Assembly: GCA_024742605.1 (NCBI GenBank) | Contig: JANSYC010000011.1 | Span: 1-64,000 of the forward strand | Source of the DNA: Alphaproteobacteria bacterium | GTDB taxonomy: Bacteria; Pseudomonadota; Alphaproteobacteria; Thalassobaculales; Thalassobaculaceae | Length of the DNA stretch: 64,000 nt | Direction: 5' to 3' | Shown here: positions 1-64,000 of the stretch, piece by piece | How positions within the stretch are numbered: position 1 is the first letter of the stretch | How the letters are laid out: each line of letters begins with the position of its first letter | Notes under the pieces: model-generated | The model's database searches: none | What the model saw: the letters and a program-made list of their open reading frames with translations, nothing else | What the model was told of the DNA's origin: nothing | Translations under genes and position numbers: made by a program

Positions 1-904
1 ACAGCAGCCCGACCAGCAGCGCGCAGCTGCCGCTGGTCGCCATCGCGATGCTGGTCACGGTTGTCCGGCCCCACCGGTCGGCCGCCAGTCCCGCCGCCAG
101 GGCGCCCAAGGCACCCGCTCCGATCACCGCGAAGGTCATCACCCCCGCCAGGGTCGTGGCCTCGCGCACCGGCCCCTTCGAGAGCCGGAAGCTGGCGTCC
201 AGAAACACGCCGATCCAAGCCCAGACCGCATAGAGCTCCCACATGTGGCCGAGATAGCCTATATTTGCCAGACGGATCGAGGGAATCCGCCAGGCCCAGA
301 GGGCGGCGGACGGATTGAACCGGGCGCCGACGGTCAGGATCGGCCCCATGGTGAAGAACTGGATCGCGACCGCCGCACTGACTGCGAGGGCGGAGGTCAG
401 CGCGATCGTCAGCCGCCAGTCGAGGGTGGTCAGCCCGTTGATCAGATGGGGCATGGCGGACCCCAGGGTGAGCGCCCCCACCAGCAGGCCGGTCAGCAGC
501 CCCATATCGCCCTTGGCCCAGCCCGCGGCCATCTTCATGCCCACCGGGTAGATCCCCGCCATGCAGGCCCCGGTCACGAACCGCAGCACGATCACCAGCG
601 GAGACCCCGGATCGACCAGCAGCAGCCCGGCATTCGCCACCGCCGCGATCAGGGCCGCCGCAGTGAAGAACCGCTTCGGCGGAATCCGGTCAGCCAGCCC
701 GAAGGCCGCGCTCGCCAGGCTGCCGACCACGAAGCCGGCCTGCACGGCACTGGTGAAGACCGACTGCTGAAAGTCGCTGAGATCGGCCTCAAGCCGGAGC
801 GCCGGCAGCACCGCCGAGGCCGAGAACCAGAGCGCCATCGCCGCCACTTCGGCATAGGCCAGAATGGCGAGGGCCGCTCCCTTGCTGGTGAACGGTCGCG
901 GCAT
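1..904 (-). CDS. MFS transporter, N-terminal part (runs off left edge)
   Basis: The frame opens at an ATG on the minus strand and stays open for 301 codons to the window edge, so the C-terminus is missing. The product begins MPRPFTSKGAAL and shows alternating hydrophobic segments of about 20 residues, with a short basic loop (ADRIPPKRF) after the second segment and another (AADRWGRTTV) near the cut end. Both resemble the D-R-x-G-R-R loops of the major facilitator superfamily. It should sit in the inner membrane as a 12-TM secondary carrier; the substrate is unknown. It is the last visible gene of a same-strand run with a D-2-hydroxyacid dehydrogenase and CoA-transferases, so an organic acid substrate is a guess from context only. 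Confidence 0.8.
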   Translation of the reverse strand, partial: MPRPFTSKGAALAILAYAEVAAMALWFSASAVLPALRLEADLSDFQQSVFTSAVQAGFVVGSLASAAFGLADRIPPKRFFTAAALIAAVANAGLLLVDPGSPLVIVLRFVTGACMAGIYPVGMKMAAGWAKGDMGLLTGLLVGALTLGSAMPHLINGLTTLDWRLTIALTSALAVSAAVAIQFFTMGPILTVGARFNPSAALWAWRIPSIRLANIGYLGHMWELYAVWAWIGVFLDASFRLSKGPVREATTLAGVMTFAVIGAGALGALAAGLAADRWGRTTVTSIAMATSGSCALLVGLL

Positions 905-928
905 CCCCCCGCCTCCCGGGCCGGTGGG

Positions 929-1879
929 TTAGCCGATTTCCCGGGTCGGAGATCCGGCGTGCCAGGCTTTGATGTTCTCGACCATCTGGCCGTAGAACAG
1001 CTGGTAGGTGTCCTCGCTGACATATCCGGTGTGCGGCGTCATCACCAGGCGGTCGAGCCCCCGCAAAGGGCTGTCCTGCGGCAGCGGCTCGTGATCGTAG
1101 ACGTCGACCGCAGCCCCCCGGATCTTGCCGGATTTAAGGACGTCGATCAGAGCCGTCTGATCCACGATCGGCCCCCGCGAGGTGTTCACCAGAACCGAGG
1201 TCGGCTTCATCAGCCCGAACTCCCTGGCGGTCACCAGGCCGGTCGACCGGTCCGACAAGAGCATGTGGATCGTCACGATGTCGGCGCGACGGAACAGGTC
1301 CTCCTTGGAGACCAGTTCCGCTCCCACCTCGGCGCAGCGCTCGGCGGTCAGATTCGCGCTCCAGGCGATCACCTTCAGGCCGAAGGCCGGTGCGATATTG
1401 GCGACCATGCCGCCGAGACGGCCGAGCCCCATGATCCCGAGGGTCTTGCCCCGCAGGTCGAACGGCATCCGGGTCTGCCAGCCACCCTGTTTCATGATCC
1501 GGTCGTCATGGGGCACATGGCGGGCGGCGGCGAAGATAAGCGCCCAGGTGTGTTCGACCGTCGTGAACCCGGGGCTTTCGGTGCCGCAGCAGACAACCCC
1601 GTTCGCCTTCAGGGTCGCGAGGTCGACGGATTTGTTCCGCATCCCGGAGGTGATGAACAGCTTCAGATCCGGCAGCCGGCTGACCACCGCCGTCGGAAAC
1701 GGCGTCCGCTCGCGCATCGCGCAGACCACGTCAAAGCCCTTCAGCCGCTCGACCAGCGCGTCGGGGTCCACCAGATTGTCGGTGAACACCACCGGCTCGA
1801 ACCCATCGGGCAGGCTGCCCCAGTCCGCCATGTCGAGCGAGCAGTTGGCGTAGTCATCGAGAATCGCGATTTTCGGCAC
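929..1879 (-). CDS. D-2-hydroxyacid dehydrogenase family protein
   Basis: This 316-residue NAD(P)-dependent dehydrogenase is of the D-isomer-specific 2-hydroxyacid family and would interconvert a 2-oxoacid and a D-2-hydroxyacid in the cytoplasm. The Rossmann nucleotide loop is visible as GIMGLGRLGG near residue 150. The catalytic Arg-Glu-His set follows as NTSRGP, DHEPLP and TPHTG in the expected order and spacing. The start is a GTG preceded by GGAGGG at 8 bases. It is 25 bases upstream of the MFS gene and downstream of msrB on the same strand. The exact substrate (glyoxylate, hydroxypyruvate, phosphoglycerate or another) cannot be told; at 316 residues it lacks the ACT domain of long SerA. 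Confidence 0.85.
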   Translation of the reverse strand: MPKIAILDDYANCSLDMADWGSLPDGFEPVVFTDNLVDPDALVERLKGFDVVCAMRERTPFPTAVVSRLPDLKLFITSGMRNKSVDLATLKANGVVCCGTESPGFTTVEHTWALIFAAARHVPHDDRIMKQGGWQTRMPFDLRGKTLGIMGLGRLGGMVANIAPAFGLKVIAWSANLTAERCAEVGAELVSKEDLFRRADIVTIHMLLSDRSTGLVTAREFGLMKPTSVLVNTSRGPIVDQTALIDVLKSGKIRGAAVDVYDHEPLPQDSPLRGLDRLVMTPHTGYVSEDTYQLFYGQMVENIKAWHAGSPTREIG

Positions 1880-1932
1880 GTCGGGCGCCCTCCATTTATT
1901 GTCTTATGCGGAGCCGGTTGATCCGGATCCCG

Positions 1933-2355
1933 TTATCTCTTCTCCAGCTTCAGGCTCGCCGAGTTCATGCAATAGCGCTGGCCGGTCGGCTGCGGGCCGT
2001 CCGGGAACACATGCCCCAGATGGGCGTCGCACTTGGCGCAATGCACCTCGGTCCGGGTCATGAACCAGGAGCGGTCGGTCGTGGTCTCCACCGCCCCGTC
2101 CTCCAGCGGCGCCCAGAAGCTGGGCCAGCCGGTGCCGCTGTCGAACTTGGTCTCGCTGTCGAACAGCGGCTCGTCACAGCAGATGCAGCGGTAGATTCCC
2201 GGCGTCTTCTCACCGTCATAGGCGTTCGAAAACGGGCGCTCGGTGCCGTGCTTGCGGGTCACCCGATACTGCTCATCCGTCAGCTGGGCGCGCCATTCGG
2301 CATCGGTCTTCCGGATCTTGCCGGTCGTTGTGGTCTCGGTGGTATCTGCGCTCAT
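1933..2355 (-). CDS. msrB: Peptide-methionine (R)-S-oxide reductase MsrB
   Basis: This 140-residue protein reduces the R epimer of methionine sulfoxide in proteins. The zinc-binding cysteine pairs are present (CICCDEP and [10 protein letters not shown]), as are the GTGWPSFW motif and the resolving/catalytic C-terminal segment RYCMNSASL. An upstream in-frame GTG/ATG region exists, but the ATG chosen here follows AAAGGAGG at ideal distance and gives the normal family length. No signal peptide is seen, so it is cytoplasmic. It lies between a CoA-transferase gene and a dehydrogenase on the same strand with about 90 bases before it, so it may have its own promoter. No msrA is adjacent. Confidence 0.93.
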
Positions 2356-2446
2356 GAAATCCTCCTTTGGAACGGCTTTCAGAGGAAAGACGTTACCCCC
2401 AATGTGGGGGCGGGACCGTCTCCGGTCACCCCCGATCACTCTATTG

Positions 2447-3661
2447 TCAGCCCTTCCGACGCTCGGTCAGAACCACGCCGTCACCGATCAGGCCCTCGAC
2501 CTCGGCCTCTGAGAACCCGTTCTCGGCCAGGATCTCGCGGGTATGCTCGGCAAAGCGCGGCGGCCGGCGCTGGATCGAGCCGGGCGTGCGGGACAGCTTG
2601 GCGGGAATGCCCCAGCTGCGGTAGCCGTCCTTCTCGATCGCCATCTTGCGATGGATGGTGTGCGGATGGGTCATCGCCTGATGGGTGTCGCGGACCGGGC
2701 CGATCGGCAGACCTGCGGCCAGCAGCCGGTCACACAGGGCCTCGCCGTCCTCCTGCGCGAGCGTCACTTCCAGCTCGGCCTTCAGCGCGTCCCGGTTCTG
2801 CAGACGGTCGGCATTGCTCTTGAACCGGGGATCGGACGCCAACTCGGCTCGCCCCAGTTCGGTCACCAGCCGCGAGAACGCCCGGTCGTTGCCGCCCGCC
2901 ACGAAGATGTCGACAGTCTTAGTCTTGAACTTGTCGTACAGCCCGATATTGGGATGCGGGTTGCCGGTCAGCCCGGGCGTCTTGCCGCTGAGATAGTAAT
3001 TCGGCACGTGCGGGTGCATCAGCGACAGACCGCAATCGTAGAGGGTCATGTCGAGATACTGGCCCTGCCCGGACCGGCCGCGCTCCAGCAGCGCCATCAG
3101 AATGGCGTTCGAGGCGTGCAGCCCGGTCCCGATATCGACCATCGCCAGACCCAGCCGGGTTGGCCCGCTCTCGGGCGCGCCGTTCACCGAGAAATGGCCG
3201 ACCATCGCCTGGATGATCCCGTCATATCCCGGATAGCCGCCATATGGGCCGTCCGCGCCGAAGCCGGAGATCCGGCAATGCACCAGCTTGGGGAACTTCT
3301 CCTTCAGGACCTGCTCATACCCCAGGCCCCATTTCTCCATCGAGCCGGGCTTGTAGTTCTCGATCAGGACGTCGGCCCCGTCCAGCAGGCGCAGCAGAAC
3401 CTGCTTGCCCGCCTCGGTCGAGAGATCGAGGCCCATGGAGCGCTTGTTCCGGTTCACGCCGAGGAAATAGCTGGCATCGCCGCCCTCGTCGAACGGAGGG
3501 CCCCAGTCCCGGACCTCGTCGCCCTGCGGCGGTTCGATCTTCAGAACTTCGGCGCCGTGATCGGCCAGGAGCTGCGTGCAGTAGGGCCCGCCCAGCACGC
3601 GGGTGCAGTCCACCACCTTGATTCCGGCAAGCGCGCCGCCGCCCGATTTGGCTTCGGTCAT
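2447..3661 (-). CDS. CaiB/BaiF-type (class III) CoA-transferase
   Basis: This 404-residue class III CoA-transferase moves CoA between acyl groups through an aspartyl-CoA thioester. The N-terminus has the family block [20 protein letters not shown] followed by [19 protein letters not shown]. The conserved [11 protein letters not shown] and [16 protein letters not shown] blocks follow, with the catalytic Asp expected in the YDG segment near residue 155. The start has GGAG at 8 bases. It is 18 bases downstream of the class I CoA-transferase beta gene, consistent with one operon, and the two transferase types probably act on successive intermediates of one acid. The acyl substrate is unknown; formyl-CoA transferase or carnitine-type activity cannot be separated by eye. 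Confidence 0.88.
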
Positions 3662-3679
3662 ATCATGTACTCCAGAGGG

Positions 3680-4426
3680 TCAGGCCGCCTTGTCGATCCC
3701 GAAGACCCGGGAGGCGAAGCTTGGATAGATCTCGGCGAGTTGCTGGGCCACCGGACCGCGAATGAGCGCGAGGGACTCGGCATCCGGTGCCGCGGTTTCG
3801 GGCACGCCACCCTCCGGCAGATCGTAGTCGAAGCCGGTCTGCTCGGCGATCTCCTCGACCGTATGGCCGGGATGGACGCTGGCCAGGGTGAACCTGGCGC
3901 GGCTCTTGTCGAAGCTGAACAGACAGCGGTCGGTGATCAGGGCGTGCGGGCCGCCGGGCCGATGGACACCGGGCTCGGAGACGCCGGGGGCGGAAATATA
4001 GTCGACCGCTTCGACCAGCGTGCGCGGGGTGTGCTCCAGACGGAACAGGATCACCCGCGGCACCACGTAGTACATGTAGGCCGAGCCGAACGAGCCCGGG
4101 AACCGCGCCTTCGGCCGGTCCGGGTCGCCGATCGAGACCAGATTGATATTGGCTTTCCCGTCGATCTGGGCACCGCCCAGGAAAAACGCATCGATCCGCC
4201 CCTGCCCGGCGCAGTCGAACAGCTCCTTCGCGCCGTCGGTGAAGAAATTATGATTCTCGGAGCCAAGCACCGACACCCGCGTCGCGCCGTTCGAGCGGGC
4301 ACGGGTCAGCAGGGCCGCCGCCCCCGGCACCGGTGAGGACGCCCCGACCGCCACATGGCCGAGTCCGTCGAGCATGCCGGCGATGCTGCCGATCAGAATT
4401 TCCTCAAGTTGCACCTGGTCGCTCAT
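3680..4426 (-). CDS. Class I CoA-transferase, beta subunit (GctB-like)
   Basis: This 248-residue protein resembles the beta subunit of glutaconate-type CoA-transferases. Visible marks are a Glu in VSVLGSENHNFF, where the catalytic Glu loop is expected, then GRIDAFFLGGAQID and NINLVSIGDP, which match the beta-subunit core, and a Gly-rich PGSFGSAYMYY. It overlaps the alpha gene by four bases (ATGA), which implies translational coupling and a 1:1 complex. Such transferases activate a dicarboxylic or ring-derived acid using acyl-CoA as donor. Steroid-degradation IpdB is a related family, but nothing here proves a steroid substrate. Confidence 0.82.
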   Translation of the reverse strand: MSDQVQLEEILIGSIAGMLDGLGHVAVGASSPVPGAAALLTRARSNGATRVSVLGSENHNFFTDGAKELFDCAGQGRIDAFFLGGAQIDGKANINLVSIGDPDRPKARFPGSFGSAYMYYVVPRVILFRLEHTPRTLVEAVDYISAPGVSEPGVHRPGGPHALITDRCLFSFDKSRARFTLASVHPGHTVEEIAEQTGFDYDLPEGGVPETAAPDAESLALIRGPVAQQLAEIYPSFASRVFGIDKAA

Positions 4427-5247
4427 TCGGCCGCCTCCGCGCCAAGAACCGTTTCCTGAAGATATTGGGCGAAACCTGCCTCGCTCCGCGCCATCTCCAC
4501 ATAACGCCCGATATGCGCAAGATCGGGTCCGTAGCCGCCGGGAATGCCCTGCGGCCAGGCCCCCTCCTTCACCTCGGCGATCGCCGAGACATAGAGACCC
4601 GGTATGGTCCCGGACGCGGTCTCGGGTGCATGCGCCAGATCGCCGTCGACGATCTCCTCAACGGTGATGAAGGCCGCCTTGGCAGCATGGGCCATCACCA
4701 TGCATTCCCGCCGCACCCCGATGAACACATTGCCCAGCCGGTCGGCCTTGGGTGCGTGGAACATGGTCACATCCGGAACCAGCGCCGGGATCGCCACGAT
4801 CGGGTCCTCCGCATCGGCGAACGGGTTGTCGATGACCTTCCAGTCCGGGCGCCGCGCCAGGATATCGGAGCCGATCAGCCCGCGCATCACGCTGAACGGC
4901 GCGCCCCGCTCCGCCGCCTGCAGACCGCCGTGAATGGCGGGACAGGTGGCGTCGAGCATCCGGATCGTGCCCGCCTTGATCGCGGCGGTGAACCGGGGCG
5001 CCAGTCCGAACTCGCCCAAGGTCACGGCGGCGGTCTCGACCGTCGCGACGCATCCGGCGCCGATCAGCACATCGGCCTGGTATCCGACCGCCGGGACCCC
5101 GACCAGATGCAGGTCCTTGGCCCCACGCCGGATCAGCGCCCGCACCAGCGCATTGGCGCAGAACGAGTAATCCGGCGGCAGCGCAACCTTCGCCCCATCC
5201 GGAATGCGCGCAGCCAGCGCGTCTGCGGACCCAAGAACCTCGGTCAT
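4423..5247 (-). CDS. Class I CoA-transferase, alpha subunit (GctA-like)
   Basis: This 274-residue protein matches the alpha subunit of glutaconate-type CoA-transferases. It has an N-terminal DGAKVALPPDYSF segment where the family has its glycine-rich CoA-binding loop, then LHLVGVPAVGYQADVLIGAG, and a C-terminal HAPKADRLGNVFIG core seen in CoA-transferase family I. The start follows GGAGGG at 7 bases. It is the first gene of a tightly spaced alpha-beta-class III transferase run, with only 72 bases separating it from the SDR gene behind it. It should act in the cytoplasm with the beta subunit to load CoA onto an unknown carboxylic acid. Confidence 0.82.
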   Translation of the reverse strand: MTEVLGSADALAARIPDGAKVALPPDYSFCANALVRALIRRGAKDLHLVGVPAVGYQADVLIGAGCVATVETAAVTLGEFGLAPRFTAAIKAGTIRMLDATCPAIHGGLQAAERGAPFSVMRGLIGSDILARRPDWKVIDNPFADAEDPIVAIPALVPDVTMFHAPKADRLGNVFIGVRRECMVMAHAAKAAFITVEEIVDGDLAHAPETASGTIPGLYVSAIAEVKEGAWPQGIPGGYGPDLAHIGRYVEMARSEAGFAQYLQETVLGAEAAE

Positions 5248-5319
5248 GATCGTTCCCTCCTGACTTTTTCCGGATTGTGGGACGTCAAACGGTCGCCGAC
5301 AAGACGTCCGGCTGCCGCG

Positions 5320-6126
5320 TCACCCGTTCCCGATCTGACCGAACCCCTGAACCGGTGCCACGTACTGTTTGTAGATGGCCGACGCGATCAGCCCGGCATC
5401 GATCGGCAGCATGACGCCGGTGATCGCCGCCGCCTTATCGGACAGCAGGAACTCGATCCCGTCGGCGATGTTCTGCGGATAGACCAGGATCGGCAGCGCG
5501 CCGGAGGCCCTGATCGCTTCCGGATCCCGGTGGCCGCTGTCGATCCGCGCCTGGATGGCGGGCGTGATGGTATAGGTCGGCGCCACGCCGTTCACCCGGA
5601 TCTTGTGCACCCCGTATTCGCAGGCCAGCAGCTCCGTCAGCGACTTCACCGCCGCCTTGCCGACGCAGTAGCTCGGCAGCGGCAGGGCCGCGAAGCTGTT
5701 GATCGAGCCGATGGTGACCATCGCCCCGGTCTGACGCGGGATCATCCGGGCACCGACGGCCTTGGTGATCACATAGGTGCCGCGATAGTTCACCCGCCAG
5801 ATCTCGTCATGCTCGTCCATGTCCATCACCTGGGAGGTCATGGCGTTCTGGAGCAGGCCGGCGGCGTGCACCAGACCCCAGATCGGACCGATCTCTTCCT
5901 CGACCCCATCGACCAGCGCATGGACAGACGCGTCCTCGCCGGCCTGGAAGGCGCGCGCATGCGCCACCCCTCCGGCGGCCCGGATTCCGGCCGCCACGGC
6001 TTCGGCGCCCTCGGCATTGCGATCCGCGACCACCACCTCGTCCCCGGCTCGCGCCAGCGTCTCCGCCGTCGCCTGCCCGATCCCGCTGGCCGCCCCCGTC
6101 ACCAGCATCACGCGCTTGTCCGTCAT
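5320..6126 (-). CDS. SDR family NAD(P)-dependent oxidoreductase
   Basis: This 268-residue classical short-chain dehydrogenase has the TGAASGIG cofactor loop near residue 11 and the acidic VADRN end of beta-2, which favours NAD(H). It also has the catalytic Ser in IGSINSF and the Y-x3-K pair in SYCVGK. The start ATG has a GGGAGG site at 6 bases. It lies between the nitroreductase and CoA-transferase genes on the same strand with small gaps, so it probably supplies an alcohol/ketone oxidation step for the same acid pathway. The substrate is not identifiable. The C-terminal tail (IYKQYVAPVQGFGQIGNG) is longer than in minimal SDRs. Confidence 0.88.
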   Translation of the reverse strand: MTDKRVMLVTGAASGIGQATAETLARAGDEVVVADRNAEGAEAVAAGIRAAGGVAHARAFQAGEDASVHALVDGVEEEIGPIWGLVHAAGLLQNAMTSQVMDMDEHDEIWRVNYRGTYVITKAVGARMIPRQTGAMVTIGSINSFAALPLPSYCVGKAAVKSLTELLACEYGVHKIRVNGVAPTYTITPAIQARIDSGHRDPEAIRASGALPILVYPQNIADGIEFLLSDKAAAITGVMLPIDAGLIASAIYKQYVAPVQGFGQIGNG

Positions 6127-6162
6127 TCTTTCCTCCCATCGATGTATTTTCGGTGCCGTGTC

Positions 6163-6903
6163 TCAGTCGTCGCGGAAGCTGACCCAGTCCTCCAGCGGCG
6201 CGCGTTCGGTGATCAGGCTGTTTTCCGGGACCGTCCAGTCGGCGTATCCCAGCGACAGCCCGCAGACCACGACCTCGCCGTCGTCCAGGTTCAGGGTTTC
6301 CCGGATCGGTTGGTGATAGGGCGCGAAGGCAGCCTGCGGGCAGCTCTCCAAGCCGTGGGCGCGGGCGAGAACCATGACGTTCTGCAGGAACATCCCGTAG
6401 TCGAGCCAGGAGCCGATCTCGAGCCGCCGGTCGATCGTGAAGATGATCCCCACCGGCGCGTCGAAGAAGGTGTAGTTGCGGCCGTGCTGGACGTGCATCC
6501 GGTCGGTGTCGCCCTTCTTGATCCCGAGCAGCCCGTACAGGTCCCAGCCGACCTTGCGGCGGCGGGCCAGAAACGGCTCCGGGAACTGTTTGGGATAATA
6601 GGAATACTCCCCCTTGCCCTCGACCTCCGGGTCGTCGAACGCCTTCAGGACCGCCGCCGAGAGCCGGTCCTTGGCCGCCCCGGTCAGCACATGGGCGCGC
6701 CAGGGCTGCATGTTGGTGCCGGACGGCGCCCGGGCGGCGATCTTCAGGACCCGCTCCACGATCTCGCGCGGCACCGCATCCGGTTTGAACGCCCGGACAG
6801 AGCGGCGTTGGCCGACGACCCGTTCGATCTCGGACGGCGCCTCGACGCCGAGGGGGATTTCGGGAGCTTCGGTGGGGGGGCGGCCGGCGGGTGTGTCTGT
6901 CAT
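6163..6903 (-). CDS. Nitroreductase family flavoprotein
   Basis: This 246-residue member of the NfnB/NADH-oxidase-like nitroreductase family should bind FMN and reduce nitro, quinone or enone groups with NAD(P)H as a dimer. The diagnostic N-terminal FMN block is present (RRSVRAFKPDAV followed by ARAPSGTNMQPWR), as is LARAHGLESCPQAAF in the second half. The end part VVCGLSLGYAD matches the usual GYP-type FMN loop. It is probably the first gene of the minus-strand catabolic run; the 129 bases beyond its start face the divergent cyclase gene and should contain both promoters. Confidence 0.88.
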   Translation of the reverse strand: MTDTPAGRPPTEAPEIPLGVEAPSEIERVVGQRRSVRAFKPDAVPREIVERVLKIAARAPSGTNMQPWRAHVLTGAAKDRLSAAVLKAFDDPEVEGKGEYSYYPKQFPEPFLARRRKVGWDLYGLLGIKKGDTDRMHVQHGRNYTFFDAPVGIIFTIDRRLEIGSWLDYGMFLQNVMVLARAHGLESCPQAAFAPYHQPIRETLNLDDGEVVVCGLSLGYADWTVPENSLITERAPLEDWVSFRDD

Positions 6904-7032
6904 GCCGGGACGTTAACCGTGTCCCTTGCCGGACGCCAGTGCGCGAAGCCTCTCCCTCCATGGAAACCGAAGGCGGGCCATGGCACACTTGTGTGGTTAA
7001 TGAACAATTAAAACGTTCAAGAGGAGCGGAAC

Positions 7033-7983
7033 ATGTTCAAGAGAACCGTCTTAACTCTGACGCTGGCCGGCACGCTCGGCCTCGGCCTTCAGGCACAGGC
7101 CGCCGAGGATTGGTATCCCTCGAAATACGGTGCCGACGATCAGGCGGGCGCCTCCAACCTGATGACACCGGCAAAGGCTCTGGAAGCCACCAAGCTGATC
7201 AAGACCGGCAACACGGTCTCGCTCGCCCGCACCTATCAGGCGGAGATGCCGCTGTTCGGCCAGCGTGTGTTCGCGGTGCGCGCCACCTCCGGGCTCGCCG
7301 GCGGACCGTTCGGCGAGAACCACGTGATCTGGATGGACGATTTCCTGGCGACCGAGATCGGCCAGGTCGGCACCCAGTTCGACGGTCTCGCCCATATCGG
7401 AGTCGGCGGAGACACGGATCTGTTCTACAACGGCACCCCTGCCAGCGAGGTGATCGGGGGCTATGGCGTGAAGAAGCTGGGCATCGAGCATGTCAAACCG
7501 TTCTTCACCCGCGGCATCCTGCTGAACTTCGAGGCGCTGAAGGGCCGCTCCATGGAACTGGGCGAAGAGATCACGGTCGAGGATATCGAAGCGGCCATGG
7601 ACGCCCAGGGCCTGGCGGAGATCACCGAAGGCGATGTTGTGATCCTGCATACCGGCTGGGGCGCCAAGTGGATCAAGGACAACGCCACCTTCAATTCGGG
7701 TGAGCCCGGCATCGGCATTCCGGCCGCCGAATACCTGGTGAGCAAAGGCGTCGCCGTGGTCGGCTCCGACGCCTGGGCGGTCGAGGTGGTGCCGAACCCG
7801 GACAAGACCCAGGTCTTCCCGGTGCACCAGATCTTCCTCGTCAAGAACGGCATCTTCATCCACGAGAACGTCGCGACCGAGAACCTGGTCGCCGCCGGCG
7901 TGGACGAGTTCGCCTATATCTTCAATCCGTTCGCCGTGAAGGGGGCCACCGGCTCGCCGGGCAACGCGCTGGCGGCCTACTGA
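7033..7983 (+). CDS. Exported cyclase-family (kynurenine-formamidase-like) hydrolase
   Basis: This 316-residue protein has an N-terminal signal peptide (basic MFKR, hydrophobic LTLAGTLGLGL, cleavage near AQA-AE), so it is likely periplasmic. The mature part matches the metal-dependent cyclase family (PF04199 type): NLMTPAKALEATKLI, TVSLARTY, and the metal motif VGTQFDGLAHIG, equivalent to the family H-x-G-T-x-x-D-x-x-x-H. Members hydrolyse formamides, lactones or cyclic imides. A GAGGAG site lies 7 bases before the ATG. It stands alone, divergent from the nitroreductase cluster, and a strong hairpin follows. The substrate may be a ring-opened or lactone intermediate of the facing cluster, but this is inference. 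Confidence 0.82.
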   Translation: MFKRTVLTLTLAGTLGLGLQAQAAEDWYPSKYGADDQAGASNLMTPAKALEATKLIKTGNTVSLARTYQAEMPLFGQRVFAVRATSGLAGGPFGENHVIWMDDFLATEIGQVGTQFDGLAHIGVGGDTDLFYNGTPASEVIGGYGVKKLGIEHVKPFFTRGILLNFEALKGRSMELGEEITVEDIEAAMDAQGLAEITEGDVVILHTGWGAKWIKDNATFNSGEPGIGIPAAEYLVSKGVAVVGSDAWAVEVVPNPDKTQVFPVHQIFLVKNGIFIHENVATENLVAAGVDEFAYIFNPFAVKGATGSPGNALAAY

Positions 7984-8264
7984 GGGCTGTCTACGCCGGA
8001 TGTGACCGGATCGGCCGATGCCCCATGGCGGGGGTCGGCCGATCCATTGCCGATGGCGCCGCCGGCCGCGACGACCGTCGAATAGCCTTGATCGACCGCG
8101 CGCCTGGCTTCGGTCGCGAGCCGTCCGCCATTTTGGATGGCCTTGAAATCGCTCTCCGTTTCACGGTCTTCGAACGCCGCCCGGATTCGCTTCTCACGAT
8201 CCGCATCATCCTGCTTGCCGGATCTGATATTTGCGACAACGCGGCTCGGCGCGCGCTGGGTCAC
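7977..8264 (-). pseudogene. Remnant of a diacylglycerol/lipid kinase-like gene (N-terminal part only)
   Basis: The first ~69 codons read like the start of the DAGK catalytic domain: a strand-loop RVVANIRSGKQ (family NPxSG), an xxGRLATEARRAVDQGY helix, and STVVAAGG, which is where the family continues D-G-T. Here the sequence departs directly after AAGG (about position 8058) into 26 unrelated codons lying on a hairpin, and the remaining ~220 residues of a kinase are absent. The nucleotide-binding GGDGT loop is therefore broken and no activity is expected. The 195 bases beyond the start (8265-8459) hold no gene I can support. The alternative, a functional 95-residue orphan, is unlikely. Confidence 0.6.
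8008..8045 (+). terminator. Strong hairpin after the cyclase gene
   Basis: Arms GGATCGGCCGA (8008-8018) and TCGGCCGATCC (8035-8045) are perfectly complementary over 11 bp, with an inner CCCC/GGGG extension. The hairpin starts 24 bases after the cyclase stop, where a terminator is expected. No T-run follows, so it may be a rho-assisted or processing structure rather than a textbook intrinsic terminator. It also lies in the degraded end of the remnant gene on the other strand. Confidence 0.55.
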
Positions 8265-8459
8265 CGGATCTCACTCTGGGCAGGGGTCATCGGGTCTTGC
8301 TTCGGAGGTGAATGGACTGGCGCCGCAATCTGGAAACCGGACCCGGATATCGGTCGCCGCCCATGGTGCCCGAGGCGCGTCGACCGGTTTCCCGTTCCGT
8401 GAGAAGCCTGTGCCACACCTTGAACGCAGGAGAGCCGTGTCCGTTCCCCGCCGTCTTCT

Positions 8460-9224
8460 CTAGGCCAATCCGGCCTTGGCCACGATCCAAACTCCGACAA
8501 GCAGCAACGCGCCGAACAGGGCCTTGCGGAAGAGTCTGTCGGACAGGCGCCCGCGCAGCCGTCCTCCGCCCCACAACCCGATCAGGGCCGGCACCGTCGC
8601 AAGGCCCGAGACAGTGGCGAGATCGCCTGAGATCAATCCTCTGCCCCCAAGCCCTGCCGCAAGCGCCAGGGTCGCGACCATGAAGGTGATCCCCATCGCC
8701 TGGACCAGATGGTCACGGGGCAAGCCGAGGGCCTGCAGATAGGGCACGGACGGCATCACGAACGATCCGGTCAGTCCCGTCAGCAGTCCGGTGGCACCGC
8801 CGACAACAGGACCCAGCCAGGTCTCCCTGCGACCGGGTTTCGGCCACGGCGGCGTGGCCAGTCCCAAGATGGCGTAAAGCACGATCGAAAGGCCCAAGAG
8901 CCCGCTCAACCACAGCGCATCCACCACGGCGACCGCCCCGCTCGCGACACCGCAGCCAACGGCAAGCAACGCCAGGAACAGCCACAGCCGTCGGCAGAGC
9001 GCGACGAAGGCCCCGCCCCGCGCCATCTGAAAAATATTGGTCACCACCGAGGGGACCAGAAGGATGGCCATCGCCTCCTTCAGGCCCAGCGTGGCGGTCA
9101 GCAGGGCCAGGGTGATTGTGGGCAGGCCGAGCCCGACCACACCCTTCACGGTACCGGCCAGCAGCAGAACCAGCCCGACCCAGGCAAGCGTCAATGGATC
9201 ATAAGAAAAGGAAGTCAGGGTCAT
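8460..9224 (-). CDS. TauE/SafE family sulfite/organosulfonate-type permease
   Basis: This 254-residue integral membrane protein is of the TauE/SafE (former DUF81) family. About seven to eight hydrophobic segments are visible. The repeated family motif appears as GTVKGVVGLGLPTITLALL near residue 25 and as VVGGATGLLTGLTGSFVMPS near residue 130, showing the internal duplication of the family. The Pro-rich VPYLQALGL after the second repeat is also typical. Members export sulfite, sulfoacetate or related anions, but most are uncharacterised and no sulfur gene is adjacent. It is 122 bases from the acetyltransferase gene, so it may be separately transcribed. Confidence 0.85.
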   Translation of the reverse strand: MTLTSFSYDPLTLAWVGLVLLLAGTVKGVVGLGLPTITLALLTATLGLKEAMAILLVPSVVTNIFQMARGGAFVALCRRLWLFLALLAVGCGVASGAVAVVDALWLSGLLGLSIVLYAILGLATPPWPKPGRRETWLGPVVGGATGLLTGLTGSFVMPSVPYLQALGLPRDHLVQAMGITFMVATLALAAGLGGRGLISGDLATVSGLATVPALIGLWGGGRLRGRLSDRLFRKALFGALLLVGVWIVAKAGLA

Positions 9225-9346
9225 CGGACGGGCCTCGAATGGTTGTGACGGCCCTGTATGACGCGGGGACCCGCCCGGATGCTTCGGCCTGCAACGAAGT
9301 CTGGTGGGTGGCCGGTTGAACCACGTCCTTGGGGGATATCAGGGGT

Positions 9347-9814
9347 CTAGCCCGCCCTGAGCATCTCCCAATGCTCGATGCCGTCCTCGTCATAGGGCCC
9401 ACGCACGGATTGGTACCCGAGGCTTTCGTAGAATCCCTTGAGATAGCCCTGCCCATTCAGCCGCACGGCCGGCGTCTTGAAGCGGGCCTCCGCGAACCGG
9501 TGACACTCCGCCATCAGCGCCCGGCCAAGCCCCCGGCCCCGCGCCGCCTCGGTGGTCAGCACCCGGCCGATTGCGGGTTCGTCGTAGTAATCGCCGGGGC
9601 CGAACAGACGGGCGTATCCCAGCAGCCTGCCGTCGGTCGGATGACCGTCAAAGGCAAGACAATGCCACGCCTTGGGATCGAGACCGTCGATCTCGGCATA
9701 GGGGCAAGTCTGCTCCACCACGAAGACATCGACCCGTGCTTTGTAGATCATGTGCAACAGGTCGGGGGTCAGATCGCTCCAGCAAAGCCAGCGCCAGGTT
9801 ACCGTCGCGGTCAC
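9347..9814 (-). CDS. ElaA-type GNAT N-acetyltransferase
   Basis: This 155-residue protein resembles ElaA in length and sequence. The N-terminal LYxARVDVFVVEQ-type segment (MIYKARVDVFVVEQTCPY) is typical. The acetyl-CoA loop is GRVLTTEAARGRGLGRALM (R/Q-x-x-G-x-G/A), and FYESLGYQS supplies the late GNAT motif. A GTG start is chosen because it overlaps the stop of the deacetylase gene as GTGA and yields the usual family length; the longer upstream frame is inside the neighbouring gene. It probably acts in the cytoplasm on an unknown amine or protein N-terminus. Confidence 0.85.
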   Translation of the reverse strand: MTATVTWRWLCWSDLTPDLLHMIYKARVDVFVVEQTCPYAEIDGLDPKAWHCLAFDGHPTDGRLLGYARLFGPGDYYDEPAIGRVLTTEAARGRGLGRALMAECHRFAEARFKTPAVRLNGQGYLKGFYESLGYQSVRGPYDEDGIEHWEMLRAG

Positions 9815-10983
9815 TCGCGCACCTCCACCGTTTCGATTTTCCCGGCCCCCTCGCCCATCCGCGCCCGCAACACCTGGGTCAGGGGGACCAGCACGAAGCC
9901 GCGCGTCTGCACGTCGGCGAGCCATGGCGCCAGCACCTCCAGGGTCGCGTCCCGGGGATGGCCGATTGCGATGGCCGTCCCGGTGTTCCGCGCGACCTCT
10001 TCGGTCTGCGCCAGGCGTTTGCGAACCTCTTCGGTGCTGTCGGTGTTGTCCAGGAACACATCCCGTTCAACCGTCGGCACCCCGGCGGCCTGGCCGCCCG
10101 CGCCGAGAACGCTCCGGGACGAGGTCACCGAGTCGAGCAGCAGCAGACCACGGGCCCGCACCGCCTCGGCGACAAGGCTCGCTCCCGGCGCACTCTCGGT
10201 GAACCGGCTGCCCATGTGATTGTTCATCCCGACATAGCCGTCGAACTGCTTCAAATTCCATGCGATTCTGCGCCGCACCTCGGCCTCGCCCAGCAGCATG
10301 TCCAGCGCATTCGGACCCGGATCGGCATCCGCGCCATGGGGTTGCATCGGAACATGCACCAGCAGCTCGTGGCCGCGCCCATGGGCGCGCGCTGCTTGGG
10401 TGGCGACGTCCCCGGCATAGGGCAGGAAGGCCAGGGTGAGCGGCGCCGGTAGATCAATCGCACGGCCCGACCGACGGCGATCGACTCCCAGATCGTCGAG
10501 CACGATGGCGATCATCGGACGTCCGTTGGCGGCGACCGGTGCCATCGCGTTACGGATCCAGGGCACAGCGCCGGGATCGACCAACTCCGTTGGCGGTGGC
10601 GTGACCGCGACGGCGTGTGCCGCCACCGTCGGCAGATGCGGCGCCCCCAGAGCTTCCGGTGACAGGCCCGACGGATTGACCGGTCGGTTCTTCGGTTCGG
10701 GCCGAGGTGCCAGATCGCGGGTCAGCACCGGTGCGCCGGTCGCCGGCACGGGCCGCTTGGCCGCCGCAGGGACCGGTGCCGGCGATCCCGCCCTAGTCTG
10801 GGCCGGGGCCGCTTCCACGACCTGATCCGATGACACCGGATCATCGGCAATCCAGACGCCCATCCCAAAACCGCCGCCGAAAACCGCCGCCACGGCCACC
10901 ACAGCTAGGGCCGCCTTCCGCCAGACGATACGGCCCAAAAGCGGCCGCAGCTTGGAGCCTCTGTTCGCGCGTGGACGGGCCAT
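9811..10983 (-). CDS. Divergent polysaccharide deacetylase family protein (YibQ-like)
   Basis: This 390-residue protein has an N-terminal basic stretch and a single membrane anchor (ALAVVAVAAVFGGGFGMGVWI, roughly residues 25-45), then a Pro/Ala-rich linker to about residue 150. The C-terminal divergent deacetylase domain follows: IAIVLDDLGVD, LAFLPYAGD, HELLVHVPMQP, MNNHMGSRFT, LLLDSVTSS and IAIGHPRDAT. The Asp-Asp and His motifs suit metal binding, although the family is not shown to deacetylate. It is predicted to face the periplasm. The start has GAGAGG at about 6 bases. Relatives often sit beside cell-wall genes (envC, ctpA), but here it is divergent from the trp operon and coupled to the acetyltransferase. 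Confidence 0.85.
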   Translation of the reverse strand: MARPRANRGSKLRPLLGRIVWRKAALAVVAVAAVFGGGFGMGVWIADDPVSSDQVVEAAPAQTRAGSPAPVPAAAKRPVPATGAPVLTRDLAPRPEPKNRPVNPSGLSPEALGAPHLPTVAAHAVAVTPPPTELVDPGAVPWIRNAMAPVAANGRPMIAIVLDDLGVDRRRSGRAIDLPAPLTLAFLPYAGDVATQAARAHGRGHELLVHVPMQPHGADADPGPNALDMLLGEAEVRRRIAWNLKQFDGYVGMNNHMGSRFTESAPGASLVAEAVRARGLLLLDSVTSSRSVLGAGGQAAGVPTVERDVFLDNTDSTEEVRKRLAQTEEVARNTGTAIAIGHPRDATLEVLAPWLADVQTRGFVLVPLTQVLRARMGEGAGKIETVEVRE

Positions 10984-11075
10984 GAAACCTCTCATTTCCC
11001 CCCGGCGGGGCTGCGGCATCGGCGGGTCGATCCCGGCGGCCTTCGGCTTGCCGCTTCCGTGATCGCGGTGGCGTT

Positions 11076-11091
11076 GTTAAGGTAGCTTAAC
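11076..11091. promoter_or_regulatory. Perfect dyad upstream of trpG
   Basis: GTTAAG (11076-11081) and CTTAAC (11086-11091) form a perfect 6+6 inverted repeat around GTAG. It lies 44 bases before trpG in the 151-base gap between trpG and the divergent deacetylase. Position and symmetry suit an operator for one or both genes. No trp leader peptide or attenuator hairpin with a T-run was recognised between it and trpG. Confidence 0.35.
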
Positions 11092-11134
11092 GCCGTTCGG
11101 GCTGCATGTTAACAAATCACCCCAAAGTCCTGAA

Positions 11135-11803
11135 ATGTTTCTTCTCATCGATAACTACGACAGCTTCACCTACAACCTCTACCACTTTCTGGGAGAGCTT
11201 GGAGCAGAGTTTGAGGTCCGGCGGAACGACGCCATCACGGTCGACGAGATCCGTGCGCTCAACCCGCAAGGCATCGTAATCTCGCCGGGCCCGTGCGATC
11301 CGGACAGGGCGGGGATCTGTCTGGAGCTGGTGAAGACGCTGGGGCCGAGCACGCCGATTCTGGGGGTCTGCCTGGGCCACCAGACCATCGGGCAGGTCTA
11401 TGGCGGCAAGGTGGTGCGGGCGCCGCAGCCCATGCATGGCAAGGTCTCGGAGATGACCCATTCGGGGGTCGGCGCCTTCGAGGGTCTGCCCACGCCCCTG
11501 CGGGCAACCCGGTATCACTCCCTGATCGTCGACGCGGACGGCTGGCCCGATGTGCTGGAGCCGATCTGCTGGAGCGAGGACGGGATCATCCAGGGCATGC
11601 GCCACCGGGAGCATCCGGTCTGGGGCGTGCAGTTCCATCCGGAGTCGATCGCCTCGCAATGGGGCCACCGGATGCTGGCGAACTTCCTCAGGATGGCGGG
11701 GTTCAACGGCACGCCGATCCAGCCGATCGAGGCCATCGAAAGCCGGCTTCGGAGCCCTGAGCTCGACCAGCCGAAAGCCGCGATCGCGGTCGGAGCGGGC
11801 TGA
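11135..11803 (+). CDS. trpG: Anthranilate synthase component II, glutamine amidotransferase
   Basis: This 222-residue class I glutamine amidotransferase hydrolyses glutamine and passes ammonia to TrpE in tryptophan synthesis. The catalytic triad is visible: nucleophile Cys79 in GVCLGHQ, and His168 and Glu170 in VQFHPE. The oxyanion-hole motif is SPGPCDP. It could also serve p-aminobenzoate synthesis as PabA, but its position directly before trpD and trpC supports trpG. It is the first gene of trpG-trpD-trpC-moaC-moeA; trpE is not next to it, unlike many arrangements. A weak ribosome site precedes the ATG, so the start is chosen on family alignment ([15 protein letters not shown]). Confidence 0.93.
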
Positions 11804-11804
11804 G

Positions 11805-12839
11805 ATGTCGGGCGACATTCAGGATATGAAGGCGCTGGTCGGCCACGTGGCCACCGGCGCCAGCCTCAGCGAAGACCAGGCCGAAGCCGCGTTCGACATC
11901 ATCATGTCGGGGGACGCCACCCCGGCCCAGGTCGGCGGCTTCCTCATGGCGCTGCGGGTCCGTGGCGAGACCGTGGCCGAGATCACCGGGGCGGCCCGGG
12001 CGATGCGGGCGAAGGCGCTCAAGATCACCGCTCCGGACGGCGCGATGGACAATGTGGGGACCGGCGGCGACGGCTCAGGCACCTATAACATTTCGACCGC
12101 CTCCTCCTTCGTGGTGGCGGGCTGTGGCGTGGTCGTGGCCAAGCACGGCAACCGGGCGCTGTCGTCCAGATCGGGGGCGGCGGACGTGCTGACCCATCTG
12201 GGGGTCAATGTGGACTGCGACATGAAGCTGGTGCAGTCGGCCCTCGACCGGGTCGGCATCACCTTCCTGATGGCGCCCCGTCACCATTCGGCCATGCGGC
12301 ATGTGATGGGACCGCGCACCGAGCTCGCGACCCGCACGATCTTCAACATCCTCGGCCCGCTGTCGAACCCGGCCTCGGTAAAGCGCCAGGTGATCGGCGT
12401 GTTCTCCAAGGACTGGGTGGTTCCAATGGCCGAGACCCTCACCAAACTGGGCTCGGACCGGGCCTGGGTGGTGCATGGCGACGGGCTGGACGAGCTGACG
12501 ACCACGGGCCCCACCTTCGTTGCGAAACTGGAGGACGGCGTGGTCACGACCTGCGAGGTCACGCCGGAAGATGCCGGTCTGCCGCGAGCCACGCTCGAGG
12601 AGATCAAGGGCGGCGACCCGGCGGCCAACGCGGTCGCCCTGCGCGCGGTCCTGGGCGGCCAGACCGGACCCTATCGGGACATCGTCCTGCTGAACGCGGC
12701 CGCCTGTCTGGTGGTTTCGGAGAAGGCCGGCGATCTCAAAGACGGCGTCCGTCTGGCGGCCGAAAGCATCGACAGCGGCGCCGCGCTCGCCAAGCTCGAC
12801 GCGCTGGCCGCCCACACCCACCAGGAGGCCTCCGCATGA
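11805..12839 (+). CDS. trpD: Anthranilate phosphoribosyltransferase
   Basis: This 344-residue enzyme transfers phosphoribose from PRPP to anthranilate. The PRPP-binding signatures are clear: [18 protein letters not shown] near residue 80, [21 protein letters not shown], and the anthranilate/metal region [19 protein letters not shown]. The start ATG (MSGDIQDM) is two bases after the trpG stop; the same frame stays open further upstream inside trpG but that part is not homologous. It ends in a four-base ATGA overlap with trpC, so the genes are translationally coupled. Confidence 0.95.
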
Positions 12840-13669
12840 GCGACGTGCTCGCCCGGATCTGCGCGGACAAGCGGGTGGAGATCGCCGCCCGGAAGGCCAG
12901 GCATTCCCTCGCGCATCATCAGAATACCGCGCGCCACCAGTCCGCACCGCGCGGGTTCGCATCCGCCCTGATAGAGGATTCGCAGATCGGCTACGGCCTG
13001 ATCGCCGAAATCAAGAAGGCATCGCCCTCCAAAGGCCTGATCCGCGCCGATTTCGATCCGCCGGCCCTGGCCCGCGCCTATCACGCCGGCGGTGCGAGCT
13101 GCCTCTCGGTGCTGACCGACGAGAAGTATTTCCAGGGCACCGATGCCTACATGGTCGCGGCCCGCGCCGCGGTCGATCTGCCGGTGATCCGCAAGGACTT
13201 CATGCTGGACCCCTATCAGATCGTCGAGAGCCGGGCCTTGGGCGCGGATTGCGTTCTGCTGATCCTGGCCGCCCTGTCGGATGCCCAGGCGGCGGAGCTG
13301 GAAGCGGCTGCCATTGAGTTGGGCATGGATGTGTTGCTGGAGGTCCACGACGCCGAGGAGTTGGATCGGGCCCTGGCCTTGAAATCCGCGCTCGTGGGCA
13401 TCAACAACCGCAACCTCAAGACCATGGTCACCGATCTCGCGGTCGGCGAGAGCCTGGCCGCACGCGTGCCAGCGGACCGGGTTCTGGTGGCGGAAAGCGG
13501 GCTCGGCAGCCCCGCGGATCTGGCACGCATGGCCGCAGTCGGTGCGCGCTGTTTCCTGATCGGGGAATCCCTGATGCGGCAGGAGGATGTCGAGGCGGCA
13601 ACCCACGCGATCCTGTCCGCCCCCCGTCCTGCGACCGCAACCGCGGCCTGTTCCAGCTCCGTCGCGTGA
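12836..13669 (+). CDS. trpC: Indole-3-glycerol phosphate synthase
   Basis: This 277-residue TIM-barrel enzyme closes the indole ring of carboxyphenylaminodeoxyribulose phosphate. The signatures are [18 protein letters not shown] near residue 60, [30 protein letters not shown] and the phosphate-binding end [15 protein letters not shown]. It is a stand-alone TrpC without a fused TrpF domain, as is normal in Alphaproteobacteria. The start ATG overlaps the trpD stop by four bases. The last ~15 residues (Ala/Thr-rich) are beyond the conserved barrel. moaC follows after 13 bases. Confidence 0.95.
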
Positions 13670-13682
13670 GAGACCATATCCG

Positions 13683-14159
13683 ATGAGCGACCTCACCCAT
13701 TTCGACGCCAGCGGCAACGCGCACATGGTCGATGTCGGCGGCAAGGAGCAGACGGAGCGGACCGCCACCGCCCGCGGCGCCGTCCATATGGCAGCCGAGA
13801 CCTTCGCCCTGATCCGCGACGGCGGCGTGAAGAAGGGCGACGTTCTGTCGGTGGCGCGGCTGGCCGGCATCATGGGTGCCAAACGGACGCCGGATCTGAT
13901 CCCGCTCTGCCATCCGCTGTCCCTGACCTCGGTGAAGGTCGAGCTGTCCCTGAATGACGCCGAGAACACGGTCGAGATCGAGGCGACCTGCAAGCTTACG
14001 GGCCGGACCGGGGTGGAGATGGAAGCCCTGACCGCCGTCTCCGTGGCGGCTCTGACGGTCTACGATATGGCGAAAGCGGTCGATAAGGGCATGCGGATCG
14101 GCGACATCCGTCTGGTTCACAAGGCCGGCGGCAAATCGGGCGACTACCGTGGCGCATGA
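13683..14159 (+). CDS. moaC: Cyclic pyranopterin monophosphate synthase MoaC
   Basis: This 158-residue protein catalyses the second half of cPMP formation in molybdenum cofactor synthesis. Conserved stretches include [53 protein letters not shown] and [17 protein letters not shown]. The length equals the family norm with the ATG chosen; an upstream open stretch overlaps trpC and is not conserved. It sits between trpC and moeA in one operon, a pairing that recurs in Alphaproteobacteria. Mo cofactor is needed by the molybdenum hydroxylase subunit further along the window. Confidence 0.95.
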
Positions 14160-15402
14160 TCTGCTTCCCGTCGACGACGCCTTGGCGCGGATCCTGTCGG
14201 CGGTCGGCCCGTTGCCTTCAGAGATCATCCCCCTGACCGAAGCGCTGGGGCGGGTGACGGCCGAGCCGGTCATTGCGCGGCGCACCCAGCCGCCGGTCGC
14301 GGTCTCGGCGATGGACGGATATGCTGCCCGCGCGGCAGACCTTGAGGCCTGCCCCGTCACCCTGACCCGCGTCGGCACCTCCGCCGCCGGAGCCAGGTTT
14401 TCACGCAAACTCGGAGCCGGGCAGTGCGTCCGGATCTTCACGGGCGCACCGGTCCCGGACGAGGCCGACTGCATCGTCATTCAAGAGGATGTCTCGATCG
14501 ATCGGGACGCGGACGGTGCGCGGGTCACGATCACCGATCCGGTGCGGCCCGGAACCTTTGTCCGCCCCGCCGGCCTCGATTTCAGCACCGGCGACGTCGG
14601 GGTTCCGGCCGGACGCAGGATGACGGCCCGCGATGTCGGTCTTGCCGCCGGCATGAACGTTCCCTGGGTGACCGTGCACCGACGCCCGCGCGTCGCGATC
14701 CTGGCGACCGGCGACGAGATCGTCCGGCCGGGCGAGCCCGTGGGACCTGACCAGATCGTCTCCTCCAACGGCTACACGCTGGCGGCCCTGGTCCGGGCCG
14801 TCGGAGGCGAGCCGATAGATCTGGGCATCGCCCCCGACGACGCCGAGGCCCTCCGCACGATGGTGCGCGGCGCCCGCGGCGCCGACATCCTGGTCACGAC
14901 CGGCGGCGCCTCGGTGGGTGACCATGATCTTGTGCACTCCGCGCTCGCCGACGAGGGCATGGGGACCGACGCGCTCGACATCGGCTTCTGGCGGATCGCC
15001 ATGCGACCCGGAAAGCCACTGATCTTCGGACATCTGGGTGCCACGCCCCTGCTCGGCCTGCCGGGCAACCCGGTGTCGACGGTGGTCTGCGCCACGGTGT
15101 TCCTGCGGCCCATGCTGGAGGCCCTGATGGGGCTGCCAGCCGGGCCGGTGCCCTTGTCGGACGCCATCCTGGGCGCCGATCTGGCTGAGAACGACAGGCG
15201 CCAGGACTACCTGCGGTCCACCCTCCACACCGCCGAGGACGGGACGAATGTCGCCACCCCCTTCTCCCGCCAGGACAGCTCCATGATGTCCCGGCTGGCC
15301 GCCGCACAAGCGTTGATCGTGCGACCGCCTTTCGATGCCGCGCGAAAAGCCGGGACCGCAGTCCGGATCCTGCCCCTTGAGGGTGGTTTTCTTTCAATTT
15401 GA
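14149..15402 (+). CDS. moeA: Molybdopterin molybdenumtransferase MoeA
   Basis: This 417-residue enzyme inserts molybdate into adenylylated molybdopterin. Marks are AVSAMDGYA near residue 50, [49 protein letters not shown] and [10 protein letters not shown] followed by [10 protein letters not shown], in family order. The start is a GTG inside the end of moaC (11-base overlap), giving [15 protein letters not shown], which matches the usual N-terminus. It is the last gene before the lexA promoter region and is likely co-transcribed with trpGDC-moaC. Confidence 0.95.
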
Positions 15403-15424
15403 AGCGCCTGTCGGCCGGAAATGC

Positions 15425-15453
15425 TTGACGACTCAAAAGATCAAAAGTAGAAC
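15425..15453 (+). promoter_or_regulatory. Likely lexA promoter
   Basis: TTGACG (15425-15430), a 17-base spacer and TAGAAC (15448-15453) form a sigma-70-like promoter about 90 bases before lexA. The -10 box contains GAAC (15450-15453) and GTTC lies at 15475-15478; these resemble halves of the alphaproteobacterial LexA box (GTTC-N7-GTTC) but no full box with the right spacing is present. Confidence 0.45.
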
Positions 15454-15542
15454 ATTCGCGGATGTACCGCATTTGTTCGTCTCGCGTCGGGAGTTTTCCA
15501 ATCCCTTGGAACCGCGAGACAGATCCGGATCGGAGGGTCGAT

Positions 15543-16289
15543 ATGCTCACCCGCAAGCAACGCGAATTGCTCGTCTTCATCAATCGGCGGATCGAGAGCG
15601 ATGGGGTTTCGCCGTCCTTCGATGAGATGAAGGAAGCCCTCAATCTGAAATCCAAGTCGGGCATTCACCGCCTGATCACCGCGTTGGAAGAGCGTCAGTT
15701 CATCCGCCGTCTGCCCCACAGAGCACGCGCCCTTGAAATTCTGCGTCTGCCGGAAGACCTGAACCCGGCCCCTGCGCGGGGCGCACAACCGATGGCCAAG
15801 GGATTTGCGCCGAATGTGATCGCCGGCAATTTCCCCGTGCGGTCTCCCGAGCCGGAGCCTCCTGAGGAGGCTGCTGTGCCGCAGACACCGGCGGCGGCAG
15901 GCGCTTCCGGGATCGAGTTGCCGCTGTTCGGACGGATCGCCGCAGGCACGCCCATCGAGGCTTTGCGGGACCCCAACGTCACAATCTCGGTGCCGCCATC
16001 AATGCTCGGCGGCGGGGATCACTACGCACTCGAGATCGACGGAGATTCGATGATCGAGGCGGGCATCTTCGACGGTGACACCGTGATCATCAAGCAATGC
16101 GATACGGCTGAGAATGGGGCCATCGTCGTGGCTCTGGTCGACGGGCAGGAGGCCACCTTGAAGAGGCTGCGGCGCAAAGGGGATTCAATTGCGCTGGAGC
16201 CGGCAAATGTTACGCACAAGATCCAGATTTATGGCCCGGATCGCGTGAAGGTCCAGGGACGTTTGGTCGGACTGCTGCGCTCCTACTGA
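15543..16289 (+). CDS. lexA: SOS repressor LexA
   Basis: This 248-residue repressor binds SOS promoters and self-cleaves when RecA is activated. The N-terminal winged helix begins [13 protein letters not shown], with the recognition region [10 protein letters not shown] and [11 protein letters not shown] Pro/Ala-rich hinge covers about residues 95-120. The S24 peptidase part has the scissile Ala134-Gly135 (RIAAGTP), nucleophile Ser169 (IDGDSM) and Lys207 (ATLKRL). The ATG chosen gives the family N-terminus; an upstream in-frame ATG would add 27 non-conserved residues. It is longer than E. coli LexA (202), as is usual in Alphaproteobacteria. Confidence 0.96.
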
Positions 16290-16332
16290 AGATCCCGGCG
16301 GCGCGGATTGGACACCAGAGCCCGGAATCGCT

Positions 16333-16854
16333 TCAGCGGACCATGGGACCGGGTGCGATCGGAGCCGCGTCGAGCACCTTGATACTATGGTGGTAGAGCA
16401 GCAACCGATTCACCGTCTCACCATCCTCGGCGAATGGCATCCACAGACGTTCATGGGAGCGGACGAATCCGCCGCTATTTACTTCCAACTCATTGGTTTG
16501 AAGGCAGGCTCCGCCGTATAGGCAGATCCGCCGAAGATTTTGCAGAACCAGATCAGGGCGGAGTGTATAGGTCGCTTTCGAGACCGTGGTTCCGGTCAGA
16601 TCGTAGCCGGCCTTCTCGACAATCTGACCCCCCACCAGACGATATTCGGCATCCGAACAGTCCGGAAGGAGTCCGTAGACCATCAGCCAACCGGTCCAGT
16701 CCCTCAGTTCGACGATTTCGACCTCGGACCATTTCGGATAGGGAAGACCCACGGGTCGATTCGAGTTCCACCAGGCAAACAGCCGCAAAACCGAGTCGCT
16801 CTGGCTCTCGCGGGGGTCGAGCAGCGGTGGAAACTCGTAATCGGACATGCGCAT
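16333..16854 (-). CDS. PAS_5-family (PAS-like) protein
   Basis: This protein of about 173 residues resembles the single-domain PAS_5 proteins common in Rhodospirillales. The visible pattern is a starting LFAWWNSNRPVGLPYPKW, then a VYGLLPDCSDAEYRLVGGQI strand pair, GYDLTGTTVSK, and a late LLLYHHSIKV strand. There is no kinase, GGDEF or DNA-binding part, so it is probably a cytoplasmic sensory or accessory protein of unknown ligand. It is convergent with lexA (43-base gap). Its coding DNA looks somewhat less GC-rich than its neighbours. The start could be the first or third codon (two Met). Confidence 0.65.
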   Translation of the reverse strand: MRMSDYEFPPLLDPRESQSDSVLRLFAWWNSNRPVGLPYPKWSEVEIVELRDWTGWLMVYGLLPDCSDAEYRLVGGQIVEKAGYDLTGTTVSKATYTLRPDLVLQNLRRICLYGGACLQTNELEVNSGGFVRSHERLWMPFAEDGETVNRLLLYHHSIKVLDAAPIAPGPMVR

Positions 16855-17192
16855 CCCAGGTCATCAACGAAGCGCCAACGGACAGGTTCGCGATCAGAAA
16901 ACCATTAGGCAGCAGAGTCTTGATCAATTGCAAATGCAGGCGAAGGGCTGCGCAGCCGGAGGCTATACGCCAGGCGCTCAATGTCTGCGTGGCGGAAGCC
17001 GATCCGGGCGCCGCAAACGCGAAATTCCGGGCGCGTTCTCCAACAGCGGACCAGGGCGCTCGAGCTGTTCAGACGGTCATTGATAGCAAAGACCCAATCC
17101 GGATCGCCAAAGCGGTTCCCTGTCTCGGAACGGCTGGACCGATTGGCAAAGCACCGCGAATCCTCTTGAGGATCCAAAAGCACTGCCGAGAC
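16855..17192. other. 338-base stretch without a supported gene
   Basis: Several frames stay open here on both strands, but none shows a recognisable motif, a clear ribosome site or a convincing start, and codon use is unlike the surrounding genes. The stretch is less GC-rich than the average of the window. It might hold promoter sequence for the PAS_5 protein gene or the remains of a lost gene. Confidence 0.4.
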
Positions 17193-17510
17193 CTAGAACA
17201 CCGGACGGGCGCCGCCGAACAGTTTCTGCAGGTCGGCGACAACGGCTTCGCCATCTTGTTTGACCGACATCTCGCCTTGTTTCCGAACTTCCTGCTCGGC
17301 AACCGCTTTCTCAAGGGCTGCCGACCGGATACGTCGGCGGCTGGTGACCGAAACCTGACTGAACAGAGTGTCGGCCCAACGCTCCTTCGAGATGTCTCCG
17401 GTCAGAGCAGCCTGCTTGACCGCGATGTAGACCAGACTGCGATTGCCGACCACTTCGGAAACCGAGTCGGCCAGGATTCCGAAACACGTTTTTCGCATTG
17501 GATCCGTCAT
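17193..17510 (-). CDS. Hypothetical protein, small, helical
   Basis: I do not recognise this 105-residue product. It begins MTDPMRKTCFGILADSVSEV, is charged and apparently helical throughout, and contains an alternating Lys/Glu segment (EKAVAEQEVRKQGEMSV) that may form a short coiled coil. It has no signal peptide or membrane segment. An upstream in-frame GTG would add eight residues; the ATG is preferred because AGAGGG lies about 10 bases before it. It is flanked by AT-richer intergenic DNA and separated from comEC by about 80 bases, so it is probably an independent gene. Confidence 0.45.
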   Translation of the reverse strand: MTDPMRKTCFGILADSVSEVVGNRSLVYIAVKQAALTGDISKERWADTLFSQVSVTSRRRIRSAALEKAVAEQEVRKQGEMSVKQDGEAVVADLQKLFGGARPVF

Positions 17511-17590
17511 CTCGCCACATCCCTCTCGTCCCACACGGCACCAAGGTATCGTGAAAAAACCAAGCCTGCCACGTTTAATTTGTATTTTAG

Positions 17591-19831
17591 CTAATGTGAA
17601 TCTACGATCTGAGCTGGTGCTGCGGTGCCCGGCGATGTCCAGGGGCGCCTACCGGTCGCACCGGATACCGTCTCCGTCCGCACGTGGTCACGGCCGATCC
17701 AGACGGAATGCGCGCCCAGGGCCTTGATGGTTTTGAGGTCGATCAGCACGTCCGGCCCATCGCAGGGCCCCCGCAATGGAACGGTCAGAATGACCACACT
17801 CGCCATCCCACAGTCTTCGGCTATCGCCTCTGGCGTGGTCAGAATGGCGACCTGCCGTCCCGCTAACGTATAGACGCATCCGAAACCGTCGCAGGTCAGC
17901 CGGCGGTCCCTCGACCTGGCCTGTAGGGGCCTGGAATCCACCGCGTCGAACTCTGCCGCGTCCTCGGACCCCCAGCGCCGCTGCCAGCCTGCCCGCACGA
18001 AGGCCGCACGACGATCGGTCGACACCGCCCAGGACCCGTCGGAAAACCGCACCCCGATCACATCGGCGTCGGCCGAAACCACCACCGCAGGCGGCGTTAC
18101 GAGCCCCCAACCCACGGCCCCACAACCGGCAATCACCAAACCCGCCCAGCGGAACGGCCCAGACCAGATCACCACCCAGAGGGTCCCAAGCGCCAGCAGG
18201 ACGATCGACCAGACCGGCGCAGCCGACGCAGCGGTCGCCGCCACCGGGATCGCAGCGGCGGTCTCCGCGCTCCAAAGCGTAGCCTGGATCCCCCACCCCA
18301 TGGTCGAGAGGGGGATCTGTTCCAAGCCGAAGGGCATCAGCAAGAGGGCCACCACCCCCGCCGGCATGGTCACCAGAGCCGTGACCGGCACCGCGATCAG
18401 GTTGGCAACGGTGCCCGACACCGGGATCATCTGGAAGTGATAGGCGGCGAATGGCGCCGTGGCCGCACTTGCGATCAAAGAGGTCAGTGCCACACCGCCC
18501 ACATAACACCCCAGCCGGGTGACCGGTTTCGGCAGCAATCCCGGCCCGTCCTCCCGCATCGACATCCGTCGCGCGCTCCAGACCCGAACGGCTTCGTAGG
18601 CGGCGATCAGCGCCGTCACCGCGGCGAACGACATCTGGAAACTGGGCCCCAAGAGGCTCTCCGGAAACAGCAGCAGCACGATGACCGCCGCAAGCGCCAC
18701 CATCCGGAGCGAGATGGCCTCCCGATCCAACATCTGACCGATCAGGACCAGGCCGACCATGAGAAAGGCGCGTTGGGTCGGCACGGGCGCACCGGCCAGC
18801 AGAAGATAGCCGCCCGCGGCAGCCAACGCGACGCCCGCAGCGACCTTCTTGATCGGCCATCGCAGCGCCACTCCAGGGATGGCGGCAAACCCGAAGCGGA
18901 GTCCGAACAGCACCGTGCCCACCACCAGCGCCATATGCAGGCCCGAAATCGCAAGCAGATGGGCCAGCCCGGTCTGCCGCAGGTTCTCCAGTATCGGCTC
19001 CGGGATGCCCGACCGGTCGCCGGTCAGCAGCGCTGCGGCGATCGGCCCGATACCGGGATCGAGCGCCGCGCGGACGGAGGTGGACACATGGGCCCGCACC
19101 CGATCCACGGTGGCCCGCCATGTTACCCCGCCCGAGCGGTCCGCGAGGACGTCGATCTGACCCGCCACGAAGCCGACAGCGCCGATTCCGAGAAAGTAGG
19201 CCTGTCGCCGAAAGTCGAACGCCCCCGGCGCGATCGGCGGGGATGGCGGACCGATCCGCGCCCTGACCCGCACCCGACTGCCGATCGGCGGCGACGGCCC
19301 CGGTCCGCGTACCACCACGCGGACCCCGCTCGGGACCACGCGATGCCGGGTGTCGGCAAGTGCTATGTCGGACAGGGTCAACCGATGGTCGGCCGGTCGC
19401 ACCTCCACTTGGCGCACGGTGCCGGTCACGGTCGCCCAGCCGGTCCGTTCCAGCATCCTTGTATCCAGGGTCTGGACGCGGATCTGGGCGGCGGCAAAGC
19501 CGATGGCCATGGCCAAGACGAGCACGCTGAGCGGTGCCGTCGGATGCCGTCGGCCGAGGAGCGCGATCAGTGTCGCGCCCGACATGGTGGCCCACCTGAT
19601 CCACGTCTCCGGCTCTGTTCGGAGCGAGAAATAGCCGCCGATGCCAACGGCCAGTGCGACCGGCAGCAGCAGACTCCAGCACTCCCCACCGTCGAGGAAT
19701 GTCCGGCCCAGCGACGCCCAAACCGATACCGGCGATGGCGAAACAGGGAGCCGTCGAAGACGGCGTCCCCCTTCCGCCGTGTGTCGCGGCGGCCTCAGCC
19801 CCGGTCGGAGGACTCCATCGGATGCGCTCAT
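17591..19831 (-). CDS. comEC: ComEC/Rec2 family DNA-internalisation protein
   Basis: This 746-residue polytopic membrane protein is the inner-membrane channel for transforming DNA in competent bacteria. An N-terminal membrane part precedes an OB-like DUF4131 region (VTGTVRQVEVRPADHRLTL, residues ~130-200). The Competence domain follows with the signature ALLTGDRSGIPEPI and GLAHLLAISGLHMALV, then about nine hydrophobic helices to residue ~600. The C-terminus is short, with no complete metallo-beta-lactamase domain, as is frequent in Alphaproteobacteria. It lies near lexA as in many relatives. Presence of the gene alone does not show that the strain is naturally competent. Confidence 0.9.
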   Translation of the reverse strand: MSASDGVLRPGLRPPRHTAEGGRRLRRLPVSPSPVSVWASLGRTFLDGGECWSLLLPVALAVGIGGYFSLRTEPETWIRWATMSGATLIALLGRRHPTAPLSVLVLAMAIGFAAAQIRVQTLDTRMLERTGWATVTGTVRQVEVRPADHRLTLSDIALADTRHRVVPSGVRVVVRGPGPSPPIGSRVRVRARIGPPSPPIAPGAFDFRRQAYFLGIGAVGFVAGQIDVLADRSGGVTWRATVDRVRAHVSTSVRAALDPGIGPIAAALLTGDRSGIPEPILENLRQTGLAHLLAISGLHMALVVGTVLFGLRFGFAAIPGVALRWPIKKVAAGVALAAAGGYLLLAGAPVPTQRAFLMVGLVLIGQMLDREAISLRMVALAAVIVLLLFPESLLGPSFQMSFAAVTALIAAYEAVRVWSARRMSMREDGPGLLPKPVTRLGCYVGGVALTSLIASAATAPFAAYHFQMIPVSGTVANLIAVPVTALVTMPAGVVALLLMPFGLEQIPLSTMGWGIQATLWSAETAAAIPVAATAASAAPVWSIVLLALGTLWVVIWSGPFRWAGLVIAGCGAVGWGLVTPPAVVVSADADVIGVRFSDGSWAVSTDRRAAFVRAGWQRRWGSEDAAEFDAVDSRPLQARSRDRRLTCDGFGCVYTLAGRQVAILTTPEAIAEDCGMASVVILTVPLRGPCDGPDVLIDLKTIKALGAHSVWIGRDHVRTETVSGATGRRPWTSPGTAAPAQIVDSH

Positions 19832-20008
19832 ACGGATATCTCCAGCAGATCAATCCGAATCAAGGAACCATTAATGCAACTTTTCCGGGAACACAAATGA
19901 CGGCGCCCCGGAGACCGGGCCACGCCGACCTGTCCGGCGCTTGAGCCCCTTCCAAAGATTGCCATGCTATTGATTTTTATGGGCAACCCGGATGGTTTCC
20001 AGGGGTAT

Positions 20009-20037
20009 TTGCGGCACCGCACACTAGGCATTAGTAT
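20009..20037 (+). promoter_or_regulatory. Candidate gltA promoter
   Basis: TTGCGG (20009-20014), a spacer of exactly 17 bases and TAGTAT (20032-20037) fit a sigma-70-type promoter 68 bases before the gltA start. The rest of the 274-base gap (19832-20105) between divergent comEC and gltA shows no gene; gltX, often found here in related genomes, is absent. Confidence 0.45.
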
Positions 20038-20105
20038 CCCGCTGGAACACGCCGTTCGGAGCGACAGGCCCGTCCGGCATTTACGCTGAACCAGGGGAAA
20101 CACTC

Positions 20106-21410
20106 ATGACCCAAAGCAATTCCGGGGCGTTCACGCTCACCAACAAGACCACGGGCGACAGCTGGGATCTTCCGGTCATCGACGGCTCTCTCGGGCCAAG
20201 CGTGATCGATGTCCGCAAGTTGTACGGGCAGACCGGACATTTCACCTTCGACCCGGGCTTCACCTCGACGGGCTCGTGCGAGTCGGCACTCACCTTCATC
20301 GACGGCGACAAGGGCGTTCTGCTGCATCGGGGGTATTCGATCGAGGATCTGGCCGAGCATTCGGACTTCCTGGACGTCGCCTATCTGCTGATCTACGGCG
20401 AACTGCCCAACAAGGCTGAGAAGGCGAACTTCGATCGTGACGTGACCTATCACACGATGGTTCACGAGCAGATGATGAACTTCTTCCGCGGGTTCCGGCG
20501 CGACGCGCACCCGATGGCGATCATGTGCGGTGTCGTCGGCGCGATGTCGGCCTTCTATCACGACAGCACGGACATTCACGACGAGCACCAGCGGATGGTC
20601 GCGACCTTCCGGCTGATCGCGAAGATGCCGACCATCGCGGCCATGGCCTACAAATACTCGATCGGCCAGCCCTTCAACTACCCGAAGAACAACCTGTCCT
20701 ACGCCGAGAATTTCCTGGATATGACCTTCCGGGTTCCGGCCGAGGAGTACAAGATGAGCCCGACGATCGCCCGCGCGATGGATCGGATTTTCATCCTCCA
20801 CGCCGATCACGAGCAGAACGCCTCGACCTCCACGGTACGGTTGGCCTCGTCCTCCGGCGCCAATCCGTTTGCCTGTATCGCCGCGGGCGTGGCCTGCCTG
20901 TGGGGCCCGGCGCATGGCGGTGCGAACGAGGCGGTGCTCAACATGCTCATGGAGATCGGGCACAAGGACAACATTCCCGAATATCTCGAGAAGGCGAAGG
21001 ACAAGAACGATCCGTTCCGCCTGATGGGCTTCGGCCACCGGGTCTACAAGAACTACGATCCGCGCGCCAAGGTCATGCAGAAGTCCTGCTACGAGGTGCT
21101 GGAGGAACTGGACCTCAAGGATCCGCTGTTGGATCTGGCGATGGAACTGGAGCGGATCGCGCTCGAGGATCCGTATTTCGTCGAGAAGAAGCTGTTCCCG
21201 AACGTCGACTTCTATTCCGGCATCGTTCTGAAGGCCCTGGGCTTCCCGACGTCCATGTTCACCGTGCTGTTCGCCGTCGCACGCACGGTCGGCTGGGTCG
21301 CCCAGTGGAAGGAGCAGATCGAGGACCCGACCCTGAAGATCGGCCGTCCGCGCCAGCTCTACACCGGACCGGAGCAGCGGGATTACGTTCCGCTCGGCAA
21401 ACGGAGCTAA
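20106..21410 (+). CDS. gltA: Citrate synthase
   Basis: This 434-residue type II citrate synthase condenses acetyl-CoA with oxaloacetate at the entry to the TCA cycle. The catalytic His-His-Asp set is visible in [29 protein letters not shown] and NVDFYSGI. The N-terminal [20 protein letters not shown] with [16 protein letters not shown] is typical of the NADH-sensitive Gram-negative hexamer class. AGGGGA lies about 8 bases before the ATG. It is monocistronic: a promoter-like element lies upstream and a strong intrinsic terminator follows. It converges with the lpxB-side minus-strand operon. Confidence 0.97.
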
Positions 21411-21424
21411 GATCTGGAAATGAC

Positions 21425-21453
21425 AAAGGGCGGTCCATCGGGACCGCCCTTTT
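21425..21453 (+). terminator. Intrinsic terminator of gltA
   Basis: AAAGGGCGGTCC (21425-21436) pairs perfectly over 12 bp with GGACCGCCCTTT (21441-21452) around an ATCG loop, 14 bases after the gltA stop. The A- and T-rich feet make it usable in both directions, so it may also end the minus-strand envelope operon that converges here. Confidence 0.9.
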
Positions 21454-21479
21454 CAGTCCTGTGCGGATCTCTGCCGACG

Positions 21480-21698
21480 CTACGGGGTCGCCTTTGGAAC
21501 ACAGCTCAACAGAATCCGCTCCGGCTCGGCCCGGTAGTTCTGCTCATGTGCCAGAATCGTCGCCGTGTCGGCCGCCTTCTGGGCGATGACCTGCTGGCGC
21601 GCGGCTTCCGAAAAGCACGCCTCGGCGTCGGGAAACGACATGCCGCTTTCGATCACATGCCCCCCCACGATCGACACCAGCATCCAGACCAAGGTCAT
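21480..21698 (-). CDS. Small hypothetical protein coupled to lpxB
   Basis: I do not recognise this 72-residue product. It starts MTLVWMLVSIVGGHVI, a short hydrophobic segment that could be a signal or membrane anchor. A soluble part with two cysteines (EACFSEA and LLSCVPK) and an Ala/Gln-rich helix follows. The start ATG overlaps the lpxB stop by four bases (ATGA), the strongest argument that it is translated. It would be the last gene of the envelope operon, just before the shared terminator. A periplasmic or membrane location is possible. Confidence 0.5.
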   Translation of the reverse strand: MTLVWMLVSIVGGHVIESGMSFPDAEACFSEAARQQVIAQKAADTATILAHEQNYRAEPERILLSCVPKATP

Positions 21699-22909
21699 CT
21701 CCGCGCTCCCGGCAGGTTGAGTTCGTCCAGAACGGCGTCTGCGGCCGCCTCGCCGGGAGTCCGTCCGTCGGGCAGCAGAAGATTGCGCACCGCCTCGCTG
21801 GCCGCGCCCTGCTCGGCCCGTGCGCGGGGATCGTCAAACAGCCGCTCAACTGCGATGGTCAACTGGTCCGGCGTACAGTTCTCCTGAAGAAACTGCGGGA
21901 TCACCCGCTTGCCCATCAGCTTGTTGGTCAGAACAACCGCATCCGGATCCACCAGACGTCGCGCGATCGCTCCGGAAAGCGCGTTCACCTTGTAGGCCAC
22001 GACCGTCGGCACTCCGGCCAAGGTCAGCTCCAATGTCACGGTTCCGGACGCGGCGAGCGCGACCTGGCAGGCCGCGAACGCATCGTATTTGTAGCGCGTA
22101 TCGGTGACCAAGGTGACAGGGGCCTTCCAGGAGGCGGTGCCCTCGAGCACCTGATCCGCCACATAGGATACCGTCGGGATCACCACCCGCAGACCGTGAT
22201 AGCGGCTGGCGAGCCGTCTCACGACCTCCTCGAATACCGGCAAGAGACGCTTGACCTCTCCCGGCCGGCTGCCGGGCATGACCCCCAGCACCGGTGCTCC
22301 GGCAGGAAGCCGAAACCGTCCCCGGAACGCCGCCGCGTTGCCGACCGGCTGAACCGCAGCGGGGTGCCCGACAAAGCTGGACGTAAGGCCGTAGGGCTCG
22401 AAAAACGCCGGCTCAAACGGATACAGACACAGCAGCCTGTCCAGATAGCGGGCAATCACCTTCGCGCGTCCCGGACGCCACGCCCAGACGGTTGGCGGCA
22501 CCCAATGGACCAGGTGCGGTCCAACCCCGCCGTGCTTGGCGCGGCGCGCATGCAGCCTCTTCTGCACCCGCATGGTGAAGGCCTTGGAGTCGATCGTGAT
22601 CACCGCATCCGCCTGCGCCCGCCAGGCGGCCTCCGTGGTCTGCGAAATTCGGCGCAACAGACCCGGCGCCTTGGGCAGGATCTCGAATATCCCCATCACG
22701 GCCATTTCGGAAATCGGGAACAGGCTCCGCAAGCCTTCCCGTTCCATGGCGTCGCCGCCCACGCCCATGAACCGGACATTGCCGTCGAAGCGATCCCGCA
22801 GGGCGCGCATCAGCCCTGCGCCGAGTTCGTCGCCTGAGGCCTCGCCCGCGATCAGAAAAAACAGCGGGCCGCTATCGTCCGGACCGCTGTTCCGCACGGG
22901 CTCACTCAT
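21695..22909 (-). CDS. lpxB: Lipid-A-disaccharide synthase
   Basis: This 404-residue GT19 glycosyltransferase joins UDP-2,3-diacylglucosamine and lipid X into the lipid A disaccharide. The N-terminal FLIAGEASGDELGAGLMRAL, then MGVGGDAMEREGL and SEMAVMGIFEILP, are hallmark LpxB sequence. The C-terminal half has LPGSRPGEV-type sequence (GVMPGSRPGEVKRLLP) and ASGTVTLELTLAGVPTVVAYK for nucleotide-sugar binding. It overlaps lpxI by four bases and has GAGG about 7 bases before its start. It is peripheral to the inner membrane. Confidence 0.96.
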   Translation of the reverse strand: MSEPVRNSGPDDSGPLFFLIAGEASGDELGAGLMRALRDRFDGNVRFMGVGGDAMEREGLRSLFPISEMAVMGIFEILPKAPGLLRRISQTTEAAWRAQADAVITIDSKAFTMRVQKRLHARRAKHGGVGPHLVHWVPPTVWAWRPGRAKVIARYLDRLLCLYPFEPAFFEPYGLTSSFVGHPAAVQPVGNAAAFRGRFRLPAGAPVLGVMPGSRPGEVKRLLPVFEEVVRRLASRYHGLRVVIPTVSYVADQVLEGTASWKAPVTLVTDTRYKYDAFAACQVALAASGTVTLELTLAGVPTVVAYKVNALSGAIARRLVDPDAVVLTNKLMGKRVIPQFLQENCTPDQLTIAVERLFDDPRARAEQGAASEAVRNLLLPDGRTPGEAAADAVLDELNLPGARR

Positions 22910-23784
22910 GACATGTCCTCAAAAACCAGGCCGTGAAGAAACAGACCGGCATCCTCCGCCGAGCGCACCGTCGCAGGACGGTCGATCACCAGACTGGCAT
23001 CGGCTTCGATGACCGCTCCCGCGAATCCCGCCTCGGCGGCGGCCTGCATCGTGGCGGCCCCGATGGTCGGACGGTCGGCGCGCCCGTCCTGGCCCGGCTT
23101 CAGACCCTTGATCAGGATCGGCCCGCGCCCGGTCCGCTTCAGCCCGCCGGCGCGCGCGATCATCGCATCGGTGCCTTCAACCGCCTCGACCGCCAGGATC
23201 AGGCCTTCCTGAACCGCAACAGCCTGTCCGACATCGGCCGCGCCGATCGCCCGCAGAACAGCAACGCCCCGGCGGATGTCCGCCAGTTCGCCATCGCTCA
23301 GCCCCGCGCGCCCCGCAATAGGGCCGGCGGGGGCAAGATACCCGCCCAGCACATCCTCGATCCCGATGACCCGAAATCCTTCCCGTTCCAGCTCGGCGAC
23401 GATCACCGACAGCAGACCGTCATCACCGAACACCCTGCTGCCGGCCCGCGCGATGGCGAGCGCCGAGCGCGCGTCGAGGGACAGTTCGGACAAGGCCGGG
23501 CGCTTCATGGGGCCCGCCATCACCACCTCTCGACAGCCGGCCGACTTGAGAACCTTGATGCTGGTCGAGGTCGCCCCCAGCCGGTGCCATACATGGTCCA
23601 CCCCGGCCACGGTCTCCGGTTCGGTCTGCCCTTCGAACGCGATGATGAAGACATTTCCGCCGACCGCCCGCCGCGCCTCCGCGATCCGGCGCGGCAAGGG
23701 CCCGCCGCCAGCCAAGATTCCAAGTCCGGGGAGCGCTCCCTCACGGGGCTCCCTAGACGGCTGTTGGGCCTGGTCCTCGGTCAT
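22906..23784 (-). CDS. lpxI: UDP-2,3-diacylglucosamine pyrophosphatase LpxI
   Basis: This protein of about 292 residues is of the LpxI (DUF1009) family, which in Alphaproteobacteria replaces LpxH to give lipid X and UMP. It has the N-terminal LGILAGGGPLPRRIAEARR, GQTEPETVAGVDHVWHRLG, MAGPMKRPALSEL, and the C-terminal KGLKPGQDGRADRPTIGA and FAGAVIEAD blocks in family order. A longer frame runs back into lpxA, but the ATG chosen has GAGG at a good distance and begins eight bases after the lpxA stop. Its place between lpxA and lpxB is the usual one. Confidence 0.93.
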   Translation of the reverse strand: MTEDQAQQPSREPREGALPGLGILAGGGPLPRRIAEARRAVGGNVFIIAFEGQTEPETVAGVDHVWHRLGATSTSIKVLKSAGCREVVMAGPMKRPALSELSLDARSALAIARAGSRVFGDDGLLSVIVAELEREGFRVIGIEDVLGGYLAPAGPIAGRAGLSDGELADIRRGVAVLRAIGAADVGQAVAVQEGLILAVEAVEGTDAMIARAGGLKRTGRGPILIKGLKPGQDGRADRPTIGAATMQAAAEAGFAGAVIEADASLVIDRPATVRSAEDAGLFLHGLVFEDMS

Positions 23785-23791
23785 CCCGTCC

Positions 23792-24607
23792 TCAGAGCTC
23801 GGCGCCCTCGCTGGGTTGGCAGATCTTTCTGGAGGTGTCCGCACGGATGAAGTCGACAATCTCCATTACCGGCTCGCAGGTCTCGAACTCCTGAGCAACC
23901 TCGACGAGCCGCTCCTGGAACGTGCCCTCGCTCGCGAACAGCAACCGGTAGGCCTTGCGGACAATCGAAACCTCTTCCTTGGTCATGCCCCGGCGTTTCA
24001 TGCCGACGATGTTGATGCCGGCCAGCCGGGCCCGGTCGCCCATGACGGAGCCGTAGGGGATCACATCCCGCTCCACCCCGGTCATGCCGCCGACCATGGC
24101 CCCGCGGCCGATGCGGACGAACTGATGCACCGCACTGAGCCCCCCGAGGACGGCCTGGTCTCCGACTTGGACATGTCCCCCCAAGGTCGCGTTGTTGGCC
24201 ATAATGACCTGGTTTCCGACCTGGCTGTCATGACCGACATGCGCGCCCACCATCAGCAGGCAGCCGTCGCCCACCCGGGTGATCATGCCGCCACCCTCGG
24301 TTCCGGGGTTCAGGGTGACATGCTCACGGATCACGGTCTTCGCGCCGATCGTCAGCTCCGAGGGTTCGCCCTTGTACTTCAGATCCTGGGGGGGCGAGCC
24401 GACAGAGGCAAAGGGGTAAATCTCGGTCCCGGGGCCGATCTTGGTCCGACCCGAAATCGAGACATGCCCGTGGATGCGACAGCCGTCATCCAGCGCCACA
24501 TGCGGGCCGATCAGGGAATACGGGCCGATCTGAACGCCGGCGCCGATCGACGCCCCATCCTCGATCACGGCCGTAGGATGGATCTGGGTCGCCGGATTTG
24601 ACGGCAT
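23792..24607 (-). CDS. lpxA: Acyl-ACP--UDP-N-acetylglucosamine O-acyltransferase
   Basis: This 271-residue left-handed beta-helix enzyme starts lipid A synthesis by 3-O-acylating UDP-GlcNAc. Hexapeptide repeats begin at IHPTAVIEDGASIGAGVQIG. The catalytic-His region is EHVTLNPGTEGGGMITRVGD, followed by LLMVGAHVGHDSQVGN. The C-terminal helical part starts near KRRGMTKEEVSIVRKAYRLL. It lies 13 bases after fabZ in the operon. The chain-length specificity (usually 3-OH-C12 to C16) cannot be read by eye. Confidence 0.96.
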   Translation of the reverse strand: MPSNPATQIHPTAVIEDGASIGAGVQIGPYSLIGPHVALDDGCRIHGHVSISGRTKIGPGTEIYPFASVGSPPQDLKYKGEPSELTIGAKTVIREHVTLNPGTEGGGMITRVGDGCLLMVGAHVGHDSQVGNQVIMANNATLGGHVQVGDQAVLGGLSAVHQFVRIGRGAMVGGMTGVERDVIPYGSVMGDRARLAGINIVGMKRRGMTKEEVSIVRKAYRLLFASEGTFQERLVEVAQEFETCEPVMEIVDFIRADTSRKICQPSEGAEL

Positions 24608-24620
24608 TACTGACCTCCGG

Positions 24621-25097
24621 TCATTCGTCGAGAATCATCGCGGAATAGGTGGCCTGCGCCACCAGCTTGCCGTCCACCTTCGCCTCGCCTGTGAACTTCC
24701 AGACGGGTCCCCGGCTCCGCACCTTGGTGACGTGCACGTGCATCTGATCTCCGGGCACCACCGGCTTGCGGAAGCGAGCGTCGTCGACCGTCATGAAATA
24801 CACCAGCTTCCCCTCGGATTCCGGTCCCAGGGTCGCCACCACCAGACAGCCTGCGGTCTGCGCCATGCTCTCGATGATCAGGACGCCCGGGAAAACCGGG
24901 CGCTGCGGGAAATGCCCCTGGAAAAACGGCTCATTGATCGAGACGTTCTTGATCCCGACGCAGCTCACGTCGGGCTTGATATCAACCACCTTGTCGACCA
25001 GGAGAAAAGGATATCTGTGCGGGATCAGACGTTTGACACCTTCGATGTCGAGGTCCGGGTAGCCTGCTTCAGTCTGGGACATGTCGGCTTCGTTCAT
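24621..25097 (-). CDS. fabZ: 3-hydroxyacyl-[ACP] dehydratase FabZ
   Basis: This hot-dog-fold dehydratase of about 158 residues removes water from 3-hydroxyacyl-ACP in fatty acid elongation. The core is [20 protein letters not shown] (catalytic His in [10 protein letters not shown]), [23 protein letters not shown] (catalytic Glu in PGVLIIE), and a C-terminal [10 protein letters not shown]. Start choice: the first ATG overlaps the lpxD stop (ATGA), and a second ATG lies five codons later. Placement between lpxD and lpxA ties the shared hydroxyacyl-ACP pool of fatty acid and lipid A synthesis. Confidence 0.96.
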
Positions 25098-26137
25098 GCG
25101 GTCTCGTCCTGCTTCTTTCCATCACCACCGCGGCCCAGTCGCTTGATCGCCGCGACCTGGCGCCGGAAATCCCTGATCGGCACGGCGGGTGCGCCACCGA
25201 CGACCGTTCCGGCAGCCACACTTCTGTTCACGCCGGACATGGCTGCGACCTGTACGCCGTCACCGATTTCGAGATGACCGGCAACCCCGACCTGCCCAGC
25301 CAAGACCACCCGGTCTCCCAACCGTGTGCTCCCGGAAATCCCGACTTGCGCGACAATGATGCACCCTCGACCAAGCGATACGTTGTGGCCTATCTGCACA
25401 AGATTATCAATCATGCTGCCGCGTCCGATGACGGTGTCGGGTCCGGACCCCCGATCGATCGTGGTGTTGGCGCCGATCTCGACATCATCCTCGACGATCA
25501 CCCGACCCAGTTGCGGGACCAGAAACGGCCCGGCATCGTCCATATCGAACCCGAATCCCGGCTGACCGATTCGGACACCCGGATAAACGAACACCCGATC
25601 TCCGATCATGGCGTGGCTGATCGATGCATTCGCCCCGATGGTACACTCCGAACCGATGGACACACCGGTGCCGATCACGGCATTCGCCTCGATCGCGGTG
25701 CCGGCACCGATCTCCGCAAAGGCGGCAACCACCACTCCGGGGCCAATCGACACGTTCTCTCCGATGACCGCGCCCGGTGCCACATCCGCGGTGGCGTGAA
25801 CGCCGGCCTCGGGCCTGTCGACGGGATAATACCAGCGTGCGATTTTGGCGAAATTCCGCCGCGGCCGGGGGGTCACCAGCAACGCCATGCCCGTCGGTGC
25901 CTGGTCGGCAAAAGTCGGATCAACGAAGCATGCCGACGCGCCGCTGGACCGAAAGTCTTTCACGTAGCGGCGGTTTTCGAGGAAGGTGAGGTGCCCATCG
26001 GCCGCATCCTGCAGCGTTGACACGTCGCTCAGTTCGACACCCGGCCCGGCCTCGGATCTGAGCTCCGCACCGGTCGCCTCGGCGATATCACCGACCGTGA
26101 ACGGGCCTCGGTTCGTGAAAAAACGGGGATCTGCCAT
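25094..26137 (-). CDS. lpxD: UDP-3-O-acylglucosamine N-acyltransferase
   Basis: This 347-residue hexapeptide-repeat acyltransferase adds the second hydroxyacyl chain in lipid A synthesis. An N-terminal LpxD domain ([16 protein letters not shown]) is followed by about ten hexapeptide turns, such as [17 protein letters not shown] and [13 protein letters not shown]. The catalytic-His region is [15 protein letters not shown]. The ATG taken here gives the normal N-terminus; the frame stays open upstream into the ompH gene. It follows ompH by ten bases and overlaps fabZ by four. Confidence 0.96.
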
Positions 26138-26147
26138 GGTGGGACCC

Positions 26148-26774
26148 TCACTCCAATGGCGGCAGGTCAACATCGACCCTGGGAAGACTGACGTCCAAGC
26201 GTGCCCGGACCTCCTCGGAAATATCCAACGACTTGGCGGCGATGACGATCTGGTTCTTGAACAGAACCACCTGATAACCGCGTTCGTCGGCGACCTGGGC
26301 GACCGTCGCGACCATCTTCTGTCGCACTTCATTCATGGCGCGCGCAAAAGCCTCATCCAGAGCCCGCTTGCGGGCCTGCACATTGCGCTGCACCTCGGCC
26401 ACCCGCTCCTGAAAACTCCGCGCGGCCTGCTCGTAGGACGACTGGTCGAGCGTGGCGCGGCGCTGCACCAATTCCTGCTCCGCCTCTCGCAGCGCGCGCT
26501 CCTCCTCGGAGACCGCACTCTGGTAGGCATCCCGGCGGGTGTCGATCTGAGTCTGGATCGAAACCGCGGCCTTTGAATTTCGGAGCACCGCTTGGACATC
26601 TATCACCGCGATCCGGCTACCCAGCTCGTTCGGAGTTGGGCTCAACCGCTCTTCAGACGAAGCGGCCCCCAGGCCCTGGGCATGCACCGGCAAACCCGTC
26701 GAGACGATACCGCCGAGCAGGGCAAGTCCGACTCCCCTTGCCACCACGGCCCATCGTGTCGTTCTCGCCGTCAT
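26148..26774 (-). CDS. OmpH/Skp family periplasmic chaperone
   Basis: This protein of about 208 residues has a signal peptide ([21 protein letters not shown], cleavage near VHA-QG). A beta strand [20 protein letters not shown] follows, then a long charged helical pair (residues ~75-150, rich in Glu/Arg/Gln) that forms the tentacle coiled coil of Skp. The return strand [14 protein letters not shown] completes the fold. It escorts unfolded outer-membrane proteins to BamA, whose gene is directly upstream in the operon. The start is the ATG before the signal peptide; earlier in-frame ATGs exist and would spoil it. Confidence 0.88.
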
Positions 26775-26838
26775 ACGGTCTCCAAATTCAGGCTCGTTCA
26801 TGCGTACGACGCGGTGCACACGCCCCTGTAGAGCGATT

Positions 26839-29151
26839 CTAGAACCGTGTTCCGAAGCTGAACCGGAACAGTTCGGTCTCGTCATAATCTTCCTTCAGCA
26901 CAGCCTGGGCCGCATCGACACGGATCTGGCCGAAGGCGGTGGTGAAGGAGAGGCCCAAGCCTACCGAGGCGCGGATGGCGTTATCGTCGGCGATGTCCGT
27001 ACCGCTCGCTTCGACGTCCCAGAGCGAGCCGACATCCGTGAACAGGAAGGTCCGGACCCCCAGATCATCCGGCAGACCGTTCGGGAACGTCACCTCCGCG
27101 GTGCCGACATAGTACTTGTTACCGCCCAGCGCGTCGTCGGTCGTCAGATCCCGCGGGCCTACGCCGTCGCGCTCGAAGCCGCGGAAATTGTTGCCGCCGA
27201 CGAAGAACCGCTCGGCGATGTTCACGTCTTCGCCGATACCGACAATATTTCCGGCCTGGGCAAAAACCGCGAAGTTCCATTCGTCCGTAATCGGATAGTA
27301 GTAGCCGCCGCGCAGCCTGGTCCTCAGGAACCGTTCGTCGCCGCCGAGACCCGCCACATCGTTGGACAGCTGGATATAGTAGCCCGAGCGCGGATCGAGA
27401 CGATTGTCCCGCTTGTCGTAGGTCAGGCTCTGACCGACCTGGGAGACCAGACGCGCGCCTTCCTGATCCTTGATGAAGCGCGAGGCATCCTCGTCGACAT
27501 CCTTGATCTCGGTCTGCTTCAGCGTGTAGTTGACCGACTGCCGCAGATCGGGCGCCAGATCGTAGGCTGCCCGCAGCACGCCGCCGACCCGCAGCTCATC
27601 GAACGAGCTGGATTCCTGCTCCCGTTCGACCCGGAACAGGTCGAACCCGGCCGCCACGTCACGCTCCAGAAAATACGGCTCGGTGAACGAGATGTCGAAT
27701 TCGGTCGAACTGGCAGATCCCGAAATGCCAAAGCGAAGATCCTGTCCGCGACCCAGCAGATTCCGTTCCCGGATCGCGACATCGCCGATGACCGACTCGA
27801 CCGTCGAGAACCCGACGCCGAACGAGATCTCGCCGGTCGGCTGCTCTTCGACCTCAACCTCGACCAAGGTCCGGTCCGGGGTACTGCCTTCGGTGTTCCG
27901 GACATCAATGGACTTGAAGAAGCCCAGATTTCGAATGCGCCGCTCCGACCGTCTGAGCTGGGTGGTGTTGAAGGCGTCGCCCTCTACCAGACTCATCTCG
28001 CGGCGGATCACCCGGTCGAGGGTCCGGACGTTGCCGATGATATCGACCCGTTCCACGAACACCCGGGCGCCCTCACCGATCTGGAACTCCAGATCGATGA
28101 CATTGGCCTCGCGGTCCCGGTTCGGCCTGGGCCGGACGCTCACGAAGGCGTAGCCCAGCGTGCCGAGGTAATCCGTGATCGCGTCGACCGTCGCGTCGAC
28201 CTCGTTCGCATTGTAGATATCGCCCTGTTCGTAGGCGATCAGCGGAACCAGGGCGTCCTCCGTCACACGCGGCAGAGCGACGTCGAAAGTCGAAGCGCCG
28301 AAACTGTAGCGTTGCCCTTCCTCCACCGTGAAGGTCACCGCGAAGGACTGCCGGTCCGGCGACAGTTCCGCTACCGCCGAAAGCACCTGGAAGTCCGCGT
28401 ACCCGTTCTCCAGGTAGAATTGCCGCAACCGTTCCCGGTCGAAGCTCAGCCGATCCGGATCATACGTATCGTCGCTCGAGAGGATCCGATAGAAGGCGTA
28501 TTCTTTGGTTGCGATCTCACCGCGCAGCGTGCTGTCGCTGAAGCGCTTGTTGCCGATGAAATTGATCACCTGGACGGGTGTCAGGGCGCCCTCGTCGATC
28601 TCGAAGACCAGATCGACCCGATTCTGCGGCTGCTGAATGATTTTCGGCTCGACGGTGACGGAATACCGCCCCGATCGCCGATAGATGTCCATGACCCGCT
28701 GGACGTCCTGCTGTACCCGGGTCCGGGTGAAAACCCGCCGCGGCTTCAGATCGATCTCGTTGGTGAGTTCGGTGTCTTCGATCCGCCGATTTCCCTCGAA
28801 CGCGATCCGGTTGATCACCGGGTTCTCGACCACGGTGACCACCAGCACGTCGCCCTGGCGCCGGATCGTCACATCGGCAAACAGACCGGTCGCGAAAAGC
28901 GCCTTGAGAGACTGGTCGAGCTGCTCAGCGGTGAGGCTTTGGCCAGCACGCACCGACATATTGGAGCGAACGGTCGCCGGGTCGATCCGCTGGGTCCCCT
29001 CGACGACGATCTCGGAGACGATGTCATACCCGCTGGTCTGCGCGACGGCCGGCGTCTGGGACGGCCAAATACCCAGCAGACTTCCCGCGACGAAGAGCCC
29101 GATCGCCCCGATCGTCAGGATCGCATACCCGCGCGTGAACACTGACGGCAA
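26839..29151 (-). CDS. bamA: Outer membrane protein assembly factor BamA
   Basis: This 770-residue protein has a signal peptide (cleavage near AVAQ, residue ~38) and five POTRA repeats. The first begins YDIVSEIVVEGTQRIDPATV and the last ends near residue 430. A C-terminal Omp85 beta-barrel ends in a Phe (FSFGTRF), as expected for an outer membrane protein. Strand motifs such as GRGQDLRFGISGS, the DKRDNRLDPRSGYYIQLS turn and the VRGF-type loop (NNFRGFERDGVG) are visible. It inserts beta-barrel proteins into the outer membrane. It sits between rseP and ompH, the normal alphaproteobacterial order. Confidence 0.96.
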   Translation of the reverse strand: MPSVFTRGYAILTIGAIGLFVAGSLLGIWPSQTPAVAQTSGYDIVSEIVVEGTQRIDPATVRSNMSVRAGQSLTAEQLDQSLKALFATGLFADVTIRRQGDVLVVTVVENPVINRIAFEGNRRIEDTELTNEIDLKPRRVFTRTRVQQDVQRVMDIYRRSGRYSVTVEPKIIQQPQNRVDLVFEIDEGALTPVQVINFIGNKRFSDSTLRGEIATKEYAFYRILSSDDTYDPDRLSFDRERLRQFYLENGYADFQVLSAVAELSPDRQSFAVTFTVEEGQRYSFGASTFDVALPRVTEDALVPLIAYEQGDIYNANEVDATVDAITDYLGTLGYAFVSVRPRPNRDREANVIDLEFQIGEGARVFVERVDIIGNVRTLDRVIRREMSLVEGDAFNTTQLRRSERRIRNLGFFKSIDVRNTEGSTPDRTLVEVEVEEQPTGEISFGVGFSTVESVIGDVAIRERNLLGRGQDLRFGISGSASSTEFDISFTEPYFLERDVAAGFDLFRVEREQESSSFDELRVGGVLRAAYDLAPDLRQSVNYTLKQTEIKDVDEDASRFIKDQEGARLVSQVGQSLTYDKRDNRLDPRSGYYIQLSNDVAGLGGDERFLRTRLRGGYYYPITDEWNFAVFAQAGNIVGIGEDVNIAERFFVGGNNFRGFERDGVGPRDLTTDDALGGNKYYVGTAEVTFPNGLPDDLGVRTFLFTDVGSLWDVEASGTDIADDNAIRASVGLGLSFTTAFGQIRVDAAQAVLKEDYDETELFRFSFGTRF

Positions 29152-29300
29152 GGAGTAACCTCTGCGGAAGATGAACTACCCCACCCGGGGTTCGGAGCCG
29201 GACTATAGCGTCCCGTTCCACCCGGGCAAACCCCAGCCGACATCGAACTTAAGATATTGATCAAACGGCTCCGATTTCGATCGCCGTTCGACCGGGTTTG

Positions 29301-30425
29301 TCAGCTCACAAGGGATCCGAAGAACTCGATCACCTTGAGTTGAATCAAGTCGTTCCAGGTGACGAACAACATCAGTGAAACCACCAGCGCGAGTCCGGCA
29401 TAGGCGGCCGCTTCCTGAACTTTTTCACCGAGGGGCCGGCCGCGGATCCATTCCAGGGCATAGAAGAACAGATGACCGCCATCCAGGATTGGAACCGGGA
29501 ACAGGTTCACCACGCCCAAGGTCACCGACAGCGCCGCCACGAACCAAATTGTGGTGGCGATTCCCAGCTGCGCCACTTCACCGGACATCTGGGCGATCCG
29601 GAGCGGCCCACCCAAATCCTCTGTGCCGCGGACCCCGGCAATCATTTCGCCCAGTCCCACAATCGTCTGCCTGGCGATCGACCAAGATTCGGCAACCGCA
29701 AGACTGACCGATCTCACCGGCCCCGGATACTCCCGCGTCATGCTTGAGCTGCGGACGCCCAATTGGCCGAAGGTGCGCTCGATCCCAAACCGATCGACCT
29801 CGGTGCGCACGGTGGGCGTGAGAGTGATGTCCAGGATCTGACCGTCCCGCTCGATCTCCGCCTGAATCGGCTGACCCGGGCGCTCAAAGACATAGCCGCG
29901 CAGGTCGCCGAATTCGGTGACCGGGGTTCCGTCCACCGCCACAAAACGATCCCCCGGTTGCAGATCGGCGACGGCGGCGGCAGAATCTGGCACCACCTCA
30001 TCGACCACTGCGGGCGCGTAGGGGCGACCGGATATGCCGTACAGCAGTGACAGAATCAGGATGGCAAACAGGAAATTCGCGATAGGTCCGGCTGCGACCA
30101 CCGCGGAGCGCGCGCCGAGGGATTTATGGTGGAACGACACCGCCTTCTCTTCGTCGGTCATACCGCCATCATCTGCGGCGCCGGCACTGGTGGGGTCGCT
30201 GTCGCCGAACATTTTCACGTAACCGCCCAGGGGCAACAGGGCGATCCGCCAGCGCGTTCCGGCCCGGTCGGTCCAGTGCGCCAGTTCCGGCCCGAAGCCG
30301 ATCGAGAACGCCTCCACCCGCACACCGGCGCGCCGCGCGATCAGGTAGTGTCCCATCTCGTGCACGAAGACCAAGACGGTGAGGATCGCCAGAAACGGAA
30401 GAATGTAAGTCGTCAGCATATCCAT
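29301..30425 (-). CDS. rseP: RIP metalloprotease RseP (site-2 protease)
   Basis: This 374-residue inner-membrane zinc protease carries HEMGH (His22, Glu23, His26) in the first transmembrane helix and a C-terminal NLFPVPILDGGHL motif that supplies the third ligand. A PDZ domain lies around residues 125-205 (VVDEVVPDSAAAVADLQPGD and DGTPVTEFGDL). Only one PDZ is clear, against two in E. coli RseP, which is normal for this class. It cleaves anti-sigma factors or remnant signal peptides within the membrane. A 151-base gap separates it from dxr, so an internal promoter is possible. Confidence 0.93.
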   Translation of the reverse strand: MDMLTTYILPFLAILTVLVFVHEMGHYLIARRAGVRVEAFSIGFGPELAHWTDRAGTRWRIALLPLGGYVKMFGDSDPTSAGAADDGGMTDEEKAVSFHHKSLGARSAVVAAGPIANFLFAILILSLLYGISGRPYAPAVVDEVVPDSAAAVADLQPGDRFVAVDGTPVTEFGDLRGYVFERPGQPIQAEIERDGQILDITLTPTVRTEVDRFGIERTFGQLGVRSSSMTREYPGPVRSVSLAVAESWSIARQTIVGLGEMIAGVRGTEDLGGPLRIAQMSGEVAQLGIATTIWFVAALSVTLGVVNLFPVPILDGGHLFFYALEWIRGRPLGEKVQEAAAYAGLALVVSLMLFVTWNDLIQLKVIEFFGSLVS

Positions 30426-30576
30426 TGCGCCCGGCGCTCCATTGGTCGCGTTTCAATCTGTCCCGTCCGCCCGATCGAGCCCGACACTAAACCCGCGACG
30501 GTCCCGGGACAATGAATCTGGTATAACCTCGGCGGCAAGCAAGGCCATTTTAGGGCATGGACCGACAGCGAACCGT

Positions 30577-31749
30577 CTAGGCCACGGCCCGCACGGCTTC
30601 TCCTGCCAGGCGCCGGGCATGGTCATCGATGGCAAAGACCTCATCCAGACCCGGCACCCGTTCGCCGACCAAACGATCGATCGTGCGCTCGACGATGGCC
30701 GGAATATCGCAGAACCCGATCCGCCGTTCGACAAAGGCGGCGACGGCGACTTCATTCGCGGCATTCAGCACAGCTGGTGCCGCCTCTCCGGCAGCCAGGG
30801 CCGCGCGGGCGAGCCGGAGGGCGGGGAAGCGCTCTTCGTCCGGCGCCTCAAAGGTCAGTTGTCCCCATGTGCTGAGATCCAGCCGCTCGGTAGGCGACGG
30901 CATCCGCTCCGGCCACGCCAGAGTATGGGCGATCGGGGTGCGCATATCGGGCACGCCGAGCTGAGCCAGAACCGAGCCGTCGATGTAGCTGACCAAGCTG
31001 TGGACAACGGATTGCGGGTGCACCAGAACCTGGATCCGGTCCTCCGTCATATGGAACAGGTGCGCCGCCTCGATCATCTCAAGGCCTTTATTGAACATGC
31101 TGGCGCTGTCGATCGAGATCTTCAGACCCATCGTCCAATTCGGATGCGCTGCCGCCTGCTCCGGTGTCTTGGTCGACATCTCCTGTCTGCTCAGCGTCCG
31201 GAACGGCCCCCCGGAGGCGGTCAGGATAATCTTATCGATGCCAGCACGCCTCTGATCATCGAACACCTGAAAGATCGCGTTGTGCTCACTGTCCACCGGC
31301 AGAATGGTCGCGCCCGCAGCCCGGGCCTCGGCCATGAACAGATGCCCCGCGCAGACCAGGGCCTCCTTGTTCGCCAGGGCCACGATCCGGCCCCGCCGCA
31401 CCGCTTCCAGGGTGGGTTTCAGACCGGCGGCTCCCACGATTGCCGCCATGGTCCAGTCGGCCTGCCGGCGGGCGGCTTCAAGAACCGCTCCCGGGCCACA
31501 CAGGATCTCCGTGCTGCGACCGGCAAGCGCGGTCCGCAACGCAGGCTCTTCCTGGGGATCGTCCAGCGCCACCGTCTCGGCGTCCAACGCAAGCGCTTGT
31601 TCGGCCAAAAGCTTCGCGTTCCGGCCCGCCGCCAGCGCGACCACGCGAAACCGGTCCGGGTGGCGCAAGAGCAGATCGACCGTGCTGGTTCCGACCGATC
31701 CGGTAGAGCCCAGAACGCTCACGGTGCGCGGCTCGGACCAGGTCACCAT
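30577..31749 (-). CDS. dxr: 1-deoxy-D-xylulose 5-phosphate reductoisomerase
   Basis: This 390-residue enzyme forms MEP in the non-mevalonate isoprenoid pathway using NADPH. The dinucleotide loop is VLGSTGSVGTSTVDLL. Then come ANKEALVCAGHL, PVDSEHNAIFQ (metal ligands Asp and Glu), LTASGGPFR (substrate loop) and HPNWTMGLKISIDSA (SMFNKGLE follows). It overlaps cdsA by seven bases. Its product feeds the undecaprenyl chain made by the adjacent uppS. Confidence 0.96.
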   Translation of the reverse strand: MVTWSEPRTVSVLGSTGSVGTSTVDLLLRHPDRFRVVALAAGRNAKLLAEQALALDAETVALDDPQEEPALRTALAGRSTEILCGPGAVLEAARRQADWTMAAIVGAAGLKPTLEAVRRGRIVALANKEALVCAGHLFMAEARAAGATILPVDSEHNAIFQVFDDQRRAGIDKIILTASGGPFRTLSRQEMSTKTPEQAAAHPNWTMGLKISIDSASMFNKGLEMIEAAHLFHMTEDRIQVLVHPQSVVHSLVSYIDGSVLAQLGVPDMRTPIAHTLAWPERMPSPTERLDLSTWGQLTFEAPDEERFPALRLARAALAAGEAAPAVLNAANEVAVAAFVERRIGFCDIPAIVERTIDRLVGERVPGLDEVFAIDDHARRLAGEAVRAVA

Positions 31750-32594
31750 GCCAGCACGCTCTGGCCGGACAGAACTACCACCAGGGCGACCAAGGGGATC
31801 ACCGTCATCTGCGCGTCAACCCGATCGAGGACACCGCCGTGCCCCGGGATCAGTCCGCCCGAATCCTTCACTTTGAAATTCCGCTTCAACGCGGATTCCA
31901 TCAAATCGCCGCCCTGCCCCACCACGGACAGAAGGATCGTCATCGGAAACAGCACTTCAGCCCGTGCCCCCGGAACCAGCAGCAAGGTCACCAAGGCAAC
32001 CGCCCCCGCCGCACAGACACCACCTACGGCCCCGGACCACGTCTTACCCGGACTGATCGAGGGCCAGAGTTTCGGTCCCCCGACGCTGCGCCCGACAAAA
32101 TAGGCACCGACATCGGTCGCCGCGACCGTGGCGAGCATCCAGGCGACTATAGCGAACCCGGTTCCCGGAAGCTCCCGCAGCCAGATCAGGGCGACGCCGG
32201 TGACCATGGTCGACAGCACTGCCGTGATCATCCACCCGGCCTTGGCGATGCCCCGCGAGGATGCCACGACCGCCGACAGAAGGCCGCCTGCCAGCCCCAC
32301 CGCGATACCGATACCCGGCCCCATCGCGAACGACACCCCAATTGCCGCGACCACGGGCACCACGACCAGCCATTGCGCACGCGTGCGCTGCTCTTCCCGG
32401 CCGATCAGCGCGCCCCATTCGACCGCCATGAGTACCGCAACCGCCAGGATCGACAGCCGGAACCCGATACCACCGATCAAGACGGCGCCGAGCGCGCCCA
32501 GAACCAGGACCACCGATGAAACCGTCCTCAGACGCAGATCGCTGACCGGTTTAGGTTTCGGCGTGGGAACGGGAGACGTGGGTGCGGCGGACAT
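31743..32594 (-). CDS. cdsA: Phosphatidate cytidylyltransferase
   Basis: This 283-residue integral membrane enzyme makes CDP-diacylglycerol. The family signature near the C-terminus is complete: ESALKRNFKVKDSGGLIPGH followed by GGVLDRVD, with the metal-binding Asp residues. About seven to eight hydrophobic segments precede it. The order frr-uppS-cdsA-dxr-rseP is standard. It begins six bases after uppS ends and overlaps dxr. Confidence 0.95.
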   Translation of the reverse strand: MSAAPTSPVPTPKPKPVSDLRLRTVSSVVLVLGALGAVLIGGIGFRLSILAVAVLMAVEWGALIGREEQRTRAQWLVVVPVVAAIGVSFAMGPGIGIAVGLAGGLLSAVVASSRGIAKAGWMITAVLSTMVTGVALIWLRELPGTGFAIVAWMLATVAATDVGAYFVGRSVGGPKLWPSISPGKTWSGAVGGVCAAGAVALVTLLLVPGARAEVLFPMTILLSVVGQGGDLMESALKRNFKVKDSGGLIPGHGGVLDRVDAQMTVIPLVALVVVLSGQSVLAW

Positions 32595-32600
32595 CCGTCG

Positions 32601-33338
32601 TCAACCGACCGCTCGGCCGTAGCGGCGATCCCGGCGCGCGAACTCACCCAGAGCATCAGCCAAAGCAGTCCCATCGAAATCGGGCCACAGCACGTCCGTG
32701 AAGAAAAACTCCGCATAGGCGCATTGCCAAAGCAGGAAATTCGAAATCCGTTGTTCGCCGCTGGTCCGGATCAGCAGATCGGGGTCCGGAAGGTCGCCGG
32801 TGAACATCCGTCCCCGCACCGCGCTCTCATCGATCTGGTCCGGATCGACCCGGCCTGCCGCCGCATCCCTCGCCAAGCTCCGAGCCGCCTCGGTGATCTC
32901 CGCCCGTCCGCCGTAGCTGATGGCAAGAGTCAGAAACAGGCCGGCATTGCCTTCGGTCTCGCGCTCGGCGTGATCGATCAGGGACAGGAGATCATTCGAA
33001 AGGGTCGCCCGGTCTCCGATCACTCGGAACCGAATATTGTTCCGCTTCATCTCGGCGATTTCGCGCCGGAGGTAGAACCGGATCAGGCTCATGATCTCGC
33101 TGACCTCTTCGGGTGGCCTGCTCCAGTTTTCGCTAGAAAACCCGAACAGCGTCAGATGGGTGATCCCAAGGTCTCCGGCCGCCTCGATCGTCCGCCGGAC
33201 CGCCCGGGCGCCCTCGCGATGTCCCAGGGTCCGCGGCAGGCCGCGGGCACGCGCCCAACGGCCGTTGCCGTCCATGATGACAGCGACATGCAGGGGGAGC
33301 GCCTGTTCGGCGGCTGTAACGGCCACGTCCACCATCAT
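32601..33338 (-). CDS. uppS: Isoprenyl transferase (undecaprenyl diphosphate synthase)
   Basis: This 245-residue cis-prenyltransferase extends farnesyl diphosphate to the C55 lipid carrier for peptidoglycan and LPS. Visible marks are VIMDGNGRWARARGLPR (catalytic Asp), GHREGARAVR, LTLFGFSSENWSRPPEEV, and the late RTSGEQRISNFLLWQCAYAE motif. The start ATG abuts the frr stop with a one-base overlap. The enzyme is cytosolic or peripheral to the membrane. Confidence 0.96.
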   Translation of the reverse strand: MMVDVAVTAAEQALPLHVAVIMDGNGRWARARGLPRTLGHREGARAVRRTIEAAGDLGITHLTLFGFSSENWSRPPEEVSEIMSLIRFYLRREIAEMKRNNIRFRVIGDRATLSNDLLSLIDHAERETEGNAGLFLTLAISYGGRAEITEAARSLARDAAAGRVDPDQIDESAVRGRMFTGDLPDPDLLIRTSGEQRISNFLLWQCAYAEFFFTDVLWPDFDGTALADALGEFARRDRRYGRAVG

Positions 33339-33898
33339 CAGACCTGCATGATGTCCTTTTCCTTGGCCGACAACAGCTCGTCGATCATACCGGTGTACTT
33401 ATCGGTCAGGTCCTGGACCTCACTCTCGTACAGGCGCTTGTCATCCTCGCTAAGATCGCCGTCCTTCTCCATCTTCTTGAGCTGGTCCATGCCGTCCCGG
33501 CGCACGTTGCGCACGGCAACCCGCCCGCTCTCGGCATACCGTGCCGCGACCCGCGACAGCTCGGTCCGGCGTTCCTCGGTCAGATCCGGCAGCGGGATCC
33601 GAATCAGCTGTCCGTCGCTCATCGGATTGAGCCCCAGATCGGATGTCCGGATGGCCTTTTCGACCGCCTTGACCATGCTCTTGTCCCAGACCTGGATCGT
33701 CAGCATGCGCGGCTCCGGCACGCTGACGCTGCCGACCTGATTGATCGGCATATGGCTGCCATAGGCCTCGACCTGCACCGTGTCCAACAGGTTCACCGAG
33801 GCCCGACCGGTTCTCAGCCCCTGGAATTCCTTCTTCAGCGCATCGAGTGCGCCGGTCATGCGTTTCTCGAGATCATCAAGATCAAGATCTTCGGCCAT
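33338..33898 (-). CDS. frr: Ribosome recycling factor
   Basis: This 186-residue protein releases ribosomes after termination together with EF-G. The family features are [60 protein letters not shown], and the helical C-terminus with [20 protein letters not shown]. It follows pyrH after a 154-base gap (33899-34052), which is AT-richer and may hold a promoter for the frr-uppS-cdsA part, but no clear -35/-10 pair was found. Confidence 0.97.
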
Positions 33899-34052
33899 TG
33901 AGACATCCTCATGCTTTCACGTCGAATTTCGCTGATCATACCCCGACGCTCGACAATTTCCATTGCATCCGGACATTTCGACTTCGGTGCGACCCTGCGG
34001 CCGGAAAATGGTCAAAATCGGGATATCGCAAGGCAAAGACAGCCGGAGCACA

Positions 34053-34805
34053 TTATTCCGTGATGATGGTGAAGCGGCCCCGGCCCTGCACCACATCCGC
34101 AAAGGCCCCGTTGTTGTGGATCGAAAAAACCAGGATCGGAATGCCGTTCTCACGGGCCAGCGAAATCGCCGAGGCGTCCATCACCTTCAGATCGTCCCGC
34201 AGGACATCCATGTAGGTGAGCGTCTCGTACCGCTTGGCGGTCGGCACCTTGACCGGATCGGCGTCGTATACGCCGTCAACCTTGGTGGCCTTGAGCATCG
34301 CGTCGCAGCCCATCTCGGATGCCCGCAGGGCCGCGGCGGTGTCGGTCGTGAAGAACGGGTTTCCGGTTCCGGCCGCGAAGATCACCACCCGCCCCTTCTC
34401 CATATGCCGCATGGCGCGGCGGCGGATATAAGGCTCGCATACGGCCGCGATCGGCAGGGCGGAGAGCACCCGGGTCGGGCAGCCCCGCTTCTCGAGGGCG
34501 GACTGCATGGCCAGCGAGTTCATCACCGTCGCCAGCATGCCCATGTAATCGCCGGTGGCCCGCTCCATGCCGGCGGCCGCGCCGGATATCCCGCGGAAGA
34601 TGTTGCCGCCGCCGATCACCAGACAGACCTCGCCGCCGGCGTCGAGCACCGATTCCACCTCGCCCGCGACCCGGTCGACCATGTTGGGATCAAGCCCGTA
34701 GGAGAGGTCTCCCATCAAGGCCTCTCCGGAGATCTTCAGCAACACCCGCTTGAATCTCGGCCCGCTCTTTGAGCCATCTGCGTCTGTCGCCGTATCTCCG
34801 GACAT
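34053..34805 (-). CDS. pyrH: UMP kinase
   Basis: This UMP kinase of about 250 residues is of the amino-acid-kinase fold. It begins (after a Ser/Asp-rich lead) with [15 protein letters not shown]. Then come [52 protein letters not shown] and [12 protein letters not shown]. The ATG selected follows GAGAGG at about 6 bases; an earlier in-frame ATG adds 12 unlikely residues. It is 43 bases downstream of tsf in the usual rpsB-tsf-pyrH-frr order. Confidence 0.96.
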
Positions 34806-34848
34806 TGAGGCCTCTCCGGTTGTTCGATCTCTGTCCGGCAAAAGCCGG

Positions 34849-35769
34849 TCAGTGCTTCAGCGTCGCCGCGACCTCGGCCGCGAAATCGCTCTCTTCCTTC
34901 TCGACACCCTCGCCCAACTGGAAACGGACGAAGCCGTTCAATGTAATCGGAGTTCCCAGGTCTTTCGAGGCGTTTTCGAGCACCTTGCGGATCTGGGTCT
35001 CGCCGTCGACCATCGACGTCTGCTCCAGGAGGACAACCTCCTGGTAGAACTTCCGCATCCGGCCTTCGACCATCTTCTCGGCGATCTCCTGCGACTTGCC
35101 GGACGCCTTGGCCTGATCGATCAGAACCGTCCGCTCCCGCTCGACCAGGCTCTGGTCGAGATCGTCGGTGGACAGGCTCTGCGGATTGGCAGCGGCCACG
35201 TGCAGGGCGATCTGCTTGGCGATATCGGACAGCTTGTCCTTGTCAGCGCTCGACTCGATCGCCACCAGCACGCCGATCTTGCCGAGGCCGGCAGCGGCGG
35301 CGTTGTGCATGTACGGCACCACGACCCCATCTCCAACCGAAAGGGACGCGGCCCGACGGAAGGTCATGTTCTCGCCGATGGTGGCGATGTTGTGGGTCAG
35401 CTCTTCCTCGACGGTGCGGCCGGTCCCCGGAAAGGCGGTGGCCTTCAACGCTTCGACATCGGATGTGCCGAGCGCCAGCTTGGCGACGGTTCCGACGAAA
35501 CCTTGGAATGCCTCGTTGCGGGCGACGAAATCGGTCTCGGAATTGATCTCCACGACAGCACCCTTGGTGCCGTCGACCGCGACCCCGACCAGACCCTCAG
35601 CCGCGACGCGGCCCGATTTCTTGGCGGCGGCGGCCAGACCTTTCTTGCGCAGCCAGTCGATCGCGGCTTCGACGTCGCCGTCGGTCTCCCCGAGCGCCTT
35701 TTTGCAATCCATCATGCCTGCGCCAGTCTTCTCGCGCAGTTCCTTAACCAGGGCAGCGGTGACAGCCAT
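34849..35769 (-). CDS. tsf: Translation elongation factor Ts
   Basis: This 306-residue nucleotide-exchange factor recycles EF-Tu. An N-terminal UBA-like part ([20 protein letters not shown]) precedes the [14 protein letters not shown] core motif and two dimerisation-type repeats. The start ATG gives [11 protein letters not shown], which matches the family; the open frame extends 16 codons further but GAGGAAGG precedes the chosen ATG. It is separated from rpsB by 117 bases containing a GC-rich hairpin. Confidence 0.97.
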
Positions 35770-35832
35770 CGTGCCTTCCTCGTCTTTCACTAACGAACGG
35801 TCGCCGCTCACCGGCAACCCTCATCCGAGCGA

Positions 35833-35856
35833 ACGGCGCCGCGAGAACGGCGCCGT
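35833..35856 (-). terminator. Hairpin between rpsB and tsf
   Basis: ACGGCGCCG (35833-35841) and CGGCGCCGT (35848-35856) form a perfect 9-bp stem with a six-base loop. It lies 31-54 bases after the rpsB stop and before tsf. It lacks a T-run, so partial attenuation or RNA processing between the two genes is more likely than full termination. Confidence 0.45.
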
Positions 35857-35886
35857 CACACGGTCTCAAACCTCAACCGCGACAGA

Positions 35887-36711
35887 TCAAGCCTTGGCGG
35901 CTTGATCGGCCTCCGGAGCCGCTTCGGCGACCGGCTCGGCAGGAGCCGCTTCCGGAGCCGCCGCGAGTTCCGGCTCGACCGGAGCCTGCTCGCTGGCCCC
36001 CACATCGACGCCGGACGCGGTCTGCTCAGCCTGCAGGCCGTCGCGAACCGACCGCACCAACAGATCGCAATAGAACTCGATCGCCCGCATGGCATCGTCG
36101 TTGCCCGGAATCGGATACTCGACCCCGTCGGGATTGCTGTTGCTGTCCAGCACGGCCACAACCGGGATCCCCAGGGTGTTGGCCTCTTGAACCGCCAGCT
36201 GCTCCTTGTTGGTGTCGATCACCACCATGATGTCAGGCAACCCGCCCATTTCCTTGATTCCGCCAAGTGCGCGCTCCAGCTTGTCGCGCTCGCGGGTCAG
36301 GTTCAGCAGTTCCTTCTTGGTCAGACCAGCCTCGCCCTTGCCCAGGCGCTCCTCAAGCTCCTTGAGGCGCCGGATCGAGTTGGAAATGGTCTTCCAGTTG
36401 GTCAGCATGCCGCCGAGCCAGCGGTGGTTGACGTAGTACTGGCCGGACTTGATCGCAGCCTGAGCCACCATCTCGGAGGCCTGACGCTTGGTGCCGACGA
36501 ACAGCACGCGACCGTTGTTGGCCACGACATTGCGGACCGCTTCAAGCGCACGGTGCAGCAAAGGAACGGTCTGACGCAGGTCCAGAATATGAACGTTGTT
36601 GCGTGTGCCGAAGATGAAGGGTTCCATCTTCGGGTTCCAGCGCCGCGTGTGGTGGCCGAAATGAATGCCGGCTTCAAGAAGCTGGCGCATCGTGAAAGTT
36701 GGGAGAGCCAT
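35887..36711 (-). CDS. rpsB: 30S ribosomal protein S2
   Basis: This 274-residue S2 begins [20 protein letters not shown], followed by [20 protein letters not shown] and [51 protein letters not shown] and [17 protein letters not shown] complete the family pattern. After residue ~230 comes an Ala/Glu/Pro-rich tail of about 45 residues, common in Alphaproteobacteria and absent from E. coli S2. It is the first gene of the minus-strand block. On the reverse strand TTGCAA near 36870 could be a -35 box, but the matching -10 is poor. Confidence 0.97.
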
Positions 36712-36826
36712 GTTTTTCCTCGTCTTCTCCGGTTACTCCGCCACGGACAGACACCGATCGATATCGGCACCGGAGCGACCTGACCAAGTCGGGATAACCC
36801 GAACCCTGGGGGCCGCGCGCCCGTGT

Positions 36827-37240
36827 GTGGGATTGAACGGCCGCTTACGTACTCCCCCCGCCGCCGTTTTGCAAGGCTGGCGGTGCCTGATCCTTGCCGT
36901 CGCGCTCGGAGCCTCGATCCTGGCGAACCCGCTCTCGCACCCGGCCCGGGCCGCAGAGGCGTCGCTGGGCGACCGGATCGCCGAGGAATTGTGCTACCCA
37001 GACGCCATCGAAACGCTCACCCTGTCCGAAAAAGACTCATCGGACTTCGCCTCCAGTTTCCTGATGACGGGCGCCTACAGGGACATCCAGGGTGCCGAGG
37101 GTCGGGCCGAGTTCACCAAGAAAGGCCCGATCGCGGAGTGCCGCTCCTACGCCTCTCCCACGCAAGAGCTGTTCTACTGCGCCAAAGTCTCGCTGCGTGA
37201 CGACGTGCTGACCAAAGGCCGGGCGCGTCTGTGCTTTTGA
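36827..37240 (+). CDS. Small exported hypothetical protein
   Basis: I do not recognise this product. A hydrophobic stretch (LILAVALGASILANPL) followed by HPARAAEAS looks like a signal peptide with an AxA cleavage site, giving a mature protein of about 95 residues. The mature part has four cysteines (EELCYP, IAECRS, FYCAKV and the C-terminal LCF) that could form two disulfides in the periplasm. The start is uncertain: GTG is used, and TTG closer to the hydrophobic part (near 36870) is an alternative. The gene is divergent from rpsB and shares its promoter zone. Confidence 0.55.
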   Translation: MGLNGRLRTPPAAVLQGWRCLILAVALGASILANPLSHPARAAEASLGDRIAEELCYPDAIETLTLSEKDSSDFASSFLMTGAYRDIQGAEGRAEFTKKGPIAECRSYASPTQELFYCAKVSLRDDVLTKGRARLCF

Positions 37241-37360
37241 GCAGCCGCACTCCGGTCTGGTGTCCCTGTCCTCCCGATCGACCGCCGATGCGGCGACCGG
37301 GACCCCATGAAGTCATCGGCAGCCGCTGCAGAACTGGAAACCCCGGCTCTTTCCGTGCGA

Positions 37361-39700
37361 ATGTCGACGCCCGATTTCCCAGACCGCTTCCACACTCGGA
37401 GTTCAAGCATGTATCGCGTTGAAGACGACCGCCTGCTGGTTGGCGCCGGCCGCTATGTGGAGGACGCCTATCCGGCCGACGCGCTGTCCATGGTGGTGCT
37501 GCGCTCTCCGGTCGGACATGGGACGATCGAGGCACTGGACATCTCCGCAGCCGAGGAGATGGACGGTGTGACCCTCATCCTCACCGGTAACGATCTGGAC
37601 CGTCTCGGCGTGCGGCCGATGGCGAGCCGTATGCCGGTCACCGGGGTCGACGGCAAGCCGATGCTGGAGCCGGAACGCCCGGCCCTGGCCCGGGGCAAGG
37701 TGACCTATGTCGGCCAACCGGTCGCCGTGATTCTCGCGGAATCGCCCGAAATCGCCCAGGACGCGGCCGAAGCGATCGTGCTCGACATCGCCGATCTACC
37801 GGCGGCAGTGGATCTGGAAGCCGCAGCTTCCGACGGCGCCCCGCAAATCTGGGACGATATCCCCGGCAACCGCTCCTTCACCTGGGAAAAGGGCGACCGT
37901 GCCGCAACGCAGAGCGGGTTCGCGGAGGCGGACCACGTGATTGAGCTGACCGTCCGGCATCCACGGGTGTCCATCGCCCCGATCGAGACGCGGGGCTGTA
38001 TTGCAGACTTCGATGTCGAAACCGGCCGCTACACGCTCACCACCCCCAGCCAGGGCGTCGTCGCCCTCCGGGCGGCGATGGCGGATTATCTGGGTGCGGA
38101 TGAGGCCGATGTGCGGGTCATCACCGAAGACGTCGGGGGCAGTTTCGCGGTCAAGATCTGGCCCTATCCGGAACAGTTGCTGGCGCTGGTCGCGGCCCGC
38201 GCGAGCCGCCGCCCGGTCAAGTGGATCGGCAGCCGGACGGAGAGCTTCGTCTCCGATGCGATGGGACGCGGCCGGGTCGACCGGGCCAAACTGGCGCTCG
38301 ACAGGGACGGCAAGTTCCTGGCCTTCCGGATCGATGCCCTGGCCGATATGGGTGCCTTCCTGAATGCGGTGGCGCCGTCGATCGTCACCACCGGCGCGAT
38401 CCGACCCTATGCCCATGTCTACAAGATCCCGGGACTGCTCTACAGGGTCGACGCGATCTTCACCAATACCATGATGACCGACGCCTATCGCGGTGCCGGC
38501 AAGCCCGAATCCTGCAGCACGCTCGAGCGGCTGATCGACGTGGCCGCCCACGAACTGGGGTTCGACCGGGTGGAGTTGCGGCGCAAGAACCTGATCCAGC
38601 CGGCGGACCTGCCCTACGACACGCCGATGGGCGAAACCTATGACGGCGGCGACTTCCCGGCCATCGCCGAGAAGATCCTGGTCGCGGCAGACTGGGCCGG
38701 GGTCGCGGGGCGCCGGGCGGAGAGCGCTCGCAAGGGTCTGCTGCGCGGCGCCGGTCTCGGCTTCCATCTGCATGCGACCGGCGGGTCGGTGGCGGAGCGG
38801 AGCGAGGTCCGGGCGCTGCCGGACGGCACGGTGCTGGTGCGGACCGGCACACAGGATTCCGGGCAGGGTCATCGGACCGCCCTCGCGATCGTCGCCGCCG
38901 AAACTCTGGAGGTTCCGGTCGAGAAAATCCGGGTCGAGCAGGGCGACAGCGACTGGCTGGAGAAAGGCGGCGGCACCGGAGGCTCCAATCTGCTGTCGAT
39001 CGCGGGCAATACGGTTCACCGGACCGCCCTCAAGATGCTCGATCAGGCCAAACAGGTGGCTGCCCACATGCTGGAAGCCGCGGTCCAGGATGTGGAATAC
39101 GGACAGGGCGAATTTCGGATCGCCGGAACCGACCGCAAGATCGGCCTGGCCCAGGTGGCCGCCGACTGGGACAGCATTCCGGCCGATCAGCGGGACGGAG
39201 AACTGGGTTCCGGCTGCGTCGCCCAGCTCGACTTCGAAGGGTTGCACACGACCTTTCCGAACGGAGCCTATGTCTGCGAAGTCGAGGTCGACCCGGACAC
39301 GGGGGCCGTGCAGGTGGACCGGTTCACCGGCGTAGACGATCTGGGGCGGGTGATCAACGAGCCGACAGCCCTGGGCCAGCTCCACGGCGGGATAGGACAG
39401 TCGATCGGCGAGGTGCTGATGGAGGGCCTGATCTACGATGAGCAAGGGCAGGTCTTGACCGGTTCCCTGATGGATTACGCCCTGCCGCGCGCGGACCAGA
39501 TTCCGTTCATGGATCTGAACTGGGCGCCAACGGACAGCCCCAACGCGCTGATCGGCGCAAAGGGTGTGGGCGAGGTCTCGTCGATCGGCGCCCCGGGCGC
39601 GATCATGAACGCCGTGCTGGATGCGCTCCGGGATCGGGATGTCCGGCATCTCGATATTCCGCTGACGCCGGAAAAGATCTGGAAGGCACTGCACCCGTGA
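37361..39700 (+). CDS. Xanthine dehydrogenase/CoxL-family molybdopterin-binding subunit
   Basis: This protein of about 779 residues resembles the large Mo-cofactor subunit of xanthine dehydrogenase/CO dehydrogenase-type hydroxylases. It begins with YRVEDDRLLVGAGRYVEDA, then has KVTYVGQPVAVILAES, EDVGGSFAVKIWPYPEQ (Mo-pterin loop), AYRGAGKPESCSTLERLID, TGTQDSGQGHRTALA and the active-site Glu motif GAKGVGEVSSIGAPGA. No [2Fe-2S] or FAD subunit gene is adjacent, so partners must be encoded elsewhere or it works in another way. Three in-frame ATGs are possible; the one at 37409 has GGAG at 7 bases and is the main alternative. Confidence 0.82.
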   Translation: MSTPDFPDRFHTRSSSMYRVEDDRLLVGAGRYVEDAYPADALSMVVLRSPVGHGTIEALDISAAEEMDGVTLILTGNDLDRLGVRPMASRMPVTGVDGKPMLEPERPALARGKVTYVGQPVAVILAESPEIAQDAAEAIVLDIADLPAAVDLEAAASDGAPQIWDDIPGNRSFTWEKGDRAATQSGFAEADHVIELTVRHPRVSIAPIETRGCIADFDVETGRYTLTTPSQGVVALRAAMADYLGADEADVRVITEDVGGSFAVKIWPYPEQLLALVAARASRRPVKWIGSRTESFVSDAMGRGRVDRAKLALDRDGKFLAFRIDALADMGAFLNAVAPSIVTTGAIRPYAHVYKIPGLLYRVDAIFTNTMMTDAYRGAGKPESCSTLERLIDVAAHELGFDRVELRRKNLIQPADLPYDTPMGETYDGGDFPAIAEKILVAADWAGVAGRRAESARKGLLRGAGLGFHLHATGGSVAERSEVRALPDGTVLVRTGTQDSGQGHRTALAIVAAETLEVPVEKIRVEQGDSDWLEKGGGTGGSNLLSIAGNTVHRTALKMLDQAKQVAAHMLEAAVQDVEYGQGEFRIAGTDRKIGLAQVAADWDSIPADQRDGELGSGCVAQLDFEGLHTTFPNGAYVCEVEVDPDTGAVQVDRFTGVDDLGRVINEPTALGQLHGGIGQSIGEVLMEGLIYDEQGQVLTGSLMDYALPRADQIPFMDLNWAPTDSPNALIGAKGVGEVSSIGAPGAIMNAVLDALRDRDVRHLDIPLTPEKIWKALHP

Positions 39701-39771
39701 CCATTCGGTAGGAATAGTCGCGCCAACCCTCACCGTATGGCATCATAGCGTTTACCCATGGAGACCGTCCG

Positions 39772-40464
39772 ATGAGCACAGAAGTCGCCTTGATCCTTGG
39801 TGCCGGCGTCGGGTTGAGCGCGTCACTGGCCCGGCTGTTCGCCACGAACGGCATGGCCGTGGCGTTGGCGGCCCGGAACATCGACAAATTGTCCGATCTG
39901 GCCGAAGAGACCGGGGCCAGGACCTATGCCTGCGACGCGGCCTCGCCCGGAGACATGGCGCGGCTGTTCGCCTCCGTTGAGACGGACATCAGCGCACCGG
40001 ATATCGCCGTCTACAACCCTTCCATGCGCGCCCCCGGACCGATCGAGGAGATCGACACCGACCGCGCCCGGGATGCCATCCTGACCTCGGGCTATGGCGG
40101 ATTTCTGATGGCCCATGAGGCGGCCAAACGCATGGTGCCCCGAGGCTCGGGAACCCTGCTGTTCACCGGCGCCTCCGCCAGCGTGAAGGGCTACAAGAAT
40201 TCATCGGTCTTCGCGATGGGCAAACACGCCTTGCGGGGCCTGTGTTCCTCCCTTGCCCGGGAACTGCATCCGAAGGGCGTTCACGTCGGTCATTTCGTCA
40301 TCGACGGCGGGATTCAGGCCCGCGACGAAACCCGCGCGCCACGCGGCGAGGACGGCTTTCTGTCGCCGGATGCGATCGCCGAAACCTACCTGCATGTGCA
40401 CCGGCAACCGCGCAGCACCTGGACCTGGGAAATCGAACTGCGGCCGTGGATCGAATCGTTCTGA
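39772..40464 (+). CDS. SDR-family protein lacking the catalytic Tyr
   Basis: This 230-residue Rossmann-fold protein starts ALILGAGVGLSASLARLFA, a TGxxxGxG-type cofactor loop, and has IAVYNPSMRAPG where classical SDRs have NNAG. The Ser region is LLFTGASASVKG. The position of the catalytic Y-x3-K is Phe147-x3-Lys151 (VFAMGKHALRGL), so the proton-donor Tyr is missing. The C-terminal HVGHFVIDGGI supports membership of the F-x-x-x-K SDR subgroup seen in Proteobacteria. It may bind NAD(P) and reduce by a changed mechanism or act non-enzymatically. It follows the Mo-hydroxylase gene by 71 bases on the same strand. Confidence 0.75.
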   Translation: MSTEVALILGAGVGLSASLARLFATNGMAVALAARNIDKLSDLAEETGARTYACDAASPGDMARLFASVETDISAPDIAVYNPSMRAPGPIEEIDTDRARDAILTSGYGGFLMAHEAAKRMVPRGSGTLLFTGASASVKGYKNSSVFAMGKHALRGLCSSLARELHPKGVHVGHFVIDGGIQARDETRAPRGEDGFLSPDAIAETYLHVHRQPRSTWTWEIELRPWIESF

Positions 40465-40505
40465 ATCGGCACAATTGCACACAATGGTCGCGTAATTGTC
40501 ATCAA

Positions 40506-40700
40506 TTGAGCCTATGCTCCCCGTCGACATAACGGACGATTCGCTGTATTTGTGTAGGCCGGAGCCACGTTGGCTCAACACCATCCGGGGGAGCCGGATA
40601 AGACGTTGTCTCACGCGTTCATGATGTCTGGTCTTGAGTGCGTCCCCTGGTGGTGATCTTCGAAATCCGGAGGACGCTTCGGTCTTGGAGTGCATATCGC
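40506..40700 (+). promoter_or_regulatory. Cold-shock gene promoter and long leader
   Basis: TTGAGC (40506-40511), 16 bases and CATAAC (40528-40533) form a modest promoter. The leader of about 160 bases that follows is typical of csp mRNAs. It contains a near-direct repeat, GGTCTTGAGTGC (40630-40641) and GGTCTTGGAGTGC (40681-40693), the second overlapping the ribosome-site GGAG. GCGTCC after the first copy can pair with GGACGC (40671-40676) ahead of the second copy. Confidence 0.4.
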
Positions 40701-40907
40701 ATGAGTAAGGGTACGGTTAAGTGGTTCAACACCACGAAAGGCTACGGGTTCATTCGGCCTGACGACGACGGCGCGGATGTTTTCGTGCATATCACCGCGG
40801 TTCAACGGTCCGGCCTTCAGGGTCTGAATGAAGGCCAGGAGGTCATGTATGAGCTTCGGGAACAGCGTAACGGCAAGATGGCGGCGGAAGATCTGCAGCT
40901 CGCCTAA
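40701..40907 (+). CDS. Cold-shock protein, CspA family
   Basis: This 68-residue single-stranded nucleic-acid-binding protein has the RNP1 motif KGYGFIRPDD and RNP2 VFVHITAV within the OB fold (starting GTVKWFNTTKGYG). It melts RNA secondary structure or acts in general RNA chaperoning. GGAG lies about 10 bases before the ATG. The long leader and an intrinsic terminator show it is monocistronic. Which of several Csp paralogues it is cannot be told. Confidence 0.95.
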   Translation: MSKGTVKWFNTTKGYGFIRPDDDGADVFVHITAVQRSGLQGLNEGQEVMYELREQRNGKMAAEDLQLA

Positions 40908-40950
40908 TCACGGCTGACGTATTCCGAATCCGATGGGGTTCGAGGACGGG

Positions 40951-40980
40951 AACGGCGGCACTGCCTGGTGCCGCCGTTTT
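40951..40980 (+). terminator. Intrinsic terminator of the cold-shock gene
   Basis: AACGGCGGCAC (40951-40961) pairs with GTGCCGCCGTT (40968-40978) around a six-base loop, followed by TT (four T in all), 44 bases after the csp stop. Confidence 0.85.
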
Positions 40981-41109
40981 CGCGTCCGCCCTGGCGCCAG
41001 AGGGGGCAACAGCCGCGCGATGCAGCGGCGTTTGGTGAGGGAATTCTGCGACATAGTATCCATTTCATCTGACTCGGCTGAATAGAGCTTGCCGATATTA
41101 TATCGGACC

Positions 41110-41149
41110 GTCATATATCGAGCGTTAGCGTATCGAACGGATATATGAC
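41110..41149 (+). promoter_or_regulatory. Inverted-repeat operator at padR
   Basis: GTCATATATC (41110-41119) and GATATATGAC (41140-41149) are perfect 10-base arms with a 20-base centre, the right arm ending directly at the padR ATG. The AT-rich arms in GC-rich DNA and the position suit an autorepressor site for PadR controlling itself and the downstream pump genes. An extra ATTATATCGG lies just upstream (about 41096-41105). Confidence 0.6.
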
Positions 41150-41752
41150 ATGGATGTCAGAACGCTCTGCCTCGCCGCCCTCAGCAGAGGCGACGCGACC
41201 GGATACGAGATCAAGAAGATGTTCGAAACCGGCCCGCTCGCGCATTTTCAGCGCGCCAGCTTCGGCTCGATCTATCCGGCCCTCTCGCGGCTGTTGGATG
41301 ACGGTCTGGTGCTGGCCGAAGCGCTGGAGCAGGACGGACGCCCGGACAAGAAGGTCTATCGGCTCACGGAGGGCGGCCGCGCCGCCTTTCGCCACGCGCT
41401 GACCGGGCAGCCGCCGGAACCGGAGAGCATCAGATCGGATCTGTTGTTCATGTTGATGTTCGCGACAGAAATGACGCCGGCCCGCGTTGGAGACCTTATT
41501 GAGGCCCGTGTCGCCGAGCTGCGGGAACTGGCGGACCATATAGAAGCCAAGGCGAAGAATTGCGGCGAAGCCCATGCGTGCGGCGAGGCGACACCATCCG
41601 GGTTCTTTAGCGAGCCCGGCCCCAAATTCGTCGCCGGATACGGCGTCGCGATCTATCGTGCTGCTGCGGATTACATGGAGCGGCATCGAACGGCGCTGGT
41701 ACGCGAAATCGAGGCCGCGCGCGCGGCCCTTCCCAATATGGCGGCGGAGTAG
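41150..41752 (+). CDS. PadR family transcriptional regulator
   Basis: This 200-residue winged-helix regulator starts MDVRTLCLAALSRGDATGYE, then has a recognition area FGSIYPALSRLLDDGLVLAE and the wing VYRLTEGGRAAF, all typical PadR N-domain sequence. The C-terminal half is helical for dimerisation (Vir_act_alpha_C-like) and carries CGEAHACGEA with two close cysteines, which might sense metals or oxidants, though this is only a suggestion. The gene is followed after three bases by the membrane fusion protein gene, so it should regulate the pump operon and itself. Confidence 0.88.
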   Translation: MDVRTLCLAALSRGDATGYEIKKMFETGPLAHFQRASFGSIYPALSRLLDDGLVLAEALEQDGRPDKKVYRLTEGGRAAFRHALTGQPPEPESIRSDLLFMLMFATEMTPARVGDLIEARVAELRELADHIEAKAKNCGEAHACGEATPSGFFSEPGPKFVAGYGVAIYRAAADYMERHRTALVREIEAARAALPNMAAE

Positions 41753-41755
41753 CCG

Positions 41756-42898
41756 GTGACCCTTTCACCAAAACCCTTAAAGCGGCGGATTCCCTCCACC
41801 CTGATCGCGGTTCTGATCGCAGTCGCCGCAATCGCCTGGGTCGGATCCGGGTATGTGGGCGGCCTCTGGAATCTGTCGGGTTCGCCGGAAAGTCTCGACG
41901 CGGTGAGCGTTCGCGCCGCCCCGAAAGCGGCTGAGCCCACTCGTGTGAGGGTCGAGATCCTGGAGGCGCAGCCCTTCGTCGAGGAAATCCAAGCCTCCGG
42001 CGAGACCGAAGCCGCGCGCACCGTGGAAATCCGCGCCGAGACCGATGGCCGGGTGGTTGAATTGCCGGTCGCCGAAGGGCGTGCGGTGGTGGAAGGTGCG
42101 CTTCTGGTGCGGCTGGACCGGGCGGAGCGGGACGCACAACTGGCGCAGGTCAAGGCCCGCGTTCAGCAGCGCTCGATCCAGTTCGAGGCGGCCCGCACCC
42201 TGGCCAGCAGCGGGTTCCAGTCGCAAACTCGCAGGGCCGAAGCACTGGCGGATCTTGAAGCGGCGAAGGCCGACCTGGCCGTTCTGGAGGTCGACATTGC
42301 CCGGACGGCCATCACCGCCCCGTTCGACGGCATTCTGGATCGCCGCCCTGCAGAGATCGGCAGCTTCGTCCAGCGCGGCGATCATGTCGCGACGATCGTC
42401 GACGTGAACCCAATGCTTGTGGTCGCCCAGGTCTCCGAAAAAGATGTGACCAAGATGCAGATCGGCATGACCGCACAAACCCGGCTCACCACCGGCACCA
42501 GCCATATCGGGGTGGTCAGCTACATCGCCACGGTGGCGGACAGCCAGACACGCACCTTCCGCGTCGAAGTGGAAATCGAGAACCGGGATCGTACAATCGG
42601 CGAAGGCATGTCCGCCGAACTCAAGGTCAAATTGGCCCCCGTGAAAGCCCACCCGATCCCGCCGTCGATCTTTCGATTGGACGCCCAAGGTCGGATCGGC
42701 GTGATGCTGGTGCAGGATGACGATGTTGCAAGGTTCGTGCGCGTGGAGATTGTTGGTTCTGGTGAGAACGGCGCCTATGTGACGGGCCTGCCCGATCGGA
42801 CACGAGTGATCACGGTCGGCCAGGAGCTGGTGGAGGACGGCGAGGTCGTCACGCCTGTGCCCGCCGGTCAGACGGGGGCCGTGGGAGCGCAATCGTGA
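41756..42898 (+). CDS. RND efflux periplasmic adaptor (HlyD/MFP family)
   Basis: This 380-residue membrane fusion protein has an N-terminal anchor (LIAVLIAVAAIAWVG). A barrel-sandwich/lipoyl half-motif VEIRAETDGRVVELPVAEGR lies around residues 90-110, followed by a short alpha-hairpin (residues ~120-180) and the second lipoyl half TAITAPFDGILDRRPAEIGS. A beta-barrel and membrane-proximal domain complete it. It links the RND pump to an outer membrane channel. The start is a GTG three bases after the padR stop; the end overlaps the pump gene by four bases (GTGA). No outer membrane factor gene is in the operon. Confidence 0.92.
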   Translation: MTLSPKPLKRRIPSTLIAVLIAVAAIAWVGSGYVGGLWNLSGSPESLDAVSVRAAPKAAEPTRVRVEILEAQPFVEEIQASGETEAARTVEIRAETDGRVVELPVAEGRAVVEGALLVRLDRAERDAQLAQVKARVQQRSIQFEAARTLASSGFQSQTRRAEALADLEAAKADLAVLEVDIARTAITAPFDGILDRRPAEIGSFVQRGDHVATIVDVNPMLVVAQVSEKDVTKMQIGMTAQTRLTTGTSHIGVVSYIATVADSQTRTFRVEVEIENRDRTIGEGMSAELKVKLAPVKAHPIPPSIFRLDAQGRIGVMLVQDDDVARFVRVEIVGSGENGAYVTGLPDRTRVITVGQELVEDGEVVTPVPAGQTGAVGAQS

Positions 42899-45800
42899 AA
42901 GCACTGATCGATTTTGCGTTGTACCGCACCCGGGCCACGATCTCGATCCTGGTGCTGATCCTGATCGCCGGGACGGTCTCCTATATCGGCATCCCTAAGG
43001 AGGCTGATCCGGACGTCAATTTTCCGACCATCTACGTCTCCATGCACTACGAGGGCATATCGCCCGAGGATTCCGAGCGCCTGCTGCTCCGACCGATGGA
43101 ACAGGAACTGCAGGCGATCGAAGGCGTGAAGGAGATGCGGTCCAGCGCCTACGAAGGCGGCGGCAACGTTACGCTCAAATTCGATGCCGGCTTCGATGTC
43201 GATCGGGCGTTGACCGATGTGCGGGAGAAGGTCGACATCGCCAAGGTCGATCTGCCGGAAGGCACGGACGAACCGACGGTCAACGAGGTCAACATTTCGC
43301 TGTTTCCGGTGCTGGTCGTGACCCTGTCCGGAGATATTCCGGAAAACCATCTTTTGCGACTCGCCCGGGGCCTGGGGGATGCGATCGAGCAGATCCCGAA
43401 CGTGCTCGAGGCCAATCTGAAAGGGGAGCGGGAAGAGCTGCTCGAGATCGTGATCGATCCGGTCAAGCTCGAGAGTTACAATCTGCGCGCCGATCTGGTG
43501 CTCGACACGGTCGCACGTTCAAACCGTCTGATCGCCGCCGGCACCCTGGACACCGGGACCGGTCGGTTCCCGATCAAGGTCCCCGGCCTCTACGAAAACG
43601 CAGCCGACATTCTGACCCAGCCGATCAAGACCCGCGGTGAGGCCGTGGTCACCATCGCAGACGTCGCGACCGTCCAGCGCAGCTTCAAGGACCGGGAGAC
43701 CTATGCCCGGCTGAACGGCAAACCCTCCATCGCCATCGAGGTCGTCAAGCGGACCGGCTCCAACATCATTGAGACCATCCAGACCGTCCGGGCGGTGGTC
43801 GACATGGCCAGGGATCAGATTCCCGAAGACGTGACCGTCACCTTCAGCCAGGACAAGTCCCGCAACATCAAGGGCATGCTGGGCGATCTGCAGAACAACG
43901 TTCTCAGCGCGATCCTGCTGGTCATGGTGGTGGTGGTGGCCGCCATGGGCATGCGATCGGCCGGTCTGGTGGGCATCGCGATCCCGGGCTCCTTCCTGCT
44001 GGGAATCCTGGCCTTGGCAACCCTGGGTCTGACTTTGAACATCGTCGTGCTGTTCTCGCTGATCCTGTCGGTCGGCATGATGGTGGACGGGGCGATCGTG
44101 GTCACCGAATTCGCCGACCGCAAGATGGCCGAGGGGTCGAGCAAGCTGGAAGCCTACCGTCAGGCCGCCCACCGGATGGCGTGGCCGATCACCGCTTCGA
44201 CCGCGACCACGCTGGCCGCATTCCTGCCGCTGCTGTTCTGGCCGGGATTGGTCGGCGAGTTCATGAAATATCTGCCGATCACCATGATCGCCACGTTGAG
44301 CGCCTCGCTGCTGATGGCGTTGGTCTTCGTGCCGGCCTTGGGCGCGTTGGTCGGCAAGCCAAGCGCCGAGACCGAAGGCGCGCGTGCCCAGCTCTCCGCG
44401 GCAGAGGCCGGCAGCATCGAGACCCTGAGCGGCTATGCCGGGTGGTATGTCCGCGCCCTGAAGGCCGTCCTGCGCCGACCGGGTTTGGTCTTGGTGGTCG
44501 CGGTTCTGACACTTGTTGGCGTGCAGGTCAGCTACGCGAAGTTCGGCAACGGTGTCGAGTTCTTTCCGGAGGTCGAGCCGGACCTGGCCCAGATCCTGGT
44601 GCATGCGCGTGGCAATCTCTCGATCGACGAGATGCGCGATCTGGTGGTTCCGGTTGAGACCACAGTGCTGGAACTGGGCGGATACAAATCGGTCTACACC
44701 ACCATCGGCGGCACGAATGGACAGCGCGGTCGCGACACCGCCGAAGATGTGATTGGCAGCATTCAGATCGAGTTCGACGATTGGCAGGAACGACCAACGG
44801 CAAATATGCTACTGGCCGAAATCCTGCGCCGAAACGGCGACATCGCGGGCATCACGGTGGAGCCCCAGAAGGCCGAACAGGGTCCGCAGCAGGGCAAGCC
44901 GATTCAGATCGAACTCCGGTCCCGCGACCGAGAGGCGCTTGACCGCGCCGCCGATATCGTCAGGACCAAACTGGAACAAACAGATGATCTGACGGATATC
45001 GAGGACACCCGCAGTCTCCCGGGGATCGAATGGCGCATCGCGATCGACAGGTCGGAAGCGTCCAAATTCTCTGCGGATATCTCCATGCTGGGCCAGTACA
45101 TTCAGCTGGTCACCCGCGGCATGAAGATCACGGACTACCGGCCCGACGACACCGACGAGGAAGTGGACGTGGTCGTCCGCTATCCCGAATCCCACCGCAG
45201 CCTGCAGCAGCTTGATCGGATCAAGATGGAGACCGAGCAGGGCATGATCCCGATCGGGAACTTCGTGACCCGCAGTGCCGAGCCGAAGATCGCGAGAATC
45301 AACAGGATCGACCAACGCCCGGTGGTCACGGTCAAGTCCGAAGTGGCGGAGGGCGTACTGCCGGACTCCAAGGTGCGTGAGCTCCGTGCATGGCTCGATA
45401 CCGAGGCCGATTTGCCGGACGGGGTGTTCGCCGAGTTCAAAGGCGAGGACGAAGACAAGCGCGAGTCCGAGGCATTCTTGACCAAGGCCTTCGGGGTCGC
45501 CCTGTTCATCATGGCGATCATTCTGGTCACCCAGTTCAACAGCTTCTATTCCGCCTTTCTGATCCTGTCGGCGGTGATCATGTCGACCATCGGCGTGATG
45601 ATCGGGCTGCTGGTGACCGGCGCGCCGTTCGGGGTGGTGATGAGCGGGATCGGGGTGATCGCGCTGGCGGGCATTGTGGTGAACAACAACATCGTCCTGA
45701 TCGATACCTATGACACCCTGCGCCGCGACAATGACGATCCTATGGATGCAATCCTGCGCACCGGCGCCCAGCGGCTGCGACCGGTGATGCTGACGACGGT

Positions 45801-46098
45801 GACGACCATCCTCGGGCTGATGCCGATGGTGCTGCAGCTCAACATTGACTTCACCACCCGGGCGGTCACCTTCGGCGCGCCCTCGACCCAGTGGTGGACC
45901 GGCTTGTCGAGCGCGATCGTCTGGGGGCTGGGATTCGCCACGATCCTGACCCTGTTCGTCACCCCTGCGGCGCTGATGTTCAAGGCCAACATCATTGCCT
46001 GGATCTCACGTCGACGGAGCCGGACCGAGTCTGGTAACAGTACCGCCGAAGCGGACACGGACCGCGGGGTGACCCGGCTTCCCGACGCGGCGGAGTGA
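42895..46098 (+). CDS. RND family efflux transporter permease
   Basis: This 1067-residue inner-membrane proton antiporter of the AcrB/MdtB type has a first TM after residue 10 (ISILVLILIAGTVSYIGIP). Periplasmic porter loops follow, then the TM4 motif SVGMMVDGAIVVTEF with Asp398, and the repeat in the second half (VTGAPFGVVMSGIGVIALAG, VVNNNIVLIDTY). The single Asp in VDGA rather than VDDA puts it with the less-studied subgroup of RND pumps in Alphaproteobacteria. The start is GTG. It should export drugs or lipophilic metabolites with the adjacent adaptor, under PadR. Confidence 0.93.
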   Translation: MKALIDFALYRTRATISILVLILIAGTVSYIGIPKEADPDVNFPTIYVSMHYEGISPEDSERLLLRPMEQELQAIEGVKEMRSSAYEGGGNVTLKFDAGFDVDRALTDVREKVDIAKVDLPEGTDEPTVNEVNISLFPVLVVTLSGDIPENHLLRLARGLGDAIEQIPNVLEANLKGEREELLEIVIDPVKLESYNLRADLVLDTVARSNRLIAAGTLDTGTGRFPIKVPGLYENAADILTQPIKTRGEAVVTIADVATVQRSFKDRETYARLNGKPSIAIEVVKRTGSNIIETIQTVRAVVDMARDQIPEDVTVTFSQDKSRNIKGMLGDLQNNVLSAILLVMVVVVAAMGMRSAGLVGIAIPGSFLLGILALATLGLTLNIVVLFSLILSVGMMVDGAIVVTEFADRKMAEGSSKLEAYRQAAHRMAWPITASTATTLAAFLPLLFWPGLVGEFMKYLPITMIATLSASLLMALVFVPALGALVGKPSAETEGARAQLSAAEAGSIETLSGYAGWYVRALKAVLRRPGLVLVVAVLTLVGVQVSYAKFGNGVEFFPEVEPDLAQILVHARGNLSIDEMRDLVVPVETTVLELGGYKSVYTTIGGTNGQRGRDTAEDVIGSIQIEFDDWQERPTANMLLAEILRRNGDIAGITVEPQKAEQGPQQGKPIQIELRSRDREALDRAADIVRTKLEQTDDLTDIEDTRSLPGIEWRIAIDRSEASKFSADISMLGQYIQLVTRGMKITDYRPDDTDEEVDVVVRYPESHRSLQQLDRIKMETEQGMIPIGNFVTRSAEPKIARINRIDQRPVVTVKSEVAEGVLPDSKVRELRAWLDTEADLPDGVFAEFKGEDEDKRESEAFLTKAFGVALFIMAIILVTQFNSFYSAFLILSAVIMSTIGVMIGLLVTGAPFGVVMSGIGVIALAGIVVNNNIVLIDTYDTLRRDNDDPMDAILRTGAQRLRPVMLTTVTTILGLMPMVLQLNIDFTTRAVTFGAPSTQWWTGLSSAIVWGLGFATILTLFVTPAALMFKANIIAWISRRRSRTESGNSTAEADTDRGVTRLPDAAE

Positions 46099-46105
46099 CC
46101 GCCAT

Positions 46106-47122
46106 CTAACCGTTTCGGTAAATGTAGCTGTACCCGTTCAAAGCCGGTGCGCCGCCCAGATGGGCGTAGAGCACTCGAGCACCGTCCGGGAAGAAGCCCT
46201 TCTTCACCAGATCCATCATCCCCTGCATGGATTTGCCCTCATAGACCGGGTCTGTGATCATGGCCTCGGTGCGGGCGGCGAAGCGGATCGCCTCGTTGGT
46301 CTCCTCGCTCGGCACGCCGTAGGCCGGATAGGCATAGTCCGGGAGGATCACGATCTCGTCCTCCCGAACCGCGCGGCCCAGTTCCACCAGCGCAGCGGTA
46401 TTGTCGACGATCTCCCGCACCTGCGCCCGGGTCTGCTCCGGGGTTCCGGAGGCGTCGATGCCGATCACCCGGTCGGCCCGGTCGTCGGCCGCGAAACCGA
46501 CGATCATGCCCGCCTGGGTCGACCCTGTGACTACACAGACGATGATGTAGTCAAAGGCGAACCCCAGATCGGTTTCCTGTTTGCGAACCTCTTCGGCGAA
46601 CCCGACATAACCGAGACCACCGTACTTATGCACCGAGGCCCCGGCCGGAATGCCGTAGGGGTTGCCGCCGGCATCCTTGACCGACTGGATCGCATCTTCC
46701 CAGCTCTGGCGGATGCCGATGTCAAACCCGTCCTCGACGATCCGGCTGTCGGCGCCCATCAACCGGGTCAACATGATATTGCCGACCCGATCGTATACCG
46801 CGTCCTGGTGCGGCACCCAGGCCTCCTGCACAACCACGCATCTCATGCCGATCTTGGCGGCGGTGGCGGCGACCATTCGCGTGTGATTGGACTGAACGCC
46901 GCCGATCGATACCAGGGTGTCCGCATTCGAGGCGATCGCGTCGGGAACGATATACTCCAGCTTGCGCAGCTTGTTGCCGCCCATGGCCAGGCCCGAATTG
47001 CAGTCGTCCCGCTTCGCGTAGATCTGCACCTTGCCGCCCAGCGCTTCCGTCATGCGCGGCAAGTGCTCAATCGGCGTCGGGCCAAAGGTCAACGGATAAC
47101 GCTCGAATTTGTCCAGATTCAT
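46106..47122 (-). CDS. acdS: 1-aminocyclopropane-1-carboxylate deaminase
   Basis: This 338-residue PLP enzyme opens the cyclopropane ring of the ethylene precursor ACC to 2-oxobutyrate and ammonia. All residues used to tell true AcdS from D-cysteine desulfhydrase are at canonical numbers: Lys51 (GGNKLRK), Ser78 (VQSNHTR), Tyr294 and Glu295 (DPVYEGKSM) and Leu322 ([10 protein letters not shown]). The length equals the Pseudomonas enzyme. GGAGG lies 5 bases before the ATG. It is divergent from an Lrp-type regulator gene, the classical acdS/acdR layout, and convergent with the RND pump gene (7-base gap). Confidence 0.95.
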
Positions 47123-47220
47123 GAAGCCTCCAGGCGGGTTTGATTTGGCATGTCGCGATCACCGGAGGCTAGCAAACAGAGATTGAAATGTGCTCTCGAA
47201 ATCAGATCGTTCTCATTCCA

Positions 47221-47235
47221 ATATCTAGCTGATAT
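47221..47235. promoter_or_regulatory. Dyad in the acdS-regulator gap
   Basis: ATATC-N5-GATAT (47221-47235) is an AT-rich inverted repeat in the 169-base gap between acdS and the divergent regulator, 57 bases before the regulator start. Lrp-type proteins favour such short AT-rich dyads, so it is a candidate binding site; no full promoter pair was resolved. Confidence 0.4.
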
Positions 47236-47291
47236 ATTAAAAAAACTGCCTTTAGAGTCCGATTCGAACTAAGATCTTGAAAGACCCTCTC

Positions 47292-47747
47292 ATGCTGGAC
47301 CGAACCGATCAGGCCATTCTCCGGCATCTCCAGCGCAATGGCCGTCTGTCGAATGCCGAGCTGGCGTCTTTGACCCATACCAGCCCCGCCACCTGCCACC
47401 GGCGCACCCAACGTCTTTTTGAAGACGGCTACATCGACAATGTGCGCGCCCATGTGGCGCCGGACCGTGTGGACCTCGGAACGCTCGTGATGGTCGGCGT
47501 CGTACTGGACCGCTCGACGCCGGAGAGTTTCGGGGAGTTCGAGAAGGCGATCACCGCCCTGCCCTTCGTGCTGGACTGTCATCTGGTGGCGGGCGATTTC
47601 GACTATTTCCTGAAAATTCGGGTGCGCGACATCTCGGACTTCAACAAGCTGCATGGCGACAAGCTGATCGCGCTGCCGGGGGTCCGCCAGACCCGCACCT
47701 TCTTCGTGATGAAGGAGGTCATCGACAACGCGCCCATGGCGTTCTGA
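47292..47747 (+). CDS. acdR: Lrp/AsnC family regulator, AcdR-like
   Basis: This 151-residue Lrp-type protein begins MLDRTDQAILRHLQRNGRLS with a helix-turn-helix (AELASLTHTSPATCHRR) and ends in an AsnC_trans_reg (RAM) domain: PFVLDCHLVAGDFDYFLKIR and LPGVRQTRTFFVMKEV. It is divergently placed to acdS, as the activator AcdR is in other proteobacteria, so induction of acdS by ACC is the likely role. The ATG is preferred over an upstream TTG that adds five residues. The symbol is given by context and family. Confidence 0.8.
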   Translation: MLDRTDQAILRHLQRNGRLSNAELASLTHTSPATCHRRTQRLFEDGYIDNVRAHVAPDRVDLGTLVMVGVVLDRSTPESFGEFEKAITALPFVLDCHLVAGDFDYFLKIRVRDISDFNKLHGDKLIALPGVRQTRTFFVMKEVIDNAPMAF

Positions 47748-47912
47748 TCCGGCCCGACCGAAAAGCATTTTCAACCTGCACGGAATCAAGGCATGGTTCC
47801 GGAGTCGACCCGTGCCGAGCGCCATCGAGAAGAGCGCCGCCGGGGGAGTGCAGGGTCGGCCACCGTTGTTATTCGCGCCAGATCGATCGCACCAAGTCTA
47901 ATGCGAGGCCGC

Positions 47913-48419
47913 ATGCCGGATTTTGCCCTGCGTTACATCCGCCTCATCGAGGCTTTCAACCGCCGCGTCGGCCGGATCGCCATGTATTTGATCTTCGTGC
48001 TGATGGGTGTCCTGCTGTGGTCATCGATCTCCAAGACCGCGTTCCTGCCGTCGCTTTGGACGCTGGAAATGGCTCAGTTCGTGATGGTCGCTTATTACAT
48101 TCTTGGCGGTCCGTACGCGATTCAGTTGAACGCCAATGTCCGCATGGATCTGTTCTACGGCAACTGGTCGCCGCGCACCAAGGCCTGGGTGGATGCGTGC
48201 AGCGTGCTGTGCCTGCTGTTCTATCTGGGTGTGCTGCTCTACGGCGGGATCGGTTCGACCGCCTATTCGCTTGAATACGGAGAGCGCAGCCCGACCGCCT
48301 GGCGGCCCTATCTCTGGCCGATCAAGATCATCATGTGCGTCGGGATCGGGCTGATGATCCTGCAGGCGACGGCCGAGTTCCTGAAGGACATCTGCCGGAT
48401 TCGTGGAGTGTCGTTCTGA
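47913..48419 (+). CDS. TRAP transporter small permease (DctQ-like)
   Basis: This protein of about 168 residues has four hydrophobic helices. It begins MPDFALRYIRLIEAFNRRVG, then IAMYLIFVLMGVLLWSS, and has the family W/E-rich linker LWTLEMAQFVMVAYYILGG. A NANVRMDLFYGNWSPRTK loop and a last helix IKIIMCVGIGLMILQATAEF follow. It is the small membrane subunit of a sodium-driven tripartite solute importer. GAGG lies 4 bases before the ATG; a start 12 bases earlier is possible. Its stop shares a base with the start of the large permease gene. The 165 bases before it show no gene. Confidence 0.88.
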   Translation: MPDFALRYIRLIEAFNRRVGRIAMYLIFVLMGVLLWSSISKTAFLPSLWTLEMAQFVMVAYYILGGPYAIQLNANVRMDLFYGNWSPRTKAWVDACSVLCLLFYLGVLLYGGIGSTAYSLEYGERSPTAWRPYLWPIKIIMCVGIGLMILQATAEFLKDICRIRGVSF

Positions 48420-49741
48420 TGCCCTACGAGCTGATCGCCATCCTGATGTTCTCGACCATGATGCTGCTGCTGATGACCGGCCAGCGGGTGTTCGGTGCCA
48501 TCGGGTTCGTGGGCGTGGCCGCGGCCATGCTGCTCTGGGGCACCGGCGGCTCCGATATCGGCTTCTCGGCCGCCATGAAGCTGATGAAATGGTACCCGCT
48601 GCTGACCCTGCCGATGTTCATCTTCATGGGTTATGTGCTGTCGGAATCCAGGATCGCCGACGACCTCTACCGCATGTTCCACGTCTGGATGGGGCCGGTC
48701 CGCGGCGGGCTGGCGATCGGCACCATCGGGCTGATGGTTCTGATCTCGGCGATGAACGGGCTGTCGGTCGCCGGCATGGCGATCGGGGCCACCATCGCCC
48801 TGCCAGAGCTGCTGCGGCGCGGCTATGACAAGATCATGGTGACGGGCGTTATCCAGGCGGGCTCCAGCCTCGGGATCCTGGTTCCGCCTTCGGTGGTGCT
48901 GGTGCTGTACGCCATGATCGCGCGTCAGCCGGTCGGGCAGCTGTGGCTGGCCGGCGTGATGCCCGGACTGATGATGGCCGGACTGTTCATCTTGTACATC
49001 GCGATCCGCTGCCGCCTGCAGCCGGAGCTCGGCCCCCCTCTCCCCGAGGACGAACGTCGGGTCCCGATGGCGGAGAAGCTGCGGCTGCTCAGAGCCGGGC
49101 TGCTGCCCTTGGCCATATTCGCAACCATGATGGTGCCCTTCGTGAACGGCTGGACCTCGCTGGTCGAGAGCTCGGCGATCGGCGCGCTGGCAGCCTTTAT
49201 GGCCGCGGTTCTGAAGGGACGGATGACCCGAGAGGTGTTCGAGACCTCCACCCGTCAGACCCTCGCCATCTCCTGCATGTTCATGTGGATCATTCTGGCC
49301 GCGCTGGGCTTTGGTGCCGTGTTCGACGGGCTTGGGGCGGTGCGGGCCATCGAGGATCTGTTCACCGGCCAACTGGGCCTGGATCCCTGGACCATCCTGA
49401 TTCTGATGCAGCTGAGCTTCATCGTGATGGGGACGTTCCTGGACGACACCGCGATGCTGGTGATCGTCGCCCCGCTCTACGTACCTCTGGTCGGTGCCTT
49501 GGGCTTCGATCTGATCTGGTACGGCGTGCTGTACACGATCACCACCCAGATCGCCTATATGACCCCGCCCTTCGGCTACAATCTGTTCCTGATGCGCGCG
49601 ATGGCCCCGCCGGAGATCGGCCTGAGGGACATCTACCGCTCCATCGTGCCGTTCGCGCTGGTCATGGTTCTGGCCCTGGCGCTGGTCATGATCTTTCCGC
49701 AGATCGCCTTGTGGCTTCCGGACTACGTCTACGGAGAATGA
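48419..49741 (+). CDS. TRAP transporter large permease (DctM-like)
   Basis: This 440-residue polytopic membrane protein with about 12 hydrophobic segments is the transporting subunit of the TRAP system. Signature stretches are TLPMFIFMGYVLSESRIADD, AMNGLSVAGMAIGATIALPE, GSSLGILVPPSVVLVLYAM and TTQIAYMTPPFGYNLFLM. It belongs to the larger DctM group found with mannitol/chloroaromatic-type TRAP systems. Its start overlaps the stop of dctQ by one base (TGATG) and the substrate-binding protein gene follows after 70 bases. Confidence 0.92.
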   Translation: MPYELIAILMFSTMMLLLMTGQRVFGAIGFVGVAAAMLLWGTGGSDIGFSAAMKLMKWYPLLTLPMFIFMGYVLSESRIADDLYRMFHVWMGPVRGGLAIGTIGLMVLISAMNGLSVAGMAIGATIALPELLRRGYDKIMVTGVIQAGSSLGILVPPSVVLVLYAMIARQPVGQLWLAGVMPGLMMAGLFILYIAIRCRLQPELGPPLPEDERRVPMAEKLRLLRAGLLPLAIFATMMVPFVNGWTSLVESSAIGALAAFMAAVLKGRMTREVFETSTRQTLAISCMFMWIILAALGFGAVFDGLGAVRAIEDLFTGQLGLDPWTILILMQLSFIVMGTFLDDTAMLVIVAPLYVPLVGALGFDLIWYGVLYTITTQIAYMTPPFGYNLFLMRAMAPPEIGLRDIYRSIVPFALVMVLALALVMIFPQIALWLPDYVYGE

Positions 49742-49811
49742 TTTCGCAAATTCAACAAGATCCCGACGAACGGGGCGCACTTAAACACCAAAAACGACAG
49801 GAGAGTGCATC

Positions 49812-50855
49812 ATGACATCAAGACGGAACTTCCTGACCAGCGGCGCCGCCCTGGGTGTGGCAGGCGCCGCCACCCTGGCCGCGCCCGCCGTCCACGCGCA
49901 GTCGACGATCCGCTGGCGGATGCAGACCTATGCCGGCCCGGCTCTGGCCGAGCACGTGATCAAGCCGGCCATCGACAGCTTCAACAAGGTCGCCGGCGAC
50001 CAGATGCAGATCGAACTGTTCTTCGCCGACCAGCTCGTTCCGACCGGCGAGCTGTTCCGTGCCATGCAGCGCGGCACGATCGACGCTGTGCAGTCCGATG
50101 ACGATTCCATGGCCTCGCCGACCGAGGTCACCGTCTTCGGCGGGTATTTCCCGTTCGCCAGCCGCTACAGCCTGGACGTGCCGGTGCTGTTCAACCAATA
50201 CGGCCTGAACGAAATCTGGGACGCGGAGTACTCCAAGGTCGGCGTCAAGCACCTGTCCGCCGGTGCCTGGGATCCCTGCCATTTCGCCACCAAGGAGCCG
50301 ATCAACAGCCTTGAGGATCTGAAGGGCAAGCGGGTCTTCACCTTCCCGACCGCCGGGCGCTTCATGAGCCAGTTCGGCGTGGTGCCGGTCACCCTGCCCT
50401 GGGAGGACATCGAGGTGGCGGTGCAGACCGGCGAGCTCGACGGCATCGCCTGGTCCGGCATCACCGAGGACTACACGGTCGGCTGGGCGGACGTGACCGA
50501 CTATTTCCTGACCAACAACATCTCCGGCGCCTGGGCGGGATCGTTCTTCGCCAATATGGACCGCTACAACGAGCTGCCCGACAACCTGAAGGAGCTGCTC
50601 AAGCTGACCATGGACAGCAGCCACTATTATCGCCAGTGGTGGTATTGGGGCGGCGAGGCTTCGCTGCGGGTCAACGGCACCAAGATGAAACTCACCACCA
50701 TCCCAGATGCCGAATGGCAGCAGGTCGAGGACGCAGCAGTCGAGTTCTGGGACGAGATCGCATCTGAATCCGAGACCAAGAAGAAGGTGGTGGACATCTT
50801 CAAGCAGTACAACATCGACATGCAGAAGGCCGGACGGCCCTATCGCTACGGCTGA
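49812..50855 (+). CDS. TRAP transporter substrate-binding protein (DctP family), Tat-exported
   Basis: This 347-residue periplasmic receptor carries a twin-arginine signal (TSRRNFLTSGAALGVAGAA, cleavage at VHA-QS). The mature part matches DctP proteins: IRWRMQTYAGPA, an Arg-less ligand region, LEDLKGKRVFTFPTAGRF, and TGELDGIAWSGITEDYTVGW in the second lobe. AGGAG is 8 bases before the ATG. Aromatic-rich YYRQWWYWGGE near residue 275 could line the ligand site. The ligand is likely an amine or carboxylate used by the downstream ligase and dehydrogenases; this comes from context only. Confidence 0.92.
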   Translation: MTSRRNFLTSGAALGVAGAATLAAPAVHAQSTIRWRMQTYAGPALAEHVIKPAIDSFNKVAGDQMQIELFFADQLVPTGELFRAMQRGTIDAVQSDDDSMASPTEVTVFGGYFPFASRYSLDVPVLFNQYGLNEIWDAEYSKVGVKHLSAGAWDPCHFATKEPINSLEDLKGKRVFTFPTAGRFMSQFGVVPVTLPWEDIEVAVQTGELDGIAWSGITEDYTVGWADVTDYFLTNNISGAWAGSFFANMDRYNELPDNLKELLKLTMDSSHYYRQWWYWGGEASLRVNGTKMKLTTIPDAEWQQVEDAAVEFWDEIASESETKKKVVDIFKQYNIDMQKAGRPYRYG

Positions 50856-50940
50856 TTTTTCGGCTAAACCGTCATGTGGCTCCGGACCCGTCCGGGGCCA
50901 CGCTCCACCACTTCCCTTTGTCTTGCATCAGAGATCCGTC

Positions 50941-52299
50941 ATGGCCGCGCCCTATCCCTTTGAAGACCTGAAAGAAGCCGTCGCCACGGGCGACATCGAC
51001 ACGGTGCTGGTCTGTGCGGTCGACATGCAGGGACGGCTGATGGGCAAGCGCTTCCACGCCCGCCATTTCGTGGACTCGGCCTGGAACGAGACCCATTGTT
51101 GCAACTACCTGCTGGCGACCGACATGGAGATGCACACGGTCGAGGGATACGTGTCCACCAGCTGGCGCTCGGGCTACGGCGACTACGTTCTCAAGCCCGA
51201 CCTGAGCACCCTGCGCAAGACCCCCTGGCTCGAGGGCACGGCCATGGTGCTGTGTGACATCCTCGACCATCATCACGAACCGGTGCCGTTCTCGCCCCGC
51301 GCCATGCTGAAATCCCAGATCGCGCGCCTGGAGGCCCTGGGGCTGACCCCGGTGATGGCGACGGAGCTGGAATTCTTCCTGTTCGCCAAGCCCCATGAGG
51401 ATATCCGCAAATCCGGTTTCCGGGATCTGGAGCCGATCAGCGCCTATAACGAGGACTACCACATCTTCCAGACCACCAAGGAAGAGCATGTGATGCGCCC
51501 GGTGCGGAACCACCTCTACGCCGCCGGCATCCCGATCGAAAACTCCAAGGGGGAGGCCGAGTCCGGACAGGAAGAGCTCAACATCCGCTACGCCGATGCC
51601 CTGGCCTGCGCCGATCACCACACCATCGCCAAGAACGCGGTCAAGGAAATCGCCTGGGCCAAGGGCCACGCGGCCAGCTTCCTGGCCAAGTACCGCCACG
51701 ACAAGGTCGGCTCCGCCACCCATGTCCACCAGTCGCTCTGGCGCGACGGGGCACCCGCGTTCTTCGAGCCGGACGCCGAATACGGCATGTCGGACCTGAT
51801 GCGTCACTACCTGGCGGGACAGATGAAATACGCGCCCGACATCACCTGTTTCCTGGCGCCCTACATCAACAGCTACAAGCGGTTCCAGCGCGGCACCTTC
51901 GCGCCCACGCGGACCGTCTGGTCCGTCGACAACCGGACCGCCGGCTTCCGGCTGTGCGGCGAAGGCTCCAAGGCGATCCGGGTCGAATGCCGGATCGGTG
52001 GGGCGGATCTAAACCCCTATCTGGCGATGGCCGGGCTTCTGGCCGCCGGCATCAAAGGGATTGAAGAGAAGGCCGAGCTTGCACCACCATCCAAGGGTGA
52101 CCAGTACGACGCGGCGGGCGCACATATCCCCGGCACGCTGCGGGACGCGGCGGACACGCTGATCAACTCGGACATGCTCAAGGAGGCCTTCGGCGACGAC
52201 GTGGTCACGCATTACCACCGCGCCGCCACCTGGGAGGTCGAGGACTTCGACCGCGCCGTCACCGACTACGAACTCGCGCGCGGCTTCGAGCGGGCGTAG
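50941..52299 (+). CDS. Glutamine-synthetase-like gamma-glutamyl ligase
   Basis: This 452-residue GS-fold protein has the ATP/Glu-site blocks TELEFFLFAKP, GQEELNIRYADAL, GSATHVHQSLWRDG, INSYKRFQRGTFAP and RVECRIGGADLNPYLAMAG. The Tyr-adenylylation loop (NLYDLPP) of GlnA-I is replaced by AELAPPSKGDQYD. It therefore looks like the class that ligates glutamate to an amine (PuuA, IpuC, GlnA3/4 types) rather than to ammonia. It follows the TRAP genes and precedes a truncated aldehyde dehydrogenase and an alcohol dehydrogenase, so the amine may be an amino alcohol or alkylamine. Confidence 0.85.
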   Translation: MAAPYPFEDLKEAVATGDIDTVLVCAVDMQGRLMGKRFHARHFVDSAWNETHCCNYLLATDMEMHTVEGYVSTSWRSGYGDYVLKPDLSTLRKTPWLEGTAMVLCDILDHHHEPVPFSPRAMLKSQIARLEALGLTPVMATELEFFLFAKPHEDIRKSGFRDLEPISAYNEDYHIFQTTKEEHVMRPVRNHLYAAGIPIENSKGEAESGQEELNIRYADALACADHHTIAKNAVKEIAWAKGHAASFLAKYRHDKVGSATHVHQSLWRDGAPAFFEPDAEYGMSDLMRHYLAGQMKYAPDITCFLAPYINSYKRFQRGTFAPTRTVWSVDNRTAGFRLCGEGSKAIRVECRIGGADLNPYLAMAGLLAAGIKGIEEKAELAPPSKGDQYDAAGAHIPGTLRDAADTLINSDMLKEAFGDDVVTHYHRAATWEVEDFDRAVTDYELARGFERA

Positions 52300-52331
52300 A
52301 TCATCCGCCGACGGATCGCAAAGGCACGGCC

Positions 52332-52685
52332 ATGACAAAGGTGCTGACCGAAGTGTCCCAGGAGATGCGGGTGATGCGCGATGAAAGCCTCGGTCCGGTC
52401 GTGGGTACCATGAAGATCTCGTCCGACGAGGAGGCGATCCGGCTGATGAAGGACAGCGCGTTCGGTCTGGCCGCCAGTCTCTGGGCCCGGGATATCGACC
52501 GCACCGCCGGGATCCGCGACCGGATCGAAACCGGCGCCATGTTCATGAACCGGGCGGACTATCTGGATCCAGGCCTGTGCTGGACAGGCTGCAAGAGCAC
52601 CGGGCGCGGCGGCGGGCTGTCCGCCATCGGCTACCACAACCTGACCCGACCGAAATCCTATCATCTCAAAAAGGTAACCTCATGA
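52332..52685 (+). pseudogene. Aldehyde dehydrogenase, only the C-terminal ~115 codons left
   Basis: The 117-codon frame reads like the last quarter of an ALDH: TEVSQEMRVMRDESLGPVVG, then DEEAIRLMKDSAFGLAASLW, GAMFMNRADYLDP, a KSTGRGGGLSAIGYHNLTRP tail and KSYHLKK. The N-terminal NAD-binding part and the catalytic Cys and Glu, about 340 residues, are missing. A start ATG with AAAGG at 7 bases exists, so the piece may still be translated, and its stop overlaps the next gene (ATGA). An in-frame deletion from the native start to the C-terminal part would explain this exactly. Confidence 0.8.
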
Positions 52686-53827
52686 CCCTCGTCGGAAACT
52701 GGTCCTACCCGACCGCGATCAAGTTCGGCGCCGGACGGATCACCGAACTGCCCCAGGCCTGCGCGCAGGCAAGTATCACAAAGCCGCTGCTGGTCACCGA
52801 CCGGGGCCTCGCGAACCTGCCGATCACGCAGCAGACCCTGGGCATTCTGGACGCCGCGGGGCTCGGCGCCGCGGTGTTCTCGGAGGTCGGCCCGAACCCG
52901 GACGAGACCCATCTGGAGGCCGGACTCGCGGTTTACCGCGCGGGCGGACATGACGGCGTGGTCGCATTCGGCGGGGGCTCCGGCATCGATCTGGGCAAGA
53001 TGATCGCCTTCATGGCGGGCCAGAGCCGTCCAGTCTGGGACTACGAGGATGTCGGCGACTGGTGGACCCGGGCCGACGCGAGCGCCATCGCACCGATCAT
53101 TGCGGTGCCGACCACGGCGGGCACCGGCTCCGAGGTCGGGCGCGCCAGCGTGCTGACCAACTCGGTCACCCACGTGAAGAAGATCATCTTCCATCCGAAG
53201 ATCCTGCCGGCGGTGGTGATCTGCGATCCGGAGCTGACGGTCGGCATGCCCAAGCCGATCTCCGCGGGCACCGGTCTCGACGCCTTCGCCCATTGCCTGG
53301 AAGCCTATTGTTCGCCGCATTACCACCCGCTGTCCCAGGGCATCGCGCTGGAAGGATTGCGGCTGGTCTCCGACTATCTGCCCCGAGCCTATGCGGACGG
53401 GACCGATATCGAGGCGCGCGGCCAGATGATGAGTGCGGCGGCCATGGGGGCCATCGCCTTCCAGAAGGGCCTGGGCGCCATCCATGCCCTGTCGCACCCG
53501 ATCGGAGCGATTTACGGCACCCATCACGGCACCACCAACGCGGTGGTCATGCCGCCGGTGCTGCGCCTCAACCGACCGGCGGTCGAGGAGCGCCTGGGAC
53601 GGGCGGCCGCCTATCTGGGCGTGGGGGACAGTTTCGACGCGTTCTACGACCACGCCATGAAGCTGCGCGGCGAGATGGGAATACCCGATAAGCTCACGGC
53701 CCTCGGCGTCAGCGGTGACCGGATCGACGAAATGGTCGCCCAGGCCCTGGAAGACCCGAGTTGTGGCGGCAACCCGATCCCGCTGACGGAGTCGAATGTC
53801 CGGCAGCTGTTCCTGGATAGCCTGTAA
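52682..53827 (+). CDS. Iron-containing alcohol dehydrogenase
   Basis: This 381-residue group III dehydrogenase starts with YPTAIKFGAGRITELPQAC, then has GVVAFGGGSGIDLGKMIAF for NAD(P) binding and VPTTAGTGSEVGRASVL. The metal ligands lie in GLDAFAHCLEAY (Asp, His) and HALSHPIGAIYGTHHGTTNA (two His). It would oxidise or reduce an alcohol/aldehyde pair made from the glutamylated amine. The ATG overlaps the stop of the ALDH remnant by four bases, so its translation depends on the remnant frame. It is convergent with the dipeptidase gene (4-base gap). Confidence 0.93.
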   Translation: MTLVGNWSYPTAIKFGAGRITELPQACAQASITKPLLVTDRGLANLPITQQTLGILDAAGLGAAVFSEVGPNPDETHLEAGLAVYRAGGHDGVVAFGGGSGIDLGKMIAFMAGQSRPVWDYEDVGDWWTRADASAIAPIIAVPTTAGTGSEVGRASVLTNSVTHVKKIIFHPKILPAVVICDPELTVGMPKPISAGTGLDAFAHCLEAYCSPHYHPLSQGIALEGLRLVSDYLPRAYADGTDIEARGQMMSAAAMGAIAFQKGLGAIHALSHPIGAIYGTHHGTTNAVVMPPVLRLNRPAVEERLGRAAAYLGVGDSFDAFYDHAMKLRGEMGIPDKLTALGVSGDRIDEMVAQALEDPSCGGNPIPLTESNVRQLFLDSL

Positions 53828-53831
53828 GACC

Positions 53832-54839
53832 TCAGCCGCCCCAGCAGGCGCGCAGCACCCGCATCCAGTTGCCACCGAGGACAGCGCGAATCTCGTCCTC
53901 GGAGAACCCGCGCTCGGCCATCCGGACCGTCAGGTTTGCAAGCTTGTCCGGCATCTCAATCCCTTCGGGATAGCGGTATGGCGGAGCGGGATAGTCCGCG
54001 CGCCGCCACCGCCCCTCGGCCACCCGTCCCTCATAGTCTCTGATTGCCGCATCGTCATCCGCAACCCCGGATTGGCCGAGGAAATAGTCGATGCCGATGC
54101 CGATATGGGCGATACCGACCAGATCGGCGACATAGACCATATGGTCGATTATCTGATCGAGGCTGGGCTGGGGGTCCGCCGATACGAAGACCGGGAAACC
54201 GACGATCCCGGTCAGCCCTCCGGTGGCGGCAACCGCCTTGATCTGAGCGTCGGTGATGTTCCGGGCGGTGTCGAAGACCGCCTTGGGGTTGGCGTGGCTG
54301 AACACCACAGGTTTGGTCGAGACCTCCATCGCGTCCAGCGTGGTCCGCGCGCCGGTATGGGAGCAGTCGACCACCATCCCGACCTCGTTGCAGCGCGCGA
54401 CCACCTTCAGCCCGAAATGGGACAGCCCGGCATCGGTCCGCTCTCCGGCGCCATCGCCGATCCGGTTCTTCTCGTTGTAGGTCAACTGCAGGATGCCGAC
54501 GCCGAGCGCCTTGAAGGCGTCGACCAGATCAACCTCATTCTCCAACAGATCGCCACCCTGGGCATGGAGAATGACCGCGCCCTTGCCGGAGGCTTTCGCC
54601 GTCTCGATATCGGCAACCGAGCGCGCCAGCACCAGTCTGGCGTCTCCCCGTAAATGCCGATGCCAGGCACCGACGACGCGCAAGGTCTGAGCGGCGTTGT
54701 CATTGGTGCAAATCGTCGGGCACAGCACATCGACTCCGCCGGCCAGGTACGCGCCGATCCACCGCCGGTCCCGGAGCAAGGGAGCCGCCGCATCCATAAC
54801 CAGGGAGTCTCGGTGGAGGTCAATCGGATCGAACTGCAT
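53832..54839 (-). CDS. Membrane dipeptidase family (M19) amidohydrolase
   Basis: This 335-residue TIM-barrel protein belongs to peptidase family M19. It reads DSLVMDAAAPLL, HAQGGDLLENEVDLVDAFK, LTYNEKNRIGDG, GLSHFGLKVV, VVDCSHTGARTTLDAM and VVFSHANPKAV. The two later metal His residues (CSHTG, FSHAN) are kept. The early H-x-D pair of renal dipeptidase is DAAAP here and the bridging Glu is Gln (HAQGG), so a mononuclear or altered metal site is expected. The longer frame adds 16 residues; the ATG used gives the family N-terminus. It might hydrolyse a gamma-glutamyl product from the convergent operon. Confidence 0.83.
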   Translation of the reverse strand: MQFDPIDLHRDSLVMDAAAPLLRDRRWIGAYLAGGVDVLCPTICTNDNAAQTLRVVGAWHRHLRGDARLVLARSVADIETAKASGKGAVILHAQGGDLLENEVDLVDAFKALGVGILQLTYNEKNRIGDGAGERTDAGLSHFGLKVVARCNEVGMVVDCSHTGARTTLDAMEVSTKPVVFSHANPKAVFDTARNITDAQIKAVAATGGLTGIVGFPVFVSADPQPSLDQIIDHMVYVADLVGIAHIGIGIDYFLGQSGVADDDAAIRDYEGRVAEGRWRRADYPAPPYRYPEGIEMPDKLANLTVRMAERGFSEDEIRAVLGGNWMRVLRACWGG

Positions 54840-55010
54840 TCCGCAAGTGTGACGCCGACCGGCGCTTTGTGAAAGAGCCAACCGCATGCGCCGATTTCAC
54901 TCTTGCGCAATCGGCACCGGTCCAGGGTTGTGCTAGGTCTATCGCCGACCCAAGTCGGTAACCGCGGGGCGGTCGCCCCTTCCCGACACACAAGATATGG
55001 AACCGCTTCG

Positions 55011-55862
55011 ATGTCAGAGACCTACACGCCCCCGAAAGTCTGGACCTGGGACAAGGAAAACGGCGGCAAATTCGCCAGCACCAACCGTCCCATCGCCGGC
55101 GCCACCCACGAGAAGGTGCTCCCGGTCGGTGAGCATCCGCTTCAGCTCTACTCCCTCGCCACGCCGAACGGCGTGAAGGTGACCGTGATGCTGGAGGAAC
55201 TGCTGGCGGCGGGACACAAGGGCGCCGAATACGATGCCTATCTGATCCGCATCGGCAATGGAGACCAGTTCGGCAGCGGCTTCGTCGAGATCAATCCGAA
55301 CTCCAAGATCCCCGCCCTTCTCGACCGCAGCACGCCGACCCCGACCCGGGTGTTCGAAAGCGGCGCGATCCTGCTCTACCTCGCCAACAAGTTCGGCGCG
55401 TTCCTTCCTAAGGATCCGCACAAGCACACCGAGGCCTTGAACTGGCTGTTCTGGCAGATGGGCAGCGCCCCCTATCTGGGCGGCGGCTTCGGTCACTTCT
55501 ATGCCTACGCGCCGGAGAAATTCGAGTATCCGATCAACCGGTTCGCGATGGAAACCAAGCGGCAGATGGACGTTCTCGACCGTCATCTGGCGGACAACCA
55601 GTTCATGGCGGGCGATGAGTACTCCATCGCCGACATGGCGATCTGGCCCTGGTACGGCACCTTGGCGCTCGGCAAGATCTACGACGATTCCGGCACCTTC
55701 CTCGATGTCCAGTCCTACAAGCACGTCCAGCGCTGGACCGCCGAGATCGCGGCACGCCCGGCGGTCAAGCGGGGCCGGGTCGTGAACCGGGTTTCCGGTC
55801 CGGAGAGCGAGCAGCTGGAAGAGCGCCATTCGGCTGCCGATATCGACGCGCTGGGCCTCTGA
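55011..55862 (+). CDS. yghU: Glutathione S-transferase family, YghU-type
   Basis: This 283-residue GST matches YghU of E. coli: an N-terminal extension (YTPPKVWTWDKENGGKFASTN, with RPIAGATHEKVLPVGEHPLQ next), the thioredoxin-like domain YSLATPNGVKVTVMLEELL, INPNSKIPALLD and FESGAILLYLA for GSH binding. The helical domain follows (QMDVLDRHLADNQFMAGDEY). YghU has disulfide reductase activity with two glutathiones bound. The start is the ATG giving MSETYTPP; 171 bases separate it from the divergent dipeptidase gene, which leaves room for its own promoter. It is ended by a shared hairpin. Confidence 0.9.
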   Translation: MSETYTPPKVWTWDKENGGKFASTNRPIAGATHEKVLPVGEHPLQLYSLATPNGVKVTVMLEELLAAGHKGAEYDAYLIRIGNGDQFGSGFVEINPNSKIPALLDRSTPTPTRVFESGAILLYLANKFGAFLPKDPHKHTEALNWLFWQMGSAPYLGGGFGHFYAYAPEKFEYPINRFAMETKRQMDVLDRHLADNQFMAGDEYSIADMAIWPWYGTLALGKIYDDSGTFLDVQSYKHVQRWTAEIAARPAVKRGRVVNRVSGPESEQLEERHSAADIDALGL

Positions 55863-55886
55863 GCCGGGCAAATCAGAACCGCTGTC

Positions 55887-55918
55887 GGGAAGGACGTCGC
55901 GCCGGCGGCGCCCTTCCC
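55887..55918. terminator. Compound hairpin between convergent genes
   Basis: GGGAAGG (55887-55893) pairs with CCTTCCC (55912-55918), and inside it GCGCC (55899-55903) pairs with GGCGC (55907-55911) around GGC, leaving a five-base bulge. It lies between the convergent yghU and cheY-like genes and could end transcripts from both sides; no T-run is present. Confidence 0.55.
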
Positions 55919-55931
55919 TCAGCCCGTTGCG

Positions 55932-56315
55932 CTACCAGCGCACCTCGGTCTTCTTCTTGAAGGCGTTGCTGATCGCGGCCGACAGCTTCCCCTCCTCAAC
56001 AGGTTTCAGCACGTAGCCGCTCGCCCCGTTCCGCATCGCGGACAGGACCATTTCCTGCTGACCGATCGCCGTGACCATCAGGATTCGCGCCTCCGGATAG
56101 TTCCTCACGATCCGGTCGGTCGCCTCGATGCCATCCATAACCGGCATCGAGATATCCATCGTCACCAGATCGGGACGCTCACGCGCGTATTCCTCGATCG
56201 CGCGATGACCATTCTCCGCCGTTGCCACAACCTCAAATCGCAGCTTCGTCAGCATGAGTGCCATTTTCTTAAGCATGATTCGGGAATCATCGACCACCAG
56301 GACTCTCATGGCCAA
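55932..56315 (-). CDS. CheY-like single-domain response regulator
   Basis: This 127-residue receiver starts MAMRVLVVDDSRIMLKKMAL. The acidic pair Asp9/Asp10, phospho-acceptor Asp54 (TMDISMPVMDG), Thr82 (MVTAIGQ) and Lys104-Pro105 (VLKPVEEGK) are all in place, so it should be phosphorylated. No output domain is present. It is the last gene of a three-gene run with a CheX-like phosphatase and a CheA-like kinase, three bases after cheX. It may act on the flagellar motor, type IV pili or another protein. The start may be the first or third codon. Confidence 0.93.
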   Translation of the reverse strand: MAMRVLVVDDSRIMLKKMALMLTKLRFEVVATAENGHRAIEEYARERPDLVTMDISMPVMDGIEATDRIVRNYPEARILMVTAIGQQEMVLSAMRNGASGYVLKPVEEGKLSAAISNAFKKKTEVRW

Positions 56316-56318
56316 AAT

Positions 56319-56846
56319 TCAAGCTCCTCCGTCTACTTCATTCAGATAGGAATCGAACAACTCGGGCGGTCCGATCACCGAGACCTGCAAGACTCCCTCT
56401 TTTGTATTAAGGAATGCTGAACTGAATTCCGCACTCCGGGGCCGCCGGATCTGCCGGGTGCCGGTGAAGACAATCGGCGGCGAAACGCTCAGCACGGCGC
56501 CTGCCGTCCCCAGGTCGGTTGTCGTCTGGCCCATGATCAGGTTCACGATCTCTCCAAGCGTCTCGGTCCGGAACTCGTCATACTCTTCCTCGGCGATATC
56601 GAGGCCCTCGGTGAATTTCATAAACATCACCTCAAGCAATGGCCGATCGAGGCTGAAGGAAACCAGGAAGCTGACCGGCCCTCCGACCGCGATCACGGCT
56701 GTGAAGTCCCGCAGGCCGATCTGCTCAACCTGCCCCACTGCCCGTTCTATATCCTCGACCGCGACACCGGTCTGAGAAATCAGGCACTCCTGGGTCCGCT
56801 GCAAGCAGAGTTCGAGAATCTTCGGGACGAGTTTTTTGGGATTCAT
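56319..56846 (-). CDS. CheX/CheC-type phosphatase-like protein
   Basis: This 175-residue protein shows the CheC/CheX active-site helix ETLGEIVNLIMG with Glu99 and Asn102 (E-x2-N), followed by a Pro pair (VSPPIVF) at about the expected 21-22 residues. The N-terminal half has the related FTAVIAVGGPVSFLVSFSLD strands. Such proteins remove phosphate from CheY. It lies between the kinase gene (6 bases away) and the cheY-like gene (3 bases), which fits a signal-termination role within the same module. Only one active-site helix is seen, as in CheX. Confidence 0.75.
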   Translation of the reverse strand: MNPKKLVPKILELCLQRTQECLISQTGVAVEDIERAVGQVEQIGLRDFTAVIAVGGPVSFLVSFSLDRPLLEVMFMKFTEGLDIAEEEYDEFRTETLGEIVNLIMGQTTTDLGTAGAVLSVSPPIVFTGTRQIRRPRSAEFSSAFLNTKEGVLQVSVIGPPELFDSYLNEVDGGA

Positions 56847-56852
56847 TCGCGA

Positions 56853-59042
56853 TCAGTCCTCTGACGAATTGGACGCATGGGCGACGACTGTATCGGAAGA
56901 GATCGGGAACTCGATCACAATCGTGGTTCCGGAACCCCGGACCGTCTCAGCCCGGATCGATCCGGACAGTATCCGGACAGCGTCTGCGAGCGCCGGCAGA
57001 CCAACTCCCCGGCCTGAAATCTCGTCGATCGTCTCGCTGGTGCTTATGCCGTCTTCGAAGATCCGGTCGACGATCTGTTGATCCGACTTGCCCCGGGCGA
57101 TGTCCTCGCCAAGCTTGGCGCGCATCGCATCGACATCCACCCCGCGCCCATCATCGGAGACAGAGATGCGGATCTTCCGACCATCCATGGCCAGAACACA
57201 TCCAACGTTGCCGGTCGGCGGTTTCTGCGCGTCCTCGCGCTCCTCCGGCGTCTCAATGCCATGCGTCACCGCGTTCCGGAAAACATGAACCATGGCCCGA
57301 AGAGCTCCGGCATACCGGTCCATGTCCACCCAGATGTCCGGACCGGTGACCGAGACGGGCTCGATGTCTTTTTCAAACCTCAAGGCGAGCTGCTGGACAA
57401 GACGGTCGTAGCCCCGAAGCACTTCAGACAGGCTGACTTTCGTCAGACGCGACGTCCGCGCGAGCAGGTCGAAGACGGCGTTATCTCCCAGGTCCAAAGA
57501 CTCCCGCTTCAACAGGCGATCCGCAAGGTTGGCAAGGGCCCTTGTCATGTCCGGGGGAACCGGCGTTGCGCCGCCCTGTCGGACATAGTCGTCCCCCAAA
57601 GCGTCGCGAACGACGGCGAGACCCTCTTCGAACCTTGACTCGATTTCAACCAAGTCCAGGGCCGCCAAGGCCTCCGTCACCACCCGGAACCGTTCGATGG
57701 GGCCGGCGTCGCGCCCGGCCAGTCGCGTCCGCGCGGCCATCAAACCGTCCTCGGCGCGATGCAACGCCGAGGCCACGGCAGGAAATCCAAACTGACCCAG
57801 AACGCCTTTGCAGGTATGGGCCCGGCGGAAAACCACATCCAGGGCCTGAAGGTCTGAGTCGGCCCGCTCAACCATCTTTCGGGCCAGCAAGAGAAACTCC
57901 CTCAGTTCCTCCGTCGCCAGGAAGAAGTCGTGTCGATCGACCACCGCTGCCACGATCATCTCGGACTGCTTGCGCTCCTGAAGAATTCGTTCGGAAAGCG
58001 CGACCTCCTCGGTCAGGTCTGTCAGCACCACCATCACTCTATCGTCGGCGACCGACTTGCATTCCAGACGGAGAACGAACCCGCCGATATCCAAGCGTTC
58101 CGGAAGCAGCGACAGCATCATCTCGCGCCGAAACGTATCCGGGTCCGCGAAGACGTCGCTCATCACCGACCGCAGCAGACCGGCCGTCTCCGGCTGGCTG
58201 CCAAACAGCAGCGACGCCACGTCATTGCCGCCAGGAGGCCTGCCGAGAAAAAGCTCACATGCCCTGCTGGACTCCGCATCGGCCTTGAGGTCTCGGCCGA
58301 AGGAGAAAAATCCCTGTCCGGAATTGTCGAGCAGGCGAGACACCTGCGATCGGCGCGCCCCGACCTCAGAGAGCGCTGTGGTCAGCGTCCGGTTGGCCTC
58401 AGTTAGGCGCCGGATCAACGGGCGAAAGATCCAGATTGCCTCGACCACAAGGGCCATCAGCATCACCCCAAGCATTACGAAAAGGATGCGGCGAAGCCTC
58501 TTTACCCGCATTTCGCTGTCGAATTGGTACTGATCAACCGCAGTGTTCAAGGAGGCCAGGAGCGGTTCCTGGGCGGCCCGCTCCATTTCGGCCAGCACCG
58601 CTGCCGTCCGTCGCTCCCGCGACGTGAGATCCAGAAATATCCGCGCCTGCTCGACGAAGAGCCGAACCCGCGCATCAAGATTGTGCGGCGCGTCGAAATA
58701 GATCTCCCGTAAAGCCGGAGTGTCGATCCCGTCTGGGCTGTCCAGGCGGTCGACCAGGTCCTGGTGCGATTGCCCCATCAGATCGACCGCAGACCGCAAA
58801 CGGTCTTCAAGTTGAGTCCGATCGGCCAAGCCATCAGCCGCGAGGCGCTCCGCAAAGCTGGCAATCCGTTGGGATAACATACGTTGGCGACCGCTGACGT
58901 TCACCACCTCAGCGGCATCTTCCATACGCTTCACCACAGTGTCCACCAACGCATGGGTGCCGATGGCAAGAGCCGCGATCAGCGAGAGCGCAATGACGTA
59001 GGACAGGGTTGTTCGGTCGATCCGCCGCATCGTCTCCACCAC
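56853..59042 (-). CDS. Membrane-bound CheA-like histidine kinase with PilJ-type sensor
   Basis: This 729-residue protein has TM1 (residues ~12-34) and a periplasmic helical sensor with the PilJ N-terminal motif VVNVSGRQRMLSQRIASFAE (47-66). TM2 covers ~186-208, a degenerate PAS-like part ~232-345, and an Hpt domain ~375-480 has phospho-acceptor His409 (RRAHTCKGVLGQFG). A CheA-type ATPase follows: N-box Asn590 (VFRNAVTHGIETPEER), G1 SDDGRGVD (629-636) and G2 GRGVGL (677-682). The CheA dimerisation (P3) and CheW-like (P5) domains are absent. It would sense an outside ligand and phosphorylate the adjacent CheY-like protein without a separate receptor. Confidence 0.83.
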   Translation of the reverse strand: MVETMRRIDRTTLSYVIALSLIAALAIGTHALVDTVVKRMEDAAEVVNVSGRQRMLSQRIASFAERLAADGLADRTQLEDRLRSAVDLMGQSHQDLVDRLDSPDGIDTPALREIYFDAPHNLDARVRLFVEQARIFLDLTSRERRTAAVLAEMERAAQEPLLASLNTAVDQYQFDSEMRVKRLRRILFVMLGVMLMALVVEAIWIFRPLIRRLTEANRTLTTALSEVGARRSQVSRLLDNSGQGFFSFGRDLKADAESSRACELFLGRPPGGNDVASLLFGSQPETAGLLRSVMSDVFADPDTFRREMMLSLLPERLDIGGFVLRLECKSVADDRVMVVLTDLTEEVALSERILQERKQSEMIVAAVVDRHDFFLATEELREFLLLARKMVERADSDLQALDVVFRRAHTCKGVLGQFGFPAVASALHRAEDGLMAARTRLAGRDAGPIERFRVVTEALAALDLVEIESRFEEGLAVVRDALGDDYVRQGGATPVPPDMTRALANLADRLLKRESLDLGDNAVFDLLARTSRLTKVSLSEVLRGYDRLVQQLALRFEKDIEPVSVTGPDIWVDMDRYAGALRAMVHVFRNAVTHGIETPEEREDAQKPPTGNVGCVLAMDGRKIRISVSDDGRGVDVDAMRAKLGEDIARGKSDQQIVDRIFEDGISTSETIDEISGRGVGLPALADAVRILSGSIRAETVRGSGTTIVIEFPISSDTVVAHASNSSED

Positions 59043-59136
59043 CGCTCCGATTGGTTTGACGTCGATCTAAACGACGAGAGCTAACAGACCCGCCGGTGTT
59101 CGGAAACCTGCAGACCGGTCACTTGTCCGGCATCGG

Positions 59137-60396
59137 TCAGGCTGCCAGCAGATCCTCCTCAAACGGAAAGGCGCTGAGCACCTCGATCCCCGTCTCGGTG
59201 ATCAGGACCTGCTGTTCCAGTTTGACACCCTCGCCGCTCTGCGACTCGCCGATGAAGCTTTCCACGCACAGGGTCATGCCGGGCTCGATCACCCCGTCAT
59301 AGCCGGCTTTCGAGTAATCGGCTTTATGGTAGAGATACGGATACTCACCGGTCATGCCGCAACCATGGGCGGACAGGTAGTAGCGATGCTCCCAGTACCG
59401 CTCCGGTACGTCCCACGCCGCCTCGGAGTACTCGCGGAAGGTCATGCCCGGCCGCAGGACTCCCATATTGTGGTGCACCTGCTCATGCGCGACCCGGTAA
59501 AGCTCCCGCTGCTTCGTGCTCGGCCTGTCGGGGCCGGAATGAAAGGTCCGGGAAAAGTCGGAATAGTATCCATGGCAGCCGACGACATCGGTATCGAGCG
59601 CGATCAACTCGTTCGGGCCGATCACCTTGGGGCCGGTCTCCTGGAACCATGGGTTGGTCCGTGCACCGGAGTTCAGCAACCGTGTCTCGCAGTAGTCTCC
59701 GTTCTGGGCGATGATCGACTGGTGAAGCACGGACCAGAGTTCGTTTTCCGTGAGTCCCGGGCGAATGGCGTCCCGCAGCTTACCCACACCGATTTCCGTC
59801 GCACGAAGCGAGGCGCGGACGCATTTCATCTCTTCGACGGATTTGATGCAGCGCGCCATCTCGACCGGCTCCTGCGCATCGACCACCCGTAGCCCTTCGG
59901 CGGACAACGCTATAGCCGATCCGGCGTTCAGACGCTCGACGCCGACGGTCGCCTTCGGCCCGACCAACGATCCGATGAGATCCGCAATCTCAACCGCCCA
60001 GGCGCGCTCGCTCTCGGCGACAGCCGGTCCGGCGGCAACAAAGCTGGCTGTGCTGGAGGGCCGGACCTCGTCAACCGTCTCAAACCCATGGGCCAGATGC
60101 AGACACCCGGTGAACTCGAACAGAATGGAGCGGGCGGCGGTCAGCAGCAGATAGCGGGCCGGTTGATTTCGGGACGAGAAGATCTGCATGTTCCGCGTGC
60201 CGGTCGCATAGCGGATGTTGACCGAGTCCGACAGGATCAGCGCATCGATCTCCCGCTTGGCCATCTCCGCCCGCACCCGCCCCAACCGATACAGCCGGAC
60301 TTGGCGCAGATCGATTCCAGCACTTTCGGGCGCCTGATCCAACAGCGTGATGCCACTCAGATCACTGCGCGCGCCGTGCCAATCCAGGACTGTCAT
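59137..60396 (-). CDS. M24 metallopeptidase-fold protein, DddP-like but lacking the DddP catalytic Asp
   Basis: This 419-residue creatinase/prolidase-fold protein aligns over its length with DMSP lyase DddP: YRLGRVRAEM, SVNIRYATGTRNMQIF, CETRLLNSGARTNPWFQETG and GMTLCVESFIGE. The six metal ligands are kept (Asp268 and Asp270 in LDTDVVG, Asp280 in YSDFSRT, His344, Glu379, Glu394 in KLEQQVLI). The residue that aligns with DddP Asp377, remembered as its catalytic base, is Gly350 (AHGCGMTGEYP). A different C-O/C-S lyase or a peptidase activity is possible. The ATG used is the second of two, with GGGAGG at about 5 bases; homocysteine S-methyltransferase lies upstream. Confidence 0.8.
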   Translation of the reverse strand: MTVLDWHGARSDLSGITLLDQAPESAGIDLRQVRLYRLGRVRAEMAKREIDALILSDSVNIRYATGTRNMQIFSSRNQPARYLLLTAARSILFEFTGCLHLAHGFETVDEVRPSSTASFVAAGPAVAESERAWAVEIADLIGSLVGPKATVGVERLNAGSAIALSAEGLRVVDAQEPVEMARCIKSVEEMKCVRASLRATEIGVGKLRDAIRPGLTENELWSVLHQSIIAQNGDYCETRLLNSGARTNPWFQETGPKVIGPNELIALDTDVVGCHGYYSDFSRTFHSGPDRPSTKQRELYRVAHEQVHHNMGVLRPGMTFREYSEAAWDVPERYWEHRYYLSAHGCGMTGEYPYLYHKADYSKAGYDGVIEPGMTLCVESFIGESQSGEGVKLEQQVLITETGIEVLSAFPFEEDLLAA

Positions 60397-60560
60397 CATT
60401 TCCTCCCGCTGGTCCGCTTCAGCCGCCACCGGAGGTCTACAACCGTTCCCGCCTTTGAGGAATGGCGGAGTTCAGAGAGGCCCGACAGGAGGTCGGATGC
60501 GGGTCCGGCCACGAAGGCATGAAAGGGTCATCCGGAAGACTTCCGGCAATTGGGGAAGAC

Positions 60561-60580
60561 GGCGGCGGATGTCCGCCGCC
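60561..60580 (-). terminator. Hairpin between the methyltransferase and M24 genes
   Basis: GGCGGCGGA (60561-60569) and TCCGCCGCC (60572-60580) form a 9-bp perfect repeat with only TG between them. In the minus direction it follows the methyltransferase stop by 12 bases. No T-run follows, so it may reduce read-through or stabilise the upstream message. Confidence 0.45.
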
Positions 60581-60592
60581 CCCAGGTGTATG

Positions 60593-61540
60593 TCAGGCCG
60601 CCGTCTTGTGATGCAGATGCTTCGAGACGCAGCCAACGTGACGATGATCGGTGCCGCAACATCCGCCGAACACGCGCAGGTTCGGGAGCCGTTCGGCGAG
60701 CTGCACATGCAGACCACCGAACTCCACCGGATCACCGTCGTCGAGCTCCTCCGCCATATCCAACTCCGCATGGCTAAGTCGGGACGCGTTGGCCCGCACC
60801 GCTCCGATCCGCTGGACCCAGGCGGCATCGCCCGACAGGATCTCCTTGAAGTGGTCGGGATGGGCGCAATTGATCATATAGTAGAGCGGAGCCGCGCCGG
60901 TCTCCGCGTCGGTCTGCTCGATGGCCGCAGACAACAGCTGCCCCGTCGGCAAGCGCCCGTCGGTCTCAACCGTGAACGAGATGACGACCGGAACCTTCTG
61001 GCTGGCGCAGGCCCGCACGATCCCGATGGCTTCCGACGTGTTCGACAAGGTTATCGCCGAAATCATGTCGACCCCCTGCTTGCTGAGAACCTCCACCTGG
61101 GGGAGATGCGCCTGGAAGGCTTCGGTCACGTCCGGAAGGCGTCCCGGCGCATAGGCGTCGCCGGCCGGACCGATCACACCGTTCAGAACGATGGACGGGA
61201 CCCGAGTGATCCAGGCGTCGCGCGTTTCCTTTGCAAAGGCGACCGCTTCGGCGGTCAACCGCAGCAGATCCGCGCCGGTGGTGCCCAGTTTCGGTGCCCA
61301 GTCCGGACAGCCGCGCCAGGTATTCGTATCCAGCACGTACCCCGTACCCGCCTGCTCGGCCAGAACGAGGAACCGGTCGAAATACCGCCGCATCGCCGCC
61401 CGCGCCTCCTCGTCGTCCATCAGCACGATGGCCGCGAACTCCGGAGCCTCGAAGCCATCCACGAAGAACAGCCAGGTCTCAAACCCGCCATCGGTCAGAT
61501 AGGGGGTTTGGGTCCGCATCAGTTTTTGAATTTCAGACAT
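60593..61540 (-). CDS. Homocysteine S-methyltransferase family protein
   Basis: This 315-residue TIM-barrel methyltransferase begins LTDGGFETWLFF, has LDTNTWRGCPDW and VPVVISFTVETDGRLPTGQ, and shows the zinc ligands in MINCAHPDHF (one Cys) and FGGCCGTDHRH (two Cys). The family moves a methyl group from S-methylmethionine, betaine or a sulfonium compound to homocysteine. GGAG lies 7 bases before the ATG. It faces a TetR gene across a gap with a long dyad and precedes the DddP-like gene on the same strand, so a sulfonium methyl donor would make sense but is not shown. Confidence 0.88.
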   Translation of the reverse strand: MSEIQKLMRTQTPYLTDGGFETWLFFVDGFEAPEFAAIVLMDDEEARAAMRRYFDRFLVLAEQAGTGYVLDTNTWRGCPDWAPKLGTTGADLLRLTAEAVAFAKETRDAWITRVPSIVLNGVIGPAGDAYAPGRLPDVTEAFQAHLPQVEVLSKQGVDMISAITLSNTSEAIGIVRACASQKVPVVISFTVETDGRLPTGQLLSAAIEQTDAETGAAPLYYMINCAHPDHFKEILSGDAAWVQRIGAVRANASRLSHAELDMAEELDDGDPVEFGGLHVQLAERLPNLRVFGGCCGTDHRHVGCVSKHLHHKTAA

Positions 61541-61704
61541 GCCACATCTCCATCAGGTAAAGGATTGGAGTGGCGGGTTTAGATATGAGAGGGTCCGACG
61601 CATAGCCGACCTGTAGTATGGTACGACCGGTTCTTGTTCTGTATTGAGAATCAAAGGCATGGACTTTTGCCACTTGAAGACGAACCGGAACATGTCTCAG
61701 ATTT

Positions 61705-61735
61705 CCGTACCACGGGTACAGTACTCTCGGTACGG
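61705..61735. promoter_or_regulatory. 31-base GTAC-rich dyad, likely TetR operator
   Basis: Outer arms CCGTACC (61705-61711) and GGTACGG (61729-61735) are perfect. GTAC occurs at 61707, 61716, 61721 and 61730, symmetric about base 61720, and 12 of 15 positions per half match. It lies 17 bases before the GTG of the tetR gene and about 165 bases before the divergent methyltransferase start, where a repressor of both would bind. Confidence 0.7.
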
Positions 61736-61752
61736 TTTTGGAGGATCTTTGG

Positions 61753-62370
61753 GTGGCACGAGGCACCGATACCCGGAAGAAGATCATGGATATCGCTCAG
61801 GACGCGGTCCTGGCGAAAGGGTTCGACGCGACCTCCATTGAGGAAATCGTGGCCACTGCCGAGATCACCAAGAGCGGGTTCTTTTATCATTTTCGGGACA
61901 AGAACGCGCTCGCCCACGCGCTGATCGAGCGGCATATCATCGTGGAAGACGCCCTGTTCGACGACGTTCTGGGGCGCGGCAAGGAGCTGAGCGACGACCC
62001 CCTGCAAGCCGCGCTGATCGGCCTGAAACTGCTCGCGGAGCTGATTGAGGACATGCCCGGCGGCCATCCCGGATGCATCGTGGCGACCGCTGTCTACCAG
62101 GACCGGCTTTTCGACAAGAATGTTCACGAGGCCAACCGGCGCGCCGTCCAGGGCTGGCGGGCCCGTTTCCTGGCCATGTTCGAGGAAATCGCCGCTGTCT
62201 ATCCGATCCGGGACGACGTGGCCCTCGCCCATCTTGCGGACATGGTGAGCGCGGTCGTCGAAGGTGGCCTCCTCATGTCCCGCGCCATGGGTGATCCGAA
62301 AATCACCGCCCAGCAAGTTCTGCTGATGCGCTCCTATGTGAAGCTCCTGTTTTCTCCTACTGCGCAATAG
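61753..62370 (+). CDS. TetR/AcrR family transcriptional regulator
   Basis: This 205-residue regulator has an N-terminal TetR DNA-binding domain: ARGTDTRKKIMDIAQDAVLA, GFDATSIEEIVATAEITKSG and FFYHFRDKNALAHALIERH. The remaining ~140 residues form the ligand domain, with AVYQDRLFDKNVHEANRRAV. The start is a GTG with GGAGG 8 bases upstream; an earlier TTG adds five residues and destroys that spacing. It is divergent from the methyltransferase, and likely represses it and the M24 gene until an unknown small molecule binds. Confidence 0.9.
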   Translation: MARGTDTRKKIMDIAQDAVLAKGFDATSIEEIVATAEITKSGFFYHFRDKNALAHALIERHIIVEDALFDDVLGRGKELSDDPLQAALIGLKLLAELIEDMPGGHPGCIVATAVYQDRLFDKNVHEANRRAVQGWRARFLAMFEEIAAVYPIRDDVALAHLADMVSAVVEGGLLMSRAMGDPKITAQQVLLMRSYVKLLFSPTAQ

Positions 62371-62410
62371 GCGCACACCTCCGTTTCAGCCAACCGCCGA
62401 TCGAACGGAT

Positions 62411-62427
62411 CCTCTCGATACGAGAGG
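62411..62427 (+). terminator. Small hairpin after tetR
   Basis: CCTCTCG (62411-62417) and CGAGAGG (62421-62427) form a 7-bp stem with an ATA loop, 41 bases after the tetR stop. A T6 tract begins only about 17 bases later, so termination is uncertain. Confidence 0.35.
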
Positions 62428-62529
62428 GAATTCCGGATGCCGATTTTTTGTGCGCTGCGGTATTGCAGATGTCACATAGCGTCGTTTCAATGTATGGCCA
62501 ACCGCACTCGGTCACCAAGGGAGCCTGTT

Positions 62530-63297
62530 TTGGCTGGAATCCTGAATGGAATGAAGGGGTTGGTAGTCGGAATCGCAAACGCGCAGTCGATTGCCTATGG
62601 CTGCGCGGAGGCCTTTCGCAAGGAAGGCGCGGACCTCGCCCTGACCTATTTGAACGAAAAGACCCGCACCTACACCGAGCCCTTGCGCGACGCCTTGGGA
62701 GCCGAGCTCTACCTGCCGTGCGATGTACGCGAGCCGGATCAGGAAGCGGCGCTCTTCGAGGCGATCCGGCAAAAATGGGGTCGATTGGACTTTCTTCTCC
62801 ACTCGATTGCATTCGCCCCCCGGGAGGACCTGCAAGGCCGTGTCACGGATTGCTCGAAGGAGGGATTCGACATGGCGATGAACGTGTCCTGTCATTCCTT
62901 CATCCGCATGGTCCGCGCGGCCGAGCCTCTGATGGCGGAAGGTGGCGTCGCAATGACGGTGAGCTATTACGGTGCGGAGAAGGCGGTCGACGGCTACAAC
63001 CTCATGGGGCCGGTCAAAGCCGCGCTCGAGGCCAGCGTGCGCTATATGGCCGTGGAACTGGGCCCCAAGAACATCCGGGTCTACGCACTGTCCCCCGGTC
63101 CGCTGAAGACCCGCGCCGCCTCCGGCATCGACCGGTTCGATGAGCTCATGGAACGCGCCGCCGCCCGGGCGCCCAGACACGCGCTGGTAACGACCGAACA
63201 GGTCGGCTCCGTCGCGGCCTTCCTCGCCTCCAAGGGCGCCGACGGAATGACCGGCGAAATCATTCATGTCGACAATGGCTTCAACGTGGTCGGGTGA
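62530..63297 (+). CDS. FabI-like enoyl-ACP reductase / SDR
   Basis: This protein of about 255 residues resembles enoyl-ACP reductase FabI: LVVGIANAQSIAYGCAEAF (FabI cofactor loop), DFLLHSIAFAPREDLQGR, and the active site Y-x6-K in DGYNLMGPVKAALEASVRYM. RVYALSPGPLKTRAASGI and ADGMTGEIIHVDNGFNVVG follow. A TTG start with AGGGAG at 7 bases is preferred since it gives the family N-terminus; an upstream ATG adds 12 poor residues. The true housekeeping FabI may be elsewhere: this copy is coupled to a CoA-transferase, so it may reduce an enoyl thioester in a catabolic route. Confidence 0.8.
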   Translation: MAGILNGMKGLVVGIANAQSIAYGCAEAFRKEGADLALTYLNEKTRTYTEPLRDALGAELYLPCDVREPDQEAALFEAIRQKWGRLDFLLHSIAFAPREDLQGRVTDCSKEGFDMAMNVSCHSFIRMVRAAEPLMAEGGVAMTVSYYGAEKAVDGYNLMGPVKAALEASVRYMAVELGPKNIRVYALSPGPLKTRAASGIDRFDELMERAAARAPRHALVTTEQVGSVAAFLASKGADGMTGEIIHVDNGFNVVG

Positions 63298-64000
63298 ACT
63301 GGGTGAAAGACATTCTCAAGGCGAAGACGGTGTCGGCTCAGGAAGCTGCCGCGAGCATCGAGAACAACAGCAATCTGATTCTGGGCATGGGGGTCGCCAT
63401 GCCGCCGGCCTTCATGGCGGCCCTGGCGGATCGGGCGCGGGCGCGGAACAGGCTCGACCGGCTCAAAGTCTACTACATGCATGGCAGCCGGTCGGCCGCC
63501 GAGACCATTCTGCAGCCGGACCTCATGGATGTCCTTAGCCTGAATTGCCTGTTCATGAGCGTCCACGATCGCGCCCATGCCGATGCCGGGCGGGTGCTGG
63601 GCAAGGTCTGGATCCATTTCATCCCCAGCATGTTTCATCAGGTTGGCCGGCTGCTGACCGAGCGGGTCGAACCCGAATGTTTTGTCACCACGGTCTCGTC
63701 AATGGACAGGTCCGGGCATTTCAGCTTGGGGACCAATGCGGATTATGCCGGTGACGTGGTTCGAAAGGCCAAACGGGTGATCGTCGAGATCAATCCAAAC
63801 ATGCCCCGGACCTTCGGGGAAAACATGTTGCATGTCAGCCAGGTCGACATGGCGATCGAGCACGAAGCGCCGCTGATGGAACTCACATCCCCCGCCCCGA
63901 CCGAGGCGGACATCGCGATCGGCAAACGTATCGCCGAGCATATTCCCGACGAGGCGACCCTCCAGATGGGCGTTGGCGCCGTTCCCTCAGCCGTGACCAA
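63294..64000 (+). CDS. Acetyl-CoA hydrolase/4-hydroxybutyrate CoA-transferase family, N-terminal part
   Basis: The frame is open to the right edge (235 codons), so the C-terminal half with the catalytic Glu is not visible. The N-terminus MNWVKDILKAKTVSAQEAAA matches the Cat2/acetyl-CoA hydrolase family start, followed by SNLILGMGVAMPPAFMAAL, then VEPECFVTTVSSMDRSGHFS, NPNMPRTFGENMLHVSQVDM and ATLQMGVGAVPSAVT. The start is a GTG overlapping the reductase stop by four bases (GTGA), so the two are coupled. It would exchange CoA between acids such as 4-hydroxybutyrate, acetate or propionate. Confidence 0.85.
   Translation, partial: MNWVKDILKAKTVSAQEAAASIENNSNLILGMGVAMPPAFMAALADRARARNRLDRLKVYYMHGSRSAAETILQPDLMDVLSLNCLFMSVHDRAHADAGRVLGKVWIHFIPSMFHQVGRLLTERVEPECFVTTVSSMDRSGHFSLGTNADYAGDVVRKAKRVIVEINPNMPRTFGENMLHVSQVDMAIEHEAPLMELTSPAPTEADIAIGKRIAEHIPDEATLQMGVGAVPSAVT

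Follow-up and report, generated by a model that had tools for sequence, protein, structure and literature searches.

DddP is an enzyme of ocean bacteria that releases dimethyl sulfide from DMSP, and the locus described here raises the question of whether a protein with the DddP fold and metal site, but with glycine in place of the presumed catalytic aspartate, is a DMSP lyase at all. The protein in question, P0001, lies on the minus strand of the window (the whole 64,000-nucleotide stretch of alphaproteobacterial contig JANSYC010000011.1 that was analysed), where an undamaged ORF running from 60396 to 59137 encodes 419 amino acids behind tandem ATG codons with a good candidate ribosome-binding site. 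The translation contains the Pfam domains Peptidase_M24 and Creatinase_N, and a search of the source genome for DddP-like proteins revealed no second copy. Below, family members with glycine at the position of Asp377 in RlDddP are called Gly-type and those with aspartate Asp-type.

59137..60396, minus strand: Gly-type DddP-like M24 protein P0001, 419 aa (translation; DddP structures top by sequence and fold; Pfam)
60397..60407, minus strand: start region, Shine-Dalgarno-like GGGAGGAA 5' of the tandem ATG codons at 60399/60396 (sequence)
60593..61540, minus strand: homocysteine S-methyltransferase family protein, upstream of P0001 (NCBIfam, below cut-off)

Pfam, the AlphaFold2 model of P0001 (mean pLDDT 89.5, pTM 0.87) and fold searches agree on an M24B metallopeptidase fold with both the Creatinase_N and the pita-bread domain present. 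Four DddP entries were the closest solved structures by sequence (~32% identity), and in fold searches with the model DddP was nearest by far (Z 47, rmsd ~2.0 over 406 residues), followed by prolidases (Z ~35) and then creatinase and ectoine hydrolase (Z ~33-34). With DddP (RlDddP 4rzy/4s00/4s01, RdDddP 4b28), P0001 shares the fold and N-terminal domain, the six metal ligands including the DTD motif, Tyr366, and the NIRYAT and TRLLxSGxRTNPWFQ blocks (the latter TRLLNSGARTNPWFQ in P0001). Going by the model, the overall shape is DddP-like and it is the active-site residues that differ.

The strong match to DddP claimed in the initial annotation stands as far as these blocks and the LDTD block are concerned, but identity is only ~32% and the score against the NCBI DddP equivalog model (NF043017) is 307.6 bits (1.3e-91), about half of the curated cut-off of 600. 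Three relatives that are 55-85% identical to RlDddP exceed this cut-off at 627-821 bits. The NCBI pipeline would therefore not name P0001 DddP, and the annotated relatives, found on plasmids, are labelled 'Xaa-Pro peptidase family protein'. The expectation that simple annotation would yield a DMSP lyase consequently applies to loose searches and not to the NCBI curated model. One survey employed a DddP HMM cut-off of 1e-30 with no identity cut-off and checked key residues afterwards (PMC8520302), and the HMM stage alone would take in Gly-type proteins, whilst the Tara survey that reported dddP as the most abundant marine DMSP lyase gene (~65% of ddd genes) also demanded at least 40% identity (PMC10686828). 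The residue set G377/R98/Y262/Y305, as opposed to D377/H98/W262/C305 (RlDddP numbering), tells Gly-type from Asp-type proteins.

Residue equivalences were taken from an alignment to RlDddP (4rzy) with the numbering checked. As first reported, all six metal ligands are present, D295, D297, D307, H371, E406 and E421 of RlDddP corresponding to D268, D270, D280, H344, E379 and E394 of P0001, and Gly350 occupies the position of Asp377.

59557..59595, minus strand: metal ligands D268 and D270 (LDTD) and D280 (alignment)
59365..59367, minus strand: metal ligand H344 (alignment)
59260..59262, minus strand: metal ligand E379 (alignment)
59215..59217, minus strand: metal ligand E394 (alignment)
59380..59382, minus strand: Tyr339 codon (DddP Tyr366), common to Gly-type and Asp-type (alignment)
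59347..59349, minus strand: Gly350 codon, at the site of the presumed catalytic DddP Asp377 (alignments)
60169..60180, minus strand: Phe73 to Arg76 (DddP Trp95 and His98); Arg in 48/48 Gly-type (column comparison)
59692..59694, minus strand: Tyr235 (DddP Trp262); Trp in 63/63 Asp-type (column comparison)
59563..59565, minus strand: Tyr278 (DddP Cys305) (column comparison)
59326..59328, minus strand: His357 (Tyr384 in RlDddP), in 92% of Gly-type rows (column comparison)

The glycine does not stand alone. In RlDddP numbering, the cleanest differences between the two types are Trp95 to Phe/Tyr, His98 to Arg, Trp262 to Tyr and Cys305 to Tyr, and Ile308 to Phe, Leu375 to Met, Cys376 to Thr and Asp377 to Gly also distinguish them. 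Unlike DddP, P0001 has Gly for Asp377, Phe for Trp95, Arg for His98 and Tyr for both Trp262 and Cys305; Trp248 and Trp277 are kept, the sulfonium-contacting Trp being unnumbered in the sources consulted. Judging by closeness in sequence to the metal ligands or to conserved blocks of the N-domain, the type-distinguishing positions would line the pocket, which appears to have been rebuilt in the Gly-type family. Sequence matches were too short for Arg76 to be compared with a substrate arginine of the creatinase N-domain. A search for a substitute acid, which set aside exchanges between Asp and Glu and positions at which both types often have Asp, found none among residues conserved in Gly-type but not Asp-type proteins, and the takeover of the Asp377 role by another aspartate, raised at the outset as a possible objection, was thus rejected. 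His357 is a possible alternative base in Gly-type proteins. PDB entry 4s01 is a deliberate D377N mutant, solved with acrylate.

To place these differences within the family, relatives were gathered from 98 near genomes, 80 named GTDB loci, 385 alphaproteobacterial genomes and plasmids. Profile scores separated the DddP-like family (at least 398 bits) sharply from other M24 proteins (at most 169). Position 377 was Gly in 88 of the first 105 alignment rows and, among 179 rows of which three are non-family outgroup rows, Gly in 96 and Asp in 77, with the metal ligands and Tyr366 almost invariant throughout. Restricting the set to the 115 members below 80% identity left 49 Gly and 63 Asp rows, and a tree of these rows, with the HGxGxx[DG]ExP motif columns excluded, placed 48 of the 49 Gly rows on one side. 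Forcing all 49 together gave a likelihood 37.9 log units above that of the free tree and was not rejected by the AU test (p 0.80), because the quick free search had missed a better tree; the sole misplaced row (L112) still has Arg98, Tyr262 and Phe305. A single old Gly/Asp split is accordingly the best-supported history of these sequences, short of proof of a clade, and independent losses of Asp in several lineages are unneeded as one group fits. P0001 lies well inside the Gly side and apart from the verified DddP clade; full-length relatives 72-77% identical to it occur in Roseovarius, Oricola, Tritonibacter, Burkholderia and Granulosicoccus, among others. Phylogeny, the first check suggested for this gene, therefore sets the Gly-type proteins apart from verified DddP, and P0001 is, as far as sequence comparison can tell, a member of a separate, widespread sister subfamily in which the Asp377 site is always Gly, rather than a DddP that has lost its aspartate.

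The two types are not always found in separate loci. At L108 (2430-4816) and L143 (4015-6532) a Gly-type and an Asp-type gene are adjacent and codirectional, next to a HalD-like oxygenase, and L163 (G121 contig 7) holds at least five DddP-like paralogues within a 20-kb stretch, one of which has Asn at position 377.

Gene neighbourhoods also differed between the types, with the qualification that the counts are phylogenetically non-independent and the Gly-type and Asp-type samples differ in taxa. Within 8 kb, an OpuAC glycine-betaine-type binding protein was encoded at 24 of 78 Gly-type loci vs 1 of 41 Asp-type loci, and a HalD-family (PF23169) oxygenase at 34 of 78 vs 3 of 41; MTTB ran the other way, at 3 of 78 vs 9 of 41. 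As the 31 related genomes carry only zero to five OpuAC genes each, the OpuAC adjacency is well over chance even with this bias. It recurs in several separate Gly-type subclades, including that of P0001 (L048, L060, L063, L069) and the Halomonas/Burkholderia-type, Chromohalobacter-type and Sinorhizobium meliloti pSymA/Shinella subclades. In the HalD-type oxygenase group an HxD motif marks hydroxylases rather than halogenases, and H-[YF]-D was present in all 31 HalD-like neighbours examined, ruling out a halogenase reading.

Individual loci add detail to this pattern. MTTB (pfam06253) includes a marine bacterial glycine betaine demethylase (PMC12478193), and within the subclade of P0001 the Gly-type gene lies between MttB and an FAD/GcvT oxidoreductase gene in Oricola, and between MttB and an ABC binding protein gene in Aliiruegeria; for most members of this subclade, a divergent LysR gene is the sole recurrent neighbour. 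At the Chromohalobacter locus, a gene for a GbdR-like regulator and one similar to gamma-butyrobetaine dioxygenase lie close by. On S. meliloti pSymA and in Shinella, MTTB, a GlxA regulator, the Gly-type gene, an isochorismatase-family gene directly downstream of it and a betaine ABC transporter occur together. The pSymA row (L203, 6284-15738) continues into an enolase-superfamily gene and looks, from its gene content, like a betaine catabolic cluster on a symbiotic plasmid; we found no published description of it. In Halomonas sp. ML-15 (L060, 10001-16175), two opposed Gly-type paralogues each have their own OpuAC-type binding protein, and a HalD-like hydroxylase lies beside one of them.

Asp-type genes outside the verified DddP clade were found in comparable surroundings. 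These proteins, from rhizobia and Burkholderiaceae, belong to the same family and keep Asp377, unlike P0001, and no characterised example was found in the literature. In Rhizobium leguminosarum, a Rieske oxygenase, a reductase and the DddP-like gene are followed by a GlxA regulator, a 4-hydroxyproline epimerase and a betaine ABC transporter. Asp-type genes in Paraburkholderia, Caballeronia and another Rhizobium are likewise accompanied by a Rieske gene and a reductase, there with formaldehyde-detoxification genes, and MTTB or FAD/GcvT genes lie near 9-10 of 41 Asp-type loci. Since Asp-type relatives also sit in betaine-type clusters, Asp alone is not diagnostic of DMSP lyases, and the DddP-like family as a whole seems to be linked to the catabolism of onium compounds, with DMSP lyase as one role within it.

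The P0001 gene itself has no OpuAC, HalD-like or MttB partner adjacent to it in the window, and the functional reading therefore rests on its relatives. Two OpuAC and three MTTB genes are present in the source genome, all away from P0001, and a search of that genome for HalD gave no match, the search controls being equally silent. A histidine-kinase and response-regulator group lies downstream. Upstream, the homocysteine methyltransferase gene was considered as a conserved operon partner and rejected, since it adjoins no other Gly-type gene examined. The ~190-bp gap between the two genes holds a GC-rich hairpin, GGCGGCGGA CA TCCGCCGCC (~60555-60585, minus strand), just past the methyltransferase stop, which a terminator scan did not call as a terminator.

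The initial suggestion of another substrate or mechanism remains the best reading, because Asp377 is missing, no acid replaces it, the change is fixed group-wide and it is coupled to other changes; a part that did not stand is the weight placed on the aspartate alone, given its presence in betaine-type clusters. Tyr366, the other base candidate, is retained. Very probably, P0001 is not mainly a DMSP lyase. With about even confidence, we consider it an enzyme with a dinuclear metal site that belongs to the DddP branch of M24B, within the Gly-type sister subfamily, and acts in betaine-like (onium) catabolism, and the case for a betaine-like substrate is itself evenly balanced; OpuAC-type importers may also carry DMSP, and MTTB is found more often near Asp-type than near Gly-type genes in this sample, both of which count against the betaine reading. 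P0001 would not generate dimethyl sulfide from DMSP through a beta-elimination driven by the Asp. Its substrate would be a different small zwitterion, in all likelihood an osmolyte of the quaternary-ammonium (betaine-like) kind or a compound derived from one. A betaine-type importer would bring this substrate into the cell, and in certain lineages a HalD-like iron/2-oxoglutarate enzyme would hydroxylate it beforehand. Mechanistically, the invariant Arg76 (DddP His98) might grip the substrate carboxylate and so free the metal pair for the activation of water or of a carbonyl; a C-N or C-C bond could then be broken by a hydrolytic or retro-type route, Tyr339 and possibly His357 serving in acid-base catalysis. 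More speculatively, and with a chance that we put well short of even, the Gly-type proteins may form an undescribed family of enzymes that use a DddP-type metal pair, but not the DddP base, to cleave betaines of the quaternary-ammonium kind or the products of their hydroxylation, acting in several lineages as a second step after a HalD-like hydroxylase. DddP would then be a specialised branch, of Asp type, within a broader family of onium-degrading enzymes. Our search of the open literature turned up neither an activity assay on a Gly-type protein nor a publication on DddP-like proteins that lack Asp377 or occur in betaine clusters.

Other functions were weighed against this reading. It is unlikely that P0001 works like creatinase or ectoine hydrolase, as an amidohydrolase-like enzyme for some small nitrogen compound and with no betaine link. 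These small-molecule M24 relatives (creatinase, DoeA/EutD) are the closest folds after the prolidases, and the isochorismatase-family gene of S. meliloti and Shinella would suit such a role, but P0001 is only ~20% identical to creatinase and DoeA, scores 53.9 and 43.6 bits against the NCBIfam DoeA models (cut-offs 575 and 613), and has Gly-type relatives whose neighbours point to quaternary ammonium compounds. That P0001 is a true M24B peptidase of the Xaa-Pro type, as the records of its relatives would have it, is improbable. Xaa-Pro dipeptidases and aminopeptidases do share its two-domain pita-bread fold (Z ~28-35) and Pfam domains; P0001, however, has the DddP-type LDTD six-ligand site, belongs with DddP to one sharply bounded family, and has Gly350 where the second prolidase histidine, following HGxG, is retained in the prolidase-like outgroup rows L027 and L028. 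According to a review, RlDddP is inactive on Val-Pro, and DddP has other residues in place of two histidines that are conserved in M24 (PMC5395565).

It is quite improbable that P0001 is after all a DMSP lyase, whether ordinary or weak, using Tyr339 (Tyr366) or His357 as the base. The conserved metal ligands and tyrosine would allow it, Tyr366 is put forward as another possible base in the RdDddP structure paper, and the fungal FgDddP is active at 32% identity to RdDddP (PMC4108388). The same paper nonetheless favours Asp377 and reports that it does not vary among the DddPs of Todd et al. 2009 (PMC4108388), and a review of DddP describes one Trp and one Tyr that bind the DMSP sulfur and an Asp that takes the proton (PMC5395565), whereas the Trp95 and Trp262 sites are Phe and Tyr in P0001, which in addition lies outside the verified DddP clade. 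A sequencing error at Gly350, or a decayed and inactive gene, is refuted by the intact ORF, the full-length relatives in many genera and the fixation of Gly across the group. Should the betaine reading be true, a large uncharacterised osmolyte-degrading family is hidden under the 'Xaa-Pro peptidase' label, including a member on the S. meliloti symbiotic plasmid.

Elsewhere in the window, only the C-terminal ~117 amino acids of an aldehyde dehydrogenase are encoded at 52332-52685 (plus strand), flanked on one side by a glutamine-synthetase-like gene and on the other by an iron alcohol dehydrogenase resembling 4-hydroxybutyrate dehydrogenase. In a MAG of the same genus (L067), the aldehyde dehydrogenase spans at least 216 amino acids and runs to the contig end, and the partial copy in the window could reflect gene decay, a deletion or an assembly join.
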